A stretch of DNA of 64,000 nucleotides from the NCBI RefSeq assembly GCF_030012525.1, contig NZ_CP124855.1, positions 558,001 to 622,000 of the forward strand, in the 5' to 3' direction. Of this stretch, positions 1-64,000 are shown piece by piece. The position numbers and the translations under genes are program-made. The notes below the pieces were generated by a model. It was not told where the DNA came from. It did not search any database and saw only the letters and a list, made by a program, of their open reading frames with translations. Each line of letters starts with the position of its first letter. Within the stretch, counting starts at the first letter, position 1. This DNA comes from Chryseobacterium gotjawalense. Lineage in GTDB: Bacteria > Bacteroidota > Bacteroidia > Flavobacteriales > Weeksellaceae.

Positions 1-1
1 T

Positions 2-3000
2 GATATTCCGTTCTCCTCTCAAAGAATTCACGGGATTTCTACAAAGATGGCGACTGAGGAAGGTCGTGATTTGAATGAAGTTTTACTGGAATTTAAAGAA
101 GCTTTAAAGAAAGCAGAAGTCGTTATCGGACATAATATTATTTTCGATTATAATATTGTGGGTGCTGAGTTTTTCAGAAAAGAAATCGATAATAATTTAC
201 AGGAAATTCCGTCCGCAGACACCATGAAGTTGGGAACTGATTATTGTCAGTTAGGTGGCGGAAAAAGTGGAAGATATAAATCGCCAAAACTTACAGAATT
301 ATACGAAAAGCTGTACGATGAAAAATTTGATGAAGCGCACAATGCCGCAGCCGACGTAAATGCAACAGCGCAAGTGTTCTTTGAAATGATGCGGATTGGG
401 ATCATTCCGGCTGAAACTTTGAAACTCGAAAGTTCAGAATTACAGCATTATATTAATAATAATCCGGTTGCCATCCGACCATTTCCGATTGTTATCAGAA
501 GACAGGTTGCGGATTCGAAAAAGAAGAAAAAAACTACTTTTAATAATACGGATGAGATTGAAATCGGAAGTTATTTTAATTTCCACAATCACAGTATTTA
601 TTCGTCACTTCAGGCGTCATCGCATATTCATGAATTGATAAAAAGAGCACTGGATAATAATTTCCCCGCTGTTGGTATCGTTGATTTAGGGAATATGATG
701 GGCGCGTTTAAATTTATTTCTGAAGTTGAAAAAACCAATGGTAATATTAAAAAAACGTATCAGGACTATTTAGATAAAAAGCAAAAAGCGGAAGAAGATG
801 GAACTGTATTTACTGATGCGGAACCTCGGAAAAATCCTTTAATTCCAATTGTTGGATGTGAGTTTTATCTTTCAGACCGTCCGGATCAGAAGCAGTTTAC
901 CAAAGATGATCCCGACCGGCGAACGAATATGGTATTGTTGGCGAAAAACTTTAATGGTTATAAAAACCTGGCAAAACTCTCGAGTTTGGGTTATATCAAC
1001 GGTTTCTATTTTGGTGTTCCACGGATTTCTAAAAAGATGATTGCGGAATTGAAAGAAGATTTAATTGCGGTAACTGCCGGAACAATGGGAGATATTCCTA
1101 ATGCAATTTTAGAATTTGGTGAACAGAAAGGAGAGGAGATTTTTCAATGGTGGAAAAATACCTTTGGTGATGATTTTTATGTACAGCTTCAAAACCATGA
1201 AATTGAAGAAGAACATTATTTAAATGATGTTCTATTAACATTTGCGGAGAAATATGAAGTCAAAATTTTAGCTCAAAACGAAACCTTTTACACCGAAAAA
1301 TCAGAGGCACATATTCAGGATATTTTATACTGTATTAAAGATGGTGAAAAATTATCTTCGCCTGTTGGGAAAGGTTTTGGTAAGAGAAGAGGCTTGCCTT
1401 CTCATGAATTTTATATTAAACAAACAGAGGAAATCAAACAGAGTTTCCGGGAATTTCCAGATGCTTTCGAAGCTTATGATGAGTTGGTGGCCAAATTTGA
1501 ACCTTATACTTTAAAGCGCGACGTATTGCTTCCAGAATTTGATATTCCTGAAATATTTCTAAGTGACGAAGATAAGGTTGATGGCGGAAAAAGAGGAGAA
1601 AATGCTTATTTAAGACATTTAACCTATGAAGGTGCCGAAAAAAGATATGAAGAAATCACCGATGAAATAAGGGAAAGGCTGGATTTCGAATTAGAAGTTA
1701 TTGCGAAAACCGGTTATCCGGGATACTTTTTGATTGTACAGGATTTCTGTAATGAAGCCCGGAAAATGGGCGTTTGGGTTGGTCCGGGACGTGGTTCTGC
1801 TGCCGGTTCTGCGGTTGCATATTGCACCGGAATTACCAATGTGGATCCCATTAAATATGACTTGCTATTTGAGCGTTTTCTTAATCCTGAAAGGGTTTCG
1901 ATGCCCGATATCGATATCGATTTTGATGATGAAGGCCGTGATAAAATCATCAAATGGGTGGTTGAAAAATATGGTAAAAGTAATGTTGCCCAAATTATCA
2001 CTTATTCTGTTTTGGGAGGGAAATCTGCGATAAAAGATGCGGGAAGGGTTTTAGATCTGCCGATTTTTGAGACCAATAATATTGCGAAATTAATCCCGCC
2101 ATCACCGGGAATGAATATTGCAAAAGCATTTGCCAAATTTGAAAAACTCGCTCCAGAAGATAAAGCTTTGGCGCAGGAAATGAAAGATATTTTGGCGAAT
2201 CCAAAAGATGAACGTTACGAAGTTCTTTCTGCTGCCCAGAAAATGGAAGGTTGTATTCGAAATACCGGAATCCATGCCTGTGGAGTGATTATTACGCCGG
2301 AAGATATTACGAATTTGGTACCGATTACGATTGCGGCAAAAGATGCAGATATTTTGGTTTCGCAGTTTGATAACTCGGTGGCGGAAAGTGCCGGTTTGCT
2401 GAAAATGGACTTTTTGGGATTGCGGACTTTAACCATCATTAAACACGCCATTAAACTCATTAAAGAAAAACACGGGATTGACATTGATCCTGATACTATT
2501 CCTCTGGATGATGCGAAAACTTATCAGTTATTTAAAGAGGGAAGAACAGTTGGGATTTTCCAGTATGAAAGTCCGGGAATGCAAAAATATATGCGGGAAC
2601 TGAAACCGACGGAATTTGCAGATTTAATTGCCATGAATGCTTTGTACCGGCCGGGTCCAATCAAATATATCCCAACATTTATTAACAGGAAAAATGGCGT
2701 AGAAGAAACCGTGTATGATTTGGAAGAGACCAAAGAGTATCTGGAAGAAACCTACGGAATTACGGTTTATCAGGAACAGGTAATGTTGCTTTCTCAGAAA
2801 CTGGCCAATTTTACCAAAGGTGAAGCCGATACTTTGCGTAAAGCGATGGGGAAAAAACAAAGAGATGTTCTGGATAAAATGTACCCAAAATTTCTGGAAG
2901 GTGGAAAAATCAATAACCTCGATGAAACCAAACTCAATAAAATCTGGAAAGACTGGGAAGCCTTTGCTGAATATGCTTTCAACAAATCCCACTCTACCTG

Positions 3001-4486
3001 TTATGCTTTAATTGCCTATCAAACCGCTTATCTGAAAGCCAATTATCCGGCAGAGTATATGGCGAGTGTGATGTCGAATAATATTAACAATACCAAACAA
3101 ATCACTTTATTTATGGAGGATTGTAAAAGTATTGGTGTTGATGTTTTGGGTCCTGATGTGAATGAATCCCAATACGCTTTTGCCGTCAATGAGAAAGGCC
3201 AGATCCGGTTTGGACTGGGAGCGATTAAAGGGATTGGCGAAGGTCCGAGTGAAGCAATTGTTGCAGCGAGAAAAGAGGAACGGTATAAGAATATCTATGA
3301 TTTCTTTGAAAAAATCCCTTCTTCACAAATGAATAAAAGAGTCGCGGAAAGTCTGGTGATTGCCGGCGCTTTTGATGAAGTTGACCGCTATCACCGTGCC
3401 CAGTATTTCGACATCGATACTTCTGGAAAGACTAATATTGAAAGATTATTACGATATGGTTACAGTTTTCAGGACAGTAAAAATGAGATCGAAAATTCCC
3501 TGTTTGCAGATTTCGCCGATGAGGTAAAAATAGAACAGCCCAAAATAAATCCTGCACCAGAATGGCAAAACATGCATAAACTCAATAAAGAAAAAGAAAT
3601 TATCGGCTTCTATCTTTCTGCGCATCCTTTGGACGAGTATAAATATCAGTTCCAGTTTTTGCAGGGAGCTTTGAGCAAGAAAGAAATTTTAGAAGGTAAA
3701 AAAGATGAAACTTTAGAACTCGAAAAAGTGATCTTACCGATTGAAGTTTCAGAGATTGACGATTCAGACGACGATTTGGTAGATCTCTCTGCTGAAATCT
3801 TAGATGGTGAAGAGGATGCTTTGATTGAAGAGCCCACTAAAATAGTAGAGCCCCGGGGGAATTTTAATTTTTTAAATTTAGATGAAATTGAAAATTTTAA
3901 AAATACAGTTTTTGCCAATCAACCGGATTTATTTAATAATGATAAATTAAACTGGAAGGAAAAACAAGCTCTAAAAAACAATACGCCGGAGTATATGGTC
4001 GCCGGTTTGATAACAGAATACAGTATCCGCGATGGGAGAAACAGCGGTGAAAAAGTAGCTTTTCTGTTGTTGGAAGACTACAGTGGAAGTTATTCTTTCC
4101 GTTTAGGAGACCGGGATTATATGAAATTCAGAGACAAAATCGATGTCCAACGATTTATTATTTTTAAAATTAAATTTTCACAAGCAAATGATGGGCGGGT
4201 TTTCGTGAATGTTTCAGAGGTTATTGACCTTAAAGAAGCATTTGAAAAGTTTGCAAAGAAAATGACCGTTGTAGTTGATGTGAATGATTTGCGAAAAGAA
4301 GATATCGAATTTTTCAAAAATCAATTTGATGAGCATCAAGGCGAGCAAAAACTTAATTTCTTTATTAAAAATCCCGAAGATGAAAGTCAAATTGAACTCA
4401 TGAGCATGCAAACCATGATTCACGTTAATGGAGATTTACTCGAAGTATTTAATGAAACTCAAAAATATCAGATTTTTCTAAATTAG
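2..4486 (+). CDS. dnaE: DNA polymerase III subunit alpha with N-terminal exonuclease domain (5' partial)
   Basis: This is the catalytic subunit of the replicative polymerase, carrying its own proofreading domain. The 5' end is outside the window: the frame is open from base 2, and the first ATG (47) lies inside the exonuclease fold, so it is not the start. Domains in order: DnaQ-type 3'-5' exonuclease (Exo II HNIIFD at 131-148, Exo III HNAAADVNA near 337); PHP domain (FHNHSIYSS near 580-606); polymerase core with the GPGRGSAAGSA loop near 1784 and the catalytic acidic motif PDIDIDFD at 1904-1927; helix-hairpin-helix region; and a C-terminal OB-fold near 3995-4150. The frame has no interruptions. 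An exonuclease fused to DnaE is usual in Bacteroidota, whereas E. coli uses separate DnaE and DnaQ. Identification is certain; only the N-terminus is missing. Confidence 0.97.
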   Translation, partial: DIPFSSQRIHGISTKMATEEGRDLNEVLLEFKEALKKAEVVIGHNIIFDYNIVGAEFFRKEIDNNLQEIPSADTMKLGTDYCQLGGGKSGRYKSPKLTELYEKLYDEKFDEAHNAAADVNATAQVFFEMMRIGIIPAETLKLESSELQHYINNNPVAIRPFPIVIRRQVADSKKKKKTTFNNTDEIEIGSYFNFHNHSIYSSLQASSHIHELIKRALDNNFPAVGIVDLGNMMGAFKFISEVEKTNGNIKKTYQDYLDKKQKAEEDGTVFTDAEPRKNPLIPIVGCEFYLSDRPDQKQFTKDDPDRRTNMVLLAKNFNGYKNLAKLSSLGYINGFYFGVPRISKKMIAELKEDLIAVTAGTMGDIPNAILEFGEQKGEEIFQWWKNTFGDDFYVQLQNHEIEEEHYLNDVLLTFAEKYEVKILAQNETFYTEKSEAHIQDILYCIKDGEKLSSPVGKGFGKRRGLPSHEFYIKQTEEIKQSFREFPDAFEAYDELVAKFEPYTLKRDVLLPEFDIPEIFLSDEDKVDGGKRGENAYLRHLTYEGAEKRYEEITDEIRERLDFELEVIAKTGYPGYFLIVQDFCNEARKMGVWVGPGRGSAAGSAVAYCTGITNVDPIKYDLLFERFLNPERVSMPDIDIDFDDEGRDKIIKWVVEKYGKSNVAQIITYSVLGGKSAIKDAGRVLDLPIFETNNIAKLIPPSPGMNIAKAFAKFEKLAPEDKALAQEMKDILANPKDERYEVLSAAQKMEGCIRNTGIHACGVIITPEDITNLVPITIAAKDADILVSQFDNSVAESAGLLKMDFLGLRTLTIIKHAIKLIKEKHGIDIDPDTIPLDDAKTYQLFKEGRTVGIFQYESPGMQKYMRELKPTEFADLIAMNALYRPGPIKYIPTFINRKNGVEETVYDLEETKEYLEETYGITVYQEQVMLLSQKLANFTKGEADTLRKAMGKKQRDVLDKMYPKFLEGGKINNLDETKLNKIWKDWEAFAEYAFNKSHSTCYALIAYQTAYLKANYPAEYMASVMSNNINNTKQITLFMEDCKSIGVDVLGPDVNESQYAFAVNEKGQIRFGLGAIKGIGEGPSEAIVAARKEERYKNIYDFFEKIPSSQMNKRVAESLVIAGAFDEVDRYHRAQYFDIDTSGKTNIERLLRYGYSFQDSKNEIENSLFADFADEVKIEQPKINPAPEWQNMHKLNKEKEIIGFYLSAHPLDEYKYQFQFLQGALSKKEILEGKKDETLELEKVILPIEVSEIDDSDDDLVDLSAEILDGEEDALIEEPTKIVEPRGNFNFLNLDEIENFKNTVFANQPDLFNNDKLNWKEKQALKNNTPEYMVAGLITEYSIRDGRNSGEKVAFLLLEDYSGSYSFRLGDRDYMKFRDKIDVQRFIIFKIKFSQANDGRVFVNVSEVIDLKEAFEKFAKKMTVVVDVNDLRKEDIEFFKNQFDEHQGEQKLNFFIKNPEDESQIELMSMQTMIHVNGDLLEVFNETQKYQIFLN

Positions 4487-4744
4487 ATTAATTTTTTAAG
4501 TTCACACAATAATTCTTATTTTAAAATGAAATTATATTAGCTAAAAAACAATATAAATAGAAAATTAATCGTAAACAACATTTGTTTTTATCGACAGCTA
4601 ATATTGAGGTTTACACAAAGTGTGCTCGTTTTAATTTTTGTTTTGATAAATATAATACGGTTGCGTTATTAATAATCTCTATTACTTTGGTATTATTAGG
4701 TTTTAATCAAAATTAGTATTAATTTCGTATAAAACATAAATGCC

Positions 4745-5404
4745 ATGAAAAATAAAATAATTATTTACAATCTTCAAAGATTGTATTTGGAGTGTACGGA
4801 TTGTTTTCTAGACCGACACGGTATTACAAAAAGATATATTATCGAAGGTGTTGTAGATTTCGATCAGCTTGAAAAACACATCCTTGAAAAAGACTGTATC
4901 CTTATTATAAATACTTTAGGATTAGGCCTTACAGATGTTAATGAAAGTATTGATCACTTTCTTCAGTTAAACCCAACGCTTAAAATAATAATTCATTCTG
5001 CCAATGCTGAAGTTCGATCCATTAAAAAGTTTTTTGATAAAGGGATAAAATGTTATTTTGGTCGGGACACGAGTAGTACGGAATTTCTGGAGGGCATGTC
5101 TCAGGTGATTGACGGAAAAATTTTTGTAAGTGATGATGCAAAAAGTGCACTTTTAAATTTCATCTGCAATATTGATGAAGAAGACGAAAAAAAGCACAAC
5201 TTAGCCGAAGAACTTACTGCCAGAGAAAAAGATGTTCTGATTTTAATATGTGAAGGGTTGCGCTCTAAAGAAATTGCAGAAAAACTATTCATCAGTGCCC
5301 ATACGGTAGAGTCACACCGAAGAAATATGATGCTTAAGTTCAACCTCAACAGTTCTTCTAAATTAATGAAATTTGCCTTAGAGAATAAATTGGTTGTTTT
5401 TTAA
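4745..5404 (+). CDS. LuxR-family transcriptional regulator with degenerate receiver domain (CsgD-like)
   Basis: A 219-residue regulator with a receiver-like N-terminal half (about 1-135) and a C-terminal LuxR helix-turn-helix (about 155-219; LTAREKDVLILICEG, then SKEIAEKLFISAHTVESHR). The receiver has lost its chemistry: the phospho-acceptor aspartate is replaced by Asn56 (ILIIN), the N-terminal acidic pair is absent, and the conserved lysine is Arg107 (YFGRD). It therefore probably does not work by ordinary phosphorylation. It converges on the curli operon, whose last gene ends 92 bp away. E. coli CsgD, the curli master regulator, is also a roughly 216-residue LuxR protein with a non-canonical receiver. 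A curli-regulatory role is an inference from length, architecture and position. An atypical -7 (TAATTTCG, 4720-4727) precedes it. Confidence 0.85.
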   Translation: MKNKIIIYNLQRLYLECTDCFLDRHGITKRYIIEGVVDFDQLEKHILEKDCILIINTLGLGLTDVNESIDHFLQLNPTLKIIIHSANAEVRSIKKFFDKGIKCYFGRDTSSTEFLEGMSQVIDGKIFVSDDAKSALLNFICNIDEEDEKKHNLAEELTAREKDVLILICEGLRSKEIAEKLFISAHTVESHRRNMMLKFNLNSSSKLMKFALENKLVVF

Positions 5405-5425
5405 TTACAAATATTAGAATGGAAA

Positions 5426-5448
5426 AAGCAGATCTTATGGATCTGCTT
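5426..5448 (-). terminator. Rho-independent terminator downstream of the curli operon
   Basis: Perfect 9-bp stem (AAGCAGATC / GATCTGCTT) with loop TTATG. Read on the minus strand it is followed by a T run, so it best suits the curli operon, whose last stop codon is at 5496. The plus-strand side has a poor T run but may still help end the LuxR gene. Confidence 0.7.
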
Positions 5449-5495
5449 CTTACTTTAAAAAATTAAGGATGAGTTCATGAATTTGTTTTAAAATC

Positions 5496-7007
5496 TTACT
5501 CCCAGTCAGGCATTTCTGCAGTGCTGAATAATAATGTTCGGGACGATCCATTATTCAGTAGATTCAGTGGCATTTTATAGATACTTTTTTCAGAGATCCC
5601 ATCATTAGAAGTGTTCATAAAAATAATTTCAGCATCATTAGGTGAAAATCTAGGATCTAAATCATTTGAGCCAACAGGTTTTTCACTTGAAAGAGAAATA
5701 TCCGTTAAAACACTGGTTGTCAAATTATAAAGGAAAATATGTGAATCCAGTTGTCTGTGATTTGGATTTTCGTATCCAGAGATATCTCTTGTGAAAATAA
5801 GTTTATCACCGGCAATAGAGAAATTCAGTCCCCCCGCGGCACCTGTCTGTCCGGTTAGAACGGTCTGCAGAATATTTCCCAATGGATCGATAATGAAAAT
5901 TTTGGCATTGTAGCCATTGATATCATTTGTCTTTAAAGCTATTTTTGATCCGTCAATACTCCAATCGCATTCGGTAATAAAATTTCCATCTGTTGTGGTA
6001 TAAACTAAAGTTAATCCGCTACCGTCTTTATTAATTTTATACAGTTTATTAAAACTTGGATACAGCAGTTCACTTCCGTTGGTACTCCAACTGAAATCTA
6101 AATCTTCATAATTATATCCTAATACCGGTTGAGTAGTAGTTACCTGTTTCAAATTAGAACCATCTTTTTTGGCGGTAAAAATTTGGGTGGTTCCGGCAAC
6201 AGTTCGCAGGAATGCAACTAAGCCAGCATCATTATTCAACTTAGGCCTCCAGCTGTTCACAGAATTTGGAGTAAACTGAAAATTCTGACCAGCTTCATTA
6301 CTGGAAACTATATAATAATTAGAACCTGCTTTTTTCACGTAATGAAATCTATTGTTCGGGGTATCTGAAACTTTAAATTGTTGAATTGCACTATAAACTG
6401 GAGTATTCACGGTATCATCTGCCACGACTTGCCAGAAATAAGTAACTCCAAAAATTAAATTATCTAAAACATAATTTTTAACTTTAATATTTTCTTTTTC
6501 AAAAACGATATTGTTTAAACTGTTTTTTACAATAATTTTAAATTTTAACTTTAATGAATCCCCGGGATCAGGATCAGTGCAGCTCCAGGTAAGGTTTACC
6601 GATGTAGGTTGATCCACTGACTGATCCGCTGGAGTTAATAAAATTGGGACTGAAGGTGGCGAGTTTAAAGAATTATCATCTGACATTTCAAAAACTACAC
6701 TTATCCCATCTTGTGTTTTTACGTTCACTCCTTGAAATGTAGATAAATAACCGGTGAGTTCTGCTTTTAAAGAATAATCTCCTAACGGGACATTGTCTAA
6801 TATAAATGTGCCGTCTGTTTTAGTAAAAACAGTTTGAGTAGTCGGAGACGTATATATTTTCACATTAGCCAGCGGAGTATTGGTTCCTTTTTTAACTACT
6901 TTTCCCGTTATTATGCCTGTTGATACTTTCCCTACTAATTCTTCTCTACAGGAAACGCAGAAAAGAAAAAGGAGAGATCCTAATAAAGAATATAAGAGCG
7001 TTTTCAT
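5496..7007 (-). CDS. Curli-locus lipoprotein: carboxypeptidase-like, FnIII-like and TolB-like propeller domains
   Basis: Last gene of the curli operon, 503 residues. The signal peptide ends in a lipobox (CVSC, Cys20), predicting an outer-membrane or surface lipoprotein. Residues about 30-110 form a carboxypeptidase-regulatory-like beta-sandwich (GKVVKKGTNTPLANVKIY, TDGTFILDNVPLGDYSL). Residues about 115-210 resemble a fibronectin type III domain (TYFWQVVADD). Residues about 215-503 contain repeated PD40/TolB-like propeller blades (FSWSTNGSELLYPS, CDWSIDGSKIAL, PRFSPNDAEIIFMN). Its ATG overlaps the csgG stop by 4 nt (ATGA), implying translational coupling. Enterobacterial csg operons have no counterpart. 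Binding to peptidoglycan, secreted curlin or the CsgG pore is a guess; no catalytic motif is visible. Confidence 0.85.
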   Translation of the reverse strand: MKTLLYSLLGSLLFLFCVSCREELVGKVSTGIITGKVVKKGTNTPLANVKIYTSPTTQTVFTKTDGTFILDNVPLGDYSLKAELTGYLSTFQGVNVKTQDGISVVFEMSDDNSLNSPPSVPILLTPADQSVDQPTSVNLTWSCTDPDPGDSLKLKFKIIVKNSLNNIVFEKENIKVKNYVLDNLIFGVTYFWQVVADDTVNTPVYSAIQQFKVSDTPNNRFHYVKKAGSNYYIVSSNEAGQNFQFTPNSVNSWRPKLNNDAGLVAFLRTVAGTTQIFTAKKDGSNLKQVTTTQPVLGYNYEDLDFSWSTNGSELLYPSFNKLYKINKDGSGLTLVYTTTDGNFITECDWSIDGSKIALKTNDINGYNAKIFIIDPLGNILQTVLTGQTGAAGGLNFSIAGDKLIFTRDISGYENPNHRQLDSHIFLYNLTTSVLTDISLSSEKPVGSNDLDPRFSPNDAEIIFMNTSNDGISEKSIYKMPLNLLNNGSSRTLLFSTAEMPDWE

Positions 7008-8404
7008 GGTTTTATTTTTTTTGTATTGAGTTTCTTAGCCTGATCAAAATAAAAATTAATTCCAACACCGATATGGAAGGCCTGATCTTTTCGTTTACCA
7101 TTGATAAACTCATCCCAAGTATCATCAAATCCCATATCGTATTGAGCGTTGAGCCTAAAAGCGAGATTGTTTCCCAGCAAATACTCTAGGCCACCACCAA
7201 ATTGATATTTTAAGAAATTCTTGCCATTAAACATCGATCCAAGACCTGCATAGGCATAAGGGGAAAAGCTAAACTTTGGCAGTAGAAGATATTCAAGATT
7301 GAGATCAGTGTACATAAAATTATTTTTTACGATTCCCTTATTTTCTAACTTTTCAAAACCGACGCTCACTTCGGCATTCACATGATCATTAAAAAAATAT
7401 TTGAATCCCGCTTTTCCGCCTATATTCATTTTAGCATCGGTATAATCACCTTTGATAATATCACCATTGGCCAATAGCAATACGGATGCCCGCGACCTTT
7501 CTTTATCAGAAAACTTATTACCGACTAACTGATGTGTGTTTTGTTCTTTTTCTGTATGATATTTTTGAAGAAGATCTTTTAATTCTTTTTCATGAACCTT
7601 TTCTATTCGAAACGTTCCGTCTTCAACACTTTCTAAAATTAAAGTATAAACCGCTTTCTCTATAGCCTGAGTAACCGCTAAACTTACAGGCTCATTTTGG
7701 GTAAAGCCCATTTCAGCCTCTAGAATTCGGTCTGTGTCAATATACCGGAAAAAGCTTCCGTTGACCGTAGTCGATAGAATGTTTTTGGAAGTATAAATAG
7801 TCTTAAGTATTTCACCCGTCATGCTCGAGACCACGCGCAGATAAACCGTCACGCGGTCTTGCCGGTACTGAGTTCCGCCACCGACTCCAAAATAACGCGC
7901 ACCCATTCCACCCGTCATTACATTGGTATCATAGGAAACTATTCCTCCTTCTAAGAGGATTCCAGCGTAGAGTAGTGGTGGCAGTTGGTCGCTGATAATC
8001 GTTTTTCCGTCGGTTGCCACTTCATATTCTTTTCTGGTAGATCTGATAATTTGTCGTTCATTTAAAAGATTTCCGATATTTTCTCTTTCAATGGGACGGA
8101 ACCATTTAGAATCCTCTAAAGCTTTCAGTAAAATAGAAGTGGTTCCTTGTGGAATAGCGGTGCTCCAATTGCTGCCGTTTTCTGCCATTTTGTATTGACC
8201 GGTTTGGTCTTTGAATTTATAGACTCCAATGACAATTTTTTCTTCCGGTGCAGGTAATTCTTTGAGCTGTTTGGTATAGGGAGTCATCTCTCCCAATGTA
8301 GATTTATCTCCTTCGGCGGGCAGATTCATCATTGTACCACAGCTGTTTATTACGCCTAGCAAGAAGAGCAGGAGTAAAATTTTGATTGTTAATAAAGTTT
8401 TCAT
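7004..8404 (-). CDS. csgG: Curli secretion channel CsgG with C-terminal beta-barrel extension
   Basis: CsgG forms the outer-membrane channel through which curlin subunits are exported. The 466-residue protein has a lipoprotein signal (NSCGT, Cys22). The CsgG domain covers about residues 30-290, with family features such as IVIGVYKFKDQTGQY, WFRPIERENIGNLLNERQII and RVTVYLRVVSSMTGEI. E. coli CsgG has about 277 residues. The extra C-terminal 170 or so (about 305-466) alternate hydrophobic and polar residues like an outer-membrane beta-barrel (YAGLGSMF, YQFGGGLEYLLGNNLAFRL, GVGINFYF ending). It starts 11 nt after csgF and overlaps the following lipoprotein gene by 4 nt. The core identification is firm; the extension's function is unknown. 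Confidence 0.93.
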   Translation of the reverse strand: MKTLLTIKILLLLFLLGVINSCGTMMNLPAEGDKSTLGEMTPYTKQLKELPAPEEKIVIGVYKFKDQTGQYKMAENGSNWSTAIPQGTTSILLKALEDSKWFRPIERENIGNLLNERQIIRSTRKEYEVATDGKTIISDQLPPLLYAGILLEGGIVSYDTNVMTGGMGARYFGVGGGTQYRQDRVTVYLRVVSSMTGEILKTIYTSKNILSTTVNGSFFRYIDTDRILEAEMGFTQNEPVSLAVTQAIEKAVYTLILESVEDGTFRIEKVHEKELKDLLQKYHTEKEQNTHQLVGNKFSDKERSRASVLLLANGDIIKGDYTDAKMNIGGKAGFKYFFNDHVNAEVSVGFEKLENKGIVKNNFMYTDLNLEYLLLPKFSFSPYAYAGLGSMFNGKNFLKYQFGGGLEYLLGNNLAFRLNAQYDMGFDDTWDEFINGKRKDQAFHIGVGINFYFDQAKKLNTKKIKP

Positions 8405-8415
8405 GATATTAATTC

Positions 8416-8811
8416 TTAGTTCGGGATTATGATCTCTGACTGCTCACCTGTTGATGTATTTAAAATTCTTACTATTAATCCTTTATCAGACTGTGTAACT
8501 TGTATGTACATTGAACCGAAAGTATAATTTCCCGGTTTTAGATTTCCATCTCCGAATTGATTTCCGAAGAGTTTTTGAGACAGTTGACTCAATAACTGCC
8601 GATTGAGACTTTCAGTGAAACTATCAAGCGAGCTCAGTGAATTAAAAGCTGAAGTATCACCTTTGAATTGATTTTGGGAAGAAGCTGAACTTAAAAGCCA
8701 TTGGTAATTAAAAGTGTCGCCACCAAAAGCCGGATTGACTGGTTTGTAAACAAATTGTTGGGCACCCACAAAACTCAATCCTAAAACGAAATATAAAATA
8801 AGTGTTTTCAT
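8416..8811 (-). CDS. csgF: Curli assembly protein CsgF
   Basis: A 131-residue secreted protein with a signal peptide ending near GAQ. CsgF caps and constricts the CsgG pore and couples the nucleator to the cell surface. The mature N-terminus (FVYKPVNPAFGGDTFNYQWL, then LSSASSQN) matches the conserved N-terminal CsgG-binding segment of CsgF (NPxFGG...LLxSA). The C-terminus (TGEQSEIIIPN) is also family-like. It lies between csgE (17 nt) and csgG (11 nt) in one transcription unit, in the usual E-F-G order. Length is close to E. coli CsgF (138 residues). Confidence 0.93.
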   Translation of the reverse strand: MKTLILYFVLGLSFVGAQQFVYKPVNPAFGGDTFNYQWLLSSASSQNQFKGDTSAFNSLSSLDSFTESLNRQLLSQLSQKLFGNQFGDGNLKPGNYTFGSMYIQVTQSDKGLIVRILNTSTGEQSEIIIPN

Positions 8812-8828
8812 TGCATTGTTTTTTTTAA

Positions 8829-9566
8829 TTAATAAATGAAGCCTTTGTCTGACACCTGGCGATCCTGTTCGAATTGTATCAGATTACCGATAGTTTCTTT
8901 TACTGCATCATTGATATAATCTTCATCTGGACGTGCCATAAACGTGAGCACATTTTCATCATCAGCAAAAACCTGAAGCATCATATTTGTTCCAGTTGAT
9001 GGGAATTCTGCAATACGAACTCTAAAACTAAATTTGATATCGTTCAGCATTAGAACAGAAAAGAGTTTGGTGTAAAAATCCTCACCAACTCTGGTTTTGG
9101 TATCGTTAATAACCAAATTACTCAACATCACATTCTCTTCGTTGGATGTTTTTTCGTAGGCTACAGAATTTTTTAAACTTTTAGAATTCATTTCCAAACT
9201 GTCTTTTGCAATAACTTTCGCGGTTTTTTCATCTTTAATAAAAAGATAAACTTTCAAGGCGTCATCTTTATTGACATTAATAGAGATTTCCGAAAGAACT
9301 CTGGTTTCTTTCGGAAGAAGGGTAAATTTATTTTCTTGTTTTGAAGAGGACATATTTTTCCCTTTATCTTTTTTCACAGCAAGAAAGATATAATTAAGGG
9401 ATTGGAAAACTTCACTTTGATTTTGAGCGACTGCTTTTAGATTGAGTACTCCTTCAATATCATGAGTTTCAATTTTTGCAATAACTTTACCGGAGTCCTG
9501 TGCGTTTGAATTAATTCCAAGTAGCAAGAGGAAAATAAGACTGATACTTTTACTAATATTTTTCAT
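8829..9566 (-). CDS. csgE: Curli specificity factor CsgE with an extra N-terminal beta-sandwich domain
   Basis: CsgE caps the CsgG pore from the periplasm and selects curlin substrates. The C-terminal half (about residues 145-245) is CsgE-like: LVINDTKTRVGEDFYTKLF, SFRVRIAEFPSTGTNMMLQV, and a QFEQDRQVSDKGF ending. At 245 residues it is about twice the E. coli length (129). After a signal peptide (NSNAQ), residues about 25-135 form an additional domain with a pattern (YIFLAVKKDKGKNMSSSKQE, NKFTLLPKE, KVYLFIKDE, VIAKDSLEM) that resembles CsgH, the curlin chaperone of Alphaproteobacteria. That resemblance is read by eye. It lies between the csgB-like gene and csgF with gaps under 20 nt. Confidence 0.88.
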   Translation of the reverse strand: MKNISKSISLIFLLLLGINSNAQDSGKVIAKIETHDIEGVLNLKAVAQNQSEVFQSLNYIFLAVKKDKGKNMSSSKQENKFTLLPKETRVLSEISINVNKDDALKVYLFIKDEKTAKVIAKDSLEMNSKSLKNSVAYEKTSNEENVMLSNLVINDTKTRVGEDFYTKLFSVLMLNDIKFSFRVRIAEFPSTGTNMMLQVFADDENVLTFMARPDEDYINDAVKETIGNLIQFEQDRQVSDKGFIY

Positions 9567-9580
9567 CCTTTTATTTTATA

Positions 9581-9985
9581 TTAATAATGTCGTACAAAAA
9601 TCATTTTATCGTTTGTTTTTAGATTAATCTGCATCTCTTTCGAATTACTGTTGTTTCCTGTAACATCGATATAATTGTTATTGCCTTCAACATTTACTTT
9701 CTGTTTGTTTTCTAAATGAGGATTGGTGTTGGTCATTAAAGTGGTATTAAAATCACCCGTTTGCCGAATCATTAAATCACTTCTTTTACTTTTATCATAA
9801 ATCATAGCATTGTTGTTATTTCCTATTTGCGTAACTGATGCCTTCGTAGAGAATTCAGAAACATTGGTTCTGGGCGCATCGATTATATTTAAAACATTTA
9901 AACTGCTGATGTTTTTAAAATCAATGCTCTGTGCACCCATCAAAAAACTGCAGAGAATCGTGAGGATTAAGAGTGTGTTTTTCAT
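9581..9985 (-). CDS. Curlin-related minor subunit / nucleator-like protein (CsgB-like)
   Basis: A 134-residue secreted protein. I use the ATG at 9985, which gives a clean signal peptide (MKNTLLILTILCSFLMGAQS); the longer frame to 10021 only adds a non-signal stretch. The mature part carries degenerate curlin repeats: SVTQIGNNNNAMIYD, RQTGDFNT, VEGNNNYIDVTGNNSN. With far fewer and more divergent repeats than the neighbouring major curlin, and a basic C-terminus (MIFVRHY), it resembles the nucleator CsgB more than CsgA. Assignment as nucleator is inferred from repeat number, tail and position between csgA and csgE. Confidence 0.75.
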   Translation of the reverse strand: MKNTLLILTILCSFLMGAQSIDFKNISSLNVLNIIDAPRTNVSEFSTKASVTQIGNNNNAMIYDKSKRSDLMIRQTGDFNTTLMTNTNPHLENKQKVNVEGNNNYIDVTGNNSNSKEMQINLKTNDKMIFVRHY

Positions 9986-10066
9986 GATTTTATTATTTTC
10001 TGGATAAAAGGGAGAAGCCATTAAATAACTTCTCCCAAAGGATGAATTAATATCAGGTCGTTAGGT

Positions 10067-10948
10067 TTAATGACAACCAACGGTTCCTTTTGGACAATTT
10101 GTTGACGGCAGGTTTACATTACTGCAGCAACTGTAACTACTGTTAGTATCCTGCACAACAGTAATGGTATTATCACATCCAATTTGGTAATCTTTTGTAT
10201 AATGACCATTACCAGTTTGTGTTTGGCTAATAGTATTTCTGTTACCAACTTGTGTAGCATATGCCTTATTGGAATCTCCTTTTTGAACTTGATAGATTTT
10301 ATCAGTGTAACCTGTTTGCTTTGCATCAGCAAAATTATTGTATCCATCTTGATTTTGATCAATCAGATTTAATAAACCTCCATTTTGCCATGCATGAGCT
10401 TCATTTTTCTCTCCCTTTTGAGTTTGAATAATGGTGTTTAAAAAACCGTTTTGCCATGCGTAAGCTTTATTGCCTTTAGCGGCATGGCCAGGACTACCTT
10501 GATTTTGTTTTACGGTATTAAGCTCACCATATTGTTTTGATTCTTCATAATTACCTGTGCCATATTGGTTTTGTACCGCTGTATTAAGCTCACCACATTG
10601 CATTGCATAGACAGAGTTACGATTGTTGACCGAACCTTTACCATTTTGCATCTGGGTTACTGAATTATATTTACCATACTGTTCTGTTTTAGACATATTC
10701 CAATCACCTACTTGTGTTGTTTTATTACTGTTATTCATTTGGAACGTAAAGAAAGGTTTTCCATGCTGGTCTACAGTTGAAAAGTTATTATCTCCCGTTT
10801 GGTCAATTGTGTTGTAATTCTTTTGACCGTGTTGCCCAACAGTTGCATGGTTGGAATTTCCGTATTGGTTAGTTTCATCATGGTTGCTTTGTGCAAAACC
10901 GATGGTAACTGCCATAAGTGCGTATGCACTTGCTAGTAATTTTTTCAT
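10067..10948 (-). CDS. csgA: Major curlin subunit with about 20 QxG repeats and a cysteine-containing tail (CsgA-like)
   Basis: A 293-residue secreted amyloid subunit. The start is the ATG at 10948 (signal peptide MKKLLASAYALMAVTIGFAQ); the frame extends upstream but crosses the promoter. The mature protein is about 20 irregular curlin units built on N-x5-Q-x-G (NQYGNSNHATVGQHGQKN, DQTGDNNFSTVDQHG, TQVGNRNTISQTQTG), each expected to form one rung of a beta-solenoid. E. coli CsgA has only five. Two cysteines sit in repeats (MQCG, IGCDN) and four more in a repeat-free C-terminal tail (SYSCCSN, TNCPKG, VGCH), which is unusual for curlins. It is first in the operon, next to its promoter, as expected for the most abundant subunit. 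Confidence 0.9.
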   Translation of the reverse strand: MKKLLASAYALMAVTIGFAQSNHDETNQYGNSNHATVGQHGQKNYNTIDQTGDNNFSTVDQHGKPFFTFQMNNSNKTTQVGDWNMSKTEQYGKYNSVTQMQNGKGSVNNRNSVYAMQCGELNTAVQNQYGTGNYEESKQYGELNTVKQNQGSPGHAAKGNKAYAWQNGFLNTIIQTQKGEKNEAHAWQNGGLLNLIDQNQDGYNNFADAKQTGYTDKIYQVQKGDSNKAYATQVGNRNTISQTQTGNGHYTKDYQIGCDNTITVVQDTNSSYSCCSNVNLPSTNCPKGTVGCH

Positions 10949-10977
10949 GATTAAAAATTTTTGGTTAGTTTGTGATA

Positions 10978-10985
10978 CAAATGTA
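10978..10985 (-). promoter_or_regulatory. Curli operon promoter, -7 element
   Basis: On the minus strand this reads TACATTTG, a full match to the Bacteroidota -7 consensus TAnnTTTG, 29 nt upstream of the csgA ATG. The expected -33 region (near 11001-11007) is only T-rich (GGTTTTTTCG on the minus strand), which may mean activator dependence. Confidence 0.6.
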
Positions 10986-11205
10986 TATCGATTCTGAAGC
11001 GAAAAAACCACCGATAAAAATGAAATTTCCTAATTGGATGAAAACGATGAAGAACACAGTTAATACACCTATATAAAAATGAGGTATTTACGCAATCGTG
11101 CTATAGAAAACCTATAAATGAAAAAAGTTAAAATTTCTTAAATAGGGCTGCAGATGACTTTCCCACGTCATATTCACAATTAAATGATGATCGCAGAGAA
11201 AATTA

Positions 11206-11238
11206 AAAACTAGGAAACTATTTTTGTTTTCTAGTTTT
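11206..11238. promoter_or_regulatory. Palindromic operator at the tetR promoter
   Basis: Inverted repeat with 13-nt arms AAAACTAGGAAAC (11206-11218) and GTTTTCTAGTTTT (11226-11238); 12 of 13 positions are complementary, with a 7-nt spacer. The -33 hexamer of the tetR promoter lies at the spacer/right-arm boundary, so a protein bound here would block transcription. This is the expected layout for autorepression by the TetR protein encoded immediately downstream and for control of the whole efflux operon. Confidence 0.7.
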
Positions 11239-11252
11239 CTTTCTTATATTTG
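11223..11252 (+). promoter_or_regulatory. Promoter of the tetR-tolC-MFP-RND operon
   Basis: TTTG (11223-11226), 18-nt spacer, TATATTTG (11245-11252): a near-ideal Bacteroidota promoter. Transcription should start about 7 nt later, leaving almost no leader before the ATG at 11263. Confidence 0.7.
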
Positions 11253-11262
11253 CAAACTTATT

Positions 11263-11862
11263 ATGGAAGAGGATACAATTTTTTTAACAAAAGTTTCACA
11301 GTTGTTTCTTGAAAACGGTGCAAAAACTTTGACAATGGATGATATTGCGAAAGCTTTCGGGATCTCCAAAAAGACTTTATATGTTAAATATAAAAACAAG
11401 GAAGAACTCATCGAAGAGGTGCTTCACTTTAAACTTGAAGAAATTATCACCCGGTTAAAATATCTGGATCAAACGATTGAAAACGCGATTGAAAGGATGT
11501 TTTGCAGGGATGAGGAAATGGATAATGTTGCAGATGCCAACAATACCATCCTTATTAAACAATTGATCAAGTACTACCCGGCAATCTTCAATAAACACAT
11601 GATTGAATTTTCAGATAAATTCGCCGAAGTTCTGGTTCACAATATCGAAAAAGGAAGGGAACAGGGATTATACCGAACTAATTTTGATGCAGAAGTGTAT
11701 TCTAAATTATTTTTTCAATTGCTCATGTCTATGCAAAACCCTCTTTATGTGGACCCTGCTACAATCAATAAAGCTCATTATAAACATGAAATTATGAGTA
11801 TGTACATGAACGCCATCACTAATGAAAAAGGAAAAGAAATTTTAAATAAAATAAAATATTAA
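11263..11862 (+). CDS. TetR/AcrR-family transcriptional repressor of the efflux operon
   Basis: A 199-residue regulator with an N-terminal TetR helix-turn-helix (about residues 15-50: LTMDDIAKAFGISKKTLYVK, then YKNKEELIEEV) and an all-alpha ligand-binding C-terminal domain. I choose the ATG at 11263 because the TTG-initiated extension to 11224 would run through the promoter. It is the first gene of the operon, 1 nt before tolC, so it most likely represses its own transcription and that of the pump from the adjacent palindrome. The inducer cannot be read from sequence. Confidence 0.9.
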   Translation: MEEDTIFLTKVSQLFLENGAKTLTMDDIAKAFGISKKTLYVKYKNKEELIEEVLHFKLEEIITRLKYLDQTIENAIERMFCRDEEMDNVADANNTILIKQLIKYYPAIFNKHMIEFSDKFAEVLVHNIEKGREQGLYRTNFDAEVYSKLFFQLLMSMQNPLYVDPATINKAHYKHEIMSMYMNAITNEKGKEILNKIKY

Positions 11863-11863
11863 T

Positions 11864-13204
11864 ATGAAGAAAGTAGCACTAAGCCTCCTTTTCTGTGGCG
11901 GATTAATCTTCGGGCAGGAAGTAAGAATTCTTACTTTGCCGGAAGCCATTTCTTATGCTCTGCAAAATAAAGCTGATGCCAAGAAAGCCCAGTTAGATAT
12001 CCGAAAAGGTGAGGCACAAATTGCTCAGGTAAAATCAAGCGCATATCCCAATATTTCAATCGGCAGTAATACTTCTTATAATCCATTACTGCAAGAAACT
12101 GTTTTGCCTGGTGATGTATTTGGTGAACCCGGAAAGCAGATAAAAGTAGCCTTTGGGCAAAAATGGACTTCCAGCAATAACATTCAGCTTTCACAAGTGC
12201 TTTTTAATCAGTCTGTTTTTACGGGTTTGAAAGCGGCAAAAACAACCCGCGAATTTTATATCATTAATAAAGAACTTACAGAAGAACAAATTATTGAAAA
12301 GGTAGCACATGCTTATTACCAAGTTTATCAAAGTGAACAAATGTTATTGAATGCTGAAAACAATCTTCAGATCACAGACCAAACCATTAAAATTATCAAA
12401 GGGCTATATGATGCCGGTCTTGCAAGAAAAATAGATTATGACAGAACGGTTGTTGCAAAAAATAACATCATTGCGACTACACAGCAATTAGCAAATTCGG
12501 TACAACTGAGCGAAAACGCGCTTAAATTTATGATTGGAATGCCGATGGCAGAGAAAATTGAGTTGCCCAATCAAACTTTTGATCCTGCCATTTTACCGGA
12601 TAGTGATCCAGGAAATTTTGAAGACAGAGCAGAACTTCGTCTTGCAAGTAAACAGTTAGAACTTTTGGAATGGCAAAAAAAAGCATCTGAAGCAGAGTAT
12701 TACCCAACGGTAGGACTTATCGCAAACTATGGCTTTGTCGGTCAGGGAAGTAAATTTCCTTTGTGGAATGGTTCAAAAAATGGAGTGTATTGGTCAGATT
12801 TAGCTTCAATAGGATTACAGATCAACATTCCTATTTTTAATGGGTTTGCTACAAAATCAAAGGTTCAGCTTAATGAAATCGACATTGAAAAAGCACAAAC
12901 AGATTTTAATGAGACCAAATTAGGTTTGGATTTAGCACATTCTAATGCAATCACCTTGTTGACAAATAATATGACAACCATAAATATGCAGTTAGAAAAC
13001 GTGAAACTTGCCGATGAGGTATTATCGAACACCAGATCAAATTATCAATACGGTTTGGCAACACTCAGCGATATTTTAGATGCTGAAAAAGACCTTACTC
13101 AATCCAAGAATAATCTCACACAAGCGAAACTGGATTATAAACTTGCAGAAATAGAATTGCTAAAATCGCAGGGAAAACTTAATACATTAAAAGAAATAAA
13201 CTAA
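11864..13204 (+). CDS. TolC-family outer-membrane efflux protein
   Basis: A 446-residue outer-membrane channel component of a tripartite RND efflux pump. Signal peptide MKKVALSLLFCGGLIFGQ, then the duplicated TolC/OEP fold: LPEAISYALQNKADAKKAQL at the start of the first repeat, long coiled-coil helices, and the beta-strand segment GLQINIPIFNGFATKSK in the second. The C-terminal helix (YQYGLATLSDILDAEKDLTQ) is typical of the family. Only 1 nt separates it from tetR and 4 nt from the fusion-protein gene, so the genes are co-transcribed. Confidence 0.94.
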   Translation: MKKVALSLLFCGGLIFGQEVRILTLPEAISYALQNKADAKKAQLDIRKGEAQIAQVKSSAYPNISIGSNTSYNPLLQETVLPGDVFGEPGKQIKVAFGQKWTSSNNIQLSQVLFNQSVFTGLKAAKTTREFYIINKELTEEQIIEKVAHAYYQVYQSEQMLLNAENNLQITDQTIKIIKGLYDAGLARKIDYDRTVVAKNNIIATTQQLANSVQLSENALKFMIGMPMAEKIELPNQTFDPAILPDSDPGNFEDRAELRLASKQLELLEWQKKASEAEYYPTVGLIANYGFVGQGSKFPLWNGSKNGVYWSDLASIGLQINIPIFNGFATKSKVQLNEIDIEKAQTDFNETKLGLDLAHSNAITLLTNNMTTINMQLENVKLADEVLSNTRSNYQYGLATLSDILDAEKDLTQSKNNLTQAKLDYKLAEIELLKSQGKLNTLKEIN

Positions 13205-13208
13205 AGAA

Positions 13209-14264
13209 ATGAAAAAAAGAACTTTATTTACCATATTGGCCATTATCATTATCGGAGCCGGATTCTACTGGATTCTACAGAATAACAAAAAGAAAAACCA
13301 GCAGGAGGTTGCAATTGTTGCCGAGAAAAACACCGATGTAGCCGTAAGGACAGCGCCCGTAAAAAGAGAAGAAATCAGTGGCGAATTTACCGTTAACGGA
13401 ACATTTTTACCCAATAAGCAAAGTCAAATTGCCTCAGAAATCAACGGACAATTGGTTGCACTATATGTTAAGGAAGGAAGTTATGTAAAAGCCGGGCAAA
13501 GCATAGGAAGACTAGCTGGTGAAAAACTAAATGTAACTGTCGGAAATGCCAATGCCAATCTATCACAAGCTCAGTCAGCATTAAGCCGATATGAAGCTGC
13601 CTATAAAACAGGTGGTGTTACCGCTTTGCAGTTAGACCAAGCGAGACTGCAAGTGAAAAATGCACGGTCACAGGTACAATCTGCACAACTACAGTCAGGT
13701 GATACCAATATCATTGCAAAAATCAGTGGTATCGTGAATCAAAAAATGGTGGAAGTAGGATCTGTTGTTGCACCGGGAACTCCTCTTGTAGAGATTGTTG
13801 ATATTTCTTCATTAAAACTTAAAGTTGATGTTGATCAAGCATTAGTAACCCAATTATCATTAGGAAATAATGTAAAAGTAAAACCCGATGTAATCGATGG
13901 AACCATTGAAGGCAGAATCACATTTATCGCGCCCTCTGCATCGGGAGCTTTAAAATTTCCTGTCGAAATTACCGTTCCCAATAGCTTTAATAAATTAAAA
14001 GCGGGCATGTATGCAAGTGCAATGTTTAACCGGACAGGAGTAAACAGCGTACTGGTAGTACCAAGAGATGCATTTGTAGGAAGCGTAAGTGATAACCTCA
14101 TTTTTGTGGTAAAAAACAATGTCGCTTATCTGACAAAAGTGCAGAGTGGCGTTAATTACGGCGACAAAGTAGAAATAGTAAGCGGTTTAAATGAAGGAGA
14201 GCAGGTAGTAACCAGCGGCCAGATCAATCTTTCAGACAAAACTAAAATTAGAATTTTAAAGTAA
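13209..14264 (+). CDS. RND efflux periplasmic adaptor (membrane fusion protein)
   Basis: A 351-residue HlyD/AcrA-type adaptor bridging the inner-membrane pump and the TolC-like channel. One N-terminal membrane helix (about residues 4-24, LFTILAIIIIGAGFYWIL) anchors it; I see no lipobox. Next come the lipoyl half-motifs (IASEINGQLVALYVKEGSYV, then VKAGQSIGRL), a short alpha-hairpin (about 105-155), the second lipoyl half (KISGIVNQKMVEVGSVVAPG) and the beta-barrel and membrane-proximal domains (AGMYASAMF; VVPRDAFVG). It follows tolC by 4 nt and precedes the permease by 16 nt. Confidence 0.94.
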   Translation: MKKRTLFTILAIIIIGAGFYWILQNNKKKNQQEVAIVAEKNTDVAVRTAPVKREEISGEFTVNGTFLPNKQSQIASEINGQLVALYVKEGSYVKAGQSIGRLAGEKLNVTVGNANANLSQAQSALSRYEAAYKTGGVTALQLDQARLQVKNARSQVQSAQLQSGDTNIIAKISGIVNQKMVEVGSVVAPGTPLVEIVDISSLKLKVDVDQALVTQLSLGNNVKVKPDVIDGTIEGRITFIAPSASGALKFPVEITVPNSFNKLKAGMYASAMFNRTGVNSVLVVPRDAFVGSVSDNLIFVVKNNVAYLTKVQSGVNYGDKVEIVSGLNEGEQVVTSGQINLSDKTKIRILK

Positions 14265-14280
14265 TCGGTAAATTATCAAT

Positions 14281-17200
14281 ATGAAATTAGTAGAAGTATC
14301 GATTAAGCGGCCCAGTTTAGTTATCGTAATGCTTGCATTACTTATTATCGGCGGACTTTTCAGTTATACCCAGCTCAACTATGAGCTGATTCCTAAATTT
14401 GAAGTAAAGGTGGTAACCGTTTCCACCATTTATCCTGGTGCATCGCCATCCGAGGTTGAAAGTACCGTTTCCAGAAAAATCGAAGATGCGGTTTCTTCTC
14501 TGGAAGGAATCAAAAAAATACAGTCGAAATCTTACGAAAGTCTTTCAGCAGTTATCATTACCTTTAATAACGATGCGAATGTAGATTTTGCATTGAATGA
14601 AGCCCAACGGAAAATAAATGCCATCCGTTCCGAACTTCCAGATGATATAGAAGAGCCTTCACTCTCTCAGTTCTCGCTTTCGGATATGCCGATTGTGAGC
14701 ATGGGAGTTACAGCAAACCTTACCCAGAGCGAACTTTATGATTTGATAGATCAAAAAATCCAGCCTGAATTTTCGCGGATTCAAGGAGTTGCCAAGGTGA
14801 ATATTGTGGGAGGTCAGGAAAGAGAAATCCGCGTAAATCTTAATCAATATAAACTGGAAGGTTATGGTCTTACGATTCCTCAGGTACAGCAGGTTATAAC
14901 AGCCTCCAATCTTGATTTCCCTACTGGAAGTTTAAAAACACGTTCTAACAGTACTTTAATTAGGCTTTCGGGAAAAATTCAAACTGTAGATGAATTAAGA
15001 AACTTAATCATTTCTTCTCAAAACGGACAAAACATCAAACTTTCTGATGTTGCTGAGGTTCAAGACACTCAAAAAGAAACCGATAAAATCGCAAGGGTTG
15101 ATCAGCAAACAACCCTTTTGTTACAGATACAAAAACAAACCGATGCCAATGCAGTTGATGTAAGTGAACTGGTTCGCAAAAAAGTAGCCGCACTGGAAAC
15201 CCAGTACAAGGCCCAGAATTTAAAAGTAAATATTGCTGATGACAGCTCCTTATTTACCTTAGAAGCAGCACATTCTGTGATTAAAGATTTATTTATCGCC
15301 GTTGCTTTAGTAGCATTTGTAATGTTGTTTTTCCTTCACAGTTTCCGAAATGCACTTATTGTGATGGTGGCAATTCCGACCTCACTTATTGCAACTTTTA
15401 TCGGTTTAAATATTTTGGATTATTCATTAAACTTAATGAGTTTATTGGGACTTTCATTAGTAGTTGGGATTCTTGTAGATGATGCCATTGTGGTCATCGA
15501 GAATATTCACCGGCACATGGAAATGGGTAAAAACAGAGCAAGAGCAGCTTACGATGGCGCCTCTGAAATTGGTTTTACCGTGACAGCGATTACCTTGGTA
15601 ATTGTAGTAGTATTCCTTCCGATTGCGATGAGTAGCGGTCTGGTTTCAGATATTATCCGACAGTTTTGTGTAACCGTAATTATTGCGACTTTACTGTCGT
15701 TATTAGTTTCTTTTACCGTAGTACCGTGGTTGTATTCCAGATACGGAAAACTTGATTTAATCAGTAAAGATTCTCTTTTCGGAAAAATAATTTACAAATT
15801 CGAAGCAGGTTTAAGTGCATTTACTCATTTTATCACCGGTATTCTTACCTGGAGTTTAGGTCATAAAATCAAAACTTTTGTCATCGTTATTTTGCTTTTT
15901 GCATCGAGTATTTTATTAATGGCTTTTGGTTATATCGGTTCGGATTTCTTCCCGGCGACAGACAAAGGAGAGTTTTTAGTGCAAATTGAAATGCCGAAAG
16001 ACGTTTCGATCGAGGAAACCAACTTTATGACTCAAAAAGCAGAAGCATTCCTGCAAAAAGATCCTGCGATTACCAGCATGATCACAACAGTTGGGCAGTC
16101 CAGCTCCGGAGGTCTGGGTGGTTCGCAAGCCACTACTTATAAATCTGAAATCAGTCTAAAACTGATAGAACAGTCAGAACGCAAAGAAAGTTCAAAAGTC
16201 TATGCAGCAAAAATAAAACGCGGATTAGAAAGAGAACTGGTAGGCGCAAAAATAACGACCGTGCCGGTTGGGTTTATGGGTGCAGAACAAGCGCCATTGC
16301 AGATGACCATCGTGGGACCCAATCTGAAAGAAGTGATGGATTACGCGAAACAAGCAGAAGCAGCACTGAAATCGATCGACGGAGCATCAGGGGTTGATCT
16401 TTCTGTAGAAGAGGGAAATCCGGAGATTATGGTAAGTGTCGATCGTGACAAAATGGCTTTGTTGGGATTAAATGTTGCAACCGTAGGACAAACTTTACGG
16501 ACTGCATTTAGCGGAAACGACAGCAATAAATTCAGAACCGGGAACAATGAATACGACATCAATATTATTTTAGATGAAGCATACCGAAAAAATATTGATG
16601 ATGTGAAAAACATCAGTTTCATCAATAACGCAGGACAGAAAATTCAACTTTCTCAGTTCGCGTCCATCACGAATTCATCCGGTCCCGCTTTATTAGAGCG
16701 TTACGACCGGTCACCATCTGTCACCATTCAATCACAGGTCGTTGGTAAAACTACGGGGACCGTTGCATCTGAATGGGAAGCTAAAATGGAGAAAATAAAG
16801 AAGCCTGCCGGGGTGAACTGGCTTTGGGGCGGAAATATGGAAAACCAAAGTGAAGGTTTCGGAACCTTGGGAGTGGCTTTATTGGCGGCGATTATGCTGG
16901 TTTATATGATTATGGTCGTGCTTTATAATGATTTTGTAAAACCGTTTATTGTACTCTTTTCAATTCCATTATCTTTTATTGGAGCGCTTTGGGCACTTGC
17001 TCTTACCAATCAGAGTTTAAATATCTTTACCATTCTTGGGGTAATTATGCTCATCGGTTTGGTTGCAAAAAATGCGATCTTATTGGTCGATTTCACCAAT
17101 CATAGGATGGAAAGCGGGGAAACAATTGAAAATGCACTAATACAGGCCAATCACGCGAGACTTCGTCCGATTCTGATGACCACCATTGCAATGGTTTTCG

Positions 17201-17439
17201 GAATGCTGCCAATTGCTATGGCTTCTGGTGCCGCAGCCGGAATGAATAACGGTTTGGCGATTGTAATTATCGGTGGATTGTTATCTTCACTATTCCTGAC
17301 TTTAATTATCGTTCCGGTCGTGTATTACATTATCGTAAAATTAGAAGAACGATTTTCAAAAGGAGAAAAGAATAATTATGGAAAAATGATGAAAGAAGAA
17401 TACGAACATATTCATCCTGAAAATGAGATTGAATTTTAA
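14281..17439 (+). CDS. RND-family efflux permease (HAE1/AcrB-like)
   Basis: A 1052-residue proton-driven inner-membrane pump. It has the expected twelve-helix topology with two large periplasmic loops, starting VEVSIKRPSLVIVMLALLII. Proton-relay residues are in place: Asp400-Asp401 in TM4 (GILVDDAIVVIEN) and Lys930 in TM10 (LIGLVAKNAILLVDFTNHRM). The porter domain motif GASPSEVESTV is also present. Co-transcription with tetR, tolC and the adaptor makes a self-contained tripartite pump. Hydrophobic drugs, detergents or envelope lipids are the usual HAE1 substrates; nothing here fixes the substrate. Confidence 0.95.
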   Translation: MKLVEVSIKRPSLVIVMLALLIIGGLFSYTQLNYELIPKFEVKVVTVSTIYPGASPSEVESTVSRKIEDAVSSLEGIKKIQSKSYESLSAVIITFNNDANVDFALNEAQRKINAIRSELPDDIEEPSLSQFSLSDMPIVSMGVTANLTQSELYDLIDQKIQPEFSRIQGVAKVNIVGGQEREIRVNLNQYKLEGYGLTIPQVQQVITASNLDFPTGSLKTRSNSTLIRLSGKIQTVDELRNLIISSQNGQNIKLSDVAEVQDTQKETDKIARVDQQTTLLLQIQKQTDANAVDVSELVRKKVAALETQYKAQNLKVNIADDSSLFTLEAAHSVIKDLFIAVALVAFVMLFFLHSFRNALIVMVAIPTSLIATFIGLNILDYSLNLMSLLGLSLVVGILVDDAIVVIENIHRHMEMGKNRARAAYDGASEIGFTVTAITLVIVVVFLPIAMSSGLVSDIIRQFCVTVIIATLLSLLVSFTVVPWLYSRYGKLDLISKDSLFGKIIYKFEAGLSAFTHFITGILTWSLGHKIKTFVIVILLFASSILLMAFGYIGSDFFPATDKGEFLVQIEMPKDVSIEETNFMTQKAEAFLQKDPAITSMITTVGQSSSGGLGGSQATTYKSEISLKLIEQSERKESSKVYAAKIKRGLERELVGAKITTVPVGFMGAEQAPLQMTIVGPNLKEVMDYAKQAEAALKSIDGASGVDLSVEEGNPEIMVSVDRDKMALLGLNVATVGQTLRTAFSGNDSNKFRTGNNEYDINIILDEAYRKNIDDVKNISFINNAGQKIQLSQFASITNSSGPALLERYDRSPSVTIQSQVVGKTTGTVASEWEAKMEKIKKPAGVNWLWGGNMENQSEGFGTLGVALLAAIMLVYMIMVVLYNDFVKPFIVLFSIPLSFIGALWALALTNQSLNIFTILGVIMLIGLVAKNAILLVDFTNHRMESGETIENALIQANHARLRPILMTTIAMVFGMLPIAMASGAAAGMNNGLAIVIIGGLLSSLFLTLIIVPVVYYIIVKLEERFSKGEKNNYGKMMKEEYEHIHPENEIEF

Positions 17440-17442
17440 CCA

Positions 17443-17670
17443 TTCAGTTTCATCCTAAAAAAAGAATCCGTCTTAGTTATCAACTTTGACGGTTTTTTTT
17501 ATGTTTCGTTGTTAATGACTTCTGGGAAAAGAATTCAATTATAATCTTATTCTAAGATGCCAATATCGTTGTAAAAAGCTTTATAACTTCTCAGTATTTC
17601 ATTCTAAAAAAAATCCACCTTAGTTATTAACTTTGACGGATTTTTTTTTTCATTGTTAATGATTTATCTA
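17443..17670. repeat. Tandemly duplicated terminator-containing unit
   Basis: Two similar segments of about 75 bp, at about 17443-17521 and 17590-17667. Each reads TTTCATyCTAAAAAAA, then TTAGTTATyAACTTTGACGG, a T run, and a close CGTTGTTAATGA / CATTGTTAATGA tail. Copy A keeps a good CCGTC/GACGG stem; copy B has two mismatches (CCACC against GACGG). The rest of the gap between the RND and MATE genes (to 17839) is AT-rich and I see no gene in it. Confidence 0.65.
17465..17500 (+). terminator. Terminator after the RND operon (copy A of a duplicated unit)
   Basis: Stem CCGTC (17468-17472) / GACGG (17488-17492) followed by eight T, 26 nt after the permease stop codon. The surrounding ~75 bp are repeated, with divergence, at about 17590-17665. 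Confidence 0.65.
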
Positions 17671-17839
17671 ATGGTAATATTGATTTTAATTTTACTTTAA
17701 GATTTTATCAAAGAAAAATAGCATGATGACTTTACGATATAAAACATAATAGATATCAACTTGGAGTATCTCTATTTTATTTAAAAATGACAAACCTCCT
17801 ACAATGTAGAAATAATAAACAACGACAGTTTAAGGTCTC

Positions 17840-19198
17840 TTACAATGCGGCATCTATATTCTTTTGAGACAGTCTTAAAAACCTTCTTATTAATAAAAAT
17901 GCCGAAATCGTCAAGCCAATTCCCAAAGCAATCCACATTCCATAGGCACCCATTTCTCTGGTTACACAAAGATAATATCCCAACGGAAGAGTGATGATCC
18001 AGTAAGCAACAAACGTAAGGATACTCGGGATTTTCACGTCCTGCATTCCTCGTAAAACTCCCAGAGACAGAATCTGTAAACCATCTGAAAGCTGAAAAAG
18101 TGCTGCAATTATTAGTAATTTTGAGGCCAGTATGATGACCTCGACATCTTCTTTTTTGGTAAAAAATGTAGGTAAAATATTTCTTCCGGCGATGAATATA
18201 ATTCCGCACAGTACCATGAAAATGAACACTATTTTCAGATTATTAATCCCGACATTTCTTAATTCTTTATAGTTTCTTTCTCCAAATCTATTTCCCGCCA
18301 TAATGGTAGTGGCAATACTGAAACCAATGCAAAGATTAAAGGTAAAGGAAGCCATAGATAATGCAATCTGATGCGCTGCAATATCTTTTGCAGAAATCAG
18401 TCCACAAATAAAAGCGGCTGCTGCAAATGCGGTTACTTCAAAGAACATTTGTAAGGCAGTTGGCAATCCCAGTTTGACTAACTTTCGGAACATTTTCTTT
18501 TGAAAAAGTTTAGTTTTTAACGTGAAATCCGCCATATACCTTTTGGTCATTGGATTCTTTCTCATTACGAAAAACAGAAAGACCACCATGAAAACTCTGG
18601 CGATAAAAGAGGCATATGCGGAACCATCCACCCCCATAGATTCCATACCGATTCCTTTAATAAAAACGTAATTCAGAACAATGTTGATGACATTGGCAAT
18701 AATGGTGGCTTTGGTAACGCCTATGGTAAAACTCAACCCTTCGGAAACTTCACGCATCGTTTGAAAGGCCATAAATGGCAGAATACTGATAATGGTTATC
18801 CGTAAATAACTTTCGGTGTCCGGAATGATATTCGCCGGCTGATCGAGATGATATAGCAATGGCAGAGCAAAGAGCATCAAAATAACTAATAACAAACCAA
18901 TAAACATATTCACCACAAAACCATGACGAAAAATACGATTGATCATGTTGTGATCATTTTGTGACTGTGCTTCTGCAACCAATGGTGGAATTGCCAGTGA
19001 AAAGCCTAATGCCAAAACAAAAACAGAGAAAAATACACCATTGGCCAAAGATACAGACGCCAGTGCATCTGCGCCCAACAGTTTACCAACCATTATATTA
19101 TCAAACAGTTGCACAGAAACTTGACCTACTTGCGTGATCATTACAGGAAGTGCTAACTTAAATAATCTTTTGGTATGTACAGGATTTAAAATTTGCAT
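17840..19198 (-). CDS. MATE-family multidrug efflux transporter
   Basis: A 452-residue, twelve-helix inner-membrane antiporter of the MatE/NorM type, exporting cationic compounds using sodium or proton gradients. Family features include LFKLALPVMITQVGQVSVQL at the N-terminus, DNIMVGKLLGADALASVSLA in helix 2, the internal duplication beginning KLGLPTALQMFFEV, and GLQILSLGVLRGMQDVK in the second half. I use the ATG at 19198, not the TTG at 19222; a -7-like TAAATTTG lies on the minus strand at 19227-19220, just upstream. It is transcribed alone. Confidence 0.93.
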   Translation of the reverse strand: MQILNPVHTKRLFKLALPVMITQVGQVSVQLFDNIMVGKLLGADALASVSLANGVFFSVFVLALGFSLAIPPLVAEAQSQNDHNMINRIFRHGFVVNMFIGLLLVILMLFALPLLYHLDQPANIIPDTESYLRITIISILPFMAFQTMREVSEGLSFTIGVTKATIIANVINIVLNYVFIKGIGMESMGVDGSAYASFIARVFMVVFLFFVMRKNPMTKRYMADFTLKTKLFQKKMFRKLVKLGLPTALQMFFEVTAFAAAAFICGLISAKDIAAHQIALSMASFTFNLCIGFSIATTIMAGNRFGERNYKELRNVGINNLKIVFIFMVLCGIIFIAGRNILPTFFTKKEDVEVIILASKLLIIAALFQLSDGLQILSLGVLRGMQDVKIPSILTFVAYWIITLPLGYYLCVTREMGAYGMWIALGIGLTISAFLLIRRFLRLSQKNIDAAL

Positions 19199-19296
19199 AA
19201 TATATAAAAAAATCTGCGGCAAATTTACTGCAAACTTTCTAGATATATTTTTATTTAAAGGGTTTTGTTTGTAATATGAATAAGAGTTAAGCTGGA

Positions 19297-20022
19297 TCAG
19301 ACAAAAAATTTATTCAAATAAACAGCATTTTTTATTCCGGCGGTTCCGTACGTATTATTAAAAAAGATAAATGAAGTTCCATTAAATTTTCGAACCTCCG
19401 CCGCTAAAGTTGTAAGTTCCTTTTCTGAATATTCAGATTTAAACAGTTCAGGAATCCCGTGAAGACGGTAATACGCAAAGTCATCATTATTAATAATAAA
19501 ATCATCCGGAATATCTTTAGGTATAGAAACCCCGGAAAAAACGATCTGATGTTTATTTAAATTTTCAAAGACTTCGGCATTCCACCAGGATTGGTGCCGA
19601 AATTCTACCACATTCAGGTATTTTTTATCAACCGTATCGATTACCTTTTCCAAATTCTCTTTGCTGTATGTAAAAGACGGTGGAAGCTGGAAAAGAAAAC
19701 CTGCTAATTTTTCCTGTAAACCTGATGAAATATGTTTGCAGAATTCTTTGGTGTCGGTTTTAGTTTCAGTCAGTTTTTTTAAATGGGAAATAAATTTTGG
19801 GATTTTGATAAAAAATTTAAAATCGACTCCAGTTTCAGCATGCCATTTTTCTAAAGTTTTCAAAGTGGGTTTTCTGTAAAAAGTAGAATTAATTTCGACG
19901 GCATTCAAATGCTTTGAATAAAAGCGTAAATATTCTTTAGAAGGCAATTCTTCCGGATAGAAAAATCCTTTCCAAAGTCTTTCGCTAAACCCTGAACAAC
20001 CGATATATACTTTATTATTCAT
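19297..20022 (-). CDS. DUF72 domain-containing protein
   Basis: A 241-residue protein of the DUF72 (YecE-like) TIM-barrel family. Family signs are the start VYIGCSGFSERLWKGFFYP, the strand FYRKPTLKTLEKW, FLFQLPPSFTYSKENLE, and VVEFRHQSWW with its conserved Arg-His. The biochemical function of DUF72 is not established. I use the ATG at 20022 instead of the TTG 6 nt upstream. Its first codons overlap the last 8 nt of the upstream gene (20015-20022), so the two are probably translated together. Confidence 0.88.
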   Translation of the reverse strand: MNNKVYIGCSGFSERLWKGFFYPEELPSKEYLRFYSKHLNAVEINSTFYRKPTLKTLEKWHAETGVDFKFFIKIPKFISHLKKLTETKTDTKEFCKHISSGLQEKLAGFLFQLPPSFTYSKENLEKVIDTVDKKYLNVVEFRHQSWWNAEVFENLNKHQIVFSGVSIPKDIPDDFIINNDDFAYYRLHGIPELFKSEYSEKELTTLAAEVRKFNGTSFIFFNNTYGTAGIKNAVYLNKFFV

Positions 20023-20614
20023 TTTCAATTAAACCTTTAGTTAAACCTTCCCATTGAATTTTGCTGCCAATTAACATTCCACCAACTGAAACTATTTTAT
20101 TTCGGATCTTTTCTGAAATCGACTTATCTTTTGAATTAGGAACTTCATTTCTCGCATAAATTTCGGCGGAGATTTCTTTTCCGCTTCTTTTAATGATGAA
20201 ATTAGAGGTTGCCGATGAATCTAAAAAATGAGTGATTTCATTGCTGTGGTTGTTAGGTTTTGAACTGGGACGAACTCTCAGATAAACAGCTTCATAATCC
20301 GCAGAAGCTTCCTCTTCATACACTTCAATTTTTACCCAGTCGAGTCCATCATCATCTCTGTTGGGAAGCAGCGGCACTTTAATGCTGATATAATTTCCAA
20401 CCTGTGGATCACCTAAAATCAGATTACCGTTTTCATCACGAAGAGAAAATTCTGCCTTTTCTTTGCCTGCAAAAAGCTCCCAGGAATTAATATCCAGAAA
20501 CCTTTTTTTTACTTTTTTAAAATGGATTCGGGCCAGATCCTGATTGTCAAAACTAATCTTTGAAACTGCTTCACTTTCTACACCAATAATTTGTTCAGGA
20601 ATTTTATTTTTCAT
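20015..20614 (-). CDS. Hypothetical protein, translationally coupled to the DUF72 gene
   Basis: A 199-residue soluble protein that I do not recognise. It has no signal peptide or membrane helix. It contains an acidic central stretch (LPNRDDDGLDWVKIEVYEEE) and a predicted beta-rich middle (about 45-165). The C-terminal 30 residues contain a small hydrophobic segment (KIVSVGGMLIGSKIQWEG). The ATG at 20614 is preferred to the GTG one codon earlier. It overlaps the DUF72 gene by 8 nt, which is the only clue to function. Confidence 0.75.
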   Translation of the reverse strand: MKNKIPEQIIGVESEAVSKISFDNQDLARIHFKKVKKRFLDINSWELFAGKEKAEFSLRDENGNLILGDPQVGNYISIKVPLLPNRDDDGLDWVKIEVYEEEASADYEAVYLRVRPSSKPNNHSNEITHFLDSSATSNFIIKRSGKEISAEIYARNEVPNSKDKSISEKIRNKIVSVGGMLIGSKIQWEGLTKGLIENE

Positions 20615-20778
20615 CACAGAAAATTTAGAATTGCTTTTAATCCTCTTTTATTTTTCATTAAAAAAAAGCATCTAATGTGCCAAAAACTATTAAAAACAAA
20701 TAAAAAAACCAAAATACAAATTGGTACTTTGGTTTATTATTTAGAATATCCTTATTGTAGTAATAAGATTATTAGATT

Positions 20779-21963
20779 TTATTTTCTCACAAAACTGGCA
20801 ACATCATCTGCATTAATCGGAGTTGATCCTAAAATGATCAAACGCTCAACTACATTTCTCAGCTCCCGGATATTTCCGGTCCAGCTGAAATTCTCCAAAG
20901 CTTTAATTGCTTTATCATCAAAGGTTTTCAAAGCGGTACCATGTTCATCAGAAATAATTTTGGCAAAATGTTTCACCAAAAGTTTAATATCGTCTTTTCT
21001 TTCATCCAGAGAAGGAACATAAATTTCGATAACAGAAAGTCGGTGGTAAAGATCTTCTCTGAATTTTCCGGCTTTAATTTCCTCCTGCATATTTTTATTG
21101 GTGGCCGCCAGAACTCTCACATCTACTTTGATTTCTTTATCGCTTCCGACAGGTGAGACCTTGCTTTCCTGTAGTGCACGAAGAACTTTTGCCTGTGCGA
21201 TGAGCGACATATCCCCAATCTCATCCAGGAAAATAGTACCATTATTGGCTAATTCAAATTTCCCCTGTTTGTCTTTTATTGCACCTGTAAAACTTCCCTT
21301 AACGTGTCCAAACAACTCTGACTCAATGAGTTCTGATGGGATTGCCGCACAGTTTACTTCAATCATCGGTCCTTTGCTTCGGTCACTTTGTGCATGAATC
21401 GCGTGGGCTACCAATTCTTTCCCGGCACCATTGGGTCCTGTAATTAAAACTCTGGCATCAGAGGCCGCTACTTTTTCAATCATATCCTGAATTTTCTTCA
21501 ACGCAGGAGATTCGCCAATCATCTGATACTTCTTATTAACTTTTTTCTTTAAAGTTGTATTTTCTATTTTTAAGTGCTGATTTGTTTTCTGCAAAATTCT
21601 TTTGTCCAAAGCATTTCTAACACTTGTAATCAGCCGGTTGATATCGATAGGTTTTGAAATAAAATCATACGCACCGTCTTTCAGACAATCTACCGCGGTA
21701 TCGATATCGGCATGCCCTGAGATCATTACGAAAGTCGTATCGGGTTTAATTTGAAGCGCCTGTTTCAAAAGTTCGGTACCTGAAACTTTAGGCATTTTAA
21801 TGTCAGAAACCACCAAAGCGAAATCTTCCTTCTCTATTTGTTTTAAGCCTTCTAAGCCATCTTCGGCAATAACGAATTCATAGCCAGGTAATTCATCTGA
21901 GAGAATGCTTTGAAGAACGCCCGAAATGGCTTTTTCATCTTCAACAATTAAGATTTTTTGCAT
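20779..21963 (-). CDS. NtrC-type response regulator with sigma-54 AAA+ domain but no DNA-binding domain
   Basis: A 394-residue two-component regulator. Receiver domain (1-120) with intact phospho-acceptor Asp54 (VSDIKMP), acidic pair E8-D9, and Lys104. The sigma-54-interaction AAA+ domain (about 146-385) has Walker A GPNGAGKE (176-183), a GSFTGA loop at 223-228 (usual form GAFTGA), Walker B FLDEIGD (245-251), and a sensor II-like NIRELRNVVERL. The protein stops a few residues after the AAA+ lid, so the usual C-terminal Fis-type helix-turn-helix is missing; no HTH coding follows in the ~160 bp downstream. It may act on sigma-54 holoenzyme from solution or through a partner. No kinase gene is adjacent. 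Confidence 0.92.
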   Translation of the reverse strand: MQKILIVEDEKAISGVLQSILSDELPGYEFVIAEDGLEGLKQIEKEDFALVVSDIKMPKVSGTELLKQALQIKPDTTFVMISGHADIDTAVDCLKDGAYDFISKPIDINRLITSVRNALDKRILQKTNQHLKIENTTLKKKVNKKYQMIGESPALKKIQDMIEKVAASDARVLITGPNGAGKELVAHAIHAQSDRSKGPMIEVNCAAIPSELIESELFGHVKGSFTGAIKDKQGKFELANNGTIFLDEIGDMSLIAQAKVLRALQESKVSPVGSDKEIKVDVRVLAATNKNMQEEIKAGKFREDLYHRLSVIEIYVPSLDERKDDIKLLVKHFAKIISDEHGTALKTFDDKAIKALENFSWTGNIRELRNVVERLIILGSTPINADDVASFVRK

Positions 21964-22041
21964 TATAAAAATTTATGGATTGAGTAAAAGTATTATCTGA
22001 ATTTTGCTTTTATCTTAGCAATAATCGTACCTAAGAGGAAT

Positions 22042-22710
22042 TTAAAGATATTCTCTGGATCCGAAAATTGCTGAGCCAATACGGACTGAATTAGCACCGC
22101 ATTCAACAGCAAGAGGATAGTCATCGCTCATTCCCATCGATAACGTATCGAGTTTCTGCTGTGAAGAAAGTTGGTCGAAAAGATGTTTTAAGAAGGTAAA
22201 CTCTTTCCTAACCTGGTTTTTATTTTCTGTAAAAGTCGCCATTCCCATTAACCCGGAAATAATAATATTTGGAAATTTCCCTTGGAGATAATCCATATAT
22301 AACTCTTTGGTTTCATGGACTTCTAAACCGTATTTGGTGTCTTCCTCGGCGATTTTCACCTGGAGCAGAACTTTTATTTTCCGGTGGTTTTTTTCTGCCT
22401 GTTTATCAATTTCTACCAGAAGTTTTTCAGAATCAACACTTTGAATCATATCGATAAAAGGCGCAATATATTTGACTTTATTGGTTTGCAAATGGCCGAT
22501 CAAATGCCACTGAATATTCTGCGGAAGTTGCGGATGCTTTTCGATCAGTTCCTGTACTTTGTTTTCGCCAAAAACCCTTTGTCCTAAATCGTAAACTTCC
22601 CGGATCATTTCTTTCGGATGAGTCTTAGACACTGCGACGAGCTGAACATTATCCGGTAAAGCGGTTTTTATTTCTTCGTAACTCTTGGCAATGGGAGAAA
22701 ATTTTTGCAT
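22042..22710 (-). CDS. YggS/PLPBP-family pyridoxal-phosphate-binding protein
   Basis: A 222-residue member of the YggS (PROSC) family, single-domain TIM-barrel proteins that bind PLP and help maintain vitamin B6 homeostasis. Motifs: the PLP-lysine segment LVAVSKTHP, FGENKVQEL, IQWHLIGHLQTNK, GLMGMATF, LSMGMSDDYPLAVE, and the terminal VRIGSAIFG. Length is typical. It lies 78 nt upstream of the NtrC-type regulator gene on the same strand and may share its transcript. Confidence 0.95.
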   Translation of the reverse strand: MQKFSPIAKSYEEIKTALPDNVQLVAVSKTHPKEMIREVYDLGQRVFGENKVQELIEKHPQLPQNIQWHLIGHLQTNKVKYIAPFIDMIQSVDSEKLLVEIDKQAEKNHRKIKVLLQVKIAEEDTKYGLEVHETKELYMDYLQGKFPNIIISGLMGMATFTENKNQVRKEFTFLKHLFDQLSSQQKLDTLSMGMSDDYPLAVECGANSVRIGSAIFGSREYL

Positions 22711-22829
22711 TCGTTTATTAATTTAAGGTTCAATTCTTCAAAGAAATGAGTTCCGAAATTTAAGGAAATTATCCTTTATTAACAAAAGAGGTGAAGTTGC
22801 GGAAAAATAATTTAAAAAAACTACCGTAT

Positions 22830-22845
22830 TGGGTGATTTCACCCA
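22830..22845. promoter_or_regulatory. 7-2-7 palindrome, copy 1 (operator of the two-component operon)
   Basis: Perfect inverted repeat TGGGTGA-TT-TCACCCA. The 14-bp core GGGTGATTTCACCC recurs unchanged at 25403-25416. Its centre lies about 43 bp before the predicted transcription start of the operon at 22898. NarL-family regulators bind inverted heptamers separated by 2 bp, so the NarL-type regulator encoded at 24754-25398 is the obvious candidate ligand (inference). Confidence 0.7.
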
Positions 22846-22866
22846 TCAGTTTCAACTAATATACTT

Positions 22867-22874
22867 TAAATTTG
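22867..22874 (+). promoter_or_regulatory. Promoter -7 element of the two-component operon
   Basis: TAAATTTG, a full match to TAnnTTTG, 24 nt before the ATG at 22898. No good -33 TTTG is present at the right spacing, consistent with activation from the palindrome just upstream. Confidence 0.6.
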
Positions 22875-22897
22875 TTACTAATAAAACATATTTAGCA

Positions 22898-23305
22898 ATG
22901 AGTGCATTAGAAAAACATTTGATTACAAAGAAAGAAAGTGATCAGTTGGCTACGGAATACGAAAAAACGAATTATGCGGCCATTAATGCAAAAAGACCTC
23001 CTGAAAAACCGGATTCTAAATATTACACTTATGATTTAGAAATTTTACAGGAGTATATCAACATGATCCGCGAAGGAATGGAAAAAATGGGAATAAAAAA
23101 TAAAGGAATCAGAATTACACTAGGAAAATATTCTGACGGCCAATTTGACCCACGGTTAAATCCACTTTACAAAGGCTACCAAACCATATTCTTTTCCCCA
23201 GAAGATATGGGTGCAGCTGAAGATACAAAAGATAATTCTGTAAAAGTCTCTACTCCAGAGGAATTACCGGGTTTAAATTTCGGACAACTCTGTCCACCAT
23301 ATTAA
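22898..23305 (+). CDS. Small hypothetical protein heading a two-component operon
   Basis: A 135-residue soluble protein that I cannot assign. I choose the ATG at 22898; the longer frame from 22829 would cross the palindrome and the -7 element. It has no signal peptide or membrane segment. It contains YYTYDLEILQEYINMIREGM (helical), a central beta-like GIRITLGKYSDGQFDPR, and ends with NFGQLCPPY, a cysteine-proline tail. It is first in an operon with a membrane protein, a histidine kinase and a NarL-type regulator, 10 nt before the next gene. Being promoter-proximal it may be the most strongly expressed product of the operon. Confidence 0.8.
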   Translation: MSALEKHLITKKESDQLATEYEKTNYAAINAKRPPEKPDSKYYTYDLEILQEYINMIREGMEKMGIKNKGIRITLGKYSDGQFDPRLNPLYKGYQTIFFSPEDMGAAEDTKDNSVKVSTPEELPGLNFGQLCPPY

Positions 23306-23315
23306 TTAATATACA

Positions 23316-23981
23316 ATGATCGAATGGAATAGAAATATAGCAAGTTTAATCCAAATTTTGCTGGTGGTAATATTTTTTATATTTCTACTGTTTAAAAGAA
23401 ACAAGCTTGGCAAAGGGATTAATTATTTTATTGTCGCCAGTGGTGTGGTCGTTTTTTTGGATACGCTGATTTTCATAATGCGGATATCGACTTCTCATTT
23501 TAACAGTACTCCTATTTATTCAGTAGGAGTTAATTTCGGTGTCTTTTTACTGTTCTTTTTATACTTTCGCTCTATCTTAGAATTAGAAAAATCTAAAAAA
23601 ATAAACTTGATTATTACAATAATCTTTATCGCCAGTTATATTTCATTTGCAGCTTTTTCTGATAACTTCTTTAATAAATTCCCCTTTAAATTTTATTTTG
23701 TTGAAGTCATCCTCCTGATGGTGAATATCTTTTTGGTTTTGCGTGAGACCTTTAATTCAGATAAGATTCTTAATATCAAGTCGTATTACCCGTTTTGGGC
23801 CTGTATAGGGTTGATGTCCATTTACTTAGGAGTAACCCCGTTACTCATAATAAGTAATACTGCGATACAAATGATGAATATCAATATTTTTTTCATAATT
23901 TTATTCATTGTGAATGTTATCGGATATTCTATTTTGATAACAGGAGTTTTTTTCGCACAAAATATTAATATTAAAAAGTGA
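23316..23981 (+). CDS. Polytopic membrane protein, possible sensor partner of the histidine kinase
   Basis: A 221-residue, very hydrophobic protein with about seven predicted transmembrane helices (starting near residues 8-25, 33-55, 65-87, 95-113, 122-142, 155-178 and 190-213) and no recognisable soluble domain. Its TGA stop overlaps the GTG start of the kinase gene (GTGA, 23978-23981), so the two are translationally coupled. The kinase has only one membrane helix and no sensory domain of its own. I infer, without proof, that this protein supplies the sensing module, as 7TM sensor segments do in other two-component systems. Confidence 0.8.
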   Translation: MIEWNRNIASLIQILLVVIFFIFLLFKRNKLGKGINYFIVASGVVVFLDTLIFIMRISTSHFNSTPIYSVGVNFGVFLLFFLYFRSILELEKSKKINLIITIIFIASYISFAAFSDNFFNKFPFKFYFVEVILLMVNIFLVLRETFNSDKILNIKSYYPFWACIGLMSIYLGVTPLLIISNTAIQMMNINIFFIILFIVNVIGYSILITGVFFAQNINIKK

Positions 23982-24766
23982 ATCTCACAGAAACCGATTT
24001 TCTGCTTACCATTACAACTTTTATCATTTTAATTGTAATTTTAATGATGGTTTTAGTGTATGGGGTTTTCATCAGGAAGAAATCTGAACTTCTTTTATCT
24101 CAACAAAAAAAAGAAGCTCTTTTTGAACAGGAATTGGCAATTTCTCAGGTAGAGATTAAGGAACAAACCCTGAATTATATAGGACAGGAACTTCATGATG
24201 ATTTGGGACAAAAGCTATCTGTAGCAAGATTAATGACTAATAAACTCGGGCTGGCAAATGATGAAGATAAAACAAATATCGCCCAGGAAATCAACCTGTT
24301 GATTGGCGAATGCATTCAAGATATCAGAAACCTTTCTAAAGTATTTATAAGCAAGCAGGTAAAGCATTTTGGATTTGTTGAATCATTGGAAAGGGAAATT
24401 TCCAGAATCGAACGACTGGAGTTACTGGACGTAGAGTACGAGATCAATAATCACGATTTAGAAATTAGTTCTGATCATGCTTTAATTCTGTTTCGAATCA
24501 TACAGGAGTCTATTAACAATGTGATCAAGCATGCCCGATCAAATAAAATATTGATAAAAGTTGAAGATCATCCCAATTTCACTGAAATTAATATTAATGA
24601 TTACGGGGTAGGATTTAATGCAGAACATAGAAATGATGGAAGTGGATTAGAAAATATAAAGAATCGTGCAAAACTGATCGATGCCACTTTTAAGATTAAG
24701 TCTACAGAAAATCTGGGTACCGAAATTACCATCACCTACAAGAAACCCACACCATGGAAAGAATAA
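23978..24766 (+). CDS. NarL-type sensor histidine kinase (HisKA_3)
   Basis: A 262-residue kinase starting at GTG 23978. One N-terminal membrane helix (about residues 9-32), a short coiled coil, then the HisKA_3 dimerisation domain with phospho-acceptor His73 (ELHDDLGQKL), and a HATPase_c domain with N box (IIQESINNVIKHA) and G boxes (NDYGVGF; DGSGLENI; NLGTEITI). There is no extracytoplasmic sensor domain. It overlaps the membrane-protein gene by 4 nt and the response-regulator gene by 13 nt, so all three should be made in fixed proportion. Confidence 0.93.
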   Translation: MNLTETDFLLTITTFIILIVILMMVLVYGVFIRKKSELLLSQQKKEALFEQELAISQVEIKEQTLNYIGQELHDDLGQKLSVARLMTNKLGLANDEDKTNIAQEINLLIGECIQDIRNLSKVFISKQVKHFGFVESLEREISRIERLELLDVEYEINNHDLEISSDHALILFRIIQESINNVIKHARSNKILIKVEDHPNFTEININDYGVGFNAEHRNDGSGLENIKNRAKLIDATFKIKSTENLGTEITITYKKPTPWKE

Positions 24767-25398
24767 AAATAGCAATCGTAGATGACCATAAATTAGTTTC
24801 CAAGGCCATTGAAAACATGATTTCATTTAATCCAAAATTTGAAGTGGTAATGAATTGCTTTAATGGCGAAGATTTTCTGAAACAGCTTGACCACCGGAAA
24901 ATACTCCCTGAAGTAGTGTTAATGGACATCAATATGCCCCGGAAAAACGGCATCGAAACAACCCTGGAACTTACTAAAAACTATCCCGACCTAAAGGTGA
25001 TTGCTTTAACGATGGAAGATAATGAAAGCACCATTATCAGTATGTTGAAAGCAGGCGCGAAAGGATATTTGCTCAAAGATATGTCACCTGATATTCTTTT
25101 TGACGCGATAAATATCGTTCATGAAAAAGGAATTTTCTATACCGATATCGTAACCCAAAGTCTGCTGAAAATAAAAACCGAAGAAAAGATAAATCAAGAA
25201 ATAAACAATTCATTAAAAGACCGCGAGATAGAATTTATTAAATTAGCCTGCTCTGAACTCACCTATAAGGAAATTGCAGAACAAATGTGCGTGAGCCCAA
25301 GAACTGTAGACGGTTACAGAGACTCTATCTTTGCAAAACTGAATGTAAAAACCAGAGTAGGAATTGTGCTTTTTGCCATTAAACATCACATGTGCTAA
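24754..25398 (+). CDS. NarL/FixJ-family response regulator
   Basis: A 214-residue regulator with a complete receiver: acidic pair D10-D11, phospho-acceptor Asp58 (LMDINMP), Thr86 and Lys108 (GYLLKD). The C-terminal LuxR helix-turn-helix (about residues 148-210) includes LKDREIEFIKLACSELTYKE and SPRTVDGYRDSIFAKL. It is the cognate partner of the kinase, whose reading frame it overlaps by 13 nt. The two identical 7-2-7 palindromes flanking this operon are plausible binding sites, giving autoregulation at 22830 and control of a second short transcript at 25403 (inference). Confidence 0.94.
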   Translation: MERIKIAIVDDHKLVSKAIENMISFNPKFEVVMNCFNGEDFLKQLDHRKILPEVVLMDINMPRKNGIETTLELTKNYPDLKVIALTMEDNESTIISMLKAGAKGYLLKDMSPDILFDAINIVHEKGIFYTDIVTQSLLKIKTEEKINQEINNSLKDREIEFIKLACSELTYKEIAEQMCVSPRTVDGYRDSIFAKLNVKTRVGIVLFAIKHHMC

Positions 25399-25401
25399 AA
25401 T

Positions 25402-25417
25402 AGGGTGATTTCACCCT
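25402..25417. promoter_or_regulatory. 7-2-7 palindrome, copy 2
   Basis: Perfect inverted repeat AGGGTGA-TT-TCACCCT with the same 14-bp core as at 22831-22844. It starts 4 nt after the response-regulator stop codon. The gap from the core to the following TAnnTTTG element is 23 nt, against 22 nt in copy 1, so both copies have the same promoter geometry. Confidence 0.7.
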
Positions 25418-25439
25418 TTTATTTACTAAAACTAAAGTT

Positions 25440-25447
25440 TACTTTTG
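25440..25447 (+). promoter_or_regulatory. Promoter -7 element for a short transcript
   Basis: TACTTTTG matches TAnnTTTG. It lies 23 nt after the second palindrome and about 37 nt before a rho-independent terminator hairpin. No good -33 element is present, as at copy 1. Confidence 0.5.
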
Positions 25448-25453
25448 TACCAC

Positions 25454-25508
25454 CAAAACACAAATGGTAAAAAAAACATTAAGCCGGTTATTATTTAATC
25501 GGTTTTTT
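25454..25508 (+). ncRNA. Candidate ~55-nt small RNA or attenuated leader
   Basis: The region runs from the predicted start (about 7 nt after TACTTTTG) to the end of the terminator T run. It contains one possible 19-codon frame (ATG at 25464) that runs into the terminator hairpin, so it is unlikely to be a meaningful gene. No family is recognised. The claim rests on promoter, operator copy and terminator being stacked within about 105 bp. Confidence 0.3.
25481..25508 (+). terminator. Rho-independent terminator after the two-component operon
   Basis: Stem CCGGTTA (25484-25490) / TAATCGG (25496-25502) with loop TTATT and one G-T pair, extendable by A-T pairs at the base, followed by TTTTTT. It terminates the response-regulator transcript, the short transcript from 25440, or both. 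From here to the GNAT gene at 25760 I see only AT-rich DNA and the GNAT promoter. Confidence 0.75.
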
Positions 25509-25731
25509 GTTGTTTTGAATTGAAATCTTCAACATTTAAATCATTTTCCCGTGAATTATATTAAATTAAGAATTTACAGTTCCTGCTTTTTTTAAGCCAT
25601 TCAGTCAAAGAAGTTTTATACAAGGAAATTCCAATACCTTAAAAACAACTGATTTCTTTTTCATCTGATTTTTTTTAAAAATAAACAACTCATCAAATTG
25701 CCGCTATTTTTATTGAGAATAAAATCTTCTG

Positions 25732-25739
25732 TAAATTTG
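25732..25739 (+). promoter_or_regulatory. Promoter -7 element of the GNAT gene
   Basis: TAAATTTG, 20 nt before the ATG at 25760, with a TATTG at a plausible -33 position (25711-25715). Confidence 0.55.
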
Positions 25740-25759
25740 TAAAAGAAAAATTACAGTCA

Positions 25760-26299
25760 ATGTCAAAATCAAAAGAACAATTTCATTTTAGAAAAGCAGT
25801 TTCAGATGATAAAGAAACAATCTGGAAAATTCTGCAGCAGGCCATTGAAAGGCGGAAAAACGACGGCAGCACCCAATGGCAAGACGGTTATCCTAATCTG
25901 GAAACAATCGAAAATGATATTCAAAACGATTATGGATTTGTCCTGACCTTAGAAGATACTATTCTTGGTTATGCAGCAGTGATTCCCGACACTGAACCGG
26001 CTTACGAAACTATTGAAGGGAAATGGCTTTCTGATGGAAAATACATGGTAGTTCACCGTGTCGCAGTCTCAACGGAGTCTGCAGGAAAAGGAATTGCCAC
26101 GCAAATTTTTAAAGAAATTGAAAAAATTGCCCTTTCAAAAAATATTTTGAGTATTAAAGTAGATACTAACTTTGATAATATTCCGATGTTGAAAATTTTA
26201 GACAAATTAGGTTACCAATATTGTGGTGAAGTTTACTTTCGGAATGCTGCCCGAAAAGCATTTGAAAAATTGCTGGATTGTAAGCAAAAAATTATCTAA
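25760..26299 (+). CDS. GNAT-family N-acetyltransferase
   Basis: A 179-residue acetyl-CoA-dependent acyltransferase. The GNAT core is visible: N-terminal FRKAVSDDKETIWKILQQAI, central strand VLTLEDTILGYAAVI, motif A region MVVHRVAVSTESAGKGIATQ (acetyl-CoA loop with GKGIA), and motif B LSIKVDTNFDNIPMLKILDK with LGYQYCGEV. It stands alone between terminators. The substrate (small molecule or protein N-terminus) cannot be told from sequence. Confidence 0.9.
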   Translation: MSKSKEQFHFRKAVSDDKETIWKILQQAIERRKNDGSTQWQDGYPNLETIENDIQNDYGFVLTLEDTILGYAAVIPDTEPAYETIEGKWLSDGKYMVVHRVAVSTESAGKGIATQIFKEIEKIALSKNILSIKVDTNFDNIPMLKILDKLGYQYCGEVYFRNAARKAFEKLLDCKQKII

Positions 26300-26338
26300 G
26301 ATTCTTTAAAATCAGTCGCTGAATAAGTGTTAAATCAC

Positions 26339-26346
26339 TAAATTTG
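26339..26346 (+). promoter_or_regulatory. Promoter -7 element of gpmI
   Basis: TAAATTTG matches TAnnTTTG, 24 nt before the ATG at 26371. It lies inside the longer reading frame starting at 26344 and so supports the later start. Confidence 0.6.
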
Positions 26347-26370
26347 TATTCAATCAAAAATATAATAGAA

Positions 26371-27900
26371 ATGTCAAAAAAAGCCATTTTAGCGATACTC
26401 GACGGTTGGGGAATAGGACCGGATCCCAAAGTTTCTGCCATCGCTCAGGCACATACTCCCTTTATCGATTCCTGTTATGAAAAATTCCCGCATACTACCC
26501 TGGAAGCGAGTGGAATTGCTGTAGGATTACCTTTCGGACAAATGGGAAACTCTGAAGTCGGCCACATGAATTTAGGTGCCGGGAGGGTAGTTTACCAAAA
26601 TTTGGTAAAACTCAATATGGCGGTTGAAAATGCTACTTTAGGAAAGGAAAACACAATCACCAGAGCGTTTGAATATGCTTTAGAAAATAATAAAAATGTT
26701 CATTTCATCGGTTTAGTTTCAGATGGTGGGGTACATTCCCATATTAATCATTTGAAAGGTTTACTCACTGCTGCTCACGAATTTGGTTTAGACAAGAATG
26801 TTTACGTTCATGCCTTTACTGATGGCCGAGATTGCGACCCGCATTCAGGAAAAGGTTTTATACTGGAACTCCTGGATCACATGAAAACCAGCACCGGACA
26901 GCTTGCAACGGTTGTTGGAAGATATTACGCGATGGACCGTGATAAAAGATGGGAACGTGTAAAATTAGCCTATGATGCAATGGTCAATGGGATAGGAGAT
27001 GGAACCAGAGATGTCCTGCAAGCCATAGAAAGCTCTTATAATCAGGATGTTACCGATGAGTTTTTGAAACCCATTATTTGTCTGAAAGACAACAGTTTGC
27101 CAGTTGCCAAGATTGAAAATGATGATGTCGTATTTTGTTTTAATTTCAGAACAGATCGTGGTCGGGAAATTACAGAAGTTCTTTCACAAGAGGAGTTTCC
27201 CGAATACGGAATGCATCCGTTGAATCTGTATTATGTCACGATGACGAATTACGATAAAAAGTATAAAAATGTTCATGTGGTTTTCGACGAGGAAGTTTTA
27301 CACGAAACGATGGGTGAAGTATTAGAAAGAAACGGCAAGACACAGATTCGGGTCGCAGAAACAGAAAAATACCCTCACGTTACCTTTTTCTTTTCCGGTG
27401 GAAGAGAAGCAGAATTCGTCGGGGAAAGCCGATTGTTGTGTCCGAGTCCTAAAGATGTTCCTACTTATGACTTTAAACCGGAAATGTCTGCATACGATAT
27501 TACCGAAAAAATACTTCCCAAAATTGAAGAGGAATCAGCAGATTTTATTTGTTTAAATTTTGCCAATGCCGACATGGTCGGCCATACCGGCGTTTTTTCT
27601 GCAGCCGTCAGAGCAGCTGAAGTTGTAGATGAGTGCATTTCTAAAGTTGCGTCCACTGCTTATGAACATGGTTATGCGGTTTTTATTCTGGCAGACCACG
27701 GGAATTCAGATGTAATGCTGAACGCTGATGGAAGTCCTAATACGCAGCATTCAACAAACTTAGTCCCTTTAATCGTCATGGATAAAGACAGAAACTGGAA
27801 TTTAAAACCCGGAAAATTAGGGGATGTCGCCCCATCCATTCTAAAAGTGATGGGAATTGAAATTCCTCCTATAATGACCGGAGAAGTATTAGTAAGTTAA
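26371..27900 (+). CDS. gpmI: 2,3-bisphosphoglycerate-independent phosphoglycerate mutase
   Basis: Interconverts 3- and 2-phosphoglycerate in glycolysis and gluconeogenesis with two manganese ions. The 509-residue length is standard for iPGM. Motifs: metal ligand Asp11 in LDGWGIG, catalytic Ser61 in MGNSEVGHMNLGAG, FIGLVSDGGVHSH, FTDGRDCDPHSG, and the metal-binding clusters NFANADMVGHTG and LADHGNSD. The ATG at 26371 is used because the frame upstream overlaps the -7 element. It is monocistronic. Confidence 0.97.
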   Translation: MSKKAILAILDGWGIGPDPKVSAIAQAHTPFIDSCYEKFPHTTLEASGIAVGLPFGQMGNSEVGHMNLGAGRVVYQNLVKLNMAVENATLGKENTITRAFEYALENNKNVHFIGLVSDGGVHSHINHLKGLLTAAHEFGLDKNVYVHAFTDGRDCDPHSGKGFILELLDHMKTSTGQLATVVGRYYAMDRDKRWERVKLAYDAMVNGIGDGTRDVLQAIESSYNQDVTDEFLKPIICLKDNSLPVAKIENDDVVFCFNFRTDRGREITEVLSQEEFPEYGMHPLNLYYVTMTNYDKKYKNVHVVFDEEVLHETMGEVLERNGKTQIRVAETEKYPHVTFFFSGGREAEFVGESRLLCPSPKDVPTYDFKPEMSAYDITEKILPKIEEESADFICLNFANADMVGHTGVFSAAVRAAEVVDECISKVASTAYEHGYAVFILADHGNSDVMLNADGSPNTQHSTNLVPLIVMDKDRNWNLKPGKLGDVAPSILKVMGIEIPPIMTGEVLVS

Positions 27901-27982
27901 AGAAACTCCAAAATTGACCATTAAAATGACAGATATTTCTTTTGTTTTTCTGTTAACTATGTAATAGATAATATTTTTAAAT

Positions 27983-27990
27983 TATATTTG
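27983..27990 (+). promoter_or_regulatory. Promoter -7 element of the acyl-ACP desaturase gene
   Basis: TATATTTG, 23 nt before the ATG at 28014. A TTTG at 27951 is too distant to be a convincing -33. Confidence 0.55.
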
Positions 27991-28013
27991 CCTAATATAT
28001 AAAAGAGTGAAGA

Positions 28014-28991
28014 ATGTATAATAAAATGATGAGAATAGAAGTAATGAGAACTTTAGGCAAAAATGTCGATGAGTTTATTAACTCCTATTTAACCCCTGTA
28101 GAAAAAATATGGCAACCCACTGATTTTTTGCCGGATCCGTCTGCAGACAGTTTTAAATATGATGTAGAAGAACTTCAAACTTATGCACAGGAAATGGGTT
28201 ACGATCTTTTTGTAACTTTAATAGGTGACTGTATTACCGAAGAGGCATTACCAAGTTATGAGTCTTGGATTATGGGAATTGACGGCGTAAACCAGGAAGA
28301 AAGAACCGGATGGTCACAATGGGTAAGAAGCTGGACCGCAGAAGAAAACCGCCACGGCGATCTGCTCAATAAATACCTGTACTTATGCGGCCGTGTAAAT
28401 ATGCGTGAAGTAGAAATCACAACTCAATATTTAATTCAGGACGGTTTTGATATCGGAACTACGATGGATCCATACCGTAATTTTGTTTATACCAGTTTTC
28501 AGGAAACGGCGACTAATATTTCCCACAGAAGAGTAGGATCTTTGGCAAAACAAAGCGGAAATACAAAACTTTCCAGAATGTGCGGGGTGATTGCTGCTGA
28601 TGAAGCACGACATGCAAAAGCGTACAAGCATTTTGTGACCAAAATTCTCGAACTCGATCCTTCAGAAATGATGTTGGCTTTCGAAGATATGATGCGTAAA
28701 AAAATAGTAATGCCCGCCCATTTAATGCGTGAATCTGGTCAGAAAGCTGGCGAACTTTGGGGACATTTCTCAGATGCAGCACAGCGTGCTATGGTTTATA
28801 CAGGCCAGGATTACATCAATATTTTATCAGAATTATTAGAAGACTGGAAAATTGAACATATTACCGGACTTACTGAATCTGCGGAAAAAGCGCAGGAATA
28901 TTTAATGAAACTCCCGGGAAGATTACAAAGAATCACCGACAGAATTTCAACTCCCGATCAGGAATATCAATTCAAATGGATTAAATCTTAG
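28014..28991 (+). CDS. Acyl-ACP desaturase (stearoyl-ACP desaturase-like)
   Basis: A 325-residue soluble diiron enzyme that introduces a double bond into acyl-ACP chains, adjusting membrane fluidity. The diiron ligands are visible in helical repeats: TEEALPSYES, WTAEENRHGDLLNKYLYLCG (EENRH), SFQETATNISHRR, and AADEARHAKAYKHF (DEARH). ATGs at 28014, 28026, 28029 and 28044 are in frame; I take the first, which best fits the short leader after TATATTTG. It is monocistronic. Plant-type soluble desaturases of this family occur in Bacteroidota and Actinobacteria. Confidence 0.93.
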   Translation: MYNKMMRIEVMRTLGKNVDEFINSYLTPVEKIWQPTDFLPDPSADSFKYDVEELQTYAQEMGYDLFVTLIGDCITEEALPSYESWIMGIDGVNQEERTGWSQWVRSWTAEENRHGDLLNKYLYLCGRVNMREVEITTQYLIQDGFDIGTTMDPYRNFVYTSFQETATNISHRRVGSLAKQSGNTKLSRMCGVIAADEARHAKAYKHFVTKILELDPSEMMLAFEDMMRKKIVMPAHLMRESGQKAGELWGHFSDAAQRAMVYTGQDYINILSELLEDWKIEHITGLTESAEKAQEYLMKLPGRLQRITDRISTPDQEYQFKWIKS

Positions 28992-29102
28992 ATTTAATTC
29001 ATGTAAATTATATTGCCAATTAAGTGAATCACTTCTTTGGCTTTTTTACTTTTATAAAGAATCCACTAATCGATTTGAACATCCTTTCAACGCTAAATTT
29101 AT

Positions 29103-29110
29103 TATCTTTG
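29103..29110 (+). promoter_or_regulatory. Promoter -7 element of the HAD-family gene
   Basis: TATCTTTG, a match to TAnnTTTG, 22 nt before the ATG at 29133. A TTTG lies at 29074-29077, at a slightly long spacing of 25 nt. Confidence 0.5.
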
Positions 29111-29132
29111 CACCATCGAAATTTAGAAAAAA

Positions 29133-29564
29133 ATGAAAAACAGTAAAAAACTTGCTATCGATTTTGACGGTACAATCGTAGATGATGGATATCCCGGAAT
29201 TGGAAAAACAAAAACTTTTGCTTTTGAAACCCTAAAAAAACTCCAGTCAGAAGGCTACAGATTGATTCTGTGGACTTACCGACATGGAAAAACTTTGGAT
29301 GAAGCAGTTGAGTTTTGCAAAAAAAATGGCGTTGAGTTTTATGCGGTTAATTCAAGTTTTGAAGGCGAAGTTTTCGAGAATGAAAATGCGTCCCGAAAAA
29401 TTGATGCCGACCTTTTTATCGACGACCGAAATCTTGGTGGATTCCCAGGTTGGGGCGAAATCTACAATATCATTAACGAAAGAATAGAATTCCGGGTGGA
29501 TGGCAAAGAAGTCCTGGCTTATTCGAAAATAAAAAAAGATAAAAAGAAAGGATTGTTCTGGTAA
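29133..29564 (+). CDS. HAD-superfamily hydrolase (BT0820-like)
   Basis: A 143-residue protein with a minimal HAD fold and no large cap. Motif I is LAIDFDGTIVDD (nucleophile and general acid Asp), motif II LILWTYRHGK, and motif IV DLFIDDRNLGG. It resembles the small Bacteroidota HAD group typified by BT0820 of B. thetaiotaomicron. The substrate is unknown; phosphatase activity would be expected. The lysine-rich C-terminus (KIKKDKKKG) is notable. It is followed by map 53 nt later. Confidence 0.85.
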   Translation: MKNSKKLAIDFDGTIVDDGYPGIGKTKTFAFETLKKLQSEGYRLILWTYRHGKTLDEAVEFCKKNGVEFYAVNSSFEGEVFENENASRKIDADLFIDDRNLGGFPGWGEIYNIINERIEFRVDGKEVLAYSKIKKDKKKGLFW

Positions 29565-29617
29565 ATTATTATTAAAATTCACATTTCCTTTTCTCTAACT
29601 TTAGATACTATAATACA

Positions 29618-30427
29618 TTGATACAGTTAAAAACAATAGAAGAACTTCGCTTAATGCGGGAAAGTGCCCAACTGGTTTCCAAAACTCTGGGCATGCTGGC
29701 CAAAGAAATTAAACCAGGCGTAACTACTTTGCATCTTGATAATTTAGGTGGGCAGTTTATTCGCGATCACGGCGGAGAGCCGGCCTTTTTAGGAATGTAC
29801 GGTTTCCCGAAAAATTTATGTATTTCCCCAAATGCTGAAGTGGTACACGGAATTCCAAATGAAAAACCATTAGTCGAAGGAGACATTTTGTCAGTAGATT
29901 GTGGCGTTTTTATGAACGGATTTTATGGCGATCACGCTTATTCATTTGAAGTAGGAGAGGTTGCACCTGAAATTAAAAAACTCCTGAAAATAACCAAAGA
30001 ATCTCTTTACAAAGGAATTGAGCAATGCGTTCGTGGAAAAAGAGTAGGAGACATTTCAAACGCAATTCAAACCTATTGCGAAACTCATGGTTACGGAGTT
30101 GTTCGTGAATTAGTCGGGCACGGCTTAGGCCGAAAAATGCACGAAGATCCACAAGTTCCTAATTATGGGAAAAAAGGGAGCGGTAAAGTTTTAAAAGATG
30201 GGATCGTATTAGCCATCGAACCTATGGTAAATTTAGGTACTGAAAAAGTAAAATTCCATGATGACGGCTGGACGGTAACTTCACTCGATATGTCGCCATC
30301 AGCCCATTTCGAACACGATGTTTGTATTATCGGCGGAAAACCGGTTTTATTGTCGACCTACAAATATATTTATGAAGCTTTAGGAATTGTAAGTGACGAA
30401 GAAAAACCATTTACAATGGATTTTTAA
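29618..30427 (+). CDS. map: Type I methionine aminopeptidase
   Basis: Removes the initiator methionine from nascent proteins. A 269-residue pita-bread enzyme with all five metal ligands: Asp94 (LSVDCG), Asp105 (FYGDHA), His168 (VGHGLGRKMHEDP), Glu201 (AIEPMV) and Glu232 (HFEHDV); His77 in VVHGIP is the usual substrate-side residue. The start is TTG at 29618: it gives the canonical N-terminus MIQLKTIEELRLMRES, and no ATG is available until inside the first helix. The stop overlaps the next ATG by 1 nt, so it is an operon with the methyltransferase. Confidence 0.95.
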   Translation: MIQLKTIEELRLMRESAQLVSKTLGMLAKEIKPGVTTLHLDNLGGQFIRDHGGEPAFLGMYGFPKNLCISPNAEVVHGIPNEKPLVEGDILSVDCGVFMNGFYGDHAYSFEVGEVAPEIKKLLKITKESLYKGIEQCVRGKRVGDISNAIQTYCETHGYGVVRELVGHGLGRKMHEDPQVPNYGKKGSGKVLKDGIVLAIEPMVNLGTEKVKFHDDGWTVTSLDMSPSAHFEHDVCIIGGKPVLLSTYKYIYEALGIVSDEEKPFTMDF

Positions 30428-31194
30428 TGAAAAAAATCACCAAATTTCTTTTAAATAGAATACCCAGGCCAATGCTTATTAATTTAAGCATTTTTCTGAG
30501 GCCTGTCATTTATTTATTCTTTAAAGGAACAAAATTCACCGATCCAATCGATGGGAAATCTTACCGAAAATTCCTTCCGTATGGTTATGGTCAACAAAGG
30601 GAAAATGCTTTGTCACCGGGAACATTAAGTTTGGAGCGTCACCGGCAAATGTGGCTGTATCTTCAAAATGAAACCGATTTTTTTACTGAAAAATACAAAG
30701 TTCTTCATATCGCACCTGAGCAGGAATTTCTGAGAAGATTCAAAAAAATGAAGAATCTGGATTATACTTCTGCCGATTTATATTCGCCGATCGTCGATGT
30801 AAAAGCAGATATTCTGGATTTACCTTTTGAAGATGAAAGTTATGATATTGTCTTTTGCAATCATGTTTTAGAACATATCGGGGATGATCAGAAAGCCATG
30901 AGCGAACTCTATCGGGTCATGAAAAAAGGCGGTTGGGGAATTTTTCAGGTTCCGATGAAGAATTCTTTAGAAAAAACATACGAAGATTTCTCCATCAAAG
31001 ATCCAAAAGAAAGACAAAAACATTTTGGCCAATACGACCACGTTCGCTGGTACGGAATGGATTATTTCGACCGACTGAAAAAAGCGGGTTTTGAAGTTGA
31101 TATCAACTTTTACTCCAGGAAATTTTCCAATGAAGACCGCAGAAAATTTGGTTTGACAGAAAATGAGATTTTGCCCGTCGTTTTTAAAAAATAA
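30427..31194 (+). CDS. Class I SAM-dependent methyltransferase
   Basis: A 255-residue protein. A hydrophobic basic N-terminus (about 1-35) may sit at the membrane. The Methyltransf_11 core follows: VLHIAPEQEFLRRF (motif I region), YTSADLYSPIVDVKADILDL (acidic residue binding SAM ribose), FEDESYDIVFCNHVLEHIGD (motif II) and MKKGGWGIFQVPM. The glycine-rich motif I is degenerate (HIAPEQE instead of DxGxG). It overlaps map by 1 nt and precedes the SGNH hydrolase by 16 nt. The substrate is unknown. Confidence 0.85.
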   Translation: MKKITKFLLNRIPRPMLINLSIFLRPVIYLFFKGTKFTDPIDGKSYRKFLPYGYGQQRENALSPGTLSLERHRQMWLYLQNETDFFTEKYKVLHIAPEQEFLRRFKKMKNLDYTSADLYSPIVDVKADILDLPFEDESYDIVFCNHVLEHIGDDQKAMSELYRVMKKGGWGIFQVPMKNSLEKTYEDFSIKDPKERQKHFGQYDHVRWYGMDYFDRLKKAGFEVDINFYSRKFSNEDRRKFGLTENEILPVVFKK

Positions 31195-31210
31195 CTAAAA
31201 AGCAATCGCA

Positions 31211-31984
31211 ATGGGAAAGAAGTATTTAATCCATTTATTAAAGTCGATTCCTATATTACCACTTATTTATTTTCAGGGAAAAAAAATAAGGAAGCAAATA
31301 CCGCTTCTTCCTGAAGCAAAAGATCCCGAAGGTTTTTTCAATATTAACGCCGATAAAAATTTTAAGATTTTATTTATTGGCGAAAGTTCGATGGCCGGCG
31401 TAGGATCAGATTTTCATAAAAACAGCTTTGCCGGGCATTTCTCCAGAGAATTCAGTTCCTTAGTTCAATGTAATATCGATTGGAAAGTGTATGCGAAAAC
31501 AGGTTATAACGTAGAAAAAATTCACCAGAGAATCGTTCCGCAGATCACGGAAATCACTTGCGATTTAATCGTTATCGGAATTGGCGGCAATGATACTTTT
31601 GAATTGACTCAACCCAAAAAATGGACTAAAAACATTCAGTTTCTTATTGAAAATTTACAGAATAAATTTCCTGAAACTCCGATTTTATTTCCGCATTTGC
31701 CAACAATTGAAACGTTTCCTGCATTTACAAAACAAATGAAATCGGTCTTGGGAAATCACAAAGATTTATTGGCGGATTACCTTAACGCGCAGGTTTTAAA
31801 AAACAAAAACATCTATTTCCCGACCAGAAAAATTAACGTACAGGAATGGTTGGGAAAACTGCAAGAAGATCAAACAACTGCAGATTTTTTCAGCGATGGA
31901 ATTCATCCGTCTGAACTGACTTATGAATTATGGGCGAAAGACTGTGTGCAATTCTTATCAGATTTAAAAATAGATTTTCATTAA
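31211..31984 (+). CDS. SGNH/GDSL-family hydrolase
   Basis: A 257-residue serine hydrolase or esterase. Catalytic blocks: block I ILFIGESSMAGVGSD (nucleophile in GESSMAG, replacing the usual GDS), block II with Gly in YAKTGYN, block III IGIGGNDTF (GxND), and block V FFSDGIHPSELTYELWA with the Asp-x-x-His pair. A short hydrophobic N-terminus (about 8-20) might anchor it. It converges with ligD (stop at 31981), overlapping its last 4 nt. Confidence 0.88.
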   Translation: MGKKYLIHLLKSIPILPLIYFQGKKIRKQIPLLPEAKDPEGFFNINADKNFKILFIGESSMAGVGSDFHKNSFAGHFSREFSSLVQCNIDWKVYAKTGYNVEKIHQRIVPQITEITCDLIVIGIGGNDTFELTQPKKWTKNIQFLIENLQNKFPETPILFPHLPTIETFPAFTKQMKSVLGNHKDLLADYLNAQVLKNKNIYFPTRKINVQEWLGKLQEDQTTADFFSDGIHPSELTYELWAKDCVQFLSDLKIDFH

Positions 31985-34536
31985 ATTTTAGAAAGATTTT
32001 CCAAAGCTTTCAACATATCAATTCCTTTCCCTAAAACTGGTTTAAACAAATCGCCATTCTTTTTAATACGCTCCAAAGCATTATGAATATTGAAATCGGT
32101 CGGTTTCAAACCGGACTTCAGTTCTTCCCAAAGTAAAGGCATTGAAACCGGTGCAAAAGGTTTTGGACGAACGCTGTAAACACTCGCCAACGTCTGACCG
32201 GTCCGGTTTTGCAGATAATCCAGATAAATTTTATTCTTATCCCGTTTTTTCAAATTCCTTTCTAAAGTAGTTAAATCCGGTAATTTTTGCTGTACTTTCT
32301 GCATTAGAAGATGGGCGAAATTTTTCACTAATTCAACCTCATACTGTTCACCCATTGGAATGAAAATATGAATTCCTGAACTTCCTGAAGTTTTGCAAAA
32401 GCCTTTAATTTTTGCTAAATCCAAAATCTCCTTTACACACAAAGCAGTTTCGATAACCTGGTCAAAAGTATTTTTCTCTGATGGATCCAAATCCAGAGCT
32501 AGCCAGGTTGGTTTATCCAGATCGATGACCGTGGAATTCCATGGATTCAAATCGATACATCCTAAATTATTTAAATAAGCCAAATCATCTGCTGTATTGC
32601 AGATTAAATATTCAATGTCTTTTTCATTTGATTCTGAAAAGACCGAAACTTTTTCAATCCAGTCAGGCGCATCGTTTCCGGCATCTTTATGATAAAAACT
32701 CAAGCCTTCAATACCATTGGGAAAACGGTTCAGCGATTGCGGACGGTTTTTTAAATGGGGTAAAATATATTTCGCCACAGACTGATAATAATCAATAACT
32801 TCACCTTTCGTAATACCACTTTCCGGGAAATAGATCTTGTTTTGATTGGTCAGTTTAACGGCTTTTGTCATCTTTTGAGTTTTAGTTTTTACTGAATCTT
32901 TTTCTACTTTGCTTTCACTTATTTTCATTTTTAAAGAAGTCGAATTTTCAATTTCTTCCTCTTCTTCATTCATCAAATCCTCTTTGTCTTTATCACTTCG
33001 AAGTCCCATATAAACGGGATGCCGGAAAATTCCATCTTTCGTTTTTTCTGTAAATTTTATTTCACAAACCAATTCAGGTTTCAACCAAGTCGCAGGAGCA
33101 TTGGTTTTTGGAACTTCTTCAAAAGGACAGTTTCCGATAATTAACGGTTTAAACAATTCATATAAAGAATCTAAAATTTTATCTGCAAAACCAGTCCCGG
33201 CATGTCCGCAATATTTTAATTGACCATCGGCAAAAGTTCCCAGAATCAGCGCACCGAAATTTTTCCGCGAACCGTTCGGTTCGGTAAAACCACAAATTAA
33301 AACATCTTCTGTATTCTGGAATTTGATTTTCAGCCAGTCTGAAGAACGGACACCTTCTGAATAAATACTGTCTGTTTTTTTTGCGATCATTCCTTCTAAT
33401 TCCATCTTTTTGATCTGTTGAAAAAAATCAATCCCATTTTGGGGAATATGCTCACAATATTTAATGACATTATTTTCTGTTAAAGCGTCTTTGAGCAATT
33501 CTTTGCGTTGAACCAAAGTTAAATTTTCAGTGGAATGTCCATTGAGCCAAAGCAAATCGAAAACCTGATAAGTCATTGCTAAATCCGGATTTTCACCTAT
33601 TTTTTGTAAGATTTGAAAATCAGGTTTTCCTTCCTTATTGAAAGCTACAATTTCACCGTCTAAAACCATCTGATGATTTTGATGATCTAAGGCTTTAATG
33701 ATTTTCGAAAATTTATCCGAATAAGAGAGTCCGTTCCGGGAATATAGTTGAATTACTGGTTCCCGTAAATCAGCTACAGCACGATAACCATCCCATTTAA
33801 TTTCGAAAACCCAATCTTTATTATTAAAGGCTTTTTCTCCCGTTTGAGCCAACATGGGTTTAATGAAATCTTTCAATTTTTTTTCACCAATCAATGAGGG
33901 CGTATAATTTTTGAATGTTTTCGATTCTTTATTTGGAATTTTTATTTTTTTTTTACCGGGACGGTTTTCTTCGCGTAACGTTACTTTCGATTTTTTAGGA
34001 ATATGCTCTTCAGCGTCATATTCCTCCAGTGCGAATTTATCTTTGTGTTTAATTAATAGCCAGGCATTTCCCTCTTTGGAGTTTTTCATCTTTACTAAAG
34101 CAAATTCCCCTTTTAATTTTTTACCGTGAAGAATAAATTTTAAAGAATCTTGATGCAGTTCGTGGCGCATAATCAAGGCATCAGATTTACCTTCAACTTT
34201 TTCCAAAGGCTCGTAAGTGCCGGAATCCCAGATTTCAACTTCGCCTGCGCCATAATTGCCTTCGGGAATATTTCCTTCAAAATCGTGGTAAGAAAAAGGA
34301 TGATCTTCGGTCATCATCGCCAGTCTTTTATCCTCCGGATTCAGCGAAGGTCCTTTCGGAACAGCCCAACTTTTCAAAACTCCGTCCATTTCCAAACGGA
34401 AATCATAATGCAATCTGGACGCAGAATGCCGTTGAATCACGAAAATCAGTTTGTTATCTGATTTCATTTCTTTTCCTTCCGGTTCGGGAGTTTCGTTGAA
34501 TTTCCGTTTTTTATTGTATTCTTCGAGTGGCATCAT
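31981..34536 (-). CDS. ligD: DNA ligase D for non-homologous end joining
   Basis: An 851-residue multifunctional repair enzyme. Domains in order: 3'-phosphoesterase (about 25-200; RHSASRLHYDFRLEMDG, HPFSYHDFEGNIPEGNYG), ATP-dependent ligase (about 220-530; nucleotidyl-lysine Lys247 in FEIKWDGYRA; EGMIAKK), a variable linker, and an archaeo-eukaryotic primase-type polymerase (about 560-851; GLSFYHKDAG, the metal-binding LALDLDPSE, and KTSGSSGIHIF). This is the PE-LIG-POL order of P. aeruginosa LigD. Its ATG overlaps the ku stop by 1 nt. Confidence 0.96.
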   Translation of the reverse strand: MMPLEEYNKKRKFNETPEPEGKEMKSDNKLIFVIQRHSASRLHYDFRLEMDGVLKSWAVPKGPSLNPEDKRLAMMTEDHPFSYHDFEGNIPEGNYGAGEVEIWDSGTYEPLEKVEGKSDALIMRHELHQDSLKFILHGKKLKGEFALVKMKNSKEGNAWLLIKHKDKFALEEYDAEEHIPKKSKVTLREENRPGKKKIKIPNKESKTFKNYTPSLIGEKKLKDFIKPMLAQTGEKAFNNKDWVFEIKWDGYRAVADLREPVIQLYSRNGLSYSDKFSKIIKALDHQNHQMVLDGEIVAFNKEGKPDFQILQKIGENPDLAMTYQVFDLLWLNGHSTENLTLVQRKELLKDALTENNVIKYCEHIPQNGIDFFQQIKKMELEGMIAKKTDSIYSEGVRSSDWLKIKFQNTEDVLICGFTEPNGSRKNFGALILGTFADGQLKYCGHAGTGFADKILDSLYELFKPLIIGNCPFEEVPKTNAPATWLKPELVCEIKFTEKTKDGIFRHPVYMGLRSDKDKEDLMNEEEEEIENSTSLKMKISESKVEKDSVKTKTQKMTKAVKLTNQNKIYFPESGITKGEVIDYYQSVAKYILPHLKNRPQSLNRFPNGIEGLSFYHKDAGNDAPDWIEKVSVFSESNEKDIEYLICNTADDLAYLNNLGCIDLNPWNSTVIDLDKPTWLALDLDPSEKNTFDQVIETALCVKEILDLAKIKGFCKTSGSSGIHIFIPMGEQYEVELVKNFAHLLMQKVQQKLPDLTTLERNLKKRDKNKIYLDYLQNRTGQTLASVYSVRPKPFAPVSMPLLWEELKSGLKPTDFNIHNALERIKKNGDLFKPVLGKGIDMLKALENLSKI

Positions 34537-35324
34537 CAGGAGACTTTTTTATTCTTTTTTGAACTTTCTAGACTTGCTTTTAACTGCGCCATTAAATCGA
34601 CAACTTTACCGCTGTCCTCAGCTTGTTCCTCAACTTTCTTGACTTTTCCGCCTTTCGCTTTTTGTTTGATAATTTTCATTAAATCTTCAGCATAAGTATC
34701 TTTAAAAGCAGCGGGTTCAAACTTCTCAGAGTTTTGTTCAATCAGCGAAACTGCCATTTTTAATTCGCCTTCTTTTGGATTTTTCTGATCCGGAATTTTT
34801 AAATCTTTGTAATCTCTTATTTCCTGTGCAAATCTCAATCTGTTTATAATGAGAACTTTGTCGTCATAAGGACGTATCATTCCAAAAATTTCTTTATCCC
34901 GCATTACGAAGGTTCCGATTCCTGCCATTTTTGTCTTTTCCAGTGCTTTTAATAAAAGGTTATAAGCATTCTCCGCATTTTTCTGCGGTTCCAGAAAATA
35001 GGGAACTTCGAAAAAAACAGAATCGATTTCTGCTTCTTTTACAAATTGTTCAATAGAGAAAATTCTAGTTTTCTCGGGACTTGCCGCAGTATAATCCTCG
35101 ACATCCAGGACAATGTATTTGTCTTCTAACAGATATCCTTTGACGATATTTTCCCATTTTACCTCTTTACCGGTTTTCTCATTGACACGTTTAAACTTGA
35201 TATTTGAGAAATCACTTTTATCCAACATATCCAAATCAAGATTGCTGTCTTCAACTGCAGAATACATTTTCACCGGAATATTTACCAGTCCAAATCCAAT
35301 TGCTCCGTTCCAGATTGATCTCAT
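34536..35324 (-). CDS. ku: Non-homologous end-joining protein Ku
   Basis: A 262-residue bacterial Ku that binds double-strand DNA ends as a homodimer and recruits LigD. The Ku core is clear: MRSIWNGAIGFGLVNIPVKM at the N-terminus, then VNEKTGKEVKWENIVKGYLL, YFLEPQKNAENAYNLLLKAL, IGTFVMRDKEIFGMIRPYD, and a C-terminal lysine-rich tail (KQKAKGGKVKKVEE, SSKKNKKVS) that can help DNA binding. It is the first gene of a two-gene operon with ligD. Confidence 0.97.
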   Translation of the reverse strand: MRSIWNGAIGFGLVNIPVKMYSAVEDSNLDLDMLDKSDFSNIKFKRVNEKTGKEVKWENIVKGYLLEDKYIVLDVEDYTAASPEKTRIFSIEQFVKEAEIDSVFFEVPYFLEPQKNAENAYNLLLKALEKTKMAGIGTFVMRDKEIFGMIRPYDDKVLIINRLRFAQEIRDYKDLKIPDQKNPKEGELKMAVSLIEQNSEKFEPAAFKDTYAEDLMKIIKQKAKGGKVKKVEEQAEDSGKVVDLMAQLKASLESSKKNKKVS

Positions 35325-35445
35325 AATAAGTAATTTAAGATTTTGAATAATGAAATAATTATGCCTTTTGAAAAACGAATCCTATAGTTTGGTCATCTTG
35401 GTGATTTTAAATCAAAGAATAAAATAAACACCCACCAAAATTCAT

Positions 35446-35453
35446 TAACTTTG
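35446..35453 (+). promoter_or_regulatory. Promoter -7 element of era
   Basis: TAACTTTG matches TAnnTTTG and lies 24 nt before the TTG start at 35478. Confidence 0.55.
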
Positions 35454-35477
35454 CCCTTACTTTAAAATTTTTATACA

Positions 35478-36359
35478 TTGAGCACGCATAAAGCAGGATT
35501 CGTAAATATAGTTGGAAAACCCAACGCCGGAAAATCGACACTTCTTAATCAATTGATGGGAGAGAAGTTAGCGATTGTAACGCAGAAAGCACAAACCACG
35601 AGACACCGTATTTTCGGAATATATAATGAAGAGGATTTACAGATTGTTTTTTCTGATACACCCGGAGTTTTGGATCCAAAATACGGCCTTCAGGAAAAAA
35701 TGATGGATTTTGTAAAGGATTCTTTACAGGATGCAGATGTTTTTCTATTCATTATTGATATTACTGATAAAGGAGAACACAGCGAATTCCTGGTTGAGAA
35801 ACTGAATAAAATTCCGGTTCCTGTTTTGATTTTGGTGAATAAAATCGATGCTTCCAATCAAACCGATCTTGAAAAAATAATAGAATTTTGGCATGAACAA
35901 ATTCCGAAAGCAGAGATTTTACCGATTTCTGCTTTAACTGGGTTTAATACTGAAGTGATTTTGCCTAAATTAAAATCGATGCTTCCTGAAAATCCGCCTT
36001 ATTACGGCAAAGATCAATATACGGATAAACCGGAAAGGTTCTTCGTGAACGAAACCATTCGCGAAAAAATTCTTTTGAATTACGAAAAAGAAATTCCTTA
36101 TTCCGTAGAAGTGGTAACTGAGCAGTTCAAAGAAACCGACGGAATGATCTTTATCGATTCAGTGATTTATGTAGAGCGTGACACGCAGAAAGGAATCATC
36201 ATCGGGCATAAAGGTGATGCCATAAAAAAAGTGGGAACGGAAGCGAGAATCGATTTGGAAAAATTCTTTTCTAAAAAAATTCACCTTGCTTTATTTGTTA
36301 AAGTTAAAAAAGACTGGAGAAAAAATGACAGAGATTTGAAAAATTTTGGTTACCGGTAA
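35478..36359 (+). CDS. era: GTPase Era, 16S rRNA maturation factor
   Basis: An essential GTPase that binds the 3' end of 16S rRNA during 30S assembly. A 293-residue protein: G1 GKPNAGKST (13-21), G2 switch around TTRHRI, G3 DTPG, G4 NKID, G5 SAL, and a C-terminal KH domain (IIGHKGDAIKKVGTEARIDL, E-K-F-F). The start is TTG at 35478 (MSTHKAGFVNIVGKPNAG); there is no in-frame ATG before the G1 motif. The gene ends 63 nt before the DoxX gene. Confidence 0.97.
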   Translation: MSTHKAGFVNIVGKPNAGKSTLLNQLMGEKLAIVTQKAQTTRHRIFGIYNEEDLQIVFSDTPGVLDPKYGLQEKMMDFVKDSLQDADVFLFIIDITDKGEHSEFLVEKLNKIPVPVLILVNKIDASNQTDLEKIIEFWHEQIPKAEILPISALTGFNTEVILPKLKSMLPENPPYYGKDQYTDKPERFFVNETIREKILLNYEKEIPYSVEVVTEQFKETDGMIFIDSVIYVERDTQKGIIIGHKGDAIKKVGTEARIDLEKFFSKKIHLALFVKVKKDWRKNDRDLKNFGYR

Positions 36360-36422
36360 TGATTTGGATTAAAATTTTGTAGTTTAGACGTTTTTATTAA
36401 TTTTCTTATCTAATTATATTAA

Positions 36423-36854
36423 ATGAATTATTTTTCTTCGACCAGAGACATCCCAACACTTAATAATATAATCATGTTATTAGTACGGATATTTGTAGCA
36501 GTCGCGATGATTATGCTGCATGGACTTCCCAAATTAGAAAAATTTCTGGCAGGAGGTGAAATTCAGTTTTACAATTTTTTTGGTATGGGATCAAGTGCTA
36601 CATTAATTCTGGCCATCCTGATGGAACTGATTTGCGCTTTTTTAATAATGATCGGGCTTTTCACGCGTGCAGCAAGTTTATTACTGATGTTGGTTATGGC
36701 AATTGCAGCTTTCGGAGTTCATTTTTCTGATCCTTTTACGGTAAAAGAAAGCAGTCTTTTGTTCCTTTCTATTTTCGCGCTCATTTTCACTTTCGGACCC
36801 CGGAAATTTTCAATCGACAATATGATCTCTCAGCGGAGAGAAACCAGATGGTAA
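36423..36854 (+). CDS. DoxX-family membrane protein
   Basis: A 143-residue integral membrane protein of the DoxX/DoxD-like family with four predicted helices. Features: LLVRIFVAVAMIMLHGLPKL in the first helix, GMGSSATLILAILMELICAF in the second, and FTRAASLLLMLVMAIAAFGV in the third. The molecular function is poorly defined; some members link to redox or thiosulfate metabolism. It is followed by a strong terminator at 36873. Confidence 0.88.
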   Translation: MNYFSSTRDIPTLNNIIMLLVRIFVAVAMIMLHGLPKLEKFLAGGEIQFYNFFGMGSSATLILAILMELICAFLIMIGLFTRAASLLLMLVMAIAAFGVHFSDPFTVKESSLLFLSIFALIFTFGPRKFSIDNMISQRRETRW

Positions 36855-36872
36855 ATAGTCAATAAAAAATAC

Positions 36873-36908
36873 AAAACCACCATATAACTTTATGTTTTGG
36901 TGGTTTTT
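36873..36908 (+). terminator. Rho-independent terminator after doxX
   Basis: Perfect 10-bp stem AAAACCACCA (36873-36882) / TGGTGGTTTT (36898-36907) followed by further T residues, 19 nt after the stop codon. Confidence 0.85.
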
Positions 36909-36975
36909 TTGTTTTATTTATGGTACATATTTGTTTAAAACATTAATTATTGATACTTTTGAAAAAAGAGTATTT

Positions 36976-39381
36976 ATGAAAAAACGACTTACGGCAATTG
37001 CTTTACTATTTGTAGTTTTTGCGAGTGCCCAGGAAAACATTACGTATCAAAAACCTTCTGCGGAAATTATGCAGTTAGCAGATTTCGAGCGTGCACCTTC
37101 TGTTTTTATGGACAGCAAAAGAGAACAGATGATTTTCTCTTATCGGGACACTTACAAATCCCTGGATGATTTGAGTCAGGATGAAATGAAACTGGCTGGA
37201 TTGAGAGTGAATCCCATCACCAACATTTCGAGTACGATGACTTATGTGAATAATCTGAAAACACGTAAGTTAAAAGATAAAACGGAATCCCAAGTGAAAG
37301 GTTTACCCGCGAACGCAAGAATCGCATACCTTTCTTTTTCTCCAGATGAGAAAAAACTGGCTTTTACCAATACCACAAAAAATGCGGTTGAATTATGGAT
37401 TTTAGATCTTGCTTCAAATACCGCAAAAAAGATTTCAAACCAACCCCTAAATGCAAACTTAGGAAATCCTTATGTTTGGATGTCGGATTCGCAAAACCTT
37501 TTGGTTAAACAAATTCCTACCAATAGAAATGCATTAATCGATGAGAAACAGAATCTGCCAACTGGGCCTACAGTTTCTAATTCAGACGGTAAAGTTTCGC
37601 AAAACAGAACTTATCAGGATTTATTAAAAAACCCACAAGATGAAGCCAACTTTGAAACACTGGCCAAATCTGATTTGGTAAAGATTTCTATTAATGGAGA
37701 TCAGCAGAAATTTAAAGACGCAGATATTTATACTTCTGTTAATTTCTCACCAGATGGGAACTATTTAATGCTGACAACCATTCAGAAACCGTATTCTTAC
37801 ATTGTTCCTTTGAACCGATTTCCAATGACTTCTACCGTCTATGATAAAAACGGAAATTTAGTAAAAGTAGTTAATGAAACGCCACTGAATGAAATTATGC
37901 CCAAAGGTTTTTCTTCGGTAAGAGCTGGGAAAAGAAATATTAGCTGGAGAGATGACCAACCATCAACATTGGTTTTTGCAGAAGCTTTGGACGGCGGAGA
38001 TCAGTCAAAAAAAGTGGATTACCGCGATGAGCTTTTTGTTTGGGAAGCGCCATTCAATACCACACCAAAATCGTTCTTCAAAACACAGCAGAGATTCAAC
38101 GGTATCGATTGGACAAACAGTAATTTCGCAGTAGTTTCTGATAATTGGTATGATACCAGAAATTCTAAAACTTATCTGATCAATCTAAAAGATAATTCAT
38201 CAAAAATAATTGATGACCGAAATTATCAGGATGTTTACAGCAATCCGGGAAGTTTCGCCGAAACGAAAAATCAATTCGGCAGAAATGTAATTGACGTTAA
38301 AAATAATAAGACCAATCTTATCGGCGCTGGTTTTACCAAAGATGGTCAGTTTCCTTTCATTGATGAACTGGATCTGGGAACGATGTCTAAAAAGAGAGTT
38401 TATACTTCAAAATTAACCAAGTCGAAAGAAAGTATCATTGATATTTTAGATGCCAAAACCGGACAGGTTTTAGTGGTAGAACAGTCGCCAAGCCAATATC
38501 CAAACTATTTTGTAAGAAACATTAAAAATGGTAAAGCGACCGCAGTAACTCATTTTGCTAATCCTTTTGAAAGCATTAAAAATGTATATAAAGAGGTAAT
38601 TACCTACAAAAGGAATGATGGAGTAGAGTTGACCGGAACGCTTTATTTACCGGCAAACTATGACCGTAAAAATCGCACCGAAAAATTGCCACTTTTAATC
38701 TGGGCTTATCCCAGAGAATTTGTTAGTAAAGATACTGCAGGACAAAATACCCAAAATCCAAATGATTTTACGTTCCCTAGTTATGGTTCGTTTATCTATT
38801 GGGTGACCAAAGGTTATGCGGTTTTAGATGATGCGTCTTTCCCAATTATCGGCGAAGGAAAAGCGGAACCAAACGATACATTTATCACACAATTGGTTGC
38901 AGATGGTAGAGCAGCGATTGATGCCGTTGACAAATTAGGGTATATTGACAGAACGAAAGTTGCTGTCGGCGGACATTCTTACGGAGCGTTTATGACGGCC
39001 AATCTTTTGACTCATTCCAAAGATTATGCTTGTGGAATTGCGAGAAGTGGTGCATATAACAGAACTTTGACACCATTTGGTTTCCAAACCGAACAGAGAA
39101 ATTACTGGGATGTACCGGAAATTTATAATACCATGTCTCCATTTATGCAGGCTGATAAAATGAAAACGCCGCTGCTGCTGATTCATGGTGAAGCCGATAA
39201 TAATCCGGGAACTTTTACTTTGCAAACGGAAAGATATTTCCAGGCTTTGAAAAACTTAGGAGCGCCAGTCAGAATGGTTCTTTTACCGAAAGAATCTCAT
39301 GGATATGCTGCCAAGGAAAATGTATTGCATACGTTATGGGAACAGGATCAGTTCTTAGAAAAATGTTTGAAAAACAAATAA
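36976..39381 (+). CDS. Secreted S9-family serine peptidase (glutamyl-endopeptidase-like)
   Basis: An 801-residue exported peptidase. The ATG at 36976 gives a clean signal peptide (MKKRLTAIALLFVVFASAQ); the frame upstream crosses the terminator of doxX. The N-terminal part is a beta-propeller (FSPDEKKLAFTN, NFSPDGNYLMLTT), and the C-terminal alpha/beta hydrolase carries the catalytic triad Ser668 (GGHSYGAFMT), Asp741 (HGEADNNPGT) and His775 (ESHGYA). The sequence CGIARSGAYNRTLTPFGFQ and the region around it look like the glutamyl endopeptidase group (plant CGEP relatives) of S9, more than DPP IV. A periplasmic peptide-degrading role is likely. Confidence 0.92.
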   Translation: MKKRLTAIALLFVVFASAQENITYQKPSAEIMQLADFERAPSVFMDSKREQMIFSYRDTYKSLDDLSQDEMKLAGLRVNPITNISSTMTYVNNLKTRKLKDKTESQVKGLPANARIAYLSFSPDEKKLAFTNTTKNAVELWILDLASNTAKKISNQPLNANLGNPYVWMSDSQNLLVKQIPTNRNALIDEKQNLPTGPTVSNSDGKVSQNRTYQDLLKNPQDEANFETLAKSDLVKISINGDQQKFKDADIYTSVNFSPDGNYLMLTTIQKPYSYIVPLNRFPMTSTVYDKNGNLVKVVNETPLNEIMPKGFSSVRAGKRNISWRDDQPSTLVFAEALDGGDQSKKVDYRDELFVWEAPFNTTPKSFFKTQQRFNGIDWTNSNFAVVSDNWYDTRNSKTYLINLKDNSSKIIDDRNYQDVYSNPGSFAETKNQFGRNVIDVKNNKTNLIGAGFTKDGQFPFIDELDLGTMSKKRVYTSKLTKSKESIIDILDAKTGQVLVVEQSPSQYPNYFVRNIKNGKATAVTHFANPFESIKNVYKEVITYKRNDGVELTGTLYLPANYDRKNRTEKLPLLIWAYPREFVSKDTAGQNTQNPNDFTFPSYGSFIYWVTKGYAVLDDASFPIIGEGKAEPNDTFITQLVADGRAAIDAVDKLGYIDRTKVAVGGHSYGAFMTANLLTHSKDYACGIARSGAYNRTLTPFGFQTEQRNYWDVPEIYNTMSPFMQADKMKTPLLLIHGEADNNPGTFTLQTERYFQALKNLGAPVRMVLLPKESHGYAAKENVLHTLWEQDQFLEKCLKNK

Positions 39382-39390
39382 TATTGAAAA

Positions 39391-39421
39391 GAGTCTTCCA
39401 ATTTGGGAGGCTCTTTTTTTT
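39391..39421 (+). terminator. Rho-independent terminator after the S9 peptidase gene
   Basis: Stem GAGTCTTCC (39391-39399) / GGGAGGCTC (39405-39413) with two G-T pairs, loop AATTT, followed by at least eight T. Confidence 0.8.
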
Positions 39422-40122
39422 GTTTGAAGATTTACGGGAATGGTTTTGTCGGGATTACAAAGAATGTTTATGAGTGCGCCCATTTTTAAGTTTGCAATTA
39501 GAGATTCATCAATTCCTTAATTATTTAGCCCGGAAACAAATACAATTTAACATAATATAAATTATAGGACATTTTATAAATCGCCAGAATATCTTTTGTA
39601 GGGCTATTATGTATATTTTTAAAACTATTTTTAGAATTCAAATTTTTCATAAATCCGATCCCTTATCCAAAATAAAATTATACAGCCGATTCTAAGCGAT
39701 TAGAAAATTTCGAATAATGCTCATTTTTAAAAACGAAAAAAAATTAAGAGAATGTTTAAATTTTACAATTTTTTATTTAACACTTAACTTGAATAAAATT
39801 TTAAAAAGAACAATTCATAAGAATTTCGAATTAAAGAAAACTTTACTTATTAAATTTTAACTCCTAAAATTAAAATTTTGAAAAATCATCTGAGATTCCA
39901 GTTATTATTTAAGTACAAACTGAAATTCCGCAATAATTTTGTCTTCACTAAATTTAAAATAGAAACCCAGTTTGATTAATAAATACTGGCCATTAATAAT
40001 ATTAAAAACTTCTTCTTGAGCATCTGTCATTATGTTCAGATCGATCTTCAATTTAACATAATATATCCACTTTAAATTAAAATCAGTAAATTTATACCTA
40101 AAATTAATTAGAAAAATATTCT
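39422..40122. other. Gene-poor AT-rich intergenic region
   Basis: About 700 bp of very AT-rich DNA with no convincing gene. A 17-bp direct repeat (CAATTTAACATAATATA) occurs at 39543-39559 and 40049-40065. The minus strand holds an uninterrupted frame of about 70 codons ending at 39905, described separately. The promoter of the lipoprotein gene must lie at the right end; TAAATTTA (40087-40094) is the nearest -7-like sequence. Confidence 0.5.
39905..40030 (-). CDS. Doubtful small ORF or gene remnant
   Basis: A 41-codon frame from the ATG at 40030 to TAA at 39905; the same frame stays open upstream to about 40120 without another ATG. The translation looks protein-like (MTDAQEEVFNIINGQ, LGFYFKFSEDKIIAEF), with few low-complexity runs despite the AT-rich setting. 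There is no recognisable domain or ribosome binding site. It may be a small gene, the 3' remnant of a lost gene, or chance. Confidence 0.25.
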   Translation of the reverse strand: MTDAQEEVFNIINGQYLLIKLGFYFKFSEDKIIAEFQFVLK

Positions 40123-40635
40123 ATGAGAAATCTATTTCTTTCTGCACTTATGATGTGCATCGTACTAAGTTGCGAAAAAAAAACTGCTGAAGTCGTAACA
40201 ACTCACGAAACTCCAGATTCTTTGACTGTTATTCCCGAAACCAATGAACCTATCGAGTCCTCTACCCTACAAACCTGCTATATGACAGCCACGGGCAAGG
40301 ATTCGCTTTTTGTTTCTCTGGAAGATAATTTGGGTACTATTACGGGAAAAATGCACTATAAAAATTTCGAAAAGGACAGTTCCATCGGTGACATCGTTGG
40401 TAATCAAAATGGTGATACTTTAAAATTGGTTTATACCTTTAAAGCGGAAGGAAAAACTTCTGACCGCGAAATTTATTTTCTTAAAAAAGAAGGAAATATC
40501 ATCGAAGGAATCGGTGAGCAAAAAACAGATGGAAATAAATCTAATTATGTAAGTCCTGCAAAACTTAAATATGAAGGATCTACTTTGAAGCCCGTAGCCT
40601 GCACTGATTTTGATAAGAAATTTAACGCGAAATAA
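40123..40635 (+). CDS. Small lipoprotein of unknown function
   Basis: A 170-residue protein with a lipoprotein signal peptide (MMCIVLSCEKK; Cys17 after the VLS lipobox). The mature part begins with a Thr/Glu-rich spacer, then a predicted beta-rich domain (CYMTATGKDSLFVSLEDNLG, ITGKMHYKNF, LVYTFKAEGK, EIYFLKKEGN). I do not recognise the family. It is preceded by a gene-free region and appears monocistronic. Confidence 0.8.
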   Translation: MRNLFLSALMMCIVLSCEKKTAEVVTTHETPDSLTVIPETNEPIESSTLQTCYMTATGKDSLFVSLEDNLGTITGKMHYKNFEKDSSIGDIVGNQNGDTLKLVYTFKAEGKTSDREIYFLKKEGNIIEGIGEQKTDGNKSNYVSPAKLKYEGSTLKPVACTDFDKKFNAK

Positions 40636-40824
40636 CGTTCGACGGTGTAATTTTTTTTTATGAAAAAACTTTTCAATGTTTCCTTCCAACAAAGCGCCCT
40701 ACTTATACCGTTTAATGACTAAAGAATAAGAGAATTAATTTATAATTTGGTTAAAACGATAAATTTTCGATAAATATTTCCTTAAAATTTTAAAATATCC
40801 TAAATTAGGGCAAACTTAAATAAT

Positions 40825-42006
40825 ATGTCATACTATCCACTGAATTCCATTCCAGATTATTACGGAATTGACAGTTTACTTACTGAGGAACACTTACTTA
40901 TCCGCCAATCTGTTCGGGATTGGGTGGAGAGTTTTGTTATGCCCAAAATTGATGAGGCGGCACAAAATCATACCGATATTCCTAACCTGATGAAAGAATT
41001 AGGGAAAGTCGGAGCACTCGGTCCTTATATTCCGGAAGAATATGGCGGTTCCGGTTTAGATCAAATTTCATACGGAATCATAATGCAGGAGCTTGAAAGA
41101 GGCGATTCTGCGGTTCGTTCAGCCGCTTCTGTTCAAAGTTCTTTGGTCATGTTTCCAATTAATGAATACGGTTCTGAGGAACAAAAAAAGAAATTTCTTC
41201 CGCAATTGGCAAGTGGTGATATGATCGGCGCTTTCGGATTAACCGAACCCAATCACGGTTCTGATCCCAGTTCGATGGAAACTTATTTCGTAGACAAAGG
41301 CGATCATTATTTATTAAACGGCGCAAAAATGTGGATTACCAACGCGCCACTTTGTGATATCGCTGTAGTCTGGGCAAAAAATGAAGAAGGAAAAGTTCAG
41401 GGTTTAATTGTACAAAGAGATTTTGAAGGATTTACCACTCCTGAAACCCATAATAAATGGTCACTTCGGGCTTCGAAAACCGGAGAGTTGGTTTTTGATA
41501 ATGTGAAAGTTCCAAAAGAAAATGTATTACCGAAAGTTATAGGTTTGAAAGGACCTTTATCCTGTTTAAACTCTGCACGGTACGGTATTTCCTGGGGTGT
41601 AATCGGCTCAGCCATCGACTGTTACTGCACGGCAGTTCAATATTCAAAAGAGAGAACACAATTTGGAAAACCAATTGCAGGATTTCAATTGCAACAGAAA
41701 AAGTTAGCAGAATTCTTAACAGAAATCACCAAAGCACAATTGCTTTGTCTTCAGTTAGGAAATTTAAAAAATGCTCATAAAGCAACGCCTGCACAAATTT
41801 CAATGGCGAAAAGAAACAACGTGAAAATGGCCATCGACATTGCGAGAGAATCCCGACAAATTCTTGGCGGAATGGGAATTATGGGCGAATTCCCGATGAT
41901 GCGTCATGCAGCGAATTTAGAATCCGTCATCACTTACGAAGGAACCCACGATATTCATTTGTTGATAACCGGCATGGATATTACCGGAATTAATGCGTTT
42001 GGATAA
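40825..42006 (+). CDS. Acyl-CoA dehydrogenase, glutaryl-CoA-dehydrogenase-like
   Basis: A 393-residue FAD-dependent enzyme. It has the standard acyl-CoA dehydrogenase parts: N-terminal helical domain, FGLTEPNHGSDPSSMET (FAD contact), middle beta domain with YLLNGAKMWITNAPLCDIAV, and C-terminal domain with RTQFGKPIAGFQLQQKKLAE. The catalytic base Glu372 sits in ITYEGTHDIH, and LNSARYGISWGVIGSAIDCY matches the glutaryl-CoA dehydrogenase subgroup, which decarboxylates glutaryl-CoA to crotonyl-CoA in lysine/tryptophan degradation. The substrate is inferred from subgroup motifs. A bidirectional terminator follows. Confidence 0.9.
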   Translation: MSYYPLNSIPDYYGIDSLLTEEHLLIRQSVRDWVESFVMPKIDEAAQNHTDIPNLMKELGKVGALGPYIPEEYGGSGLDQISYGIIMQELERGDSAVRSAASVQSSLVMFPINEYGSEEQKKKFLPQLASGDMIGAFGLTEPNHGSDPSSMETYFVDKGDHYLLNGAKMWITNAPLCDIAVVWAKNEEGKVQGLIVQRDFEGFTTPETHNKWSLRASKTGELVFDNVKVPKENVLPKVIGLKGPLSCLNSARYGISWGVIGSAIDCYCTAVQYSKERTQFGKPIAGFQLQQKKLAEFLTEITKAQLLCLQLGNLKNAHKATPAQISMAKRNNVKMAIDIARESRQILGGMGIMGEFPMMRHAANLESVITYEGTHDIHLLITGMDITGINAFG

Positions 42007-42018
42007 AAAAAAAAATAA

Positions 42019-42056
42019 AAAACCTTTAGGATCTTGAAACCTGAAGGTTTTTTTTT
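42019..42056. terminator. Bidirectional rho-independent terminator
   Basis: 12-bp stem AAAACCTTTAGG (42019-42030) / CCTGAAGGTTTT (42040-42051) with one G-T pair, T run on the plus strand and A run on the other side. It separates the convergent acyl-CoA dehydrogenase and AddB-like genes. Confidence 0.85.
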
Positions 42057-42059
42057 AAT

Positions 42060-44786
42060 TTACCAACTGGTTTTCACTTCTTCTACAAAATCATTTTCCG
42101 GATTCAGAATTTCTACAATCACGTTTTTAATCCAATTCATAGGACTTACCAATGATTGATTCGAAATTTCTTCGTCACCATAAATCTGTAAATTCTGAAC
42201 GCCTTTGTTGGCTTCAGCGAAACTCCAGATTCCGCATTCTACGAAATTATCGGGATATTTTTTCTCATTTAAAACCGCATAAGCATAAATACATAACTGC
42301 ATTGCCTGTTTGAAATCATCTCTAAAAAACAACTGTTCGAGTTTTTCTGCTTCCTCTTCTTTTTTGGCTTCTTTAATGAGAAGATTTTTGGTTTTTGCCG
42401 TTTTGTAATCAATGATTCTTAACTTTCCGTTCAGTCGGTCAATCCGGTCGATAAATCCGTAAAAGGAAACTTTATCCGTTTTCTGTTTGTTTAAAAAATA
42501 ATCGATATTTTCAAAATTTCCTTCGACACTTAAAATTTCTAACGTATTTCCGTCTGCAATTAATTTTTTATCGACCTCCAAAATAGTGCGCACTACCCTT
42601 TCTGCAATTGATTTATGAATGTAATTCATTCCCTTTTCATAAAAATCGGTCTGATGATTCAATTTAATAATCGCCTGATTCATTACTTCAAGCAATTGTT
42701 GATTTGAAAATTCTAAATCGTTAACAGTTAAAACTTTACCTAAATTTTTCTCATAAATAATTTGTAGTGCATAATGCACGAGATTACCATAACTTCTTTG
42801 GGAAAGTTCTTCTTCCATTTCGCTGGTTTCGCGGGTTCCCAAAATTTTGGTCAGATAAAAATCAACCGGATTATAAATAAATGATGTAAGATGTGATGGC
42901 GAAACTCTCTTTTTCCATTCCTCTAATTTTTGAAGAACCGAAGAAGATTTTTCAATCTGAATTAACTGTTTGTTAATCGGCTCAGACGAATTTTCAATGA
43001 TGATATTTTCAATTTGATGGTGTTGATCTTCAATTTCTATCTGGGTAATAAAACGGCTTTTTTCACCCGTATTTACGCCGGAACTTAAAGCATTAAAAAG
43101 CAAATGAACATGCTGAGAATCCTGTAACAACCGGTAAAAGTGATACGCATAAATACTGTCATTTTCTAAAAAAGTATGCATATGAAAATGTTGGCGAACA
43201 TCGAAAGGCAGATAGGTATTTTGAGAATTTCCAAGAGGGAGTTTTCCTTCGTTGGTAGAAAGCAGAATAATATTTTCAAAGTTCAATAAACGCGTTTCCA
43301 AAAGTCCCATCACTTGCAATCCCTGAAGTGGTTCTCCTTGAAAATCAATCGTTTCCGAATTTACCAACTGATTAATTAAAACCTCCAGCGTTTCCATTTT
43401 TATTTCAAATGAATAAGGCGAAAGTTGATTTTTAATAATTTTAAAACTTTTCTCAAAGTGAGAAATATTTTCATATAAAATGTCATCTAAATCTCTGTAT
43501 TTCAATTGATAACAATAGGCAATAATCAAATCTATAAACTCTTTAACAGAATTGGGTTTTTCAAATAAATTAAAATAAGAAAGTTCTGATAAAAATTCCT
43601 TAAACTGCTTTTTGGAAATGTAAACGATATTTCTTTCTTCAATTTTTGATTTAAAATCCAAAATGATCTGCTGATCAATTTCTTCATTCGGAAGTTCCTC
43701 TAAAACCGATAAAACATCATTGTAATAATAAGAAGAATCTTTTTTCTCCAGCTGTTTTTGCAGGTAAAAAAGTTGTTTCATGGCATTGCTGAAACCAAGA
43801 TTTTTCAACGGGAATCCCATCGTGATATTCAGATGTTCTACACTGCTCATCGCATCTAAACACGTTGGAAGCAGATTTTCATCTAATAAAACAACGGCGG
43901 TTTTTGATAGATTTTCATCGTTGATTTCCGCGAAAATTTCGGGCAAAACTTTCGCCTGCGTTATATTTCCCGAAACTTCATACACTTTGATATTTTTCGG
44001 TTGTGCAAAATCATTTTCAATCCAGTTGAAATTTCTGCTTTCATTAAATTCTTTCCATGTTTTGATGATGCGTAAAAACTTTCCGGCTTCCTGCCTTTCA
44101 TCATTAATATAATATTCATCAGCCTGAAAGAAACATTGCGCTTTATCCCACTGCATCAGGTTTCTAACGAGTTTTTCTTCTACCGGCGTAAATGCATTAA
44201 AGCCACAAAAGACAAATTTACCTTCTGTTTTTTGCGCATATTCTTTAATTTTATTTTTGGCCGTTTCGTGAATCATTCCTGAAGTTGCCCAATTTTTTTC
44301 GTTAAGTTTTTGCTTTAATAAAGGTAAAAACAAATTCATTTTTTGCCAGAAATTGAGGAACTTCCGCAAAGATCCGTCTTCGCGGACTTCTAAGTTTTCG
44401 GACCAGTTTTTTATTTGTTCGTCATCAAACATATATTCTAAAACTGCTTTGTCAGAATCCGAAAATTTCAAAATATCATCCCAATCTTTTACGATGGTCG
44501 GAAACCATTTCAAGAAATTCGCAAAATCTTCTGACGGTTGAATTTGCCGATAGACATCAAAAGAAAATAGCCATAAAGCGATTCCCTGAACCGGTTGTCG
44601 GTCTGCAATTTCTTTAATTAAATCTTCAATCGTAAAAAAGTTCGGCAACATTCCCGAATAGTGTTTTTCTTTCAATATTTTATTGATAAAAACCACAGGT
44701 CTTTTACCGGGAAGAACAATATTAAATGCCGACAAATCAACATCTTGTGCTAAAAGTTCAGTAATAATTTTATTTAAAAATTTCAT
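42060..44786 (-). CDS. PD-(D/E)XK nuclease-family protein, AddB-like
   Basis: A 908-residue protein with the layout of AddB of the AddAB recombination nuclease: an N-terminal UvrD-like inactive helicase region without a Walker A motif, and a C-terminal RecB-type nuclease (about 640-908). Nuclease motifs: GNLVHYALQIIYEKN (His), FYGFIDRIDRLNGKLRIIDY (Asp; then DYKTAKT, the D-x-K motif), and QAMQLCIYAYAVLNEKKYP. The addA partner is not in the window. It is known that Bacteroidota carry AddB-like proteins of this size; the role in double-strand break resection is inferred. Confidence 0.85.
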   Translation of the reverse strand: MKFLNKIITELLAQDVDLSAFNIVLPGKRPVVFINKILKEKHYSGMLPNFFTIEDLIKEIADRQPVQGIALWLFSFDVYRQIQPSEDFANFLKWFPTIVKDWDDILKFSDSDKAVLEYMFDDEQIKNWSENLEVREDGSLRKFLNFWQKMNLFLPLLKQKLNEKNWATSGMIHETAKNKIKEYAQKTEGKFVFCGFNAFTPVEEKLVRNLMQWDKAQCFFQADEYYINDERQEAGKFLRIIKTWKEFNESRNFNWIENDFAQPKNIKVYEVSGNITQAKVLPEIFAEINDENLSKTAVVLLDENLLPTCLDAMSSVEHLNITMGFPLKNLGFSNAMKQLFYLQKQLEKKDSSYYYNDVLSVLEELPNEEIDQQIILDFKSKIEERNIVYISKKQFKEFLSELSYFNLFEKPNSVKEFIDLIIAYCYQLKYRDLDDILYENISHFEKSFKIIKNQLSPYSFEIKMETLEVLINQLVNSETIDFQGEPLQGLQVMGLLETRLLNFENIILLSTNEGKLPLGNSQNTYLPFDVRQHFHMHTFLENDSIYAYHFYRLLQDSQHVHLLFNALSSGVNTGEKSRFITQIEIEDQHHQIENIIIENSSEPINKQLIQIEKSSSVLQKLEEWKKRVSPSHLTSFIYNPVDFYLTKILGTRETSEMEEELSQRSYGNLVHYALQIIYEKNLGKVLTVNDLEFSNQQLLEVMNQAIIKLNHQTDFYEKGMNYIHKSIAERVVRTILEVDKKLIADGNTLEILSVEGNFENIDYFLNKQKTDKVSFYGFIDRIDRLNGKLRIIDYKTAKTKNLLIKEAKKEEEAEKLEQLFFRDDFKQAMQLCIYAYAVLNEKKYPDNFVECGIWSFAEANKGVQNLQIYGDEEISNQSLVSPMNWIKNVIVEILNPENDFVEEVKTSW

Positions 44787-44857
44787 GAATGGTGTTCTTA
44801 TGGGTAATTTTAATCTAAAGGGCGTTTAGAAAATGAAAAATAAGGAAAATTCAACAA

Positions 44858-44892
44858 AAAAGCATCAAGAAATTTTAATTCTTGATGCTTTT
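44858..44892 (-). terminator. Rho-independent terminator after the TonB-dependent receptor gene
   Basis: Perfect 14-bp inverted repeat AAAAGCATCAAGAA (44858-44871) / TTCTTGATGCTTTT (44879-44892) with a 7-nt loop, in the gap between the receptor (stop 45008) and the AddB-like gene. Confidence 0.85.
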
Positions 44893-45007
44893 AATTAAAT
44901 CGGTCAAAAACAGATGAACCGAATTTATTTAACTTTAATTGTGGTTGCAAATTAATTTGTGAAGTACAGACAACTTCTTCACCACAAGCGGCTTGAGTTT
45001 TATAACT

Positions 45008-47437
45008 TTAAAGTTTAAACTCTAGTTTTACATTAAAAAATCTCCCTGTCAAACGTACAGGAACCGGATAATTGTAACCGGAGTTCACATCATTTACCCA
45101 TTGGTTGGCAACGGTATTGCTGATATTGAAAGCATTGAAAATCTGAACACCCAAAGTCAATTCTTTGAAATTACCCCAGAAACCGCCATTTACTTTATTG
45201 TCTTTTTGGTCGATGAAAACTTTAGATAAACCAATATCCACTCTTTTGTAAGAAGGCAAAGTTCTTTGGTATCTGTAAGGAGCTTCGAAATCAGGTTTTC
45301 CGTTTTCATCCAGAGAAATCGGTGTTCCAGATGGAAGTCCGTTAGCGTAGACCAAAGTTAAGTTGACTCTCATTGACGGGAACTTCGGCATATAATCCTG
45401 GTAAAACATGGAGAATCTGAAACGGGGATCGGTAGGTCTCGGGATATAACCTCTGCCATCAATATTTTCGTAAACTCTGGCATAACTCGCAGAAACCCAG
45501 GAATCAATACCCGGCACAAATTCGCCGAATAATCTAGTGTCAATTCCGTAAGCATAACCTTCAGAATTATTTAACCCGGAATATCGGATTCTCACATTGT
45601 CAAGATAATAAGGAATCAGATGATCCATTTTCTTATAATACAATTCTGTGGTTAACTTAAATGGACGTTCGGTCATTTTGAATTCATAATCATTTTTCAA
45701 AATAATCTGCATTGAACGTTGTGACTTTATATTTGGATTAAAGTTGCCATCAACATCTTTAATCTCTTTATAGAAAGGCGACTGATAATAAACTCCTCCG
45801 GAAACGGTGAACAACATATCCATATCCCAGTTTGGTTTAATGGCAATTTGTCCACGTGGCGAAATAATCGTTTCATCATTAAAATCCCAATGAGAAGCTC
45901 GAACTCCGGCGTTCACGAAAATGCGGTTTTCTCCCCAGTAGAATTTTCTGGAATATTGTGCATAACCGGAAAGTCGCGTTGGTTCAATATGATTCGCACC
46001 GGAAATGCTGTAACGCAAACGAAGATTTGATGGATCCAATGTTCCAGGTTCTGCATAATTTCTTGGCGTGCTGTAACCCAAGGAATCAACCAATTGCCAT
46101 TCATTGGTAAAGTCTCTTAAATTTTCTTTTTCGAATTTCAAACCGACTTCAAAATTAGTATTGACATCCGGTGAAAATTTCGCTTTCAATTGTGTGCCGT
46201 ATGTTTTCACCAACAAATCATTTCGGGCATGATCGATTTGACCACCGACATCGTAAGAGACAACTGGCGACCCAGAAACAGGATCAAAAGTCTGCAACAT
46301 ATAAGCAGAAGCAATCGAATAATATTCTCTCTCCCGGTTTTGGTAGGCGAAATTATCTAAAGTAAAAGCCCATTTTTTATTGGGTTTAAAATTAATGGAA
46401 GCTGTTCCCATCATATTTTTATACTTATCGTCTTCTTTACCATTATAAAAAACGCTTAGTCTCAAAGGTGCTTGCAAAGTTCCGAAATCAACTTCTTTCA
46501 TTTTGGGAATCATTTCGTAATCATTTTTGCTCCAGTAACCGATGAAGGAAAATCCCCATTTATCATTTAATTTATAATTGATATACGTCTGCAAATCCAT
46601 GTACTGCGGATTGAAATCGGTGTCTTCATTTAAAGTATTTAGAACCAAATTGGTATTTCGGTAACGGCCGGAAATCATGGCAGACAATTTTTTGTCCTTT
46701 GACGCAAAACCGGTTGTAAGCCTTCCTCCAATTAAACTCGCTTCACCGGAAAGTTCAAATTTCGTGGGTTGACGGTAATAAATATTTAAAGCCGAAGACA
46801 TTTTATCGCCATATTTTGCTTCGAATCCACCGGCAGAAAAGTTAATGGCCTGAACCATATCCGGATTAATAATACTCAGTCCTTCCTGCAAAGAATTTCG
46901 GATTAAAAAGGGACGGTAAATTTCAATATCATTAATGTAAATCAGGTTTTCATCGTAATTCCCACCTCTTACCATATATTGTGACGAAAGTTCTGTATTT
47001 GAATTTACGGAAGGTAATGTTTTCAAAAGTCCCTCAACACCGCCGGAAAGGGAGGCGACCTGTTGTGCTTCTTTTGCGGAAATCTCTATTGAAGTAAGAT
47101 CGGTTACTTTTGGTTTTCCTTTTTTCTGAAATACTACTTCCTGAATTTCGGTTTCCCGCTCGGCTTTTACAAACAAAATATTTACGTTTTGAACTTTCGG
47201 TAGGATTTTAATATTTTTATTAAAATCTCTAAAACTCGTTTTTTGAACGGATAAAGACTGGTCAGAATCTGCAATTGGAATCTTTACAAAACCATTATTA
47301 TCAGTCGTAAAATTTTGATTGTTATAAGAAATATAGGCTTCAGAAACTGGTTTGCCATTTTCGTCCAGAACTTTAATGATTATTTGCGAATAAGCGCAAA
47401 CCGGCACCACCAATAAGAGGAATAGAATTTTTTTCAA
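45008..47437 (-). CDS. TonB-dependent receptor with carboxypeptidase-like N-terminal domain
   Basis: An 809-residue outer-membrane receptor for TonB-powered uptake. The start is taken as TTG at 47437, which gives a standard signal peptide (MKKILFLLLVVPVCAYSQ); the frame extends 10 codons upstream to another TTG. After a carboxypeptidase-regulatory-like domain (IIKVLDENGKPVSEAYISYN) come the plug (GGVEGLLKTLPSVNSNTELS, QYMVRGGNYDENLIYINDIE) and a 22-strand type barrel ending in aromatic RFFNVKLEFKL. It lies 34 nt after kdsA and is likely co-transcribed. The ligand is unknown. Confidence 0.9.
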   Translation of the reverse strand: MKKILFLLLVVPVCAYSQIIIKVLDENGKPVSEAYISYNNQNFTTDNNGFVKIPIADSDQSLSVQKTSFRDFNKNIKILPKVQNVNILFVKAERETEIQEVVFQKKGKPKVTDLTSIEISAKEAQQVASLSGGVEGLLKTLPSVNSNTELSSQYMVRGGNYDENLIYINDIEIYRPFLIRNSLQEGLSIINPDMVQAINFSAGGFEAKYGDKMSSALNIYYRQPTKFELSGEASLIGGRLTTGFASKDKKLSAMISGRYRNTNLVLNTLNEDTDFNPQYMDLQTYINYKLNDKWGFSFIGYWSKNDYEMIPKMKEVDFGTLQAPLRLSVFYNGKEDDKYKNMMGTASINFKPNKKWAFTLDNFAYQNREREYYSIASAYMLQTFDPVSGSPVVSYDVGGQIDHARNDLLVKTYGTQLKAKFSPDVNTNFEVGLKFEKENLRDFTNEWQLVDSLGYSTPRNYAEPGTLDPSNLRLRYSISGANHIEPTRLSGYAQYSRKFYWGENRIFVNAGVRASHWDFNDETIISPRGQIAIKPNWDMDMLFTVSGGVYYQSPFYKEIKDVDGNFNPNIKSQRSMQIILKNDYEFKMTERPFKLTTELYYKKMDHLIPYYLDNVRIRYSGLNNSEGYAYGIDTRLFGEFVPGIDSWVSASYARVYENIDGRGYIPRPTDPRFRFSMFYQDYMPKFPSMRVNLTLVYANGLPSGTPISLDENGKPDFEAPYRYQRTLPSYKRVDIGLSKVFIDQKDNKVNGGFWGNFKELTLGVQIFNAFNISNTVANQWVNDVNSGYNYPVPVRLTGRFFNVKLEFKL

Positions 47438-47471
47438 GGTAAAACATTTAGATTTTAAAGATAACAAAAAA

Positions 47472-48281
47472 TTACAGTATGGCTTCCCGGACGCGGGTTA
47501 ATTTCTGCAGTAATTCCTCGAGTTTATCAAGACGGAGCATATTGGCTCCATCGGAAAGTGCGACACTTGGATCTGGATGCGTTTCGATAAACAGACCATC
47601 TGCACCAACTGCGATTCCTGCTTTTGCAATGGTTTCAATTAACTCGGGTCTTCCGCCGGTGACGCCGGAACTTTGATTGGGTTGCTGTAATGAATGGGTG
47701 ACATCTAAAATCACAGGAGCAAATTTTCTCATCGTCGGAATTCCCCTGAAATCAACGACTAAATCAGTGTAGCCAAAAGAATTTCCTCTTTCAATAATTG
47801 CTGTTTTTGGATTCCCTGAATCGTTTACTTTCTGTACCGCAAACTGCATGGATTCTGGAGAAAGGAACTGACCTTTTTTCAAACTTACACATTTTCCTGT
47901 TTTTGCAGCGGCGATTAATAAGTCGGTTTGACGAACTAAAAAGGCTGGAATTTGCAAAACATCAACATATTGTGCCGCCAAAGCTGCGTGTTCATTTTCA
48001 TGAATATCGGTCGTGGTTGGAATATTGAAAGTCTCTCCTACTTTTCTAAGAATTTCCAAAGATTTTTCTTCACCGATTGTGGTGAAAGAATCTACTCTGC
48101 TTCGGTTTGCTTTTTTGAAACTTCCTTTGAAAATGTAGGGAATCTCATATTTATTGGTCATTTCCACAATTTTCTCAGCGATATTCAAAGCCATTTCTTC
48201 GCCTTCAATAATGCAGGGACCTGCGATCAGGAAAAAGTTTTTAGAATTTTTGTGATGGATGTTATCTAAGTATTGAATCAT
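47472..48281 (-). CDS. kdsA: 3-deoxy-8-phosphooctulonate synthase (KDO-8-P synthase)
   Basis: Condenses phosphoenolpyruvate and arabinose-5-phosphate to KDO-8-phosphate for the LPS inner core. A 269-residue TIM barrel with the family motifs FFLIAGPCIIEGEEMALNIA, FKGSFKKANRSR, TTDIHENEHAA, LQIPAFLVRQTDLL, CVSLKKGQFLSPE, ERGNSFGYTDLVVDFR and ADGLFIETHPDPS. The Asn in KANRSR and absence of the metal-binding Cys near the N-terminus would decide the metal class; I read PCIIEG with Cys present. It is upstream of the receptor gene in one operon. Confidence 0.96.
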   Translation of the reverse strand: MIQYLDNIHHKNSKNFFLIAGPCIIEGEEMALNIAEKIVEMTNKYEIPYIFKGSFKKANRSRVDSFTTIGEEKSLEILRKVGETFNIPTTTDIHENEHAALAAQYVDVLQIPAFLVRQTDLLIAAAKTGKCVSLKKGQFLSPESMQFAVQKVNDSGNPKTAIIERGNSFGYTDLVVDFRGIPTMRKFAPVILDVTHSLQQPNQSSGVTGGRPELIETIAKAGIAVGADGLFIETHPDPSVALSDGANMLRLDKLEELLQKLTRVREAIL

Positions 48282-48419
48282 TGATTTTTGGTTAAAATTA
48301 AAGTTGAATTAAAGATAACAAAAATACGGATTTTTTTATGCAAATGCTTTTTATGTTCGGAAAGTTAAAAAACATTAAACCAAATGAAACTGATGAAAAA
48401 AAATAAATTTTTAATTATA

Positions 48420-48944
48420 TCAAAACTTTTTTACAATTTTTTCAATCGTATTCAAATTCCTGGAAGTCATTTTTTCTTTCATGGATTTTTTGCCTAAAAT
48501 TTTCCCGAAGTTGGAATCTAAAGTATTTCCTTTCGAAATTTGCCAGTAAAAAGTTTGATTGACAATTGCTCCTTTTTCGTTTTCGGATTTTATGGAATCA
48601 TTGAACTCTTGTAAAAGCAAATCTTCAACACCTTCTATTCCGACAAAAATATAAATGTGAGAATCGTCGGATTTTGCAAATGGATTTTGAGCAAAAATTT
48701 CAGCGACTTCTTTTTCGGTTTTAAGGAAAAGAAAAGCTTCGTAATGGAAATAGTCTGACAGCGCTTTTTCTAAAATCAATTTCAGTTCAGATCGGTTGAT
48801 AGCGGATGAAAACAAAATATTTCCCGTGGCTAAAACGGAAGATACTTCTTTCATTCCGACCTCAGAAAAGACTTTGCAAACTTCTGCCATTTTCATGGAA
48901 GTTCCATTAACATTCACTCCACGGAGAAAAGCGCAATATCTCAA
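48420..48944 (-). CDS. DUF1697 domain-containing protein
   Basis: A 174-residue protein of the DUF1697 family, whose function is not known. It begins with the characteristic RYCAFLRGVNVNGTSMKMAE and has FSEVGMKEVSSVLATGNILF, then FLFLKTEKEVAEIFAQNPF. The start must be TTG at 48944, 10 nt after the add stop codon: it gives the complete conserved N-terminus and no ATG lies between the add stop and this point. Probably co-transcribed with add. Confidence 0.88.
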   Translation of the reverse strand: MRYCAFLRGVNVNGTSMKMAEVCKVFSEVGMKEVSSVLATGNILFSSAINRSELKLILEKALSDYFHYEAFLFLKTEKEVAEIFAQNPFAKSDDSHIYIFVGIEGVEDLLLQEFNDSIKSENEKGAIVNQTFYWQISKGNTLDSNFGKILGKKSMKEKMTSRNLNTIEKIVKKF

Positions 48945-48954
48945 TTGATTAATT

Positions 48955-49944
48955 TTAAAGTTGAGCGATGAATTTTTCTTTCATTTCCTCCGGTAAAAAG
49001 GAATATTGAAAGGAATTGAGAACCAATTGTTTTACCTGTTCCAGCGATAAATTGAGCGCTTCAATACAGCTGATGTAATTTTGCGTAAGATAACCGCCGA
49101 AATAAGCGGGATCGTCAGAATTCACGGTTACCTGTAAACCTAAATCCAACATCTTTTTTAACGGATGATTTTTGATGTCATCTACATTTCTAAGAGCGGT
49201 ATTCGAAAGCGGACAAACCGTTAAAGCCATTTTCTCTTCAACAAGTCTTTCAACCAATTTTGGGTCTGTCAGACAATTGTTTCCGTGATCGATTCTGGCG
49301 ACTTTTAACAAATCTAAAGCTTCGTAAATGTATTCTGCCGGACCTTCTTCACCCGCATGGGCAACAGGAATATAACCTTCTTTCACTGAAGCTTCAAAAA
49401 CTTTCTGGAATTTGGAAGGTGGATTTCCTTTTTCTGAAGAATCCAGACCGACGGATTTTATGAGGTGTCTGAACGGAAGCGATTGCTGCAATGTTTCGAA
49501 AGCATCTTCTTCGGATAAATGGCGCAGATAACTCATTATTAATAAAGAAGAAATCCCGGATTGTCTTTCTGCATCTTCTCTGGCGCGCTGCATTCCATTG
49601 ATAACGGTGGAAAATGCTACGCCTCTTTTCGTATGGGTTTGCGGATCGAACATGATTTCGGTATGCACGATATTTTCTTCGGCGCAATGTTTAAAATAAG
49701 CCATCGTCAAATCATAAAAATCCTGCTCGTGGATGAGAACGTTTGCTCCGGCATAATAAATATCCAGAAAATCCTGTAAGTTCCCAAATTGGTAAGCTTT
49801 CTTTAATTCTCCGATACTCGAATACGGAATTTCTATCTTATTTCTCTGCGCGATTTCAAACATTAATTCCGGTTCGAAACTGCCTTCAATGTGAAGATGT
49901 AATTCTGCTTTCGGAACTTTTTTGATATATTCTAATGCGTTCAT
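48955..49944 (-). CDS. add: Adenosine deaminase
   Basis: Converts adenosine to inosine in purine salvage. A 329-residue zinc TIM barrel with every active-site motif: zinc ligands in AELHLHIEGSF, VAHAGEEGPAEY (zinc His and catalytic Glu), RIDHGNNCL, and VTVNSDDPAYFGG (zinc Asp). The substrate-contact segment TVCPLSNTALRNV is present. It lies 31 nt after the DUF2723 gene start region and 10 nt before DUF1697, all on the minus strand. Confidence 0.95.
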   Translation of the reverse strand: MNALEYIKKVPKAELHLHIEGSFEPELMFEIAQRNKIEIPYSSIGELKKAYQFGNLQDFLDIYYAGANVLIHEQDFYDLTMAYFKHCAEENIVHTEIMFDPQTHTKRGVAFSTVINGMQRAREDAERQSGISSLLIMSYLRHLSEEDAFETLQQSLPFRHLIKSVGLDSSEKGNPPSKFQKVFEASVKEGYIPVAHAGEEGPAEYIYEALDLLKVARIDHGNNCLTDPKLVERLVEEKMALTVCPLSNTALRNVDDIKNHPLKKMLDLGLQVTVNSDDPAYFGGYLTQNYISCIEALNLSLEQVKQLVLNSFQYSFLPEEMKEKFIAQL

Positions 49945-49975
49945 TTTGAAAATAATTTTAGGGTTGAGATTCCGT

Positions 49976-52900
49976 TTATTGGGTGGCTTTCATAACAGCA
50001 GCGGTAATTTGCGCTTCTTTTTCTTTGGCATAAGTGGAATCATACGGTTTCATCAGATCAAATAAATACGTATAAAACGGAGTGATTTTCTGTACTTTTT
50101 CCGATTCATTATAGGCTTTTTCTTTACCCATAATCTGCAAATCTTTAACAAAATTATTGAATTTTTTATCAATAGGTTCAATTGATTTTACCAAATAATC
50201 ATACCCTTTTTCTTTCTTGCCGATTTTAGTATAAGCGTCTGAAACAGCCCCTACCACCAGGGAATACTCCATCGGCTTGGTTCTCATCTGCCGGCTGACA
50301 AAACGTTGCTCTTTATCTGACAAATTGGTATAATAATCATATTCTGTAAAGATTCCTTTTTTCAGTTCTTCAGCTAAGGCTAATCCTTTTTGTTCCTGTC
50401 CGGCAACGATATATCCGTAAACCATCGAGCTTAATGAACGCGGATCATTGTATTTCGCCACCGGAATTTCTCTGGAAGCCAAATCCAATATTTCTACTGC
50501 TTTTGCTTTTTGTCCGGAAAGTGCCAATGCTTCTGCTGCACGGCTGGCCGAACTTCTATAACTCACAATATTCTGGGTGCAGGTTTCGTCAAAATGAACC
50601 TTCAAATTCTTGAAATTGCCCCACTTGTAATTTTTAACAATGTTGTAAAGCGAGTTGGCATCTACTCTGCCCATTTCGCCGTCTTCACGCTCTTTGGTTT
50701 CAATAGGTACCAACCGGTAACTGAATCCGTCGTACTGTAAGTAATCTCCTAAAAAGAAAAGATTTTCCGGATCGTAAATTCCACCTGAAGAGAAATTAAT
50801 CGGTCTTTTCCAATCGAAGTTTGCTAAGATATCCATCAACAGCAAATTGTTTTTGAACATGCTGGATTTCTTGTAGTCAATAGTTATTTGATCCACAGTA
50901 CTGGCAAGATCTTTCTGCTCAATGGTACCTGCTTTTAAAGCATTTTGTTTATTGACGGGTAAAATGAATTTTGAAACCGGCAGGAAATTAAATTTCTCAA
51001 ATTTAGCTTCTCCGAAAATCATTTTTAAAATTTGATCTTTATCGTCAGATTTCATTTTAATAAAGTTGACGGCTTCTTTTAAAGACATCGAATCTTGGGT
51101 CAGATATTTTCTGAACTCAGGGAAAACGTCATCCGGCGCACCTTGCTCTTTCATATTGGCAAAGATATTTTCCCAGTCTTTTTTGTTCATCAAAAAGATC
51201 TGATCATTCGTGCCGTCCCGATAATCTTCGTGCGTAAATACAGAAGGGACCGGCATTGAATTATAGGTTCTTCTCTTCACCTGATCGATATTCCAGGGCG
51301 TTGAAAGCAAAGTGAAATTCACTACTTTGACATCATCCCGAAGACCGGAAGTTTCCTGCATTCCCCAAATCGGATAAGTGTCATTGTCTCCATACACAAA
51401 GAGAATATCATTTTTCGGTAACGATTTTAAAGTGGAATAGGCATAATCATAAGCGGAATACCGCTGACTTCTGTCATGGACATTATAATTCTGGAAGCCC
51501 ATCATCAGAGGAATTCCCATTAAAATAACACCGGCACCGATATTTAAAGCATTAGATTTTACTTTTTCCTGCAAATACCAAAGTAGGGCTCCAGCTCCCA
51601 ATCCTATCCAAATTGCGAAAGCATAGAAAGAACCCACCATCGCATAATCTCTTTCGCGAACTTCAAAAGGTTTCACGCCGGTATAGAAAATAATTCCGAC
51701 GCTGGTAATAATAAATAAGGACAATATCGCATAGAATCGGCCGAAATCACGGTTCAGTTGGAAAAAGAAACCAATCAAACCTAAAAGTAAGGGCAAGAAG
51801 AAAAAGGCAACCGTACTTTCATTTTTGAATTTTGCAGGCATTTGGCTTTGGTCACCATACATTGCATTATCAATAAATGGAATTCCGGAAATCCAGTTTC
51901 CACGGTTGTTTTCCATGTTTCCTTCAAGGTCGTTTTGTCTTCCAACGAAGTTCCACATGAGATATCTTACGAAATAATATCCATTTTGAAAGGTGAAGAA
52001 ATAATTTAAATTCTGCACTAAAGAAGGTCGCTGAACATTGATTAAATTATAAGGTTTTACCTGTAAATAATCTGCCGCTTTTATACTTCCTTCTTCATAT
52101 TTTTTTCTTAAATCATCAAAAATTTTGTGGGCTTCCGGATTATCTGCCACATCTTCATTGGCATAATTAAAAGTGAAATCGGGCGCGCCATACATGGAAA
52201 TATAATTTTCCATTACCGCTTTATCTTCATTGAACATCCGTGGTAAAAAACTCACCTGATCCGTATTATATACATAATTAAAACGCTCTCCTACTTTTCT
52301 ATACGTTCCGGTTTTTTCATCCTTTTCGTAAGCATCTCCCGTTTTTTTTGTTTTAAAGCTTCCGTCTTCATTTTTCTGAATTCCGTTTGCATCTAAATAA
52401 GCAGTATAATTCTGACCGTAAGAAGTTGGCCAATCGCCATATTGCTCCCGATTATAATAATCAAGCATGCCGATTGCGGTATCCGGATCATTCAGATTCA
52501 TTGGTGGATTTGCGTTGGCTCTGATCGGAATAACCATCCAACATGAAAAACCGATCATCATATAAATGACAGAAAGAACGATGGTCTGATAAAGGCTTTT
52601 CTTTGCATTTCGAGCGTATTTAAGAGCGAAAACGAAAACTGCTATTAAAATAATAAAGGCAACAATGGTTCCTGAGTGGAATGGGAGACCGATTCCGTTC
52701 ACTGCGAAAATCTCTAATTTACCGAACAAAGTCATGATCAAAGGGAAGATTCCTTTAAAAACCGTTGCCAGAATAAACAGCGTTATTACATTAGCCCAAA
52801 GGAAACTTTTCCAGCTAAATTCATAATTACGGGCATAGTAAATAAAGCAAACCGCTGGGATAACAAGCATACACATCATGTGAACTCCTACTGATAAACC

Positions 52901-53461
52901 GGTTACAAAGAATATTAAAATAATCCAACGTTCATTATCAGTTTCTGAATACTCATTTTCCCATTTTGTTATTAACCATAACAAAAGTGCGATAAACATG
53001 GATGCCATCGAATAAACTTCTCCTTCTACAGCAGAAAACCAAAAAGTATCTGAAAAGGTGAAACACAAAGCACCGATCACGCCGGCAAACAGAATGGAAA
53101 TTTCCTGATGTTTTGTAATATCATGAAAATCTTTGTGAAGCAATCTCCGAACAAGATGCGTAATGGTCCAAAAGAGGAATAGTATCGTAAATGCGCTGAA
53201 TAAAGCAGACATTGCATTGATAACAACCGAGTAATGTTCACTATTGCCAAAAGCAAATACGGCAAAAACGGCACCTACCAGTTGGAAGAGTGCTGCTCCA
53301 GGAGCGTGGGTCACTTCCAGTTTTACCGCTGACGAGATATACTCACCACAATCCCAAAAACTGAAATTCGGTTCGATGGTTGATAAATAAGTAAAAAATG
53401 CAATTCCGAATACTACCCATCCTAAAAGCGTATTCCATTGTTTAAAAGACCAATTTTTCAT
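49976..53461 (-). CDS. DUF2723 / glycosyltransferase family 117 membrane protein
   Basis: A 1161-residue integral membrane protein. The N-terminal third has about nine to ten helices typical of DUF2723 (NTLLGWVVFGIAFFTYLSTI, NFSFWDCGEYISSAVKLEV with the conserved WDCGE, THAPGAALFQLVGAVFAVFA). Further helices lie around residues 555-680, followed by a long periplasmic C-terminal half with DILFVYGDNDTYPIWGMQE and a TPR-like helical end (AAEALALSGQKAKAVEILDL). DUF2723 is classified as family GT117 and resembles C-type protein glycosyltransferases, so it may mannosylate or otherwise glycosylate exported proteins; substrate unproven. It starts from the ATG at 53461. Confidence 0.9.
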   Translation of the reverse strand: MKNWSFKQWNTLLGWVVFGIAFFTYLSTIEPNFSFWDCGEYISSAVKLEVTHAPGAALFQLVGAVFAVFAFGNSEHYSVVINAMSALFSAFTILFLFWTITHLVRRLLHKDFHDITKHQEISILFAGVIGALCFTFSDTFWFSAVEGEVYSMASMFIALLLWLITKWENEYSETDNERWIILIFFVTGLSVGVHMMCMLVIPAVCFIYYARNYEFSWKSFLWANVITLFILATVFKGIFPLIMTLFGKLEIFAVNGIGLPFHSGTIVAFIILIAVFVFALKYARNAKKSLYQTIVLSVIYMMIGFSCWMVIPIRANANPPMNLNDPDTAIGMLDYYNREQYGDWPTSYGQNYTAYLDANGIQKNEDGSFKTKKTGDAYEKDEKTGTYRKVGERFNYVYNTDQVSFLPRMFNEDKAVMENYISMYGAPDFTFNYANEDVADNPEAHKIFDDLRKKYEEGSIKAADYLQVKPYNLINVQRPSLVQNLNYFFTFQNGYYFVRYLMWNFVGRQNDLEGNMENNRGNWISGIPFIDNAMYGDQSQMPAKFKNESTVAFFFLPLLLGLIGFFFQLNRDFGRFYAILSLFIITSVGIIFYTGVKPFEVRERDYAMVGSFYAFAIWIGLGAGALLWYLQEKVKSNALNIGAGVILMGIPLMMGFQNYNVHDRSQRYSAYDYAYSTLKSLPKNDILFVYGDNDTYPIWGMQETSGLRDDVKVVNFTLLSTPWNIDQVKRRTYNSMPVPSVFTHEDYRDGTNDQIFLMNKKDWENIFANMKEQGAPDDVFPEFRKYLTQDSMSLKEAVNFIKMKSDDKDQILKMIFGEAKFEKFNFLPVSKFILPVNKQNALKAGTIEQKDLASTVDQITIDYKKSSMFKNNLLLMDILANFDWKRPINFSSGGIYDPENLFFLGDYLQYDGFSYRLVPIETKEREDGEMGRVDANSLYNIVKNYKWGNFKNLKVHFDETCTQNIVSYRSSASRAAEALALSGQKAKAVEILDLASREIPVAKYNDPRSLSSMVYGYIVAGQEQKGLALAEELKKGIFTEYDYYTNLSDKEQRFVSRQMRTKPMEYSLVVGAVSDAYTKIGKKEKGYDYLVKSIEPIDKKFNNFVKDLQIMGKEKAYNESEKVQKITPFYTYLFDLMKPYDSTYAKEKEAQITAAVMKATQ

Positions 53462-53646
53462 ATTAAATTTTCAATATTGCGAAAATAAGGTTTTTAACTT
53501 ATTATCCATTGATTTTAACAAAATTTAAGCAATTGGCTTGATTCTTGACAAATTGCAGATCGCAGAATTATAGATTACTTAAGTGACATTTCTCATACAT
53601 TCAAATACAAACATGGGTATTAATTGTTGACTTATTAATTTTTTAG

Positions 53647-53654
53647 TATTTTTG
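53647..53654 (+). promoter_or_regulatory. Promoter -7 element of the cysteine synthase-like gene
   Basis: TATTTTTG matches TAnnTTTG; a TTGTTG at 53624-53629 is in the -33 position (17-20 nt spacing). ATG follows at 53688. Confidence 0.6.
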
Positions 53655-53687
53655 CACACGGTTTTAATAGACTAAAATGACTAAATA

Positions 53688-54725
53688 ATGACTAATGTTC
53701 ACGATAACATTCTGGGCTTAATTGGGAATACTCCTTTGGTGAAACTAAATGAAGTTACGAAAGAGATTCCAGCCACAGTATATGCTAAATTAGAATCTTT
53801 TAATCCCGGCCATTCTACAAAGGACAGAATTGCAATTCATATCATAGAAGCAGCTGAAAGAAAAGGCTTGTTAAAACCCGGTTCAACCGTGGTAGAAACG
53901 ACTTCCGGAAATACCGGTTTTTCAATTGCGATGGTTTGTATTATCAAAGGCTATCATTGTATTCTTGCCGTAAGTGATAAAACAAAGAAAGAAAAAATCG
54001 CCTATCTGAAAGCTTTGGGTGCGACGGTTTATATTTGTCCCGCAAATGTGGCGGCAGATGATCCGAGATCTTATTACGAAGTTGCGAAAAGAGTGGCTTC
54101 TGAAACCCCTGATTCAATATATATCAATCAGTATTTCAACGAGTTAAATATTGATGCGCATTACCGGACAACTGGTCCCGAAATTTGGGAACAGACAGAA
54201 GGTAAAATTACGCACCTGATTGCCTGTACAGGAACAGGAGGGACTTTATCAGGTTCCGCGAAATTTTTAAAGGAAAAGAACCCCGCTATTAAAGTAATTG
54301 GCGTTGACGCTTCAGGATCTATTCTGAAAAGCTATCATGAAACCGGCGAAATTCACAAGGAAGATATTCATCCTTACCAAATAGAGGGAATGGGAAAAAA
54401 CCTAATTCCATCTGCTTTATTATTTGACAAGATCGATGAATTCGTTCGCGTCAATGATGAAATGGCGGCTTACAGAACCCGCGAAATTGCATTGAAAGAA
54501 GCGATTATGGGCGGTTATACCACAGGTGCAGTGACGCAGGGACTTTTGCAGTATGCAAATTCTCATGAATTCACAAAAGATGATTTGGTGGTTGTCTTAT
54601 TCCCGGATCACGGTTCCAGATATATCACTAAAGTGTACAGCGACGAATGGATGGCAGAACAGAGATTCGTTAATAATGGAGTCCATAATTATGATGAAGT
54701 TTACAAAACAGAATTGATAAAATAA
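53688..54725 (+). CDS. PLP-dependent cysteine synthase / cystathionine beta-synthase-like enzyme
   Basis: A 345-residue fold-type II PLP enzyme. The PLP lysine is Lys45 (FNPGHSTKDRIAIH); the substrate loop is TTSGNTGFSIA (71-81), and the phosphate-binding loop is CTGTGGTLSGSAKF. This family covers O-acetylserine sulfhydrylases and cystathionine beta-synthases; the region QIEGMGKNLIP is shared by both. It is longer than E. coli CysK (323) and lacks a CBS domain pair, so I leave the exact reaction open. It ends in a terminator and does not share an operon with the next gene. Confidence 0.87.
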   Translation: MTNVHDNILGLIGNTPLVKLNEVTKEIPATVYAKLESFNPGHSTKDRIAIHIIEAAERKGLLKPGSTVVETTSGNTGFSIAMVCIIKGYHCILAVSDKTKKEKIAYLKALGATVYICPANVAADDPRSYYEVAKRVASETPDSIYINQYFNELNIDAHYRTTGPEIWEQTEGKITHLIACTGTGGTLSGSAKFLKEKNPAIKVIGVDASGSILKSYHETGEIHKEDIHPYQIEGMGKNLIPSALLFDKIDEFVRVNDEMAAYRTREIALKEAIMGGYTTGAVTQGLLQYANSHEFTKDDLVVVLFPDHGSRYITKVYSDEWMAEQRFVNNGVHNYDEVYKTELIK

Positions 54726-54747
54726 TAAAAACCCAAAAATAGAGAAT

Positions 54748-54781
54748 AAACCTTTTTGTAGTAAGCAAAAGGTTTTTTTTA
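54748..54781 (+). terminator. Rho-independent terminator
   Basis: Stem AAACCTTTTTG (54748-54758) / CAAAAGG-TTT (54766-54775), followed by T residues, 22 nt after the stop of the cysteine synthase-like gene. Confidence 0.75.
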
Positions 54782-54793
54782 GTTTAATTTAAT

Positions 54794-54801
54794 TAACTTT
54801 G
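54794..54801 (+). promoter_or_regulatory. Promoter -7 element of the SPT-like gene
   Basis: TAACTTTG matches TAnnTTTG. Its last three bases are the TTG that would otherwise look like a start codon at 54799, so the ATG at 54826 is the real start. Confidence 0.6.
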
Positions 54802-54825
54802 AGTATTAAAAACAATAAAATAATA

Positions 54826-56100
54826 ATGAAAGATATTTTTGATCGCCTTAGAGAAAACCCAGGGCCATTAGGGCAATTTGCAGATTACGCGGAGGGTTAT
54901 TTTGTTTTCCCAAAACTAGAAGGTCCGATCGGCCCAAGAATGAAATTTCAAGGAAGAGAAGTCATTTTTTGGAGCGCTAATGATTACTTAGGTCTTTGTA
55001 ACCATCCAGAAGTTTTAGAAGCTGATGCAAAAGCTGCAGCTGAATACGGAATGTTTTATCCGATGGGCGCCAGAGCAATGTCTGGTGAGACAGACCAACA
55101 TCAGCAATTAGAAAGAGAATTAGCAGAATTCGTAGAAAAGGAATCTGCCTATTTATTAAATTTCGGTTATCAGGGAATGGTTTCTACCATTGATGCTTTA
55201 GTCGGAAGACATGATGTGATCGTATATGATGCAGATTCACATGCGTGTATCGTTGATGGAGTACGACTTCACATGGGTAAAAGCTTTACTTATAAGCATA
55301 ATGATATCGCGAGTTTAGAGAAAAATCTTGTCAGAGCAACTAAAGTGGCACAGGAACAAGGCGGTGGAATTTTAGTGATTACTGAAGGTGTTTTCGGAAT
55401 GCGCGGAATGCAGGGAAAAATCAAAGAAATCTGTGATTTAAAATCAAAATTCAATTTCCGTTTATTGGTTGATGATGCGCACGGATTTGGAACTTTAGGA
55501 AAAACGGGTGCAGGTGCAGGTGAAGAACAGGGTTGCCAAGATCAAATCGATGTGTACTTCTCTACTTTCGCCAAATCAATGGCAGGTTTCGGAGCATTTA
55601 TCGCGGCAGATAAAGATATTATCAGAATTCTAAAATATAATTTACGGTCACAGGTTTTTGCAAAATCTTTAACAATGCCAATGGTTATCGGAGGTTTAAA
55701 AAGACTGGAGCTATTGCGCTCAAGACCGGAAATCAAAGCGAAACTTTGGGAGAACGTATATAAATTACAGAATGGTCTGAAAGAAAGAGGATTCAATCTG
55801 GGAGGATCTAATACCTGTGTCACTCCAGTGATGATGGAAGGTTCAACCGTAGAAGCTACCCTACTTTCCAGAGATTTACGCGAGAATTTCGGGATTTTCA
55901 CTTCTGTAGTAATTTATCCGGTGATTCCAAAAGGAATGATTTTATTAAGATTAATTCCAACCGCTTCCCACACCGATTCAGAAATTAATGAAACGCTGGC
56001 AGCATTTGAAGCAATTCATGAGAAATTAGTTTCGGGCTTTTACAAGGAGCAGGAGCAAAAACTGTTGGAGGAAAAACAACTTCAATTTAAAGAATCATAA
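54826..56100 (+). CDS. Alpha-oxoamine synthase, serine palmitoyltransferase-like
   Basis: A 424-residue PLP enzyme of the KBL/SPT/BioF family, which condense an amino acid with an acyl-CoA or acyl-ACP. Motifs: FWSANDYLGLCNHPEVLEA, YDADSHACIVDG, LVITEGVFGMRG, LLVDDAHGFGTLGKTGAG, and the PLP lysine Lys250 in STFAKSMAG. The long GPIGPRMKFQGREVIFWSA N-terminus and GARAMSGETDQHQQLERELA fit bacterial serine palmitoyltransferases, expected in sphingolipid-making Bacteroidota; this is my preferred but unproven assignment over glycine C-acetyltransferase. Confidence 0.85.
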   Translation: MKDIFDRLRENPGPLGQFADYAEGYFVFPKLEGPIGPRMKFQGREVIFWSANDYLGLCNHPEVLEADAKAAAEYGMFYPMGARAMSGETDQHQQLERELAEFVEKESAYLLNFGYQGMVSTIDALVGRHDVIVYDADSHACIVDGVRLHMGKSFTYKHNDIASLEKNLVRATKVAQEQGGGILVITEGVFGMRGMQGKIKEICDLKSKFNFRLLVDDAHGFGTLGKTGAGAGEEQGCQDQIDVYFSTFAKSMAGFGAFIAADKDIIRILKYNLRSQVFAKSLTMPMVIGGLKRLELLRSRPEIKAKLWENVYKLQNGLKERGFNLGGSNTCVTPVMMEGSTVEATLLSRDLRENFGIFTSVVIYPVIPKGMILLRLIPTASHTDSEINETLAAFEAIHEKLVSGFYKEQEQKLLEEKQLQFKES

Positions 56101-56127
56101 AATTTTTCAGAATATATTTTTATATAG

Positions 56128-56156
56128 ACCGTTTGAAAAATTCAAACGGTTTTTTA
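56128..56156 (+). terminator. Rho-independent terminator after the SPT-like gene
   Basis: Perfect 10-bp stem ACCGTTTGAA (56128-56137) / TTCAAACGGT (56141-56150) with a 3-nt loop, followed by TTTTT. Confidence 0.85.
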
Positions 56157-56175
56157 TTATATACCCATTAAAAAT

Positions 56176-56586
56176 ATGAGCCAAGTTATAATTACCAAGC
56201 AGGATTTTAATAAAATCCACAGATCGATTACTGACGCTAAAGCGAAAAACAGCATCAAAAAAGAAGAAGCTGAAAAACTACTCGCAGAACTGAAATCTGC
56301 AAAAATTGTAGAACAGGACAAAATTGAACCCGATGTTGTAACGATGAATTCTATCGTGAAAATTCACTTTCAGAATAATAAAACGACCATGGAATTTCAA
56401 TTGGTTTATCCCGCTGATGCCAATATTAAGGAACGTAAAATCTCGATCTTTTCCTCGGTTGCTTCGGCATTGATCGGCTACCGCGTTGGTGACGAAATCG
56501 ATTGGCTGATTCCTTCCGGTATGACAAAAATTGTAATCGATGAAGTAATTTATCAGCCGGAATCTGCCGGAGATTTTGATCTGTAA
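56176..56586 (+). CDS. Rnk/GreA-GreB-family C-terminal-domain protein
   Basis: A 136-residue protein, the same length as E. coli Rnk. It has a short N-terminal helical region (about 5-50) and a C-terminal GreA/GreB-type FKBP-like domain: VVTMNSIVKIHFQNNKTTME, FQLVYPADAN, ISIFSSVASALIGYRVGDEI, DWLIPSGMTKIVIDEVIYQP. Such proteins bind RNA polymerase at the secondary channel. Short N-terminus without the long GreA coiled coil suggests it does not stimulate transcript cleavage. Starts 20 nt after the previous terminator. Confidence 0.85.
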   Translation: MSQVIITKQDFNKIHRSITDAKAKNSIKKEEAEKLLAELKSAKIVEQDKIEPDVVTMNSIVKIHFQNNKTTMEFQLVYPADANIKERKISIFSSVASALIGYRVGDEIDWLIPSGMTKIVIDEVIYQPESAGDFDL

Positions 56587-56686
56587 CCGATGATTTTAAC
56601 AACTAAAAAGCCGAAAGATTAATTTTAAATAAGAAAACAAAAGGTGAAAATGATCGTCATTTTTTTCCTATTGTGGACTTGTAATA

Positions 56687-56716
56687 CAAAAGTCACAGAT
56701 TACTTTGTGACTTTTG
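56687..56716. repeat. Isolated perfect hairpin between rnk-like and radical SAM genes
   Basis: Inverted repeat CAAAAGTCACA (56687-56697) / TGTGACTTTTG (56706-56716), 11 perfect pairs and an 8-nt loop. Neither side has a T run of terminator quality. It may be a rho-dependent or processed 3' end, or a regulator site. Confidence 0.45.
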
Positions 56717-56758
56717 CGGTTTAAAAAAAATCATGGTTATAATGTCCTGAATTTAAAA

Positions 56759-56766
56759 TAAATTTG
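56759..56766 (+). promoter_or_regulatory. Promoter -7 element of the radical SAM gene
   Basis: TAAATTTG, 14 nt before the TTG start at 56781, leaving a very short leader of about 8 nt. Confidence 0.55.
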
Positions 56767-56780
56767 CAAAAAGAAAACGC

Positions 56781-58976
56781 TTGAAAGATCTGCTCCTCAT
56801 CACTCCGCCTTTTACCCAACTCAACACTCCTTATCCGGCGACCGCTTATATTAAAGGGTTTCTGAATACTAAAAATATTTCAAGTTATCAGATTGATCTG
56901 GGAATCGAAGTGATTTTAGAACTGTTTTCAAAAAGAGGCATTCAAAAAATATTCGGGGAAAATATCGATCTGATTAATACCTCAGAAAATTCAAAACGGA
57001 TTTTTGCTTTACGCGAAGAATACATAAAGACCATCGACCAGGTCGTTCTTTTTCTGCAGAATCATAATCCTACCTTAGCGAGACAAATCTGCAGTATGAA
57101 TTTTCTGCCGGAAGCTTCCCGTTTTAATCAGTTGGATGATATGGAATTTGCTTTCGGAAATATGGGTTTGCAGGATAAAGCAAAACATCTGGCGACTTTA
57201 TATCTGGAGGATATTTCAGATTATATTGTTGAAAATATCGATGCAGATTTCGGTTTCAGCAGATATGCCGAACGTATTGGGCAAAGCGCTAATTCTTTTG
57301 ATGAACTTTATTTAAAGTTAAATGCTCCTCAAACTTTTACCGATGAATTTACTTTAAAATTATTAAAGGAAAAATTAGACCTTGTTCAGCCAAAACTTGT
57401 TTGTTTTTCTGTTCCGTTTCCCGGGAATTTATACGCCGCTTTCAGGTCTGCAAAATTCATTAAAGAGAATTATCCCGGACTGAAAACGGTCATGGGCGGC
57501 GGTTTTCCTAACACCGAATTAAGAGAATTAAAAGATCCGCGCGTCTTTGAATTTTTCGATTATATCACTTTAGATGATGGCGAATTACCGATCGAATTGG
57601 TTTTTGAAAATGTAAATTCAAAGAAAGAAATTTCAGAAGGGGAATTCAAAAGAACTTTTATCCTGGAGAATCAGGAAGTAATTTATAAAAACAATACGCC
57701 AAAATCTGATTACAAACAGGCATTTATAGGAACGCCGGATTATACCGATTTATTATTGGACCAATATATTTCTGTAATAGAAATCGCTAATCCGATGCAC
57801 AGTTTATGGAGCGATGGGCGGTGGAATAAACTCACCATGGCGCACGGTTGCTATTGGGGAAAATGTACTTTTTGCGATATTTCTTTAGATTATATCAAAA
57901 TTTATGAACCCATTTCTGCTAAAATTTTAGTGGATCGAATGGAAGAATTGATTGCCCAAACAGGTGAATCAGGTTTTCATTTTGTGGATGAAGCCGCGCC
58001 ACCAGCTTTGATGAGAGAAGTGGCTTTAGAAATCCTACGCCGGAATTTAGTTGTCACTTGGTGGACCAATATTAGATTTGAAAAAAGCTTTAGCAAAGAT
58101 TTATGTTTCTTATTAAAAACTTCAGGTTTGGTAGCTGTTTCCGGCGGATTGGAAGTAGCAAGTGATCGATTATTAAAATTAATTGACAAAGGCGTCTCCG
58201 TAGATCAGGTCGCAAAAGTTACGCGAAATTTCACTGAAGCCGGAATTATGGTTCACTCCTATTTAATGTACGGATTCCCGACGCAAACAATCCAGGAAAC
58301 GGTGGATTCTTTAGAAATGGTGCGCCAGCTTTTTGAAATGGGAATTGTGCAAAGCGGTTTCTGGCACCAGTTCGCAATGACTGCACACTCGCCTATCGGA
58401 AATAATCCCGAAGAATTTGGCGTAAAACCTTTAAATAAGGAAATACTTTTTGCCCACAACGATATCGATTTCACCGATGAAACCGGGATTGACCACAGCA
58501 GATTTAGCTTTGGCTTAAAGAAATCGCTGTTCAATTATATGCACGGAATTAATTTTGACCTTCCGCTGAAAGACTGGTTTGATTTTAAAATTCCCAAAAC
58601 AACTATTCATCCCGACTATATTCATGATTGTCTTTTGGAAGAAGAGAATTTTGTTTTTAAAGGAAATTCAAAGTTGATTTTTCTGGACAAAAACCCGAAT
58701 GTTGAGAACTTTCAAAAAAGAACGAGAGCAGGATCTTTCGAATATACGCGACTGACTTTTCATCTGAAAACCAATATTGTCAAGATAGAACTTGAACAGG
58801 AAAAAGCAGATTGGCTGACGAAAATATTCTCTGAAAATTCTACAGAGAATCCTAAAAAAATAACACTTCAACAACTCAAAAATCAGTTTGAAGAAACGTT
58901 TGAAGATTTCGAATTATTCTGGTTTTCAAAACCGTTACAACTGTTGAAAGAAAACGGAGTAATTTTAAGTTTATAA
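56781..58976 (+). CDS. B12-binding-domain radical SAM protein
   Basis: A 731-residue protein. The N-terminal third looks like a cobalamin-binding domain (LLITPPFTQLNTPYPATAYI; LKTVMGGGFPNTELREL), followed by a radical SAM domain. The cluster-binding cysteines are Cys357, Cys362 and Cys365 in HGCYWGKCTFCD, a C-x4-C-x2-C spacing instead of the usual C-x3-C-x2-C. A FHFVDEAAPPALMREVALEI strand and VSGGLEVASDRLLKLIDKGV are barrel features. The start is TTG at 56781; no ATG lies upstream in frame and the B12-domain start would be lost from any later one. Function unknown; no neighbouring peptide or synthase gene suggests a substrate. Confidence 0.87.
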   Translation: MKDLLLITPPFTQLNTPYPATAYIKGFLNTKNISSYQIDLGIEVILELFSKRGIQKIFGENIDLINTSENSKRIFALREEYIKTIDQVVLFLQNHNPTLARQICSMNFLPEASRFNQLDDMEFAFGNMGLQDKAKHLATLYLEDISDYIVENIDADFGFSRYAERIGQSANSFDELYLKLNAPQTFTDEFTLKLLKEKLDLVQPKLVCFSVPFPGNLYAAFRSAKFIKENYPGLKTVMGGGFPNTELRELKDPRVFEFFDYITLDDGELPIELVFENVNSKKEISEGEFKRTFILENQEVIYKNNTPKSDYKQAFIGTPDYTDLLLDQYISVIEIANPMHSLWSDGRWNKLTMAHGCYWGKCTFCDISLDYIKIYEPISAKILVDRMEELIAQTGESGFHFVDEAAPPALMREVALEILRRNLVVTWWTNIRFEKSFSKDLCFLLKTSGLVAVSGGLEVASDRLLKLIDKGVSVDQVAKVTRNFTEAGIMVHSYLMYGFPTQTIQETVDSLEMVRQLFEMGIVQSGFWHQFAMTAHSPIGNNPEEFGVKPLNKEILFAHNDIDFTDETGIDHSRFSFGLKKSLFNYMHGINFDLPLKDWFDFKIPKTTIHPDYIHDCLLEEENFVFKGNSKLIFLDKNPNVENFQKRTRAGSFEYTRLTFHLKTNIVKIELEQEKADWLTKIFSENSTENPKKITLQQLKNQFEETFEDFELFWFSKPLQLLKENGVILSL

Positions 58977-59002
58977 AATATGATTTCTGATCTTAAGTAA
59001 AA

Positions 59003-59034
59003 AAATCCCGTCTTATGATTAAGACGGGATTTTT
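59003..59034. terminator. Bidirectional terminator between radical SAM gene and atpC
   Basis: Perfect 13-bp inverted repeat AAATCCCGTCTTA (59003-59015) / TAAGACGGGATTT (59020-59032) with 4-nt loop and T/A tracts on both sides. Confidence 0.9.
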
Positions 59035-59053
59035 ATTTATTTAAAAAGGATTT

Positions 59054-59335
59054 CTATTCTGCAAGAATAATTCCTTTGTTATTGCTGAATTCTACCACTC
59101 CACTTTTCATCGTAAAAGAAAATACACTTTCTTTTTCATTTTCTCTGGTGAAATGATGACTGTATTCCTCCTTGATTTCATTCGTGAACACTTTGATTTT
59201 CCCTGAATTTAAGGAAGTAACAATAGCAGCGTGATCTTTCATGATATGGAATTCTCCACTTTTTCCGGGAAGCAAAACCGATTTCACTTCACCTTCAAAA
59301 ATCACGAATTCCGGAGTTAAAATTTTTATATTCAT
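59054..59335 (-). CDS. atpC: ATP synthase F1 epsilon subunit
   Basis: A 93-residue subunit connecting gamma rotation to F1. It contains only the N-terminal beta-sandwich domain (MNIKILTPEFVIFEGEVKSV, LLPGKSGEFHIMKDHAAIVT, VVEFSNNKGIILAE); the C-terminal two-helix regulatory domain of E. coli epsilon (about 138 residues) is absent, a form seen in Bacteroidota. It follows atpD by 76 nt and shares its transcript; the other ATP synthase genes are elsewhere. Confidence 0.93.
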   Translation of the reverse strand: MNIKILTPEFVIFEGEVKSVLLPGKSGEFHIMKDHAAIVTSLNSGKIKVFTNEIKEEYSHHFTRENEKESVFSFTMKSGVVEFSNNKGIILAE

Positions 59336-59411
59336 ATCTTTTAGACTTAAAGAGTATAGAGAAAAGAAAAAAGAGAAATCTTCACTCTTTTTTCTTTATT
59401 CTATTTTCTAA

Positions 59412-60923
<1,512 letters not shown>

Positions 60924-60941
60924 TTATTTTTTTCTTGAGTG

Positions 60942-60971
60942 CAAATATAATGAATATTCGCACATTTGCAA
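60942..60971 (-). promoter_or_regulatory. Promoter of atpD-atpC
   Basis: On the minus strand: TTG (60971-60969), 19-nt spacer, TATATTTG (60949-60942). The -33 sits back to back with the ribF -33 in the sequence GCAATTGG. Confidence 0.65.
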
Positions 60972-61002
60972 TTGGTTTAAAAGAAGATTTTTGTCATATT
61001 TG
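60972..61002 (+). promoter_or_regulatory. Promoter of ribF
   Basis: TTG (60972-60974), 20-nt spacer, CATATTTG (60995-61002), one mismatch to TAnnTTTG. It makes a start codon at 60991 unlikely and leaves a leader of about 50 nt before the TTG at 61063. Confidence 0.5.
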
Positions 61003-61062
61003 CATAAACTTATTATAAGCCCATTTTTAGGGCAATTTTTTCACTATAATCAAGAATTTCAG

Positions 61063-61983
61063 TTGATAATTACAGAAAATTTCACCGGTTCGGTTTCCCA
61101 AAATCCTCGAGCACTTTCTATTGGGATGTTTGATGGTGTTCACTTGGGACATCAGAGTATTATAAAGAAACTCAATGCCATTTCTGAAAAGAAAAACCTG
61201 GAATCTGCCATTCTTACTTTTTGGCCACATCCAAGAACTGTTTTTACCCCAAATGATGATTTGAAATTGTTGAACACCATTGATGAAAAAAAATATCTGC
61301 TGGAGAAAAATGGATTACAACATTTGTTTTTAAAGGAATTTGATGAAGAGTTCAGAAATTTAACCGGCGAAGAATTCGTGAAACAGATTCTAGTCGATAA
61401 ACTTCAGGTGAAACATTTGATTATCGGCTACGACCATACTTTTGGAAAAAACAGAAGTGGAGATTTTTCATTATTAAAGAAAATGGGACCGGAATACGGT
61501 TTTGAAGTAGAACAGGTAGAAGCAGTAAATTATAAAGATTTCAATATAAGTTCCACGCAAATAAGAAATGCTTTATCAGAAGGCAATATTATCGCCGCCA
61601 ATGAAATGCTCGGTTATCATTATTCGCTTTCGGGAAAAGTTGTTCACGGTAAAAAAATCGGACGAACGATTGGTTATCCAACGGCAAATATTGAAGTTGA
61701 TATGCTTAAATTTTTACCGAAAAAAGGAGCTTACATTGTTGATGTGTTTGTGAAAAACCGTCATTATAAAGGAATGTTGAGCATCGGAACCAATCCTACC
61801 GTTAATGGAAATTCACTTTCTGTAGAGGTTTATATTTTAGATTTTGATGAAGATATTTACAACCAGGAAATTTCAGTCAATTTTCGGGAATTTCTGCACG
61901 ACGAAATCAAATTTGAAAATTTGGAGAAACTGGTTGAAAGATTAGATGAAGATAAGCGATTGACGGAGAATTTTAATTTTTAA
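61063..61983 (+). CDS. ribF: Bifunctional riboflavin kinase / FAD synthetase
   Basis: Makes FMN and then FAD. With the TTG start at 61063 it has 306 residues, the normal RibF length (MIITENFTGSVSQNPRAL). The open frame extends to a TTG at 60991 but that region is the promoter. N-terminal FAD synthetase (nucleotidyltransferase): SIGMFDGVHLGHQSIIKKL with the HxGH-type motif, FWPHPRTVF, and IIGYDHTFGKNRSGD, SSTQIRNAL. C-terminal riboflavin kinase: GRTIGYPTANIE (PTAN motif), GMLSIGTNPTVNG and a terminal helix. It overlaps the convergent receptor gene by 4 nt. Confidence 0.94.
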   Translation: MIITENFTGSVSQNPRALSIGMFDGVHLGHQSIIKKLNAISEKKNLESAILTFWPHPRTVFTPNDDLKLLNTIDEKKYLLEKNGLQHLFLKEFDEEFRNLTGEEFVKQILVDKLQVKHLIIGYDHTFGKNRSGDFSLLKKMGPEYGFEVEQVEAVNYKDFNISSTQIRNALSEGNIIAANEMLGYHYSLSGKVVHGKKIGRTIGYPTANIEVDMLKFLPKKGAYIVDVFVKNRHYKGMLSIGTNPTVNGNSLSVEVYILDFDEDIYNQEISVNFREFLHDEIKFENLEKLVERLDEDKRLTENFNF

Positions 61984-64000
61984 AAATTCTTATTAATTCC
62001 CAATACGATATGTCGCGGAATCAATTTTTGTGTATATAAACTTTCACTGATATTAGTGATAGAATATTTCTGAATACTGTTTGAATTTAACAAATTATTT
62101 CCCTGTAAAAATACATTAAAATTGTACTTTTTGTAATTATAGTTCGCTTTGACATCCCAAAACTGGGTGGTATCCTGATTGGTATTTCCAAATTTATAAT
62201 ATTCTAACAGTGACTCTATTCTGAATTGAGCATTTAATGTAAAGTAGAGATTAAAGAATCCTTTCTGATCTTTGTAGTTATTAGAGTTAATTTCAGATGC
62301 AATTTTATTAAAAGACCACTCATATCCCAATTCATAATTGGCAAAACTTGTCCAGCCTGATTTCATTTCAAAACCTATTTTTAAGTTATTAAATTCTGTT
62401 TTAATAAGCGGCTGGTTATTGATGCTGTTTTCGTATTCAGAAAGGAGATAAGAACCTAATATACTGATCCGAGATTTTAATAATTTCAGATATTTTCGTA
62501 ATTCAATATGAGATGATAATGTAGTATTGTTTTTAACCAAGATGCTCTGATTGTAAATAAAATTTGGATTTACAATCATATTATTTGAGAGGTAATCTTC
62601 ATTTATAAAATAGTTGGCACTAAAGGTTAAATGTTCAGAAAGCATGTCACCCAGATTATAGCTAAAGCCCGCGTTGTAATTAGGAAGCACAACAAAACCT
62701 ACTTCACTTCGTTTAAAATTTCTGTTACCCTGATACAGATAATTGGTGTACAGATCGTTTATAGAAACCGTCGAAAACTTTCGGCTTGTATGAAGGTTAA
62801 AATTTCCTGTTTTTCTGTTTTCATAGCCAACATTAATGCTTGGTGAAATATAAAATCCTGCTTTATTTTCCGGATTAAAATCAAATGAAATATATTCATT
62901 CAGCAGTGCAAGTCCATAATTCCATTTTTTATGTTTTTTTTGAAATTTTCCCTGCGCAAAAATTTGATTCTGCGAAAAATTGATATTATTAATAAATGGG
63001 CTGTTATCGAAAATTATTTTTTGATTATTAAAATCAAAAACAGATAAATCAGAGGAGAAATCATTTTTTCTGAATTCATTTCCCACCTGGATTTCAAGTG
63101 ACTGATTTTCATTGTATTTTTTAAGGTATGAAATTTTAGAACCTCCGAAACTCATTTTAGAATTGATGATCTGGTTAATTCTACGCGCATTTGGATTGTT
63201 GATAATGAATTGAAATACATCGTTTTCATCAGTGAAATCATAGGGTCGATCCTGAAAAGTATATCTTGCAACTGCAACAATAGCTTGTGAGGAATCGATT
63301 TGTTTGGTATAAATCAATTTATTTTCAGTGGCGAAAAGTTGATTTTTTCCCATCTGATTATTTAATTGTTCGTTGAAAAGAAAAATATTGTTATTATTTT
63401 CATTCAAAGAAGAAACCTTATTATAGAACAAAATGTTTGAGTTGTTTTTAAATTCTTTTGAAAGTTCCATTTTTCCGACAATATTTCTGTTGTTTTGCTT
63501 CCAGACTTTGTCTTCTGTATTGGTGAAATTTAATCCTTCGTAGTTAAATTTGTAAAGACTGGTAACGAAATTTCTGTTTTCTGTTTCATTAAAAACAGTC
63601 ACAAATTTGAGTTTCCAACCGGTTTTAAAATTATAAATATAATTAAGCGAAGCCAGCTGATCATTGTTGAAATTAGTCCGCTTTTCTTCGAATTGGAAAT
63701 TTTTCTGATGAAGGTTCACTGGCGACAAAATAGATATATTGGTCCCTACATTCTCAACTTCATTTTCTGAATTTGGATTAATGAGATACTCTACTCCTTT
63801 CATTTCATTCAATCCCAAATTATTAGCATTAAATAAAAGATATACTTTCTTTCTCTTTGTAAAATTCATTACATTGAGTTTTCCCTGTCTCCTATTTTCT
63901 TCATAGCTTGTAGAAGCCAGTAAAACATTACCAAACCATTTTCCTTTCGCATCCTCTTTTAATGTGAGATTTAGGGCAATACGTTCTGTATTTTCTATAT
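61980..64000 (-). CDS. Outer-membrane TonB-dependent-receptor-like protein (5' partial)
   Basis: The C-terminal at least 672 residues of an outer-membrane beta-barrel protein; the frame remains open to the right edge, so the ATG at 63869 is internal and the signal peptide and any carboxypeptidase-like and plug domains are outside the window. Visible features are alternating strand patterns rich in Asn, Tyr and Phe (FNLHTSRKFSTVSINDLY, FFNLYFTLNAQFRIESLLEY) and a barrel ending PRHIVLGINKNF. It resembles the large carboxypeptidase-regulatory-like/outer-membrane beta-barrel proteins of Bacteroidota more than classical receptors. Its 3' end overlaps ribF by 4 nt. Confidence 0.75.
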   Translation of the reverse strand, partial: IENTERIALNLTLKEDAKGKWFGNVLLASTSYEENRRQGKLNVMNFTKRKKVYLLFNANNLGLNEMKGVEYLINPNSENEVENVGTNISILSPVNLHQKNFQFEEKRTNFNNDQLASLNYIYNFKTGWKLKFVTVFNETENRNFVTSLYKFNYEGLNFTNTEDKVWKQNNRNIVGKMELSKEFKNNSNILFYNKVSSLNENNNNIFLFNEQLNNQMGKNQLFATENKLIYTKQIDSSQAIVAVARYTFQDRPYDFTDENDVFQFIINNPNARRINQIINSKMSFGGSKISYLKKYNENQSLEIQVGNEFRKNDFSSDLSVFDFNNQKIIFDNSPFINNINFSQNQIFAQGKFQKKHKKWNYGLALLNEYISFDFNPENKAGFYISPSINVGYENRKTGNFNLHTSRKFSTVSINDLYTNYLYQGNRNFKRSEVGFVVLPNYNAGFSYNLGDMLSEHLTFSANYFINEDYLSNNMIVNPNFIYNQSILVKNNTTLSSHIELRKYLKLLKSRISILGSYLLSEYENSINNQPLIKTEFNNLKIGFEMKSGWTSFANYELGYEWSFNKIASEINSNNYKDQKGFFNLYFTLNAQFRIESLLEYYKFGNTNQDTTQFWDVKANYNYKKYNFNVFLQGNNLLNSNSIQKYSITNISESLYTQKLIPRHIVLGINKNF

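Follow-up and report, generated by a model that had tools for sequence, protein, structure and literature searches.

Curli biogenesis relies on CsgE to feed the amyloid building blocks into the export pore, and the question raised by this locus is why the CsgE of Chryseobacterium gotjawalense carries an extra N-terminal domain, and whether this domain is a chaperone of the CsgC/CsgH type. The gene lies in a 64,000-nucleotide stretch of contig NZ_CP124855.1 (positions 558,001 to 622,000, here called the window; coordinates refer to it). An earlier note, made from the sequence alone, had proposed that the domain resembles the curlin chaperone CsgH, and that its fusion to the secretion adaptor would explain why no csgC or csgH gene lies in the cluster.

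The curli cluster and its CsgE protein

The gene starts with ATG and encodes 245 residues; because the NCBI model of E. coli-type CsgE is 129 positions long, the note was right in describing the protein as nearly twice the usual length. The gene and its neighbours are as follows:

8829..9566, minus strand: CsgH-CsgE fusion gene, 245 aa, with an N-terminal signal peptide (residues 1-22 by eye)
9183..9497, minus strand: CsgC/CsgH-type domain, residues 24-128, with seven predicted strands
9126..9182, minus strand: flexible linker, residues 129-147, the site of the frame change in relatives but here in frame and without a slippery tract
8829..9125, minus strand: CsgE domain, residues 148-245, and stop codon
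8416..8811, minus strand: csgF (PF10614, E 1.6e-39)
7004..8404, minus strand: csgG (PF03783, E 2.5e-64) with a C-terminal beta-barrel-like domain
9581..10021, minus strand: short curlin-repeat protein (PF07012, E 1.9e-5), whose likely true start, by eye, is the ATG at 9985
10067..11011, minus strand: main curlin with seven repeat matches (PF07012, E 2.4e-16), whose likely true start, by eye, is the ATG at 10948

As for the CsgE domain, residues 149-231 match PF10627 with 28.6 bits over a cut-off of 25, and the family profile hits the E. coli CsgE structure 2NA4 at 1.6e-6; the neighbours csgF and csgG are the same as in E. coli. The genome, of 3.27 Mb, has one CsgE. Other features of the cluster are worth noting: the barrel-like domain of CsgG (PF13505, residues 320-451) is an extension beyond the Pfam CsgG domain (residues 50-264); the main curlin ends in a cysteine-rich tail (SSYSCCSNVNLPSTNCPKGTVGCH, within 10067-10200), which is odd for a curlin; and a terminator-like hairpin (10010-10036, minus strand, 12 pairs plus a T-run) between the two curlin genes could lower the expression of csgE-F-G relative to the main curlin. 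A lipoprotein-like gene with a carboxypeptidase-regulatory-like domain (5496-7007) follows csgG and may be part of the system, since genes that begin alike by eye lie in the curli clusters of relatives (locus L161, 5551-7035; locus L163, 10488-12026). A LuxR-type response regulator beside the cluster (4745-5404), with a weak match to CsgD (50.5 bits, cut-off 250), is a candidate regulator.

Relationship of the N-terminal domain to CsgC and CsgH

Residues 31-114 match the NCBI CsgH model NF041112 at E 2.1e-7, with 30.9 bits, below the naming cut-off of 35, and residues 64-118 match the CsgC model NF007507 at 3.3e-5. Of 46 aligned sequences, 46 match CsgH at E<=0.01 (best 1.9e-13) and 45 match CsgC, so the similarity is not chance; the relatives L020 (43.2 bits) and L162 (35.6 bits) exceed the CsgH cut-off. 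When the whole genome was searched at E<=10, the only hit of each model was this domain, and no separate csgC or csgH was found in the cluster or the genome. The segment SSKQENKFTLLPKE, to which the earlier note had drawn attention, corresponds to residues 74-87, in and just after predicted strand 4 (72-83), and Q77 is invariant in all the alignments made.

Regarding the fold, a phmmer search of the single protein against PDB sequences gave CsgC only at E 0.052, which the family profile raised to 0.006, so the fold search carried the case. An AlphaFold2 model, built from the window protein and 45 relatives, had a mean pLDDT of 80 and a pTM of 0.44; the low pTM fits two domains joined by an unstructured linker (residues 130-148, pLDDT below 50). 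Residues ~27-128 are predicted to form a seven-stranded sandwich, and the two best Foldseek hits among 350,542 PDB chains were CsgH (2N59, 5.2e-6) and CsgC (2XSK, 6.1e-6, 2.2 Å). VIA-align placed CsgC first (2XSK, 2Y2T; Z 12.8, 2.1 Å over 95 of 95 residues) and gave CsgH a Z of 11.1. The Ig-like fold is common, and unrelated Ig-like domains of GH2 enzymes and transglutaminases reach Z values of 10-12 (GH2 up to 11.9); nevertheless, fold and profile agree, so that homology to CsgC/CsgH is well supported. A fold unrelated to these proteins, which would have spoken against the earlier note, was not obtained, and its interpretation is supported.

The domain is not assigned to either of the two subfamilies. 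Taylor 2016 (PMC4838910) sorts CsgC from CsgH by their cysteine pattern, CxC in the former and a distant pair in the latter, but the window domain has no cysteines, and only 6 of 123 domains contain any; for this reason, it is referred to here as a CsgC/CsgH-superfamily domain. Compared with CsgH of Alphaproteobacteria (R. palustris CsgH, 2N59), it shares the predicted seven-stranded Ig-like fold, a significant profile match and the place beside the curlin genes, but it is fused to CsgE and lacks the cysteine pair. Compared with E. coli CsgC, it has no CxC motif, it is not a free protein, and residue K74, critical in Taylor 2016, aligns with glutamate 93 (with the numbering offset inferred from the construct and the alignment). 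The evidence from the pI is inconclusive: the pI of 8.79 against 6.68 for the main curlin fits Taylor 2016, but the second curlin has 8.96 and the median of 123 domains is only 5.84.

These differences leave room for an alternative, namely that the domain is an Ig-like spacer or docking module descended from CsgH, positioning CsgE on CsgG or near the cell wall without anti-amyloid activity. In its favour, the basic patch is not conserved overall, K74 is replaced, and other Bacteroidota put a LysM domain in the same place on CsgE (over the Pfam cut-off in three of ten proteins scanned and just below it in a fourth, L171; the others are L168, L177 and L180), suggesting that CsgE N-termini repeatedly take on accessory domains. 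However, this reading appears unlikely, because the domain shares invariant core residues with stand-alone CsgH (Y59, Q77, L91, N97, D102, L108 and D122) and because in 46 relatives it is predicted to be made free of CsgE, which a spacer would not need.

In conclusion, the best explanation, with a probability of about 0.72, is that the gene encodes a periplasmic protein in which a CsgC/CsgH-type anti-amyloid chaperone domain is tethered by a flexible linker of ~20 residues to the N-terminus of CsgE; the two domains, their identity by profile and predicted fold, and the intact cluster are established, while the anti-amyloid activity, the ring geometry and the hand-over of curlin are inferred. 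Likely, the CsgH domain delays curlin nucleation and CsgE delivers curlin to CsgG; on one chain, the cap carries its own chaperones.

A frame change between the two domains in relatives

The distribution of the fusion was examined in several sets of genomes. The 80 named loci kept from a genome collection (the 80 best of 94 relatives) are all single ORFs with both domains, mostly from Chryseobacterium and Kaistella, with a few from Epilithonimonas, Moheibacter and Faecalibacter; the nearest is that of Kaistella sp. SH40-3, at 81% identity. Matches were found in 156 of 320 genomes of the window's family, in 41 of 395 genomes of a phylum-wide draw, and in 94 of 398 genomes of one genus from another family of the same order (g34, probably Flavobacterium, by inference). 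In five genomes of the phylum draw (G483, G698, G512, G655 and G621), outside the window's order, a stand-alone csgH lies beside the curlin genes (L163 10032-10439; L164 9366-9779; L165 5913-6449; L166 10346-10765; L178 8995-9444), scoring 53-62 bits against the CsgH model, while their CsgE shows no such domain.

In 46 loci, from three genera, the CsgH domain is a complete ORF with a signal-like N-terminus (by eye), and CsgE follows in another frame. These are 41 of the 94 matching genomes of g34, plus G636, G010, G056, G006 and G060; a two-piece match of the family search (G084) is not among them, and one match at E 3.9e-4 in an 842-aa frame (G785) was taken as spurious. Together with the five stand-alone genes, these free-standing ORFs strengthen the explanation given in the earlier note for the missing csgC and csgH. 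The CsgE frame is -1 in 45 of the 46 loci and +1 in one. The junction holds exactly ten A's in 44, nine in one and twelve in one, the +1 case; the codons are GAA or CAA AAA AAA AAG in 42, GTA AAA AAA AAG in one, and end in AAA in three. The zero-frame stop follows 0-4 codons later (10 in one). CsgE in these loci has no signal peptide, and in 35 of 46 no ATG, GTG or TTG precedes its domain in its frame; in the 16 of these genomes searched for CsgE, each has only one, in the shifted frame.

Several findings indicate that this arrangement is not decay. The CsgE parts evolve under purifying selection, with a median dN/dS of 0.063 over the 182 of 1,035 pairs with dS 0.15-1.2 (0.093 over 113 for the CsgH parts). 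Runs of ten A's are absent from 284,079 coding nt sampled in four such genomes, and 400 kb read on both strands held six A10 and one A12. AAG is the last tract codon in 43 of 46 loci, although only 147 of 888 other Lys codons in the same genes are AAG, and the flanks differ at a median 42% of positions between g34 members (ungapped comparison) while the tract stays. On the tree, the split state needs six changes, at least four of them forced by starred branches (a main g34 clade, locus L231 apart from it, the g11 trio, and L020), and these changes may be gains or losses; it is a quick tree with long-branch warnings, and its rows are not independent, so that p-values on rows are only indicative.

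By strong comparative inference, therefore, these relatives make the two-domain product by a frame change at the A10 tract between the domains, giving free CsgH plus a CsgH-CsgE fusion. Two other readings were considered. Two separately translated genes (coupled re-initiation) could be invoked because the ORFs overlap or abut and 11 of 46 loci have some start codon in the CsgE frame before the domain; however, these starts lie within about 20 nt of the junction, leaving no room for a signal peptide, so CsgE could not reach the periplasm. Sequencing errors in the homopolymer do not account for the same A10 and -1 offset in over 40 separate assemblies, several in one contig, and in lineages that the tree keeps apart; both possibilities are very improbable. 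As for phase variation, with DNA slippage turning CsgE on or off, homopolymers mutate easily and Antonov 2013 discusses poly-A phase variation in surface proteins; still, it is judged unlikely, because 44 of 46 loci are fixed at exactly A10 and 45 of 46 at -1, and the off state would be nearly universal in its clade while CsgE stays under purifying selection.

Further evidence against phase variation comes from the in-frame members with such a tract, which have a nearby stop in the -1 frame. Of 57 in-frame loci of g34's family, 8 carry A9-A11 at the junction, and in 6 of these 8 a -1 slip would meet a stop after at most one codon, against 10 of 49 without the run (Fisher p 0.004, rows related). 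Zero-frame and shifted products are thus swapped but both remain available, as Atkins 2016 (PMC5009743) describes for dnaX. In Chryseobacterium, the junction KKK is mostly written AAA AAG AAA (25 of 37, counted by eye), and four in-frame loci with A10 (L052, L086, L087 and L090) have a -1 stop after two codons. The window gene instead has a longest junction A-run of 6, and no slippery tract was found; hence, only the fusion is expected in this species.

The shift may be ribosomal or transcriptional: the preference for AAG and a modest excess of downstream folding (z -1.36 in 46 split loci against -0.77 in 69 in-frame loci, p 0.006 with related rows) would fit the former, while a tract of ten rather than seven and the A12/+1 case would fit the latter. 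AGGAGG-like matches upstream of the tract were weak, and F. johnsoniae rarely uses Shine-Dalgarno pairing (PMC8710568), which makes an SD-driven stimulator less likely.

Known systems and biological meaning

The domain families are known, and Taylor 2016 notes CsgH-like subfamilies in Bacteroidetes but contains no word starting with 'fus'; likewise, Antonov 2013 and the part of Atkins 2016 that was searched hold no word starting with 'curli' or 'csg'. No report of the fusion or of the recoding was found, although the search covered open-access papers and lacked most subscription ones, so absence is not proof. The junction in relatives would work like dnaX recoding (A AAA AAG; A9-A10 in Thermus and Chlorobi), where one tract gives a short and a long product and either can be the zero-frame one, but it sits at a chaperone/adaptor boundary. 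It would also work like the lambda gpG/gpGT tail-assembly chaperone, a short chaperone and a frameshifted chaperone-plus-adaptor fusion from one message, with a different substrate and compartment and with no homology claimed. It is probable, although no recoding product has been observed, that across Flavobacteriales the curli system sets the ratio of free to channel-tethered chaperone by programmed recoding (ribosomal -1 frameshift and/or transcriptional slippage) at this tract; this would be a cellular counterpart of gpG/gpGT and, to our knowledge, the first recoding event in a functional-amyloid pathway. In split species, free CsgH would patrol the periplasm and a recoded fraction would become the fusion, the only source of CsgE.

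CsgC, CsgH and CsgE are studied as separate natural amyloid inhibitors, and how curlin passes from chaperone to channel is unclear. The natural fusion suggests that the chaperone acts next to the CsgE cap, and it provides a one-chain construct for structural work. The recoding-type junction in relatives suggests that free and tethered chaperone are both wanted, in a ratio that single-base changes could tune; it also bears on annotation, because in many species csgE looks like a start-less fragment but appears functional.

Follow-up and report, generated by a model that had tools for sequence, protein, structure and literature searches.

A predicted self-activating two-component regulon in Kaistella with a small RNA gene complementary to a multicopy sRNA family

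Why is a two-component operon bracketed by two copies of the same palindrome, each standing in front of a promoter-like element? In the 64,000-nucleotide stretch of DNA analysed here (the window), the 14-mer GGGTGATTTCACCC is found at 22831-22844 and 25403-25416. The two lie one on each side of the operon, and the 3,266,523-base (3.27 Mb) genome to which the window belongs (G000; Kaistella, Weeksellaceae) has no other exact copy; base composition would lead one to expect approximately 0.007. The palindromes lie where the original prediction had placed them, 22830-22845 reading TGGGTGATTTCACCCA and 25402-25417 reading AGGGTGATTTCACCCT, and the observation as such is confirmed. The 14-mer core is the same at both sites and a seventh outer pair is present at each; the arms of the 14-mer itself, around TT, are 6 nt long, and the 16-mers differ because the outer pair is T-A at one site and A-T at the other. 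The TAnnTTTG elements follow the palindromes after 22 and 23 nt as described (TAAATTTG at 22867-22874 and TACTTTTG at 25440-25447), and when counted from the CAC of the operators the boxes start after 24-25 nt. The features of the locus are collected in Table 1.

Table 1. Operators, promoters and genes of the two-component locus, in window coordinates
Feature	Coordinates	Strand	Evidence or remark
Upstream operator TGGGTGATTTCACCCA	22830..22845	.	Precedes operon; kept in 32/32 complete Kaistella loci
-7 box TAAATTTG, operon promoter	22867..22874	+	24 nt after operator CAC; spacing 24-26 in all relatives
ORF1, first operon gene	22898..23305	+	Without known domain; orthologues in most relatives
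Membrane protein gene	23316..23981	+	Without known domain
Sensor histidine kinase, HisKA_3 + HATPase_c	23978..24766	+	Domain matches
NarL/FixJ-type response regulator, receiver + GerE HTH; proposed binder of both operators	24754..25398	+	Domains; helix/operator covariation
Downstream operator AGGGTGATTTCACCCT	25402..25417	.	Present in 33/33 orthologous Kaistella loci
-7 box TACTTTTG, small RNA promoter	25440..25447	+	Spacing conserved in relatives
Small RNA gene M-RNA 1	25452..25509	+	Predicted start ~25452, end at terminator; conserved; fold z -3.2
Conserved segment AACACAAATGGTAAAAAAAAC	25457..25477	+	Complementary to A-RNA seed TTTTTTTTCATCATTTGTGTT; one G-U, one mismatch
Intrinsic terminator stem-loop, then T run	25481..25505	+	Fold and terminator scan

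The open reading frame at 24754-25398 was correctly identified as the regulator, as judged by ORF and domain checks: PF00072 and PF00196 both score above cut-off, and the adjacent, overlapping histidine kinase gene contains PF07730 and PF02518. Against the curated NarL equivalog the regulator scored 118 bits, below the cut-off of 250, and so is not assigned to NarL proper (nitrate response). An orthologue is present in 33 of 36 Kaistella genomes.

Conservation in relatives, the test set earlier, was assessed on 34 Kaistella loci read from end to end, one of them a paralogue, and in every relative the operator flanks the operon on either side. After the stop codon of the regulator gene, a GGGTG-type operator stands 24-25 nt before a TAnnTTTG-like box in all 33 orthologous loci, and ahead of the operon an operator stands 24-26 nt before the box in each of the 32 loci whose upstream region is complete. 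The upstream contig of genome G002 ends early, and another G002 contig carries an operator with ORF1 (L177); the regulator paralogue of G002 is without a downstream site. Among 28 non-redundant downstream sites, majority identity is 0.96 for the operator columns and 0.88 for the -7 box, against 0.53 for the spacer between them. A search with the operator pattern yielded approximately 60 matches, and the reversed control pattern none. With 24-26 nt between operator and box in every relative, the operator centre falls near -41 relative to the predicted start, the geometry of a class II activated promoter. What is conserved among the relatives is the core GGGTGnTTTCAC and not the perfect 7-2-7 palindrome, because the right arm is often imperfect (CACGG, CACGC or CACTC). 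The predicted likeness to NarL binding sites is thus retained in geometry and not in perfect arms: the regulator shares with NarL and NarP a receiver and a GerE helix-turn-helix, and the operator has inverted half-sites around a 2-bp centre, but its sequence appears to differ from the NarL heptamer consensus of the literature, its right half is often imperfect, and there is no link to nitrate.

Variant operators were seen elsewhere. A third copy with one mismatch lies at G000:C1:2300611 (L003), in the window's own genome, 21 nt before a TAnnTTTG box. This variant and another at G004:C2:317520 (L179) stand 21-22 nt before TACTTTTG and upstream of a small lipoprotein-like gene, a candidate third target of the regulon. 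Two-mismatch copies at G000 829551 and 834751 lie inside a repeat without a promoter and were set aside.

The regulator and the operator change together. The recognition helix opens with SPRT or SHRT in all 33 Kaistella regulators, whose operators end in TCAC, TAAC, TTAC or ACAC; in other genera the orthologues have SPKT, and their operators, where a site was found, mostly end in TTCC. The right half of the operator covaries with a single residue of the recognition helix, R with TCAC and K with TTCC. Two cases run across the phylogeny and provide independent contrasts: G307, outside Kaistella, combines an R-type helix with the operator GGGTGATTTTCAC, and the second regulator copy in the Kaistella genome G002 combines a K-type helix with the operator GGGTGAGTTTCC. 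This covariation is the best available sequence evidence that the regulator binds the predicted site. The proposal of a self-activating regulon of a NarL-family regulator is well supported, because operators with an unchanging distance to the promoter box are conserved before and after the operon, the reversed control gave no matches, and the recognition helix covaries with the operator.

The original prediction also placed a second target directly after the operon. A target is there, but it appears to be an RNA gene and not a protein gene, which the earlier reading had missed. Comparison of the Kaistella loci strongly supports a predicted gene of approximately 58 nt at 25452-25509, ending in an intrinsic terminator, which we call M-RNA. 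The downstream layout consists of the promoter, a variable stretch (identity 0.28), the segment ACACAAATrrTGAAAA (0.84) and the terminator, and in 32 of 33 Kaistella loci the regulator is followed by M-RNA with promoter, segment and terminator. The operator and box are kept and the segment is lost in G028 (L075). Tandem M-RNA copies, each with its own operator, are found in G003, G014 and G016, and two other genera have the same arrangement with a different operator and a perfect AAACACAAATGATG (L262, L269, L277). The segment occurs within 360 nt of 5 of 27 dispersed operator sites, against 0.34 expected (P ~3e-5). Rfam gave only a sub-threshold Phe_leader match at M-RNA, and RNAalifold found no structure in the M-RNA alignment because the hairpins are misaligned.

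Several loci depart from or add to this layout. An insertion-like (IS) sequence interrupts the M-RNA terminator in two of the 32 loci (G025 and G034; L061, L062). A second operator-driven RNA of approximately 290 nt was found in the window's own genome at G000:C1:535285-535620 (L187, L326), with operator GGGTGTTTTAAC and with TATATTTG; it carries ACACAAATGATG and a terminator, adjoins an ion-channel-like gene and has counterparts in G001, G003, G004 and G006. In the Chryseobacterium-like genus g26 (L261, L263, L265, L267, L268, L270, L271, L274), the regulator is followed by a variant operator, a conserved leader and a gene for a caspase-like peptidase; the leader matched Rfam DUF805b in two of the tested loci (L261, L271).

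Searches with the M-RNA segment led to a second set of RNA genes. ACACAAATnATG has 17 matches in the window's own genome against one for the reversed control, and AAACACAAATGATG has more than 100 in the Kaistella genomes against none. Read in context, one further match belongs to the second operator-driven RNA (G000 about 535.33-535.61 kb), and others have on the opposite strand genes of approximately 95 nt, here called A-RNAs, with a -33/-7 promoter, a 5′ hairpin, UUUUUUUUCAUCAUUUGUGU and a terminator. UUUUUUUUCAUCAUUUGUGU is an invariant U-rich seed of approximately 20 nt, complementary to the ACACAAATrrTGAAAA of M-RNA. An A-RNA model (R1) found 1-12 copies in each of 274 of 320 Weeksellaceae genomes, representing 25 of 33 genera, and seven copies in the window's own genome. 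The seed is invariant across genera, whereas the terminator stem varies with compensation (32 double-changed cells against 7.9 after shuffling). Within Kaistella the invariance of the seed is partly a selection effect, the seed having served to find the copies; no exact 14-mer was used to choose the U8 stretch or the model-scored copies of other genera. Scanning the A-RNA-bearing loci against Rfam with cmscan matched no sRNA family at the gathering score, and a literature search found no description of M-RNA or A-RNA. These comparisons strongly support A-RNA as a previously undescribed multicopy sRNA family, predicted from its conserved layout.

Three A-RNA genes lie in tandem beside a ClpB-like gene at G000:C1:2553672-2554091 (L193-L195). 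Repeats of the form CTTTAGcGGGGAAG...CTTCATCATTTGTGTTTTG...CTTTCCCCTAAAG, with an A-type seed between inverted GGGGAAAG arms, were also seen in the window's own genome (L183, L184, L197, L198) and in G014 (L218). The only two Kaistella genomes without A-RNA, G021 and G026, are both without the regulator; G015, the third without an intact regulator, keeps two A-RNAs. This shared absence, amounting to two or three events, is suggestive of a connection. In G015 (L167/L328) the operon is deleted, and what is left of the regulator is a decayed piece lying immediately behind the upstream operator.

Pairing between the two RNAs was compared with dinucleotide shuffles, which control for the ease with which A-rich and U-rich sequences pair. 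M-RNA of the window gave -22 to -29 kcal/mol with its own A-RNAs, where the shuffles averaged -15 to -17. In a wider test, which covered 28 loci and left out eight others, the window's own among them, predicted duplexes with the A-RNA seed were better than shuffles at p<0.05 at 27 loci, and the sole failing locus was the copy without the segment. In many species M-RNA reads AATAATG at the position where pairing with A-RNA calls for AATGATG, which leaves one A-C mismatch; compensating A-RNAs (CATTATTTGTG) were sought in these species and none were found. Covariation offers no test of the pairing, because the A-RNA seed does not vary. In G312 and G311 (L262, L269) the start codon of the first operon gene lies within AAAACACAAATGATGG, and the operon mRNA itself would therefore pair with A-RNA there.

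Other readings of the downstream region were weighed against this evidence. It is scarcely credible that the downstream palindrome is a plain operon terminator, a hairpin with a T run, and not an operator. The terminator scan does flag AGGGTGATTTCACCCTTTTATTT as terminator-like, but a perfect 6-4-6 stem is present in only 9 of 33 relatives and the T run in 7, whereas GGGTGnTTTCAC is retained, as is its distance from TAnnTTTG, at the upstream site as well; this reading was rejected. We also rejected as very improbable a tiny Lys-rich peptide encoded from a conserved ATG or GTG. Most copies contain such a codon and hence short ORFs, for example MKKKRTGF, yet a peptide is unlikely, given how the predicted mini-ORFs vary between species in length, sequence and frame relative to the terminator. 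The predicted stops fall mostly within the terminator loop, and copies such as L054 have no start codon. There is similarly little chance that protein-coding genes beyond the terminator are all that the regulator activates, the terminator then being an attenuator. In Chryseobacterium an operator-like element after the regulator does stand before a DUF805b-RNA leader and the gene of a caspase-like protein, but the distance to the downstream gene in Kaistella varies (360 to >2000 nt to GNAT), and G003, G014 and G016 contain tandem units of operator, RNA and terminator.

A more serious competitor, though still unlikely, is that M-RNA has mRNAs or a protein, such as an RRM protein, as its direct target, and that its match to A-RNA reflects resemblance to, or mimicry of, a start region and not sponging. 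The M-RNA segment resembles a start region (ACACAAAT-ATG-AAAA), the first operon start codon of genus g43 lies within AAAACACAAATGATGG, and a single RRM_1 protein was found in the window's own genome, with neither Hfq nor CsrA detected. However, an antisense match that covers 20 nt of an invariant sRNA seed, longer still in G010 (L229), exceeds what a generic start region needs, and no gene start in the window's own genome clearly has the full ACACAAATGATG 12-mer.

The reading we prefer, and consider probable with some reservation, is that an autoactivated two-component system makes a sponge, or target-mimic, RNA against the A-RNA family. The operator, the promoter geometry, the regulator-operator pairing, both RNA genes and their complementarity are supported as predictions from sequence comparison. 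The histidine kinase and the NarL-type regulator would form an autoactivating system, in which the phosphorylated regulator would bind GGGTGnTTTCAC centred near -41 and activate two sigma-A (TAnnTTTG) promoters, that of its own operon and that of the RNA gene of approximately 58 nt directly behind it. Beyond this we infer activation, expression, duplex formation, sponging and the identity of the targets: M-RNA would present ACACAAATrrTGAAAA in a mostly unpaired stretch ahead of its terminator, where it could pair with the invariant UUUUUUUUCAUCAUUUGUGU and, because it matches the A-RNA family base for base, would probably soak up A-RNAs. This would free mRNAs that A-RNAs hold through A-rich AUG-AUG start regions. 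Against sponging, A-rich and U-rich segments pair easily, G015 keeps A-RNAs without the regulator, and A-RNAs reach far beyond the genomes that have M-RNA, so that their main job is something else.

In the GacS/GacA system, a NarL/FixJ-type regulator activates small decoy RNAs, RsmX/Y/Z (CsrB/C), against a global post-transcriptional repressor. The operator differs in the present case, and the target would be an RNA family and not CsrA, of which none was detected in the genome. A tentative extension, to which we give somewhat less than even odds, is that the locus is an RNA-only analogue of Gac/Rsm in bacteria lacking Hfq and CsrA, with a two-component system controlling global, multicopy, translation-repressing A-RNAs through a target mimic that copies the start-codon region bound by A-RNAs. 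A-RNA resembles FopS/GibS of Bacteroides, multicopy sRNAs of which FopS is antagonised by the protein RbpB and not by a known sponge (PMC11697453), in having multicopy paralogues with sigma-A promoters, a conserved seed that is single-stranded and lies ahead of an intrinsic terminator, and an RRM protein in the genome; it differs in its seed (U8-CAUCAUUUGUGU) and belongs to another family of bacteria. The genomic setting, one RRM protein with no Hfq or CsrA detected, is similar to that of FopS/RbpB. The functionally closest known case appears, by analogy, to be QrrT/QrrX of Vibrio cholerae, in which a sponge gene adjoining the gene of its own activator targets the shared pairing domain of the multicopy Qrr1-4 sRNAs (PMC9732341). 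Here too a putative sponge RNA gene lies beside the gene of its proposed activator and would be aimed at a conserved domain of multicopy sRNAs. The present system differs in that its activator is a NarL-type response regulator that works with a histidine kinase and would control its own operon by way of the same operator, and in belonging to another phylum, with no detectable Hfq and unrelated RNA sequences.

Post-transcriptional control in Flavobacteriia is little charted. The locus adds two undescribed RNA families, one of them in most Weeksellaceae genomes, with a defined transcriptional input, an operator whose specificity is apparently switched by one residue of its regulator, and a candidate sponge circuit that is directly testable.
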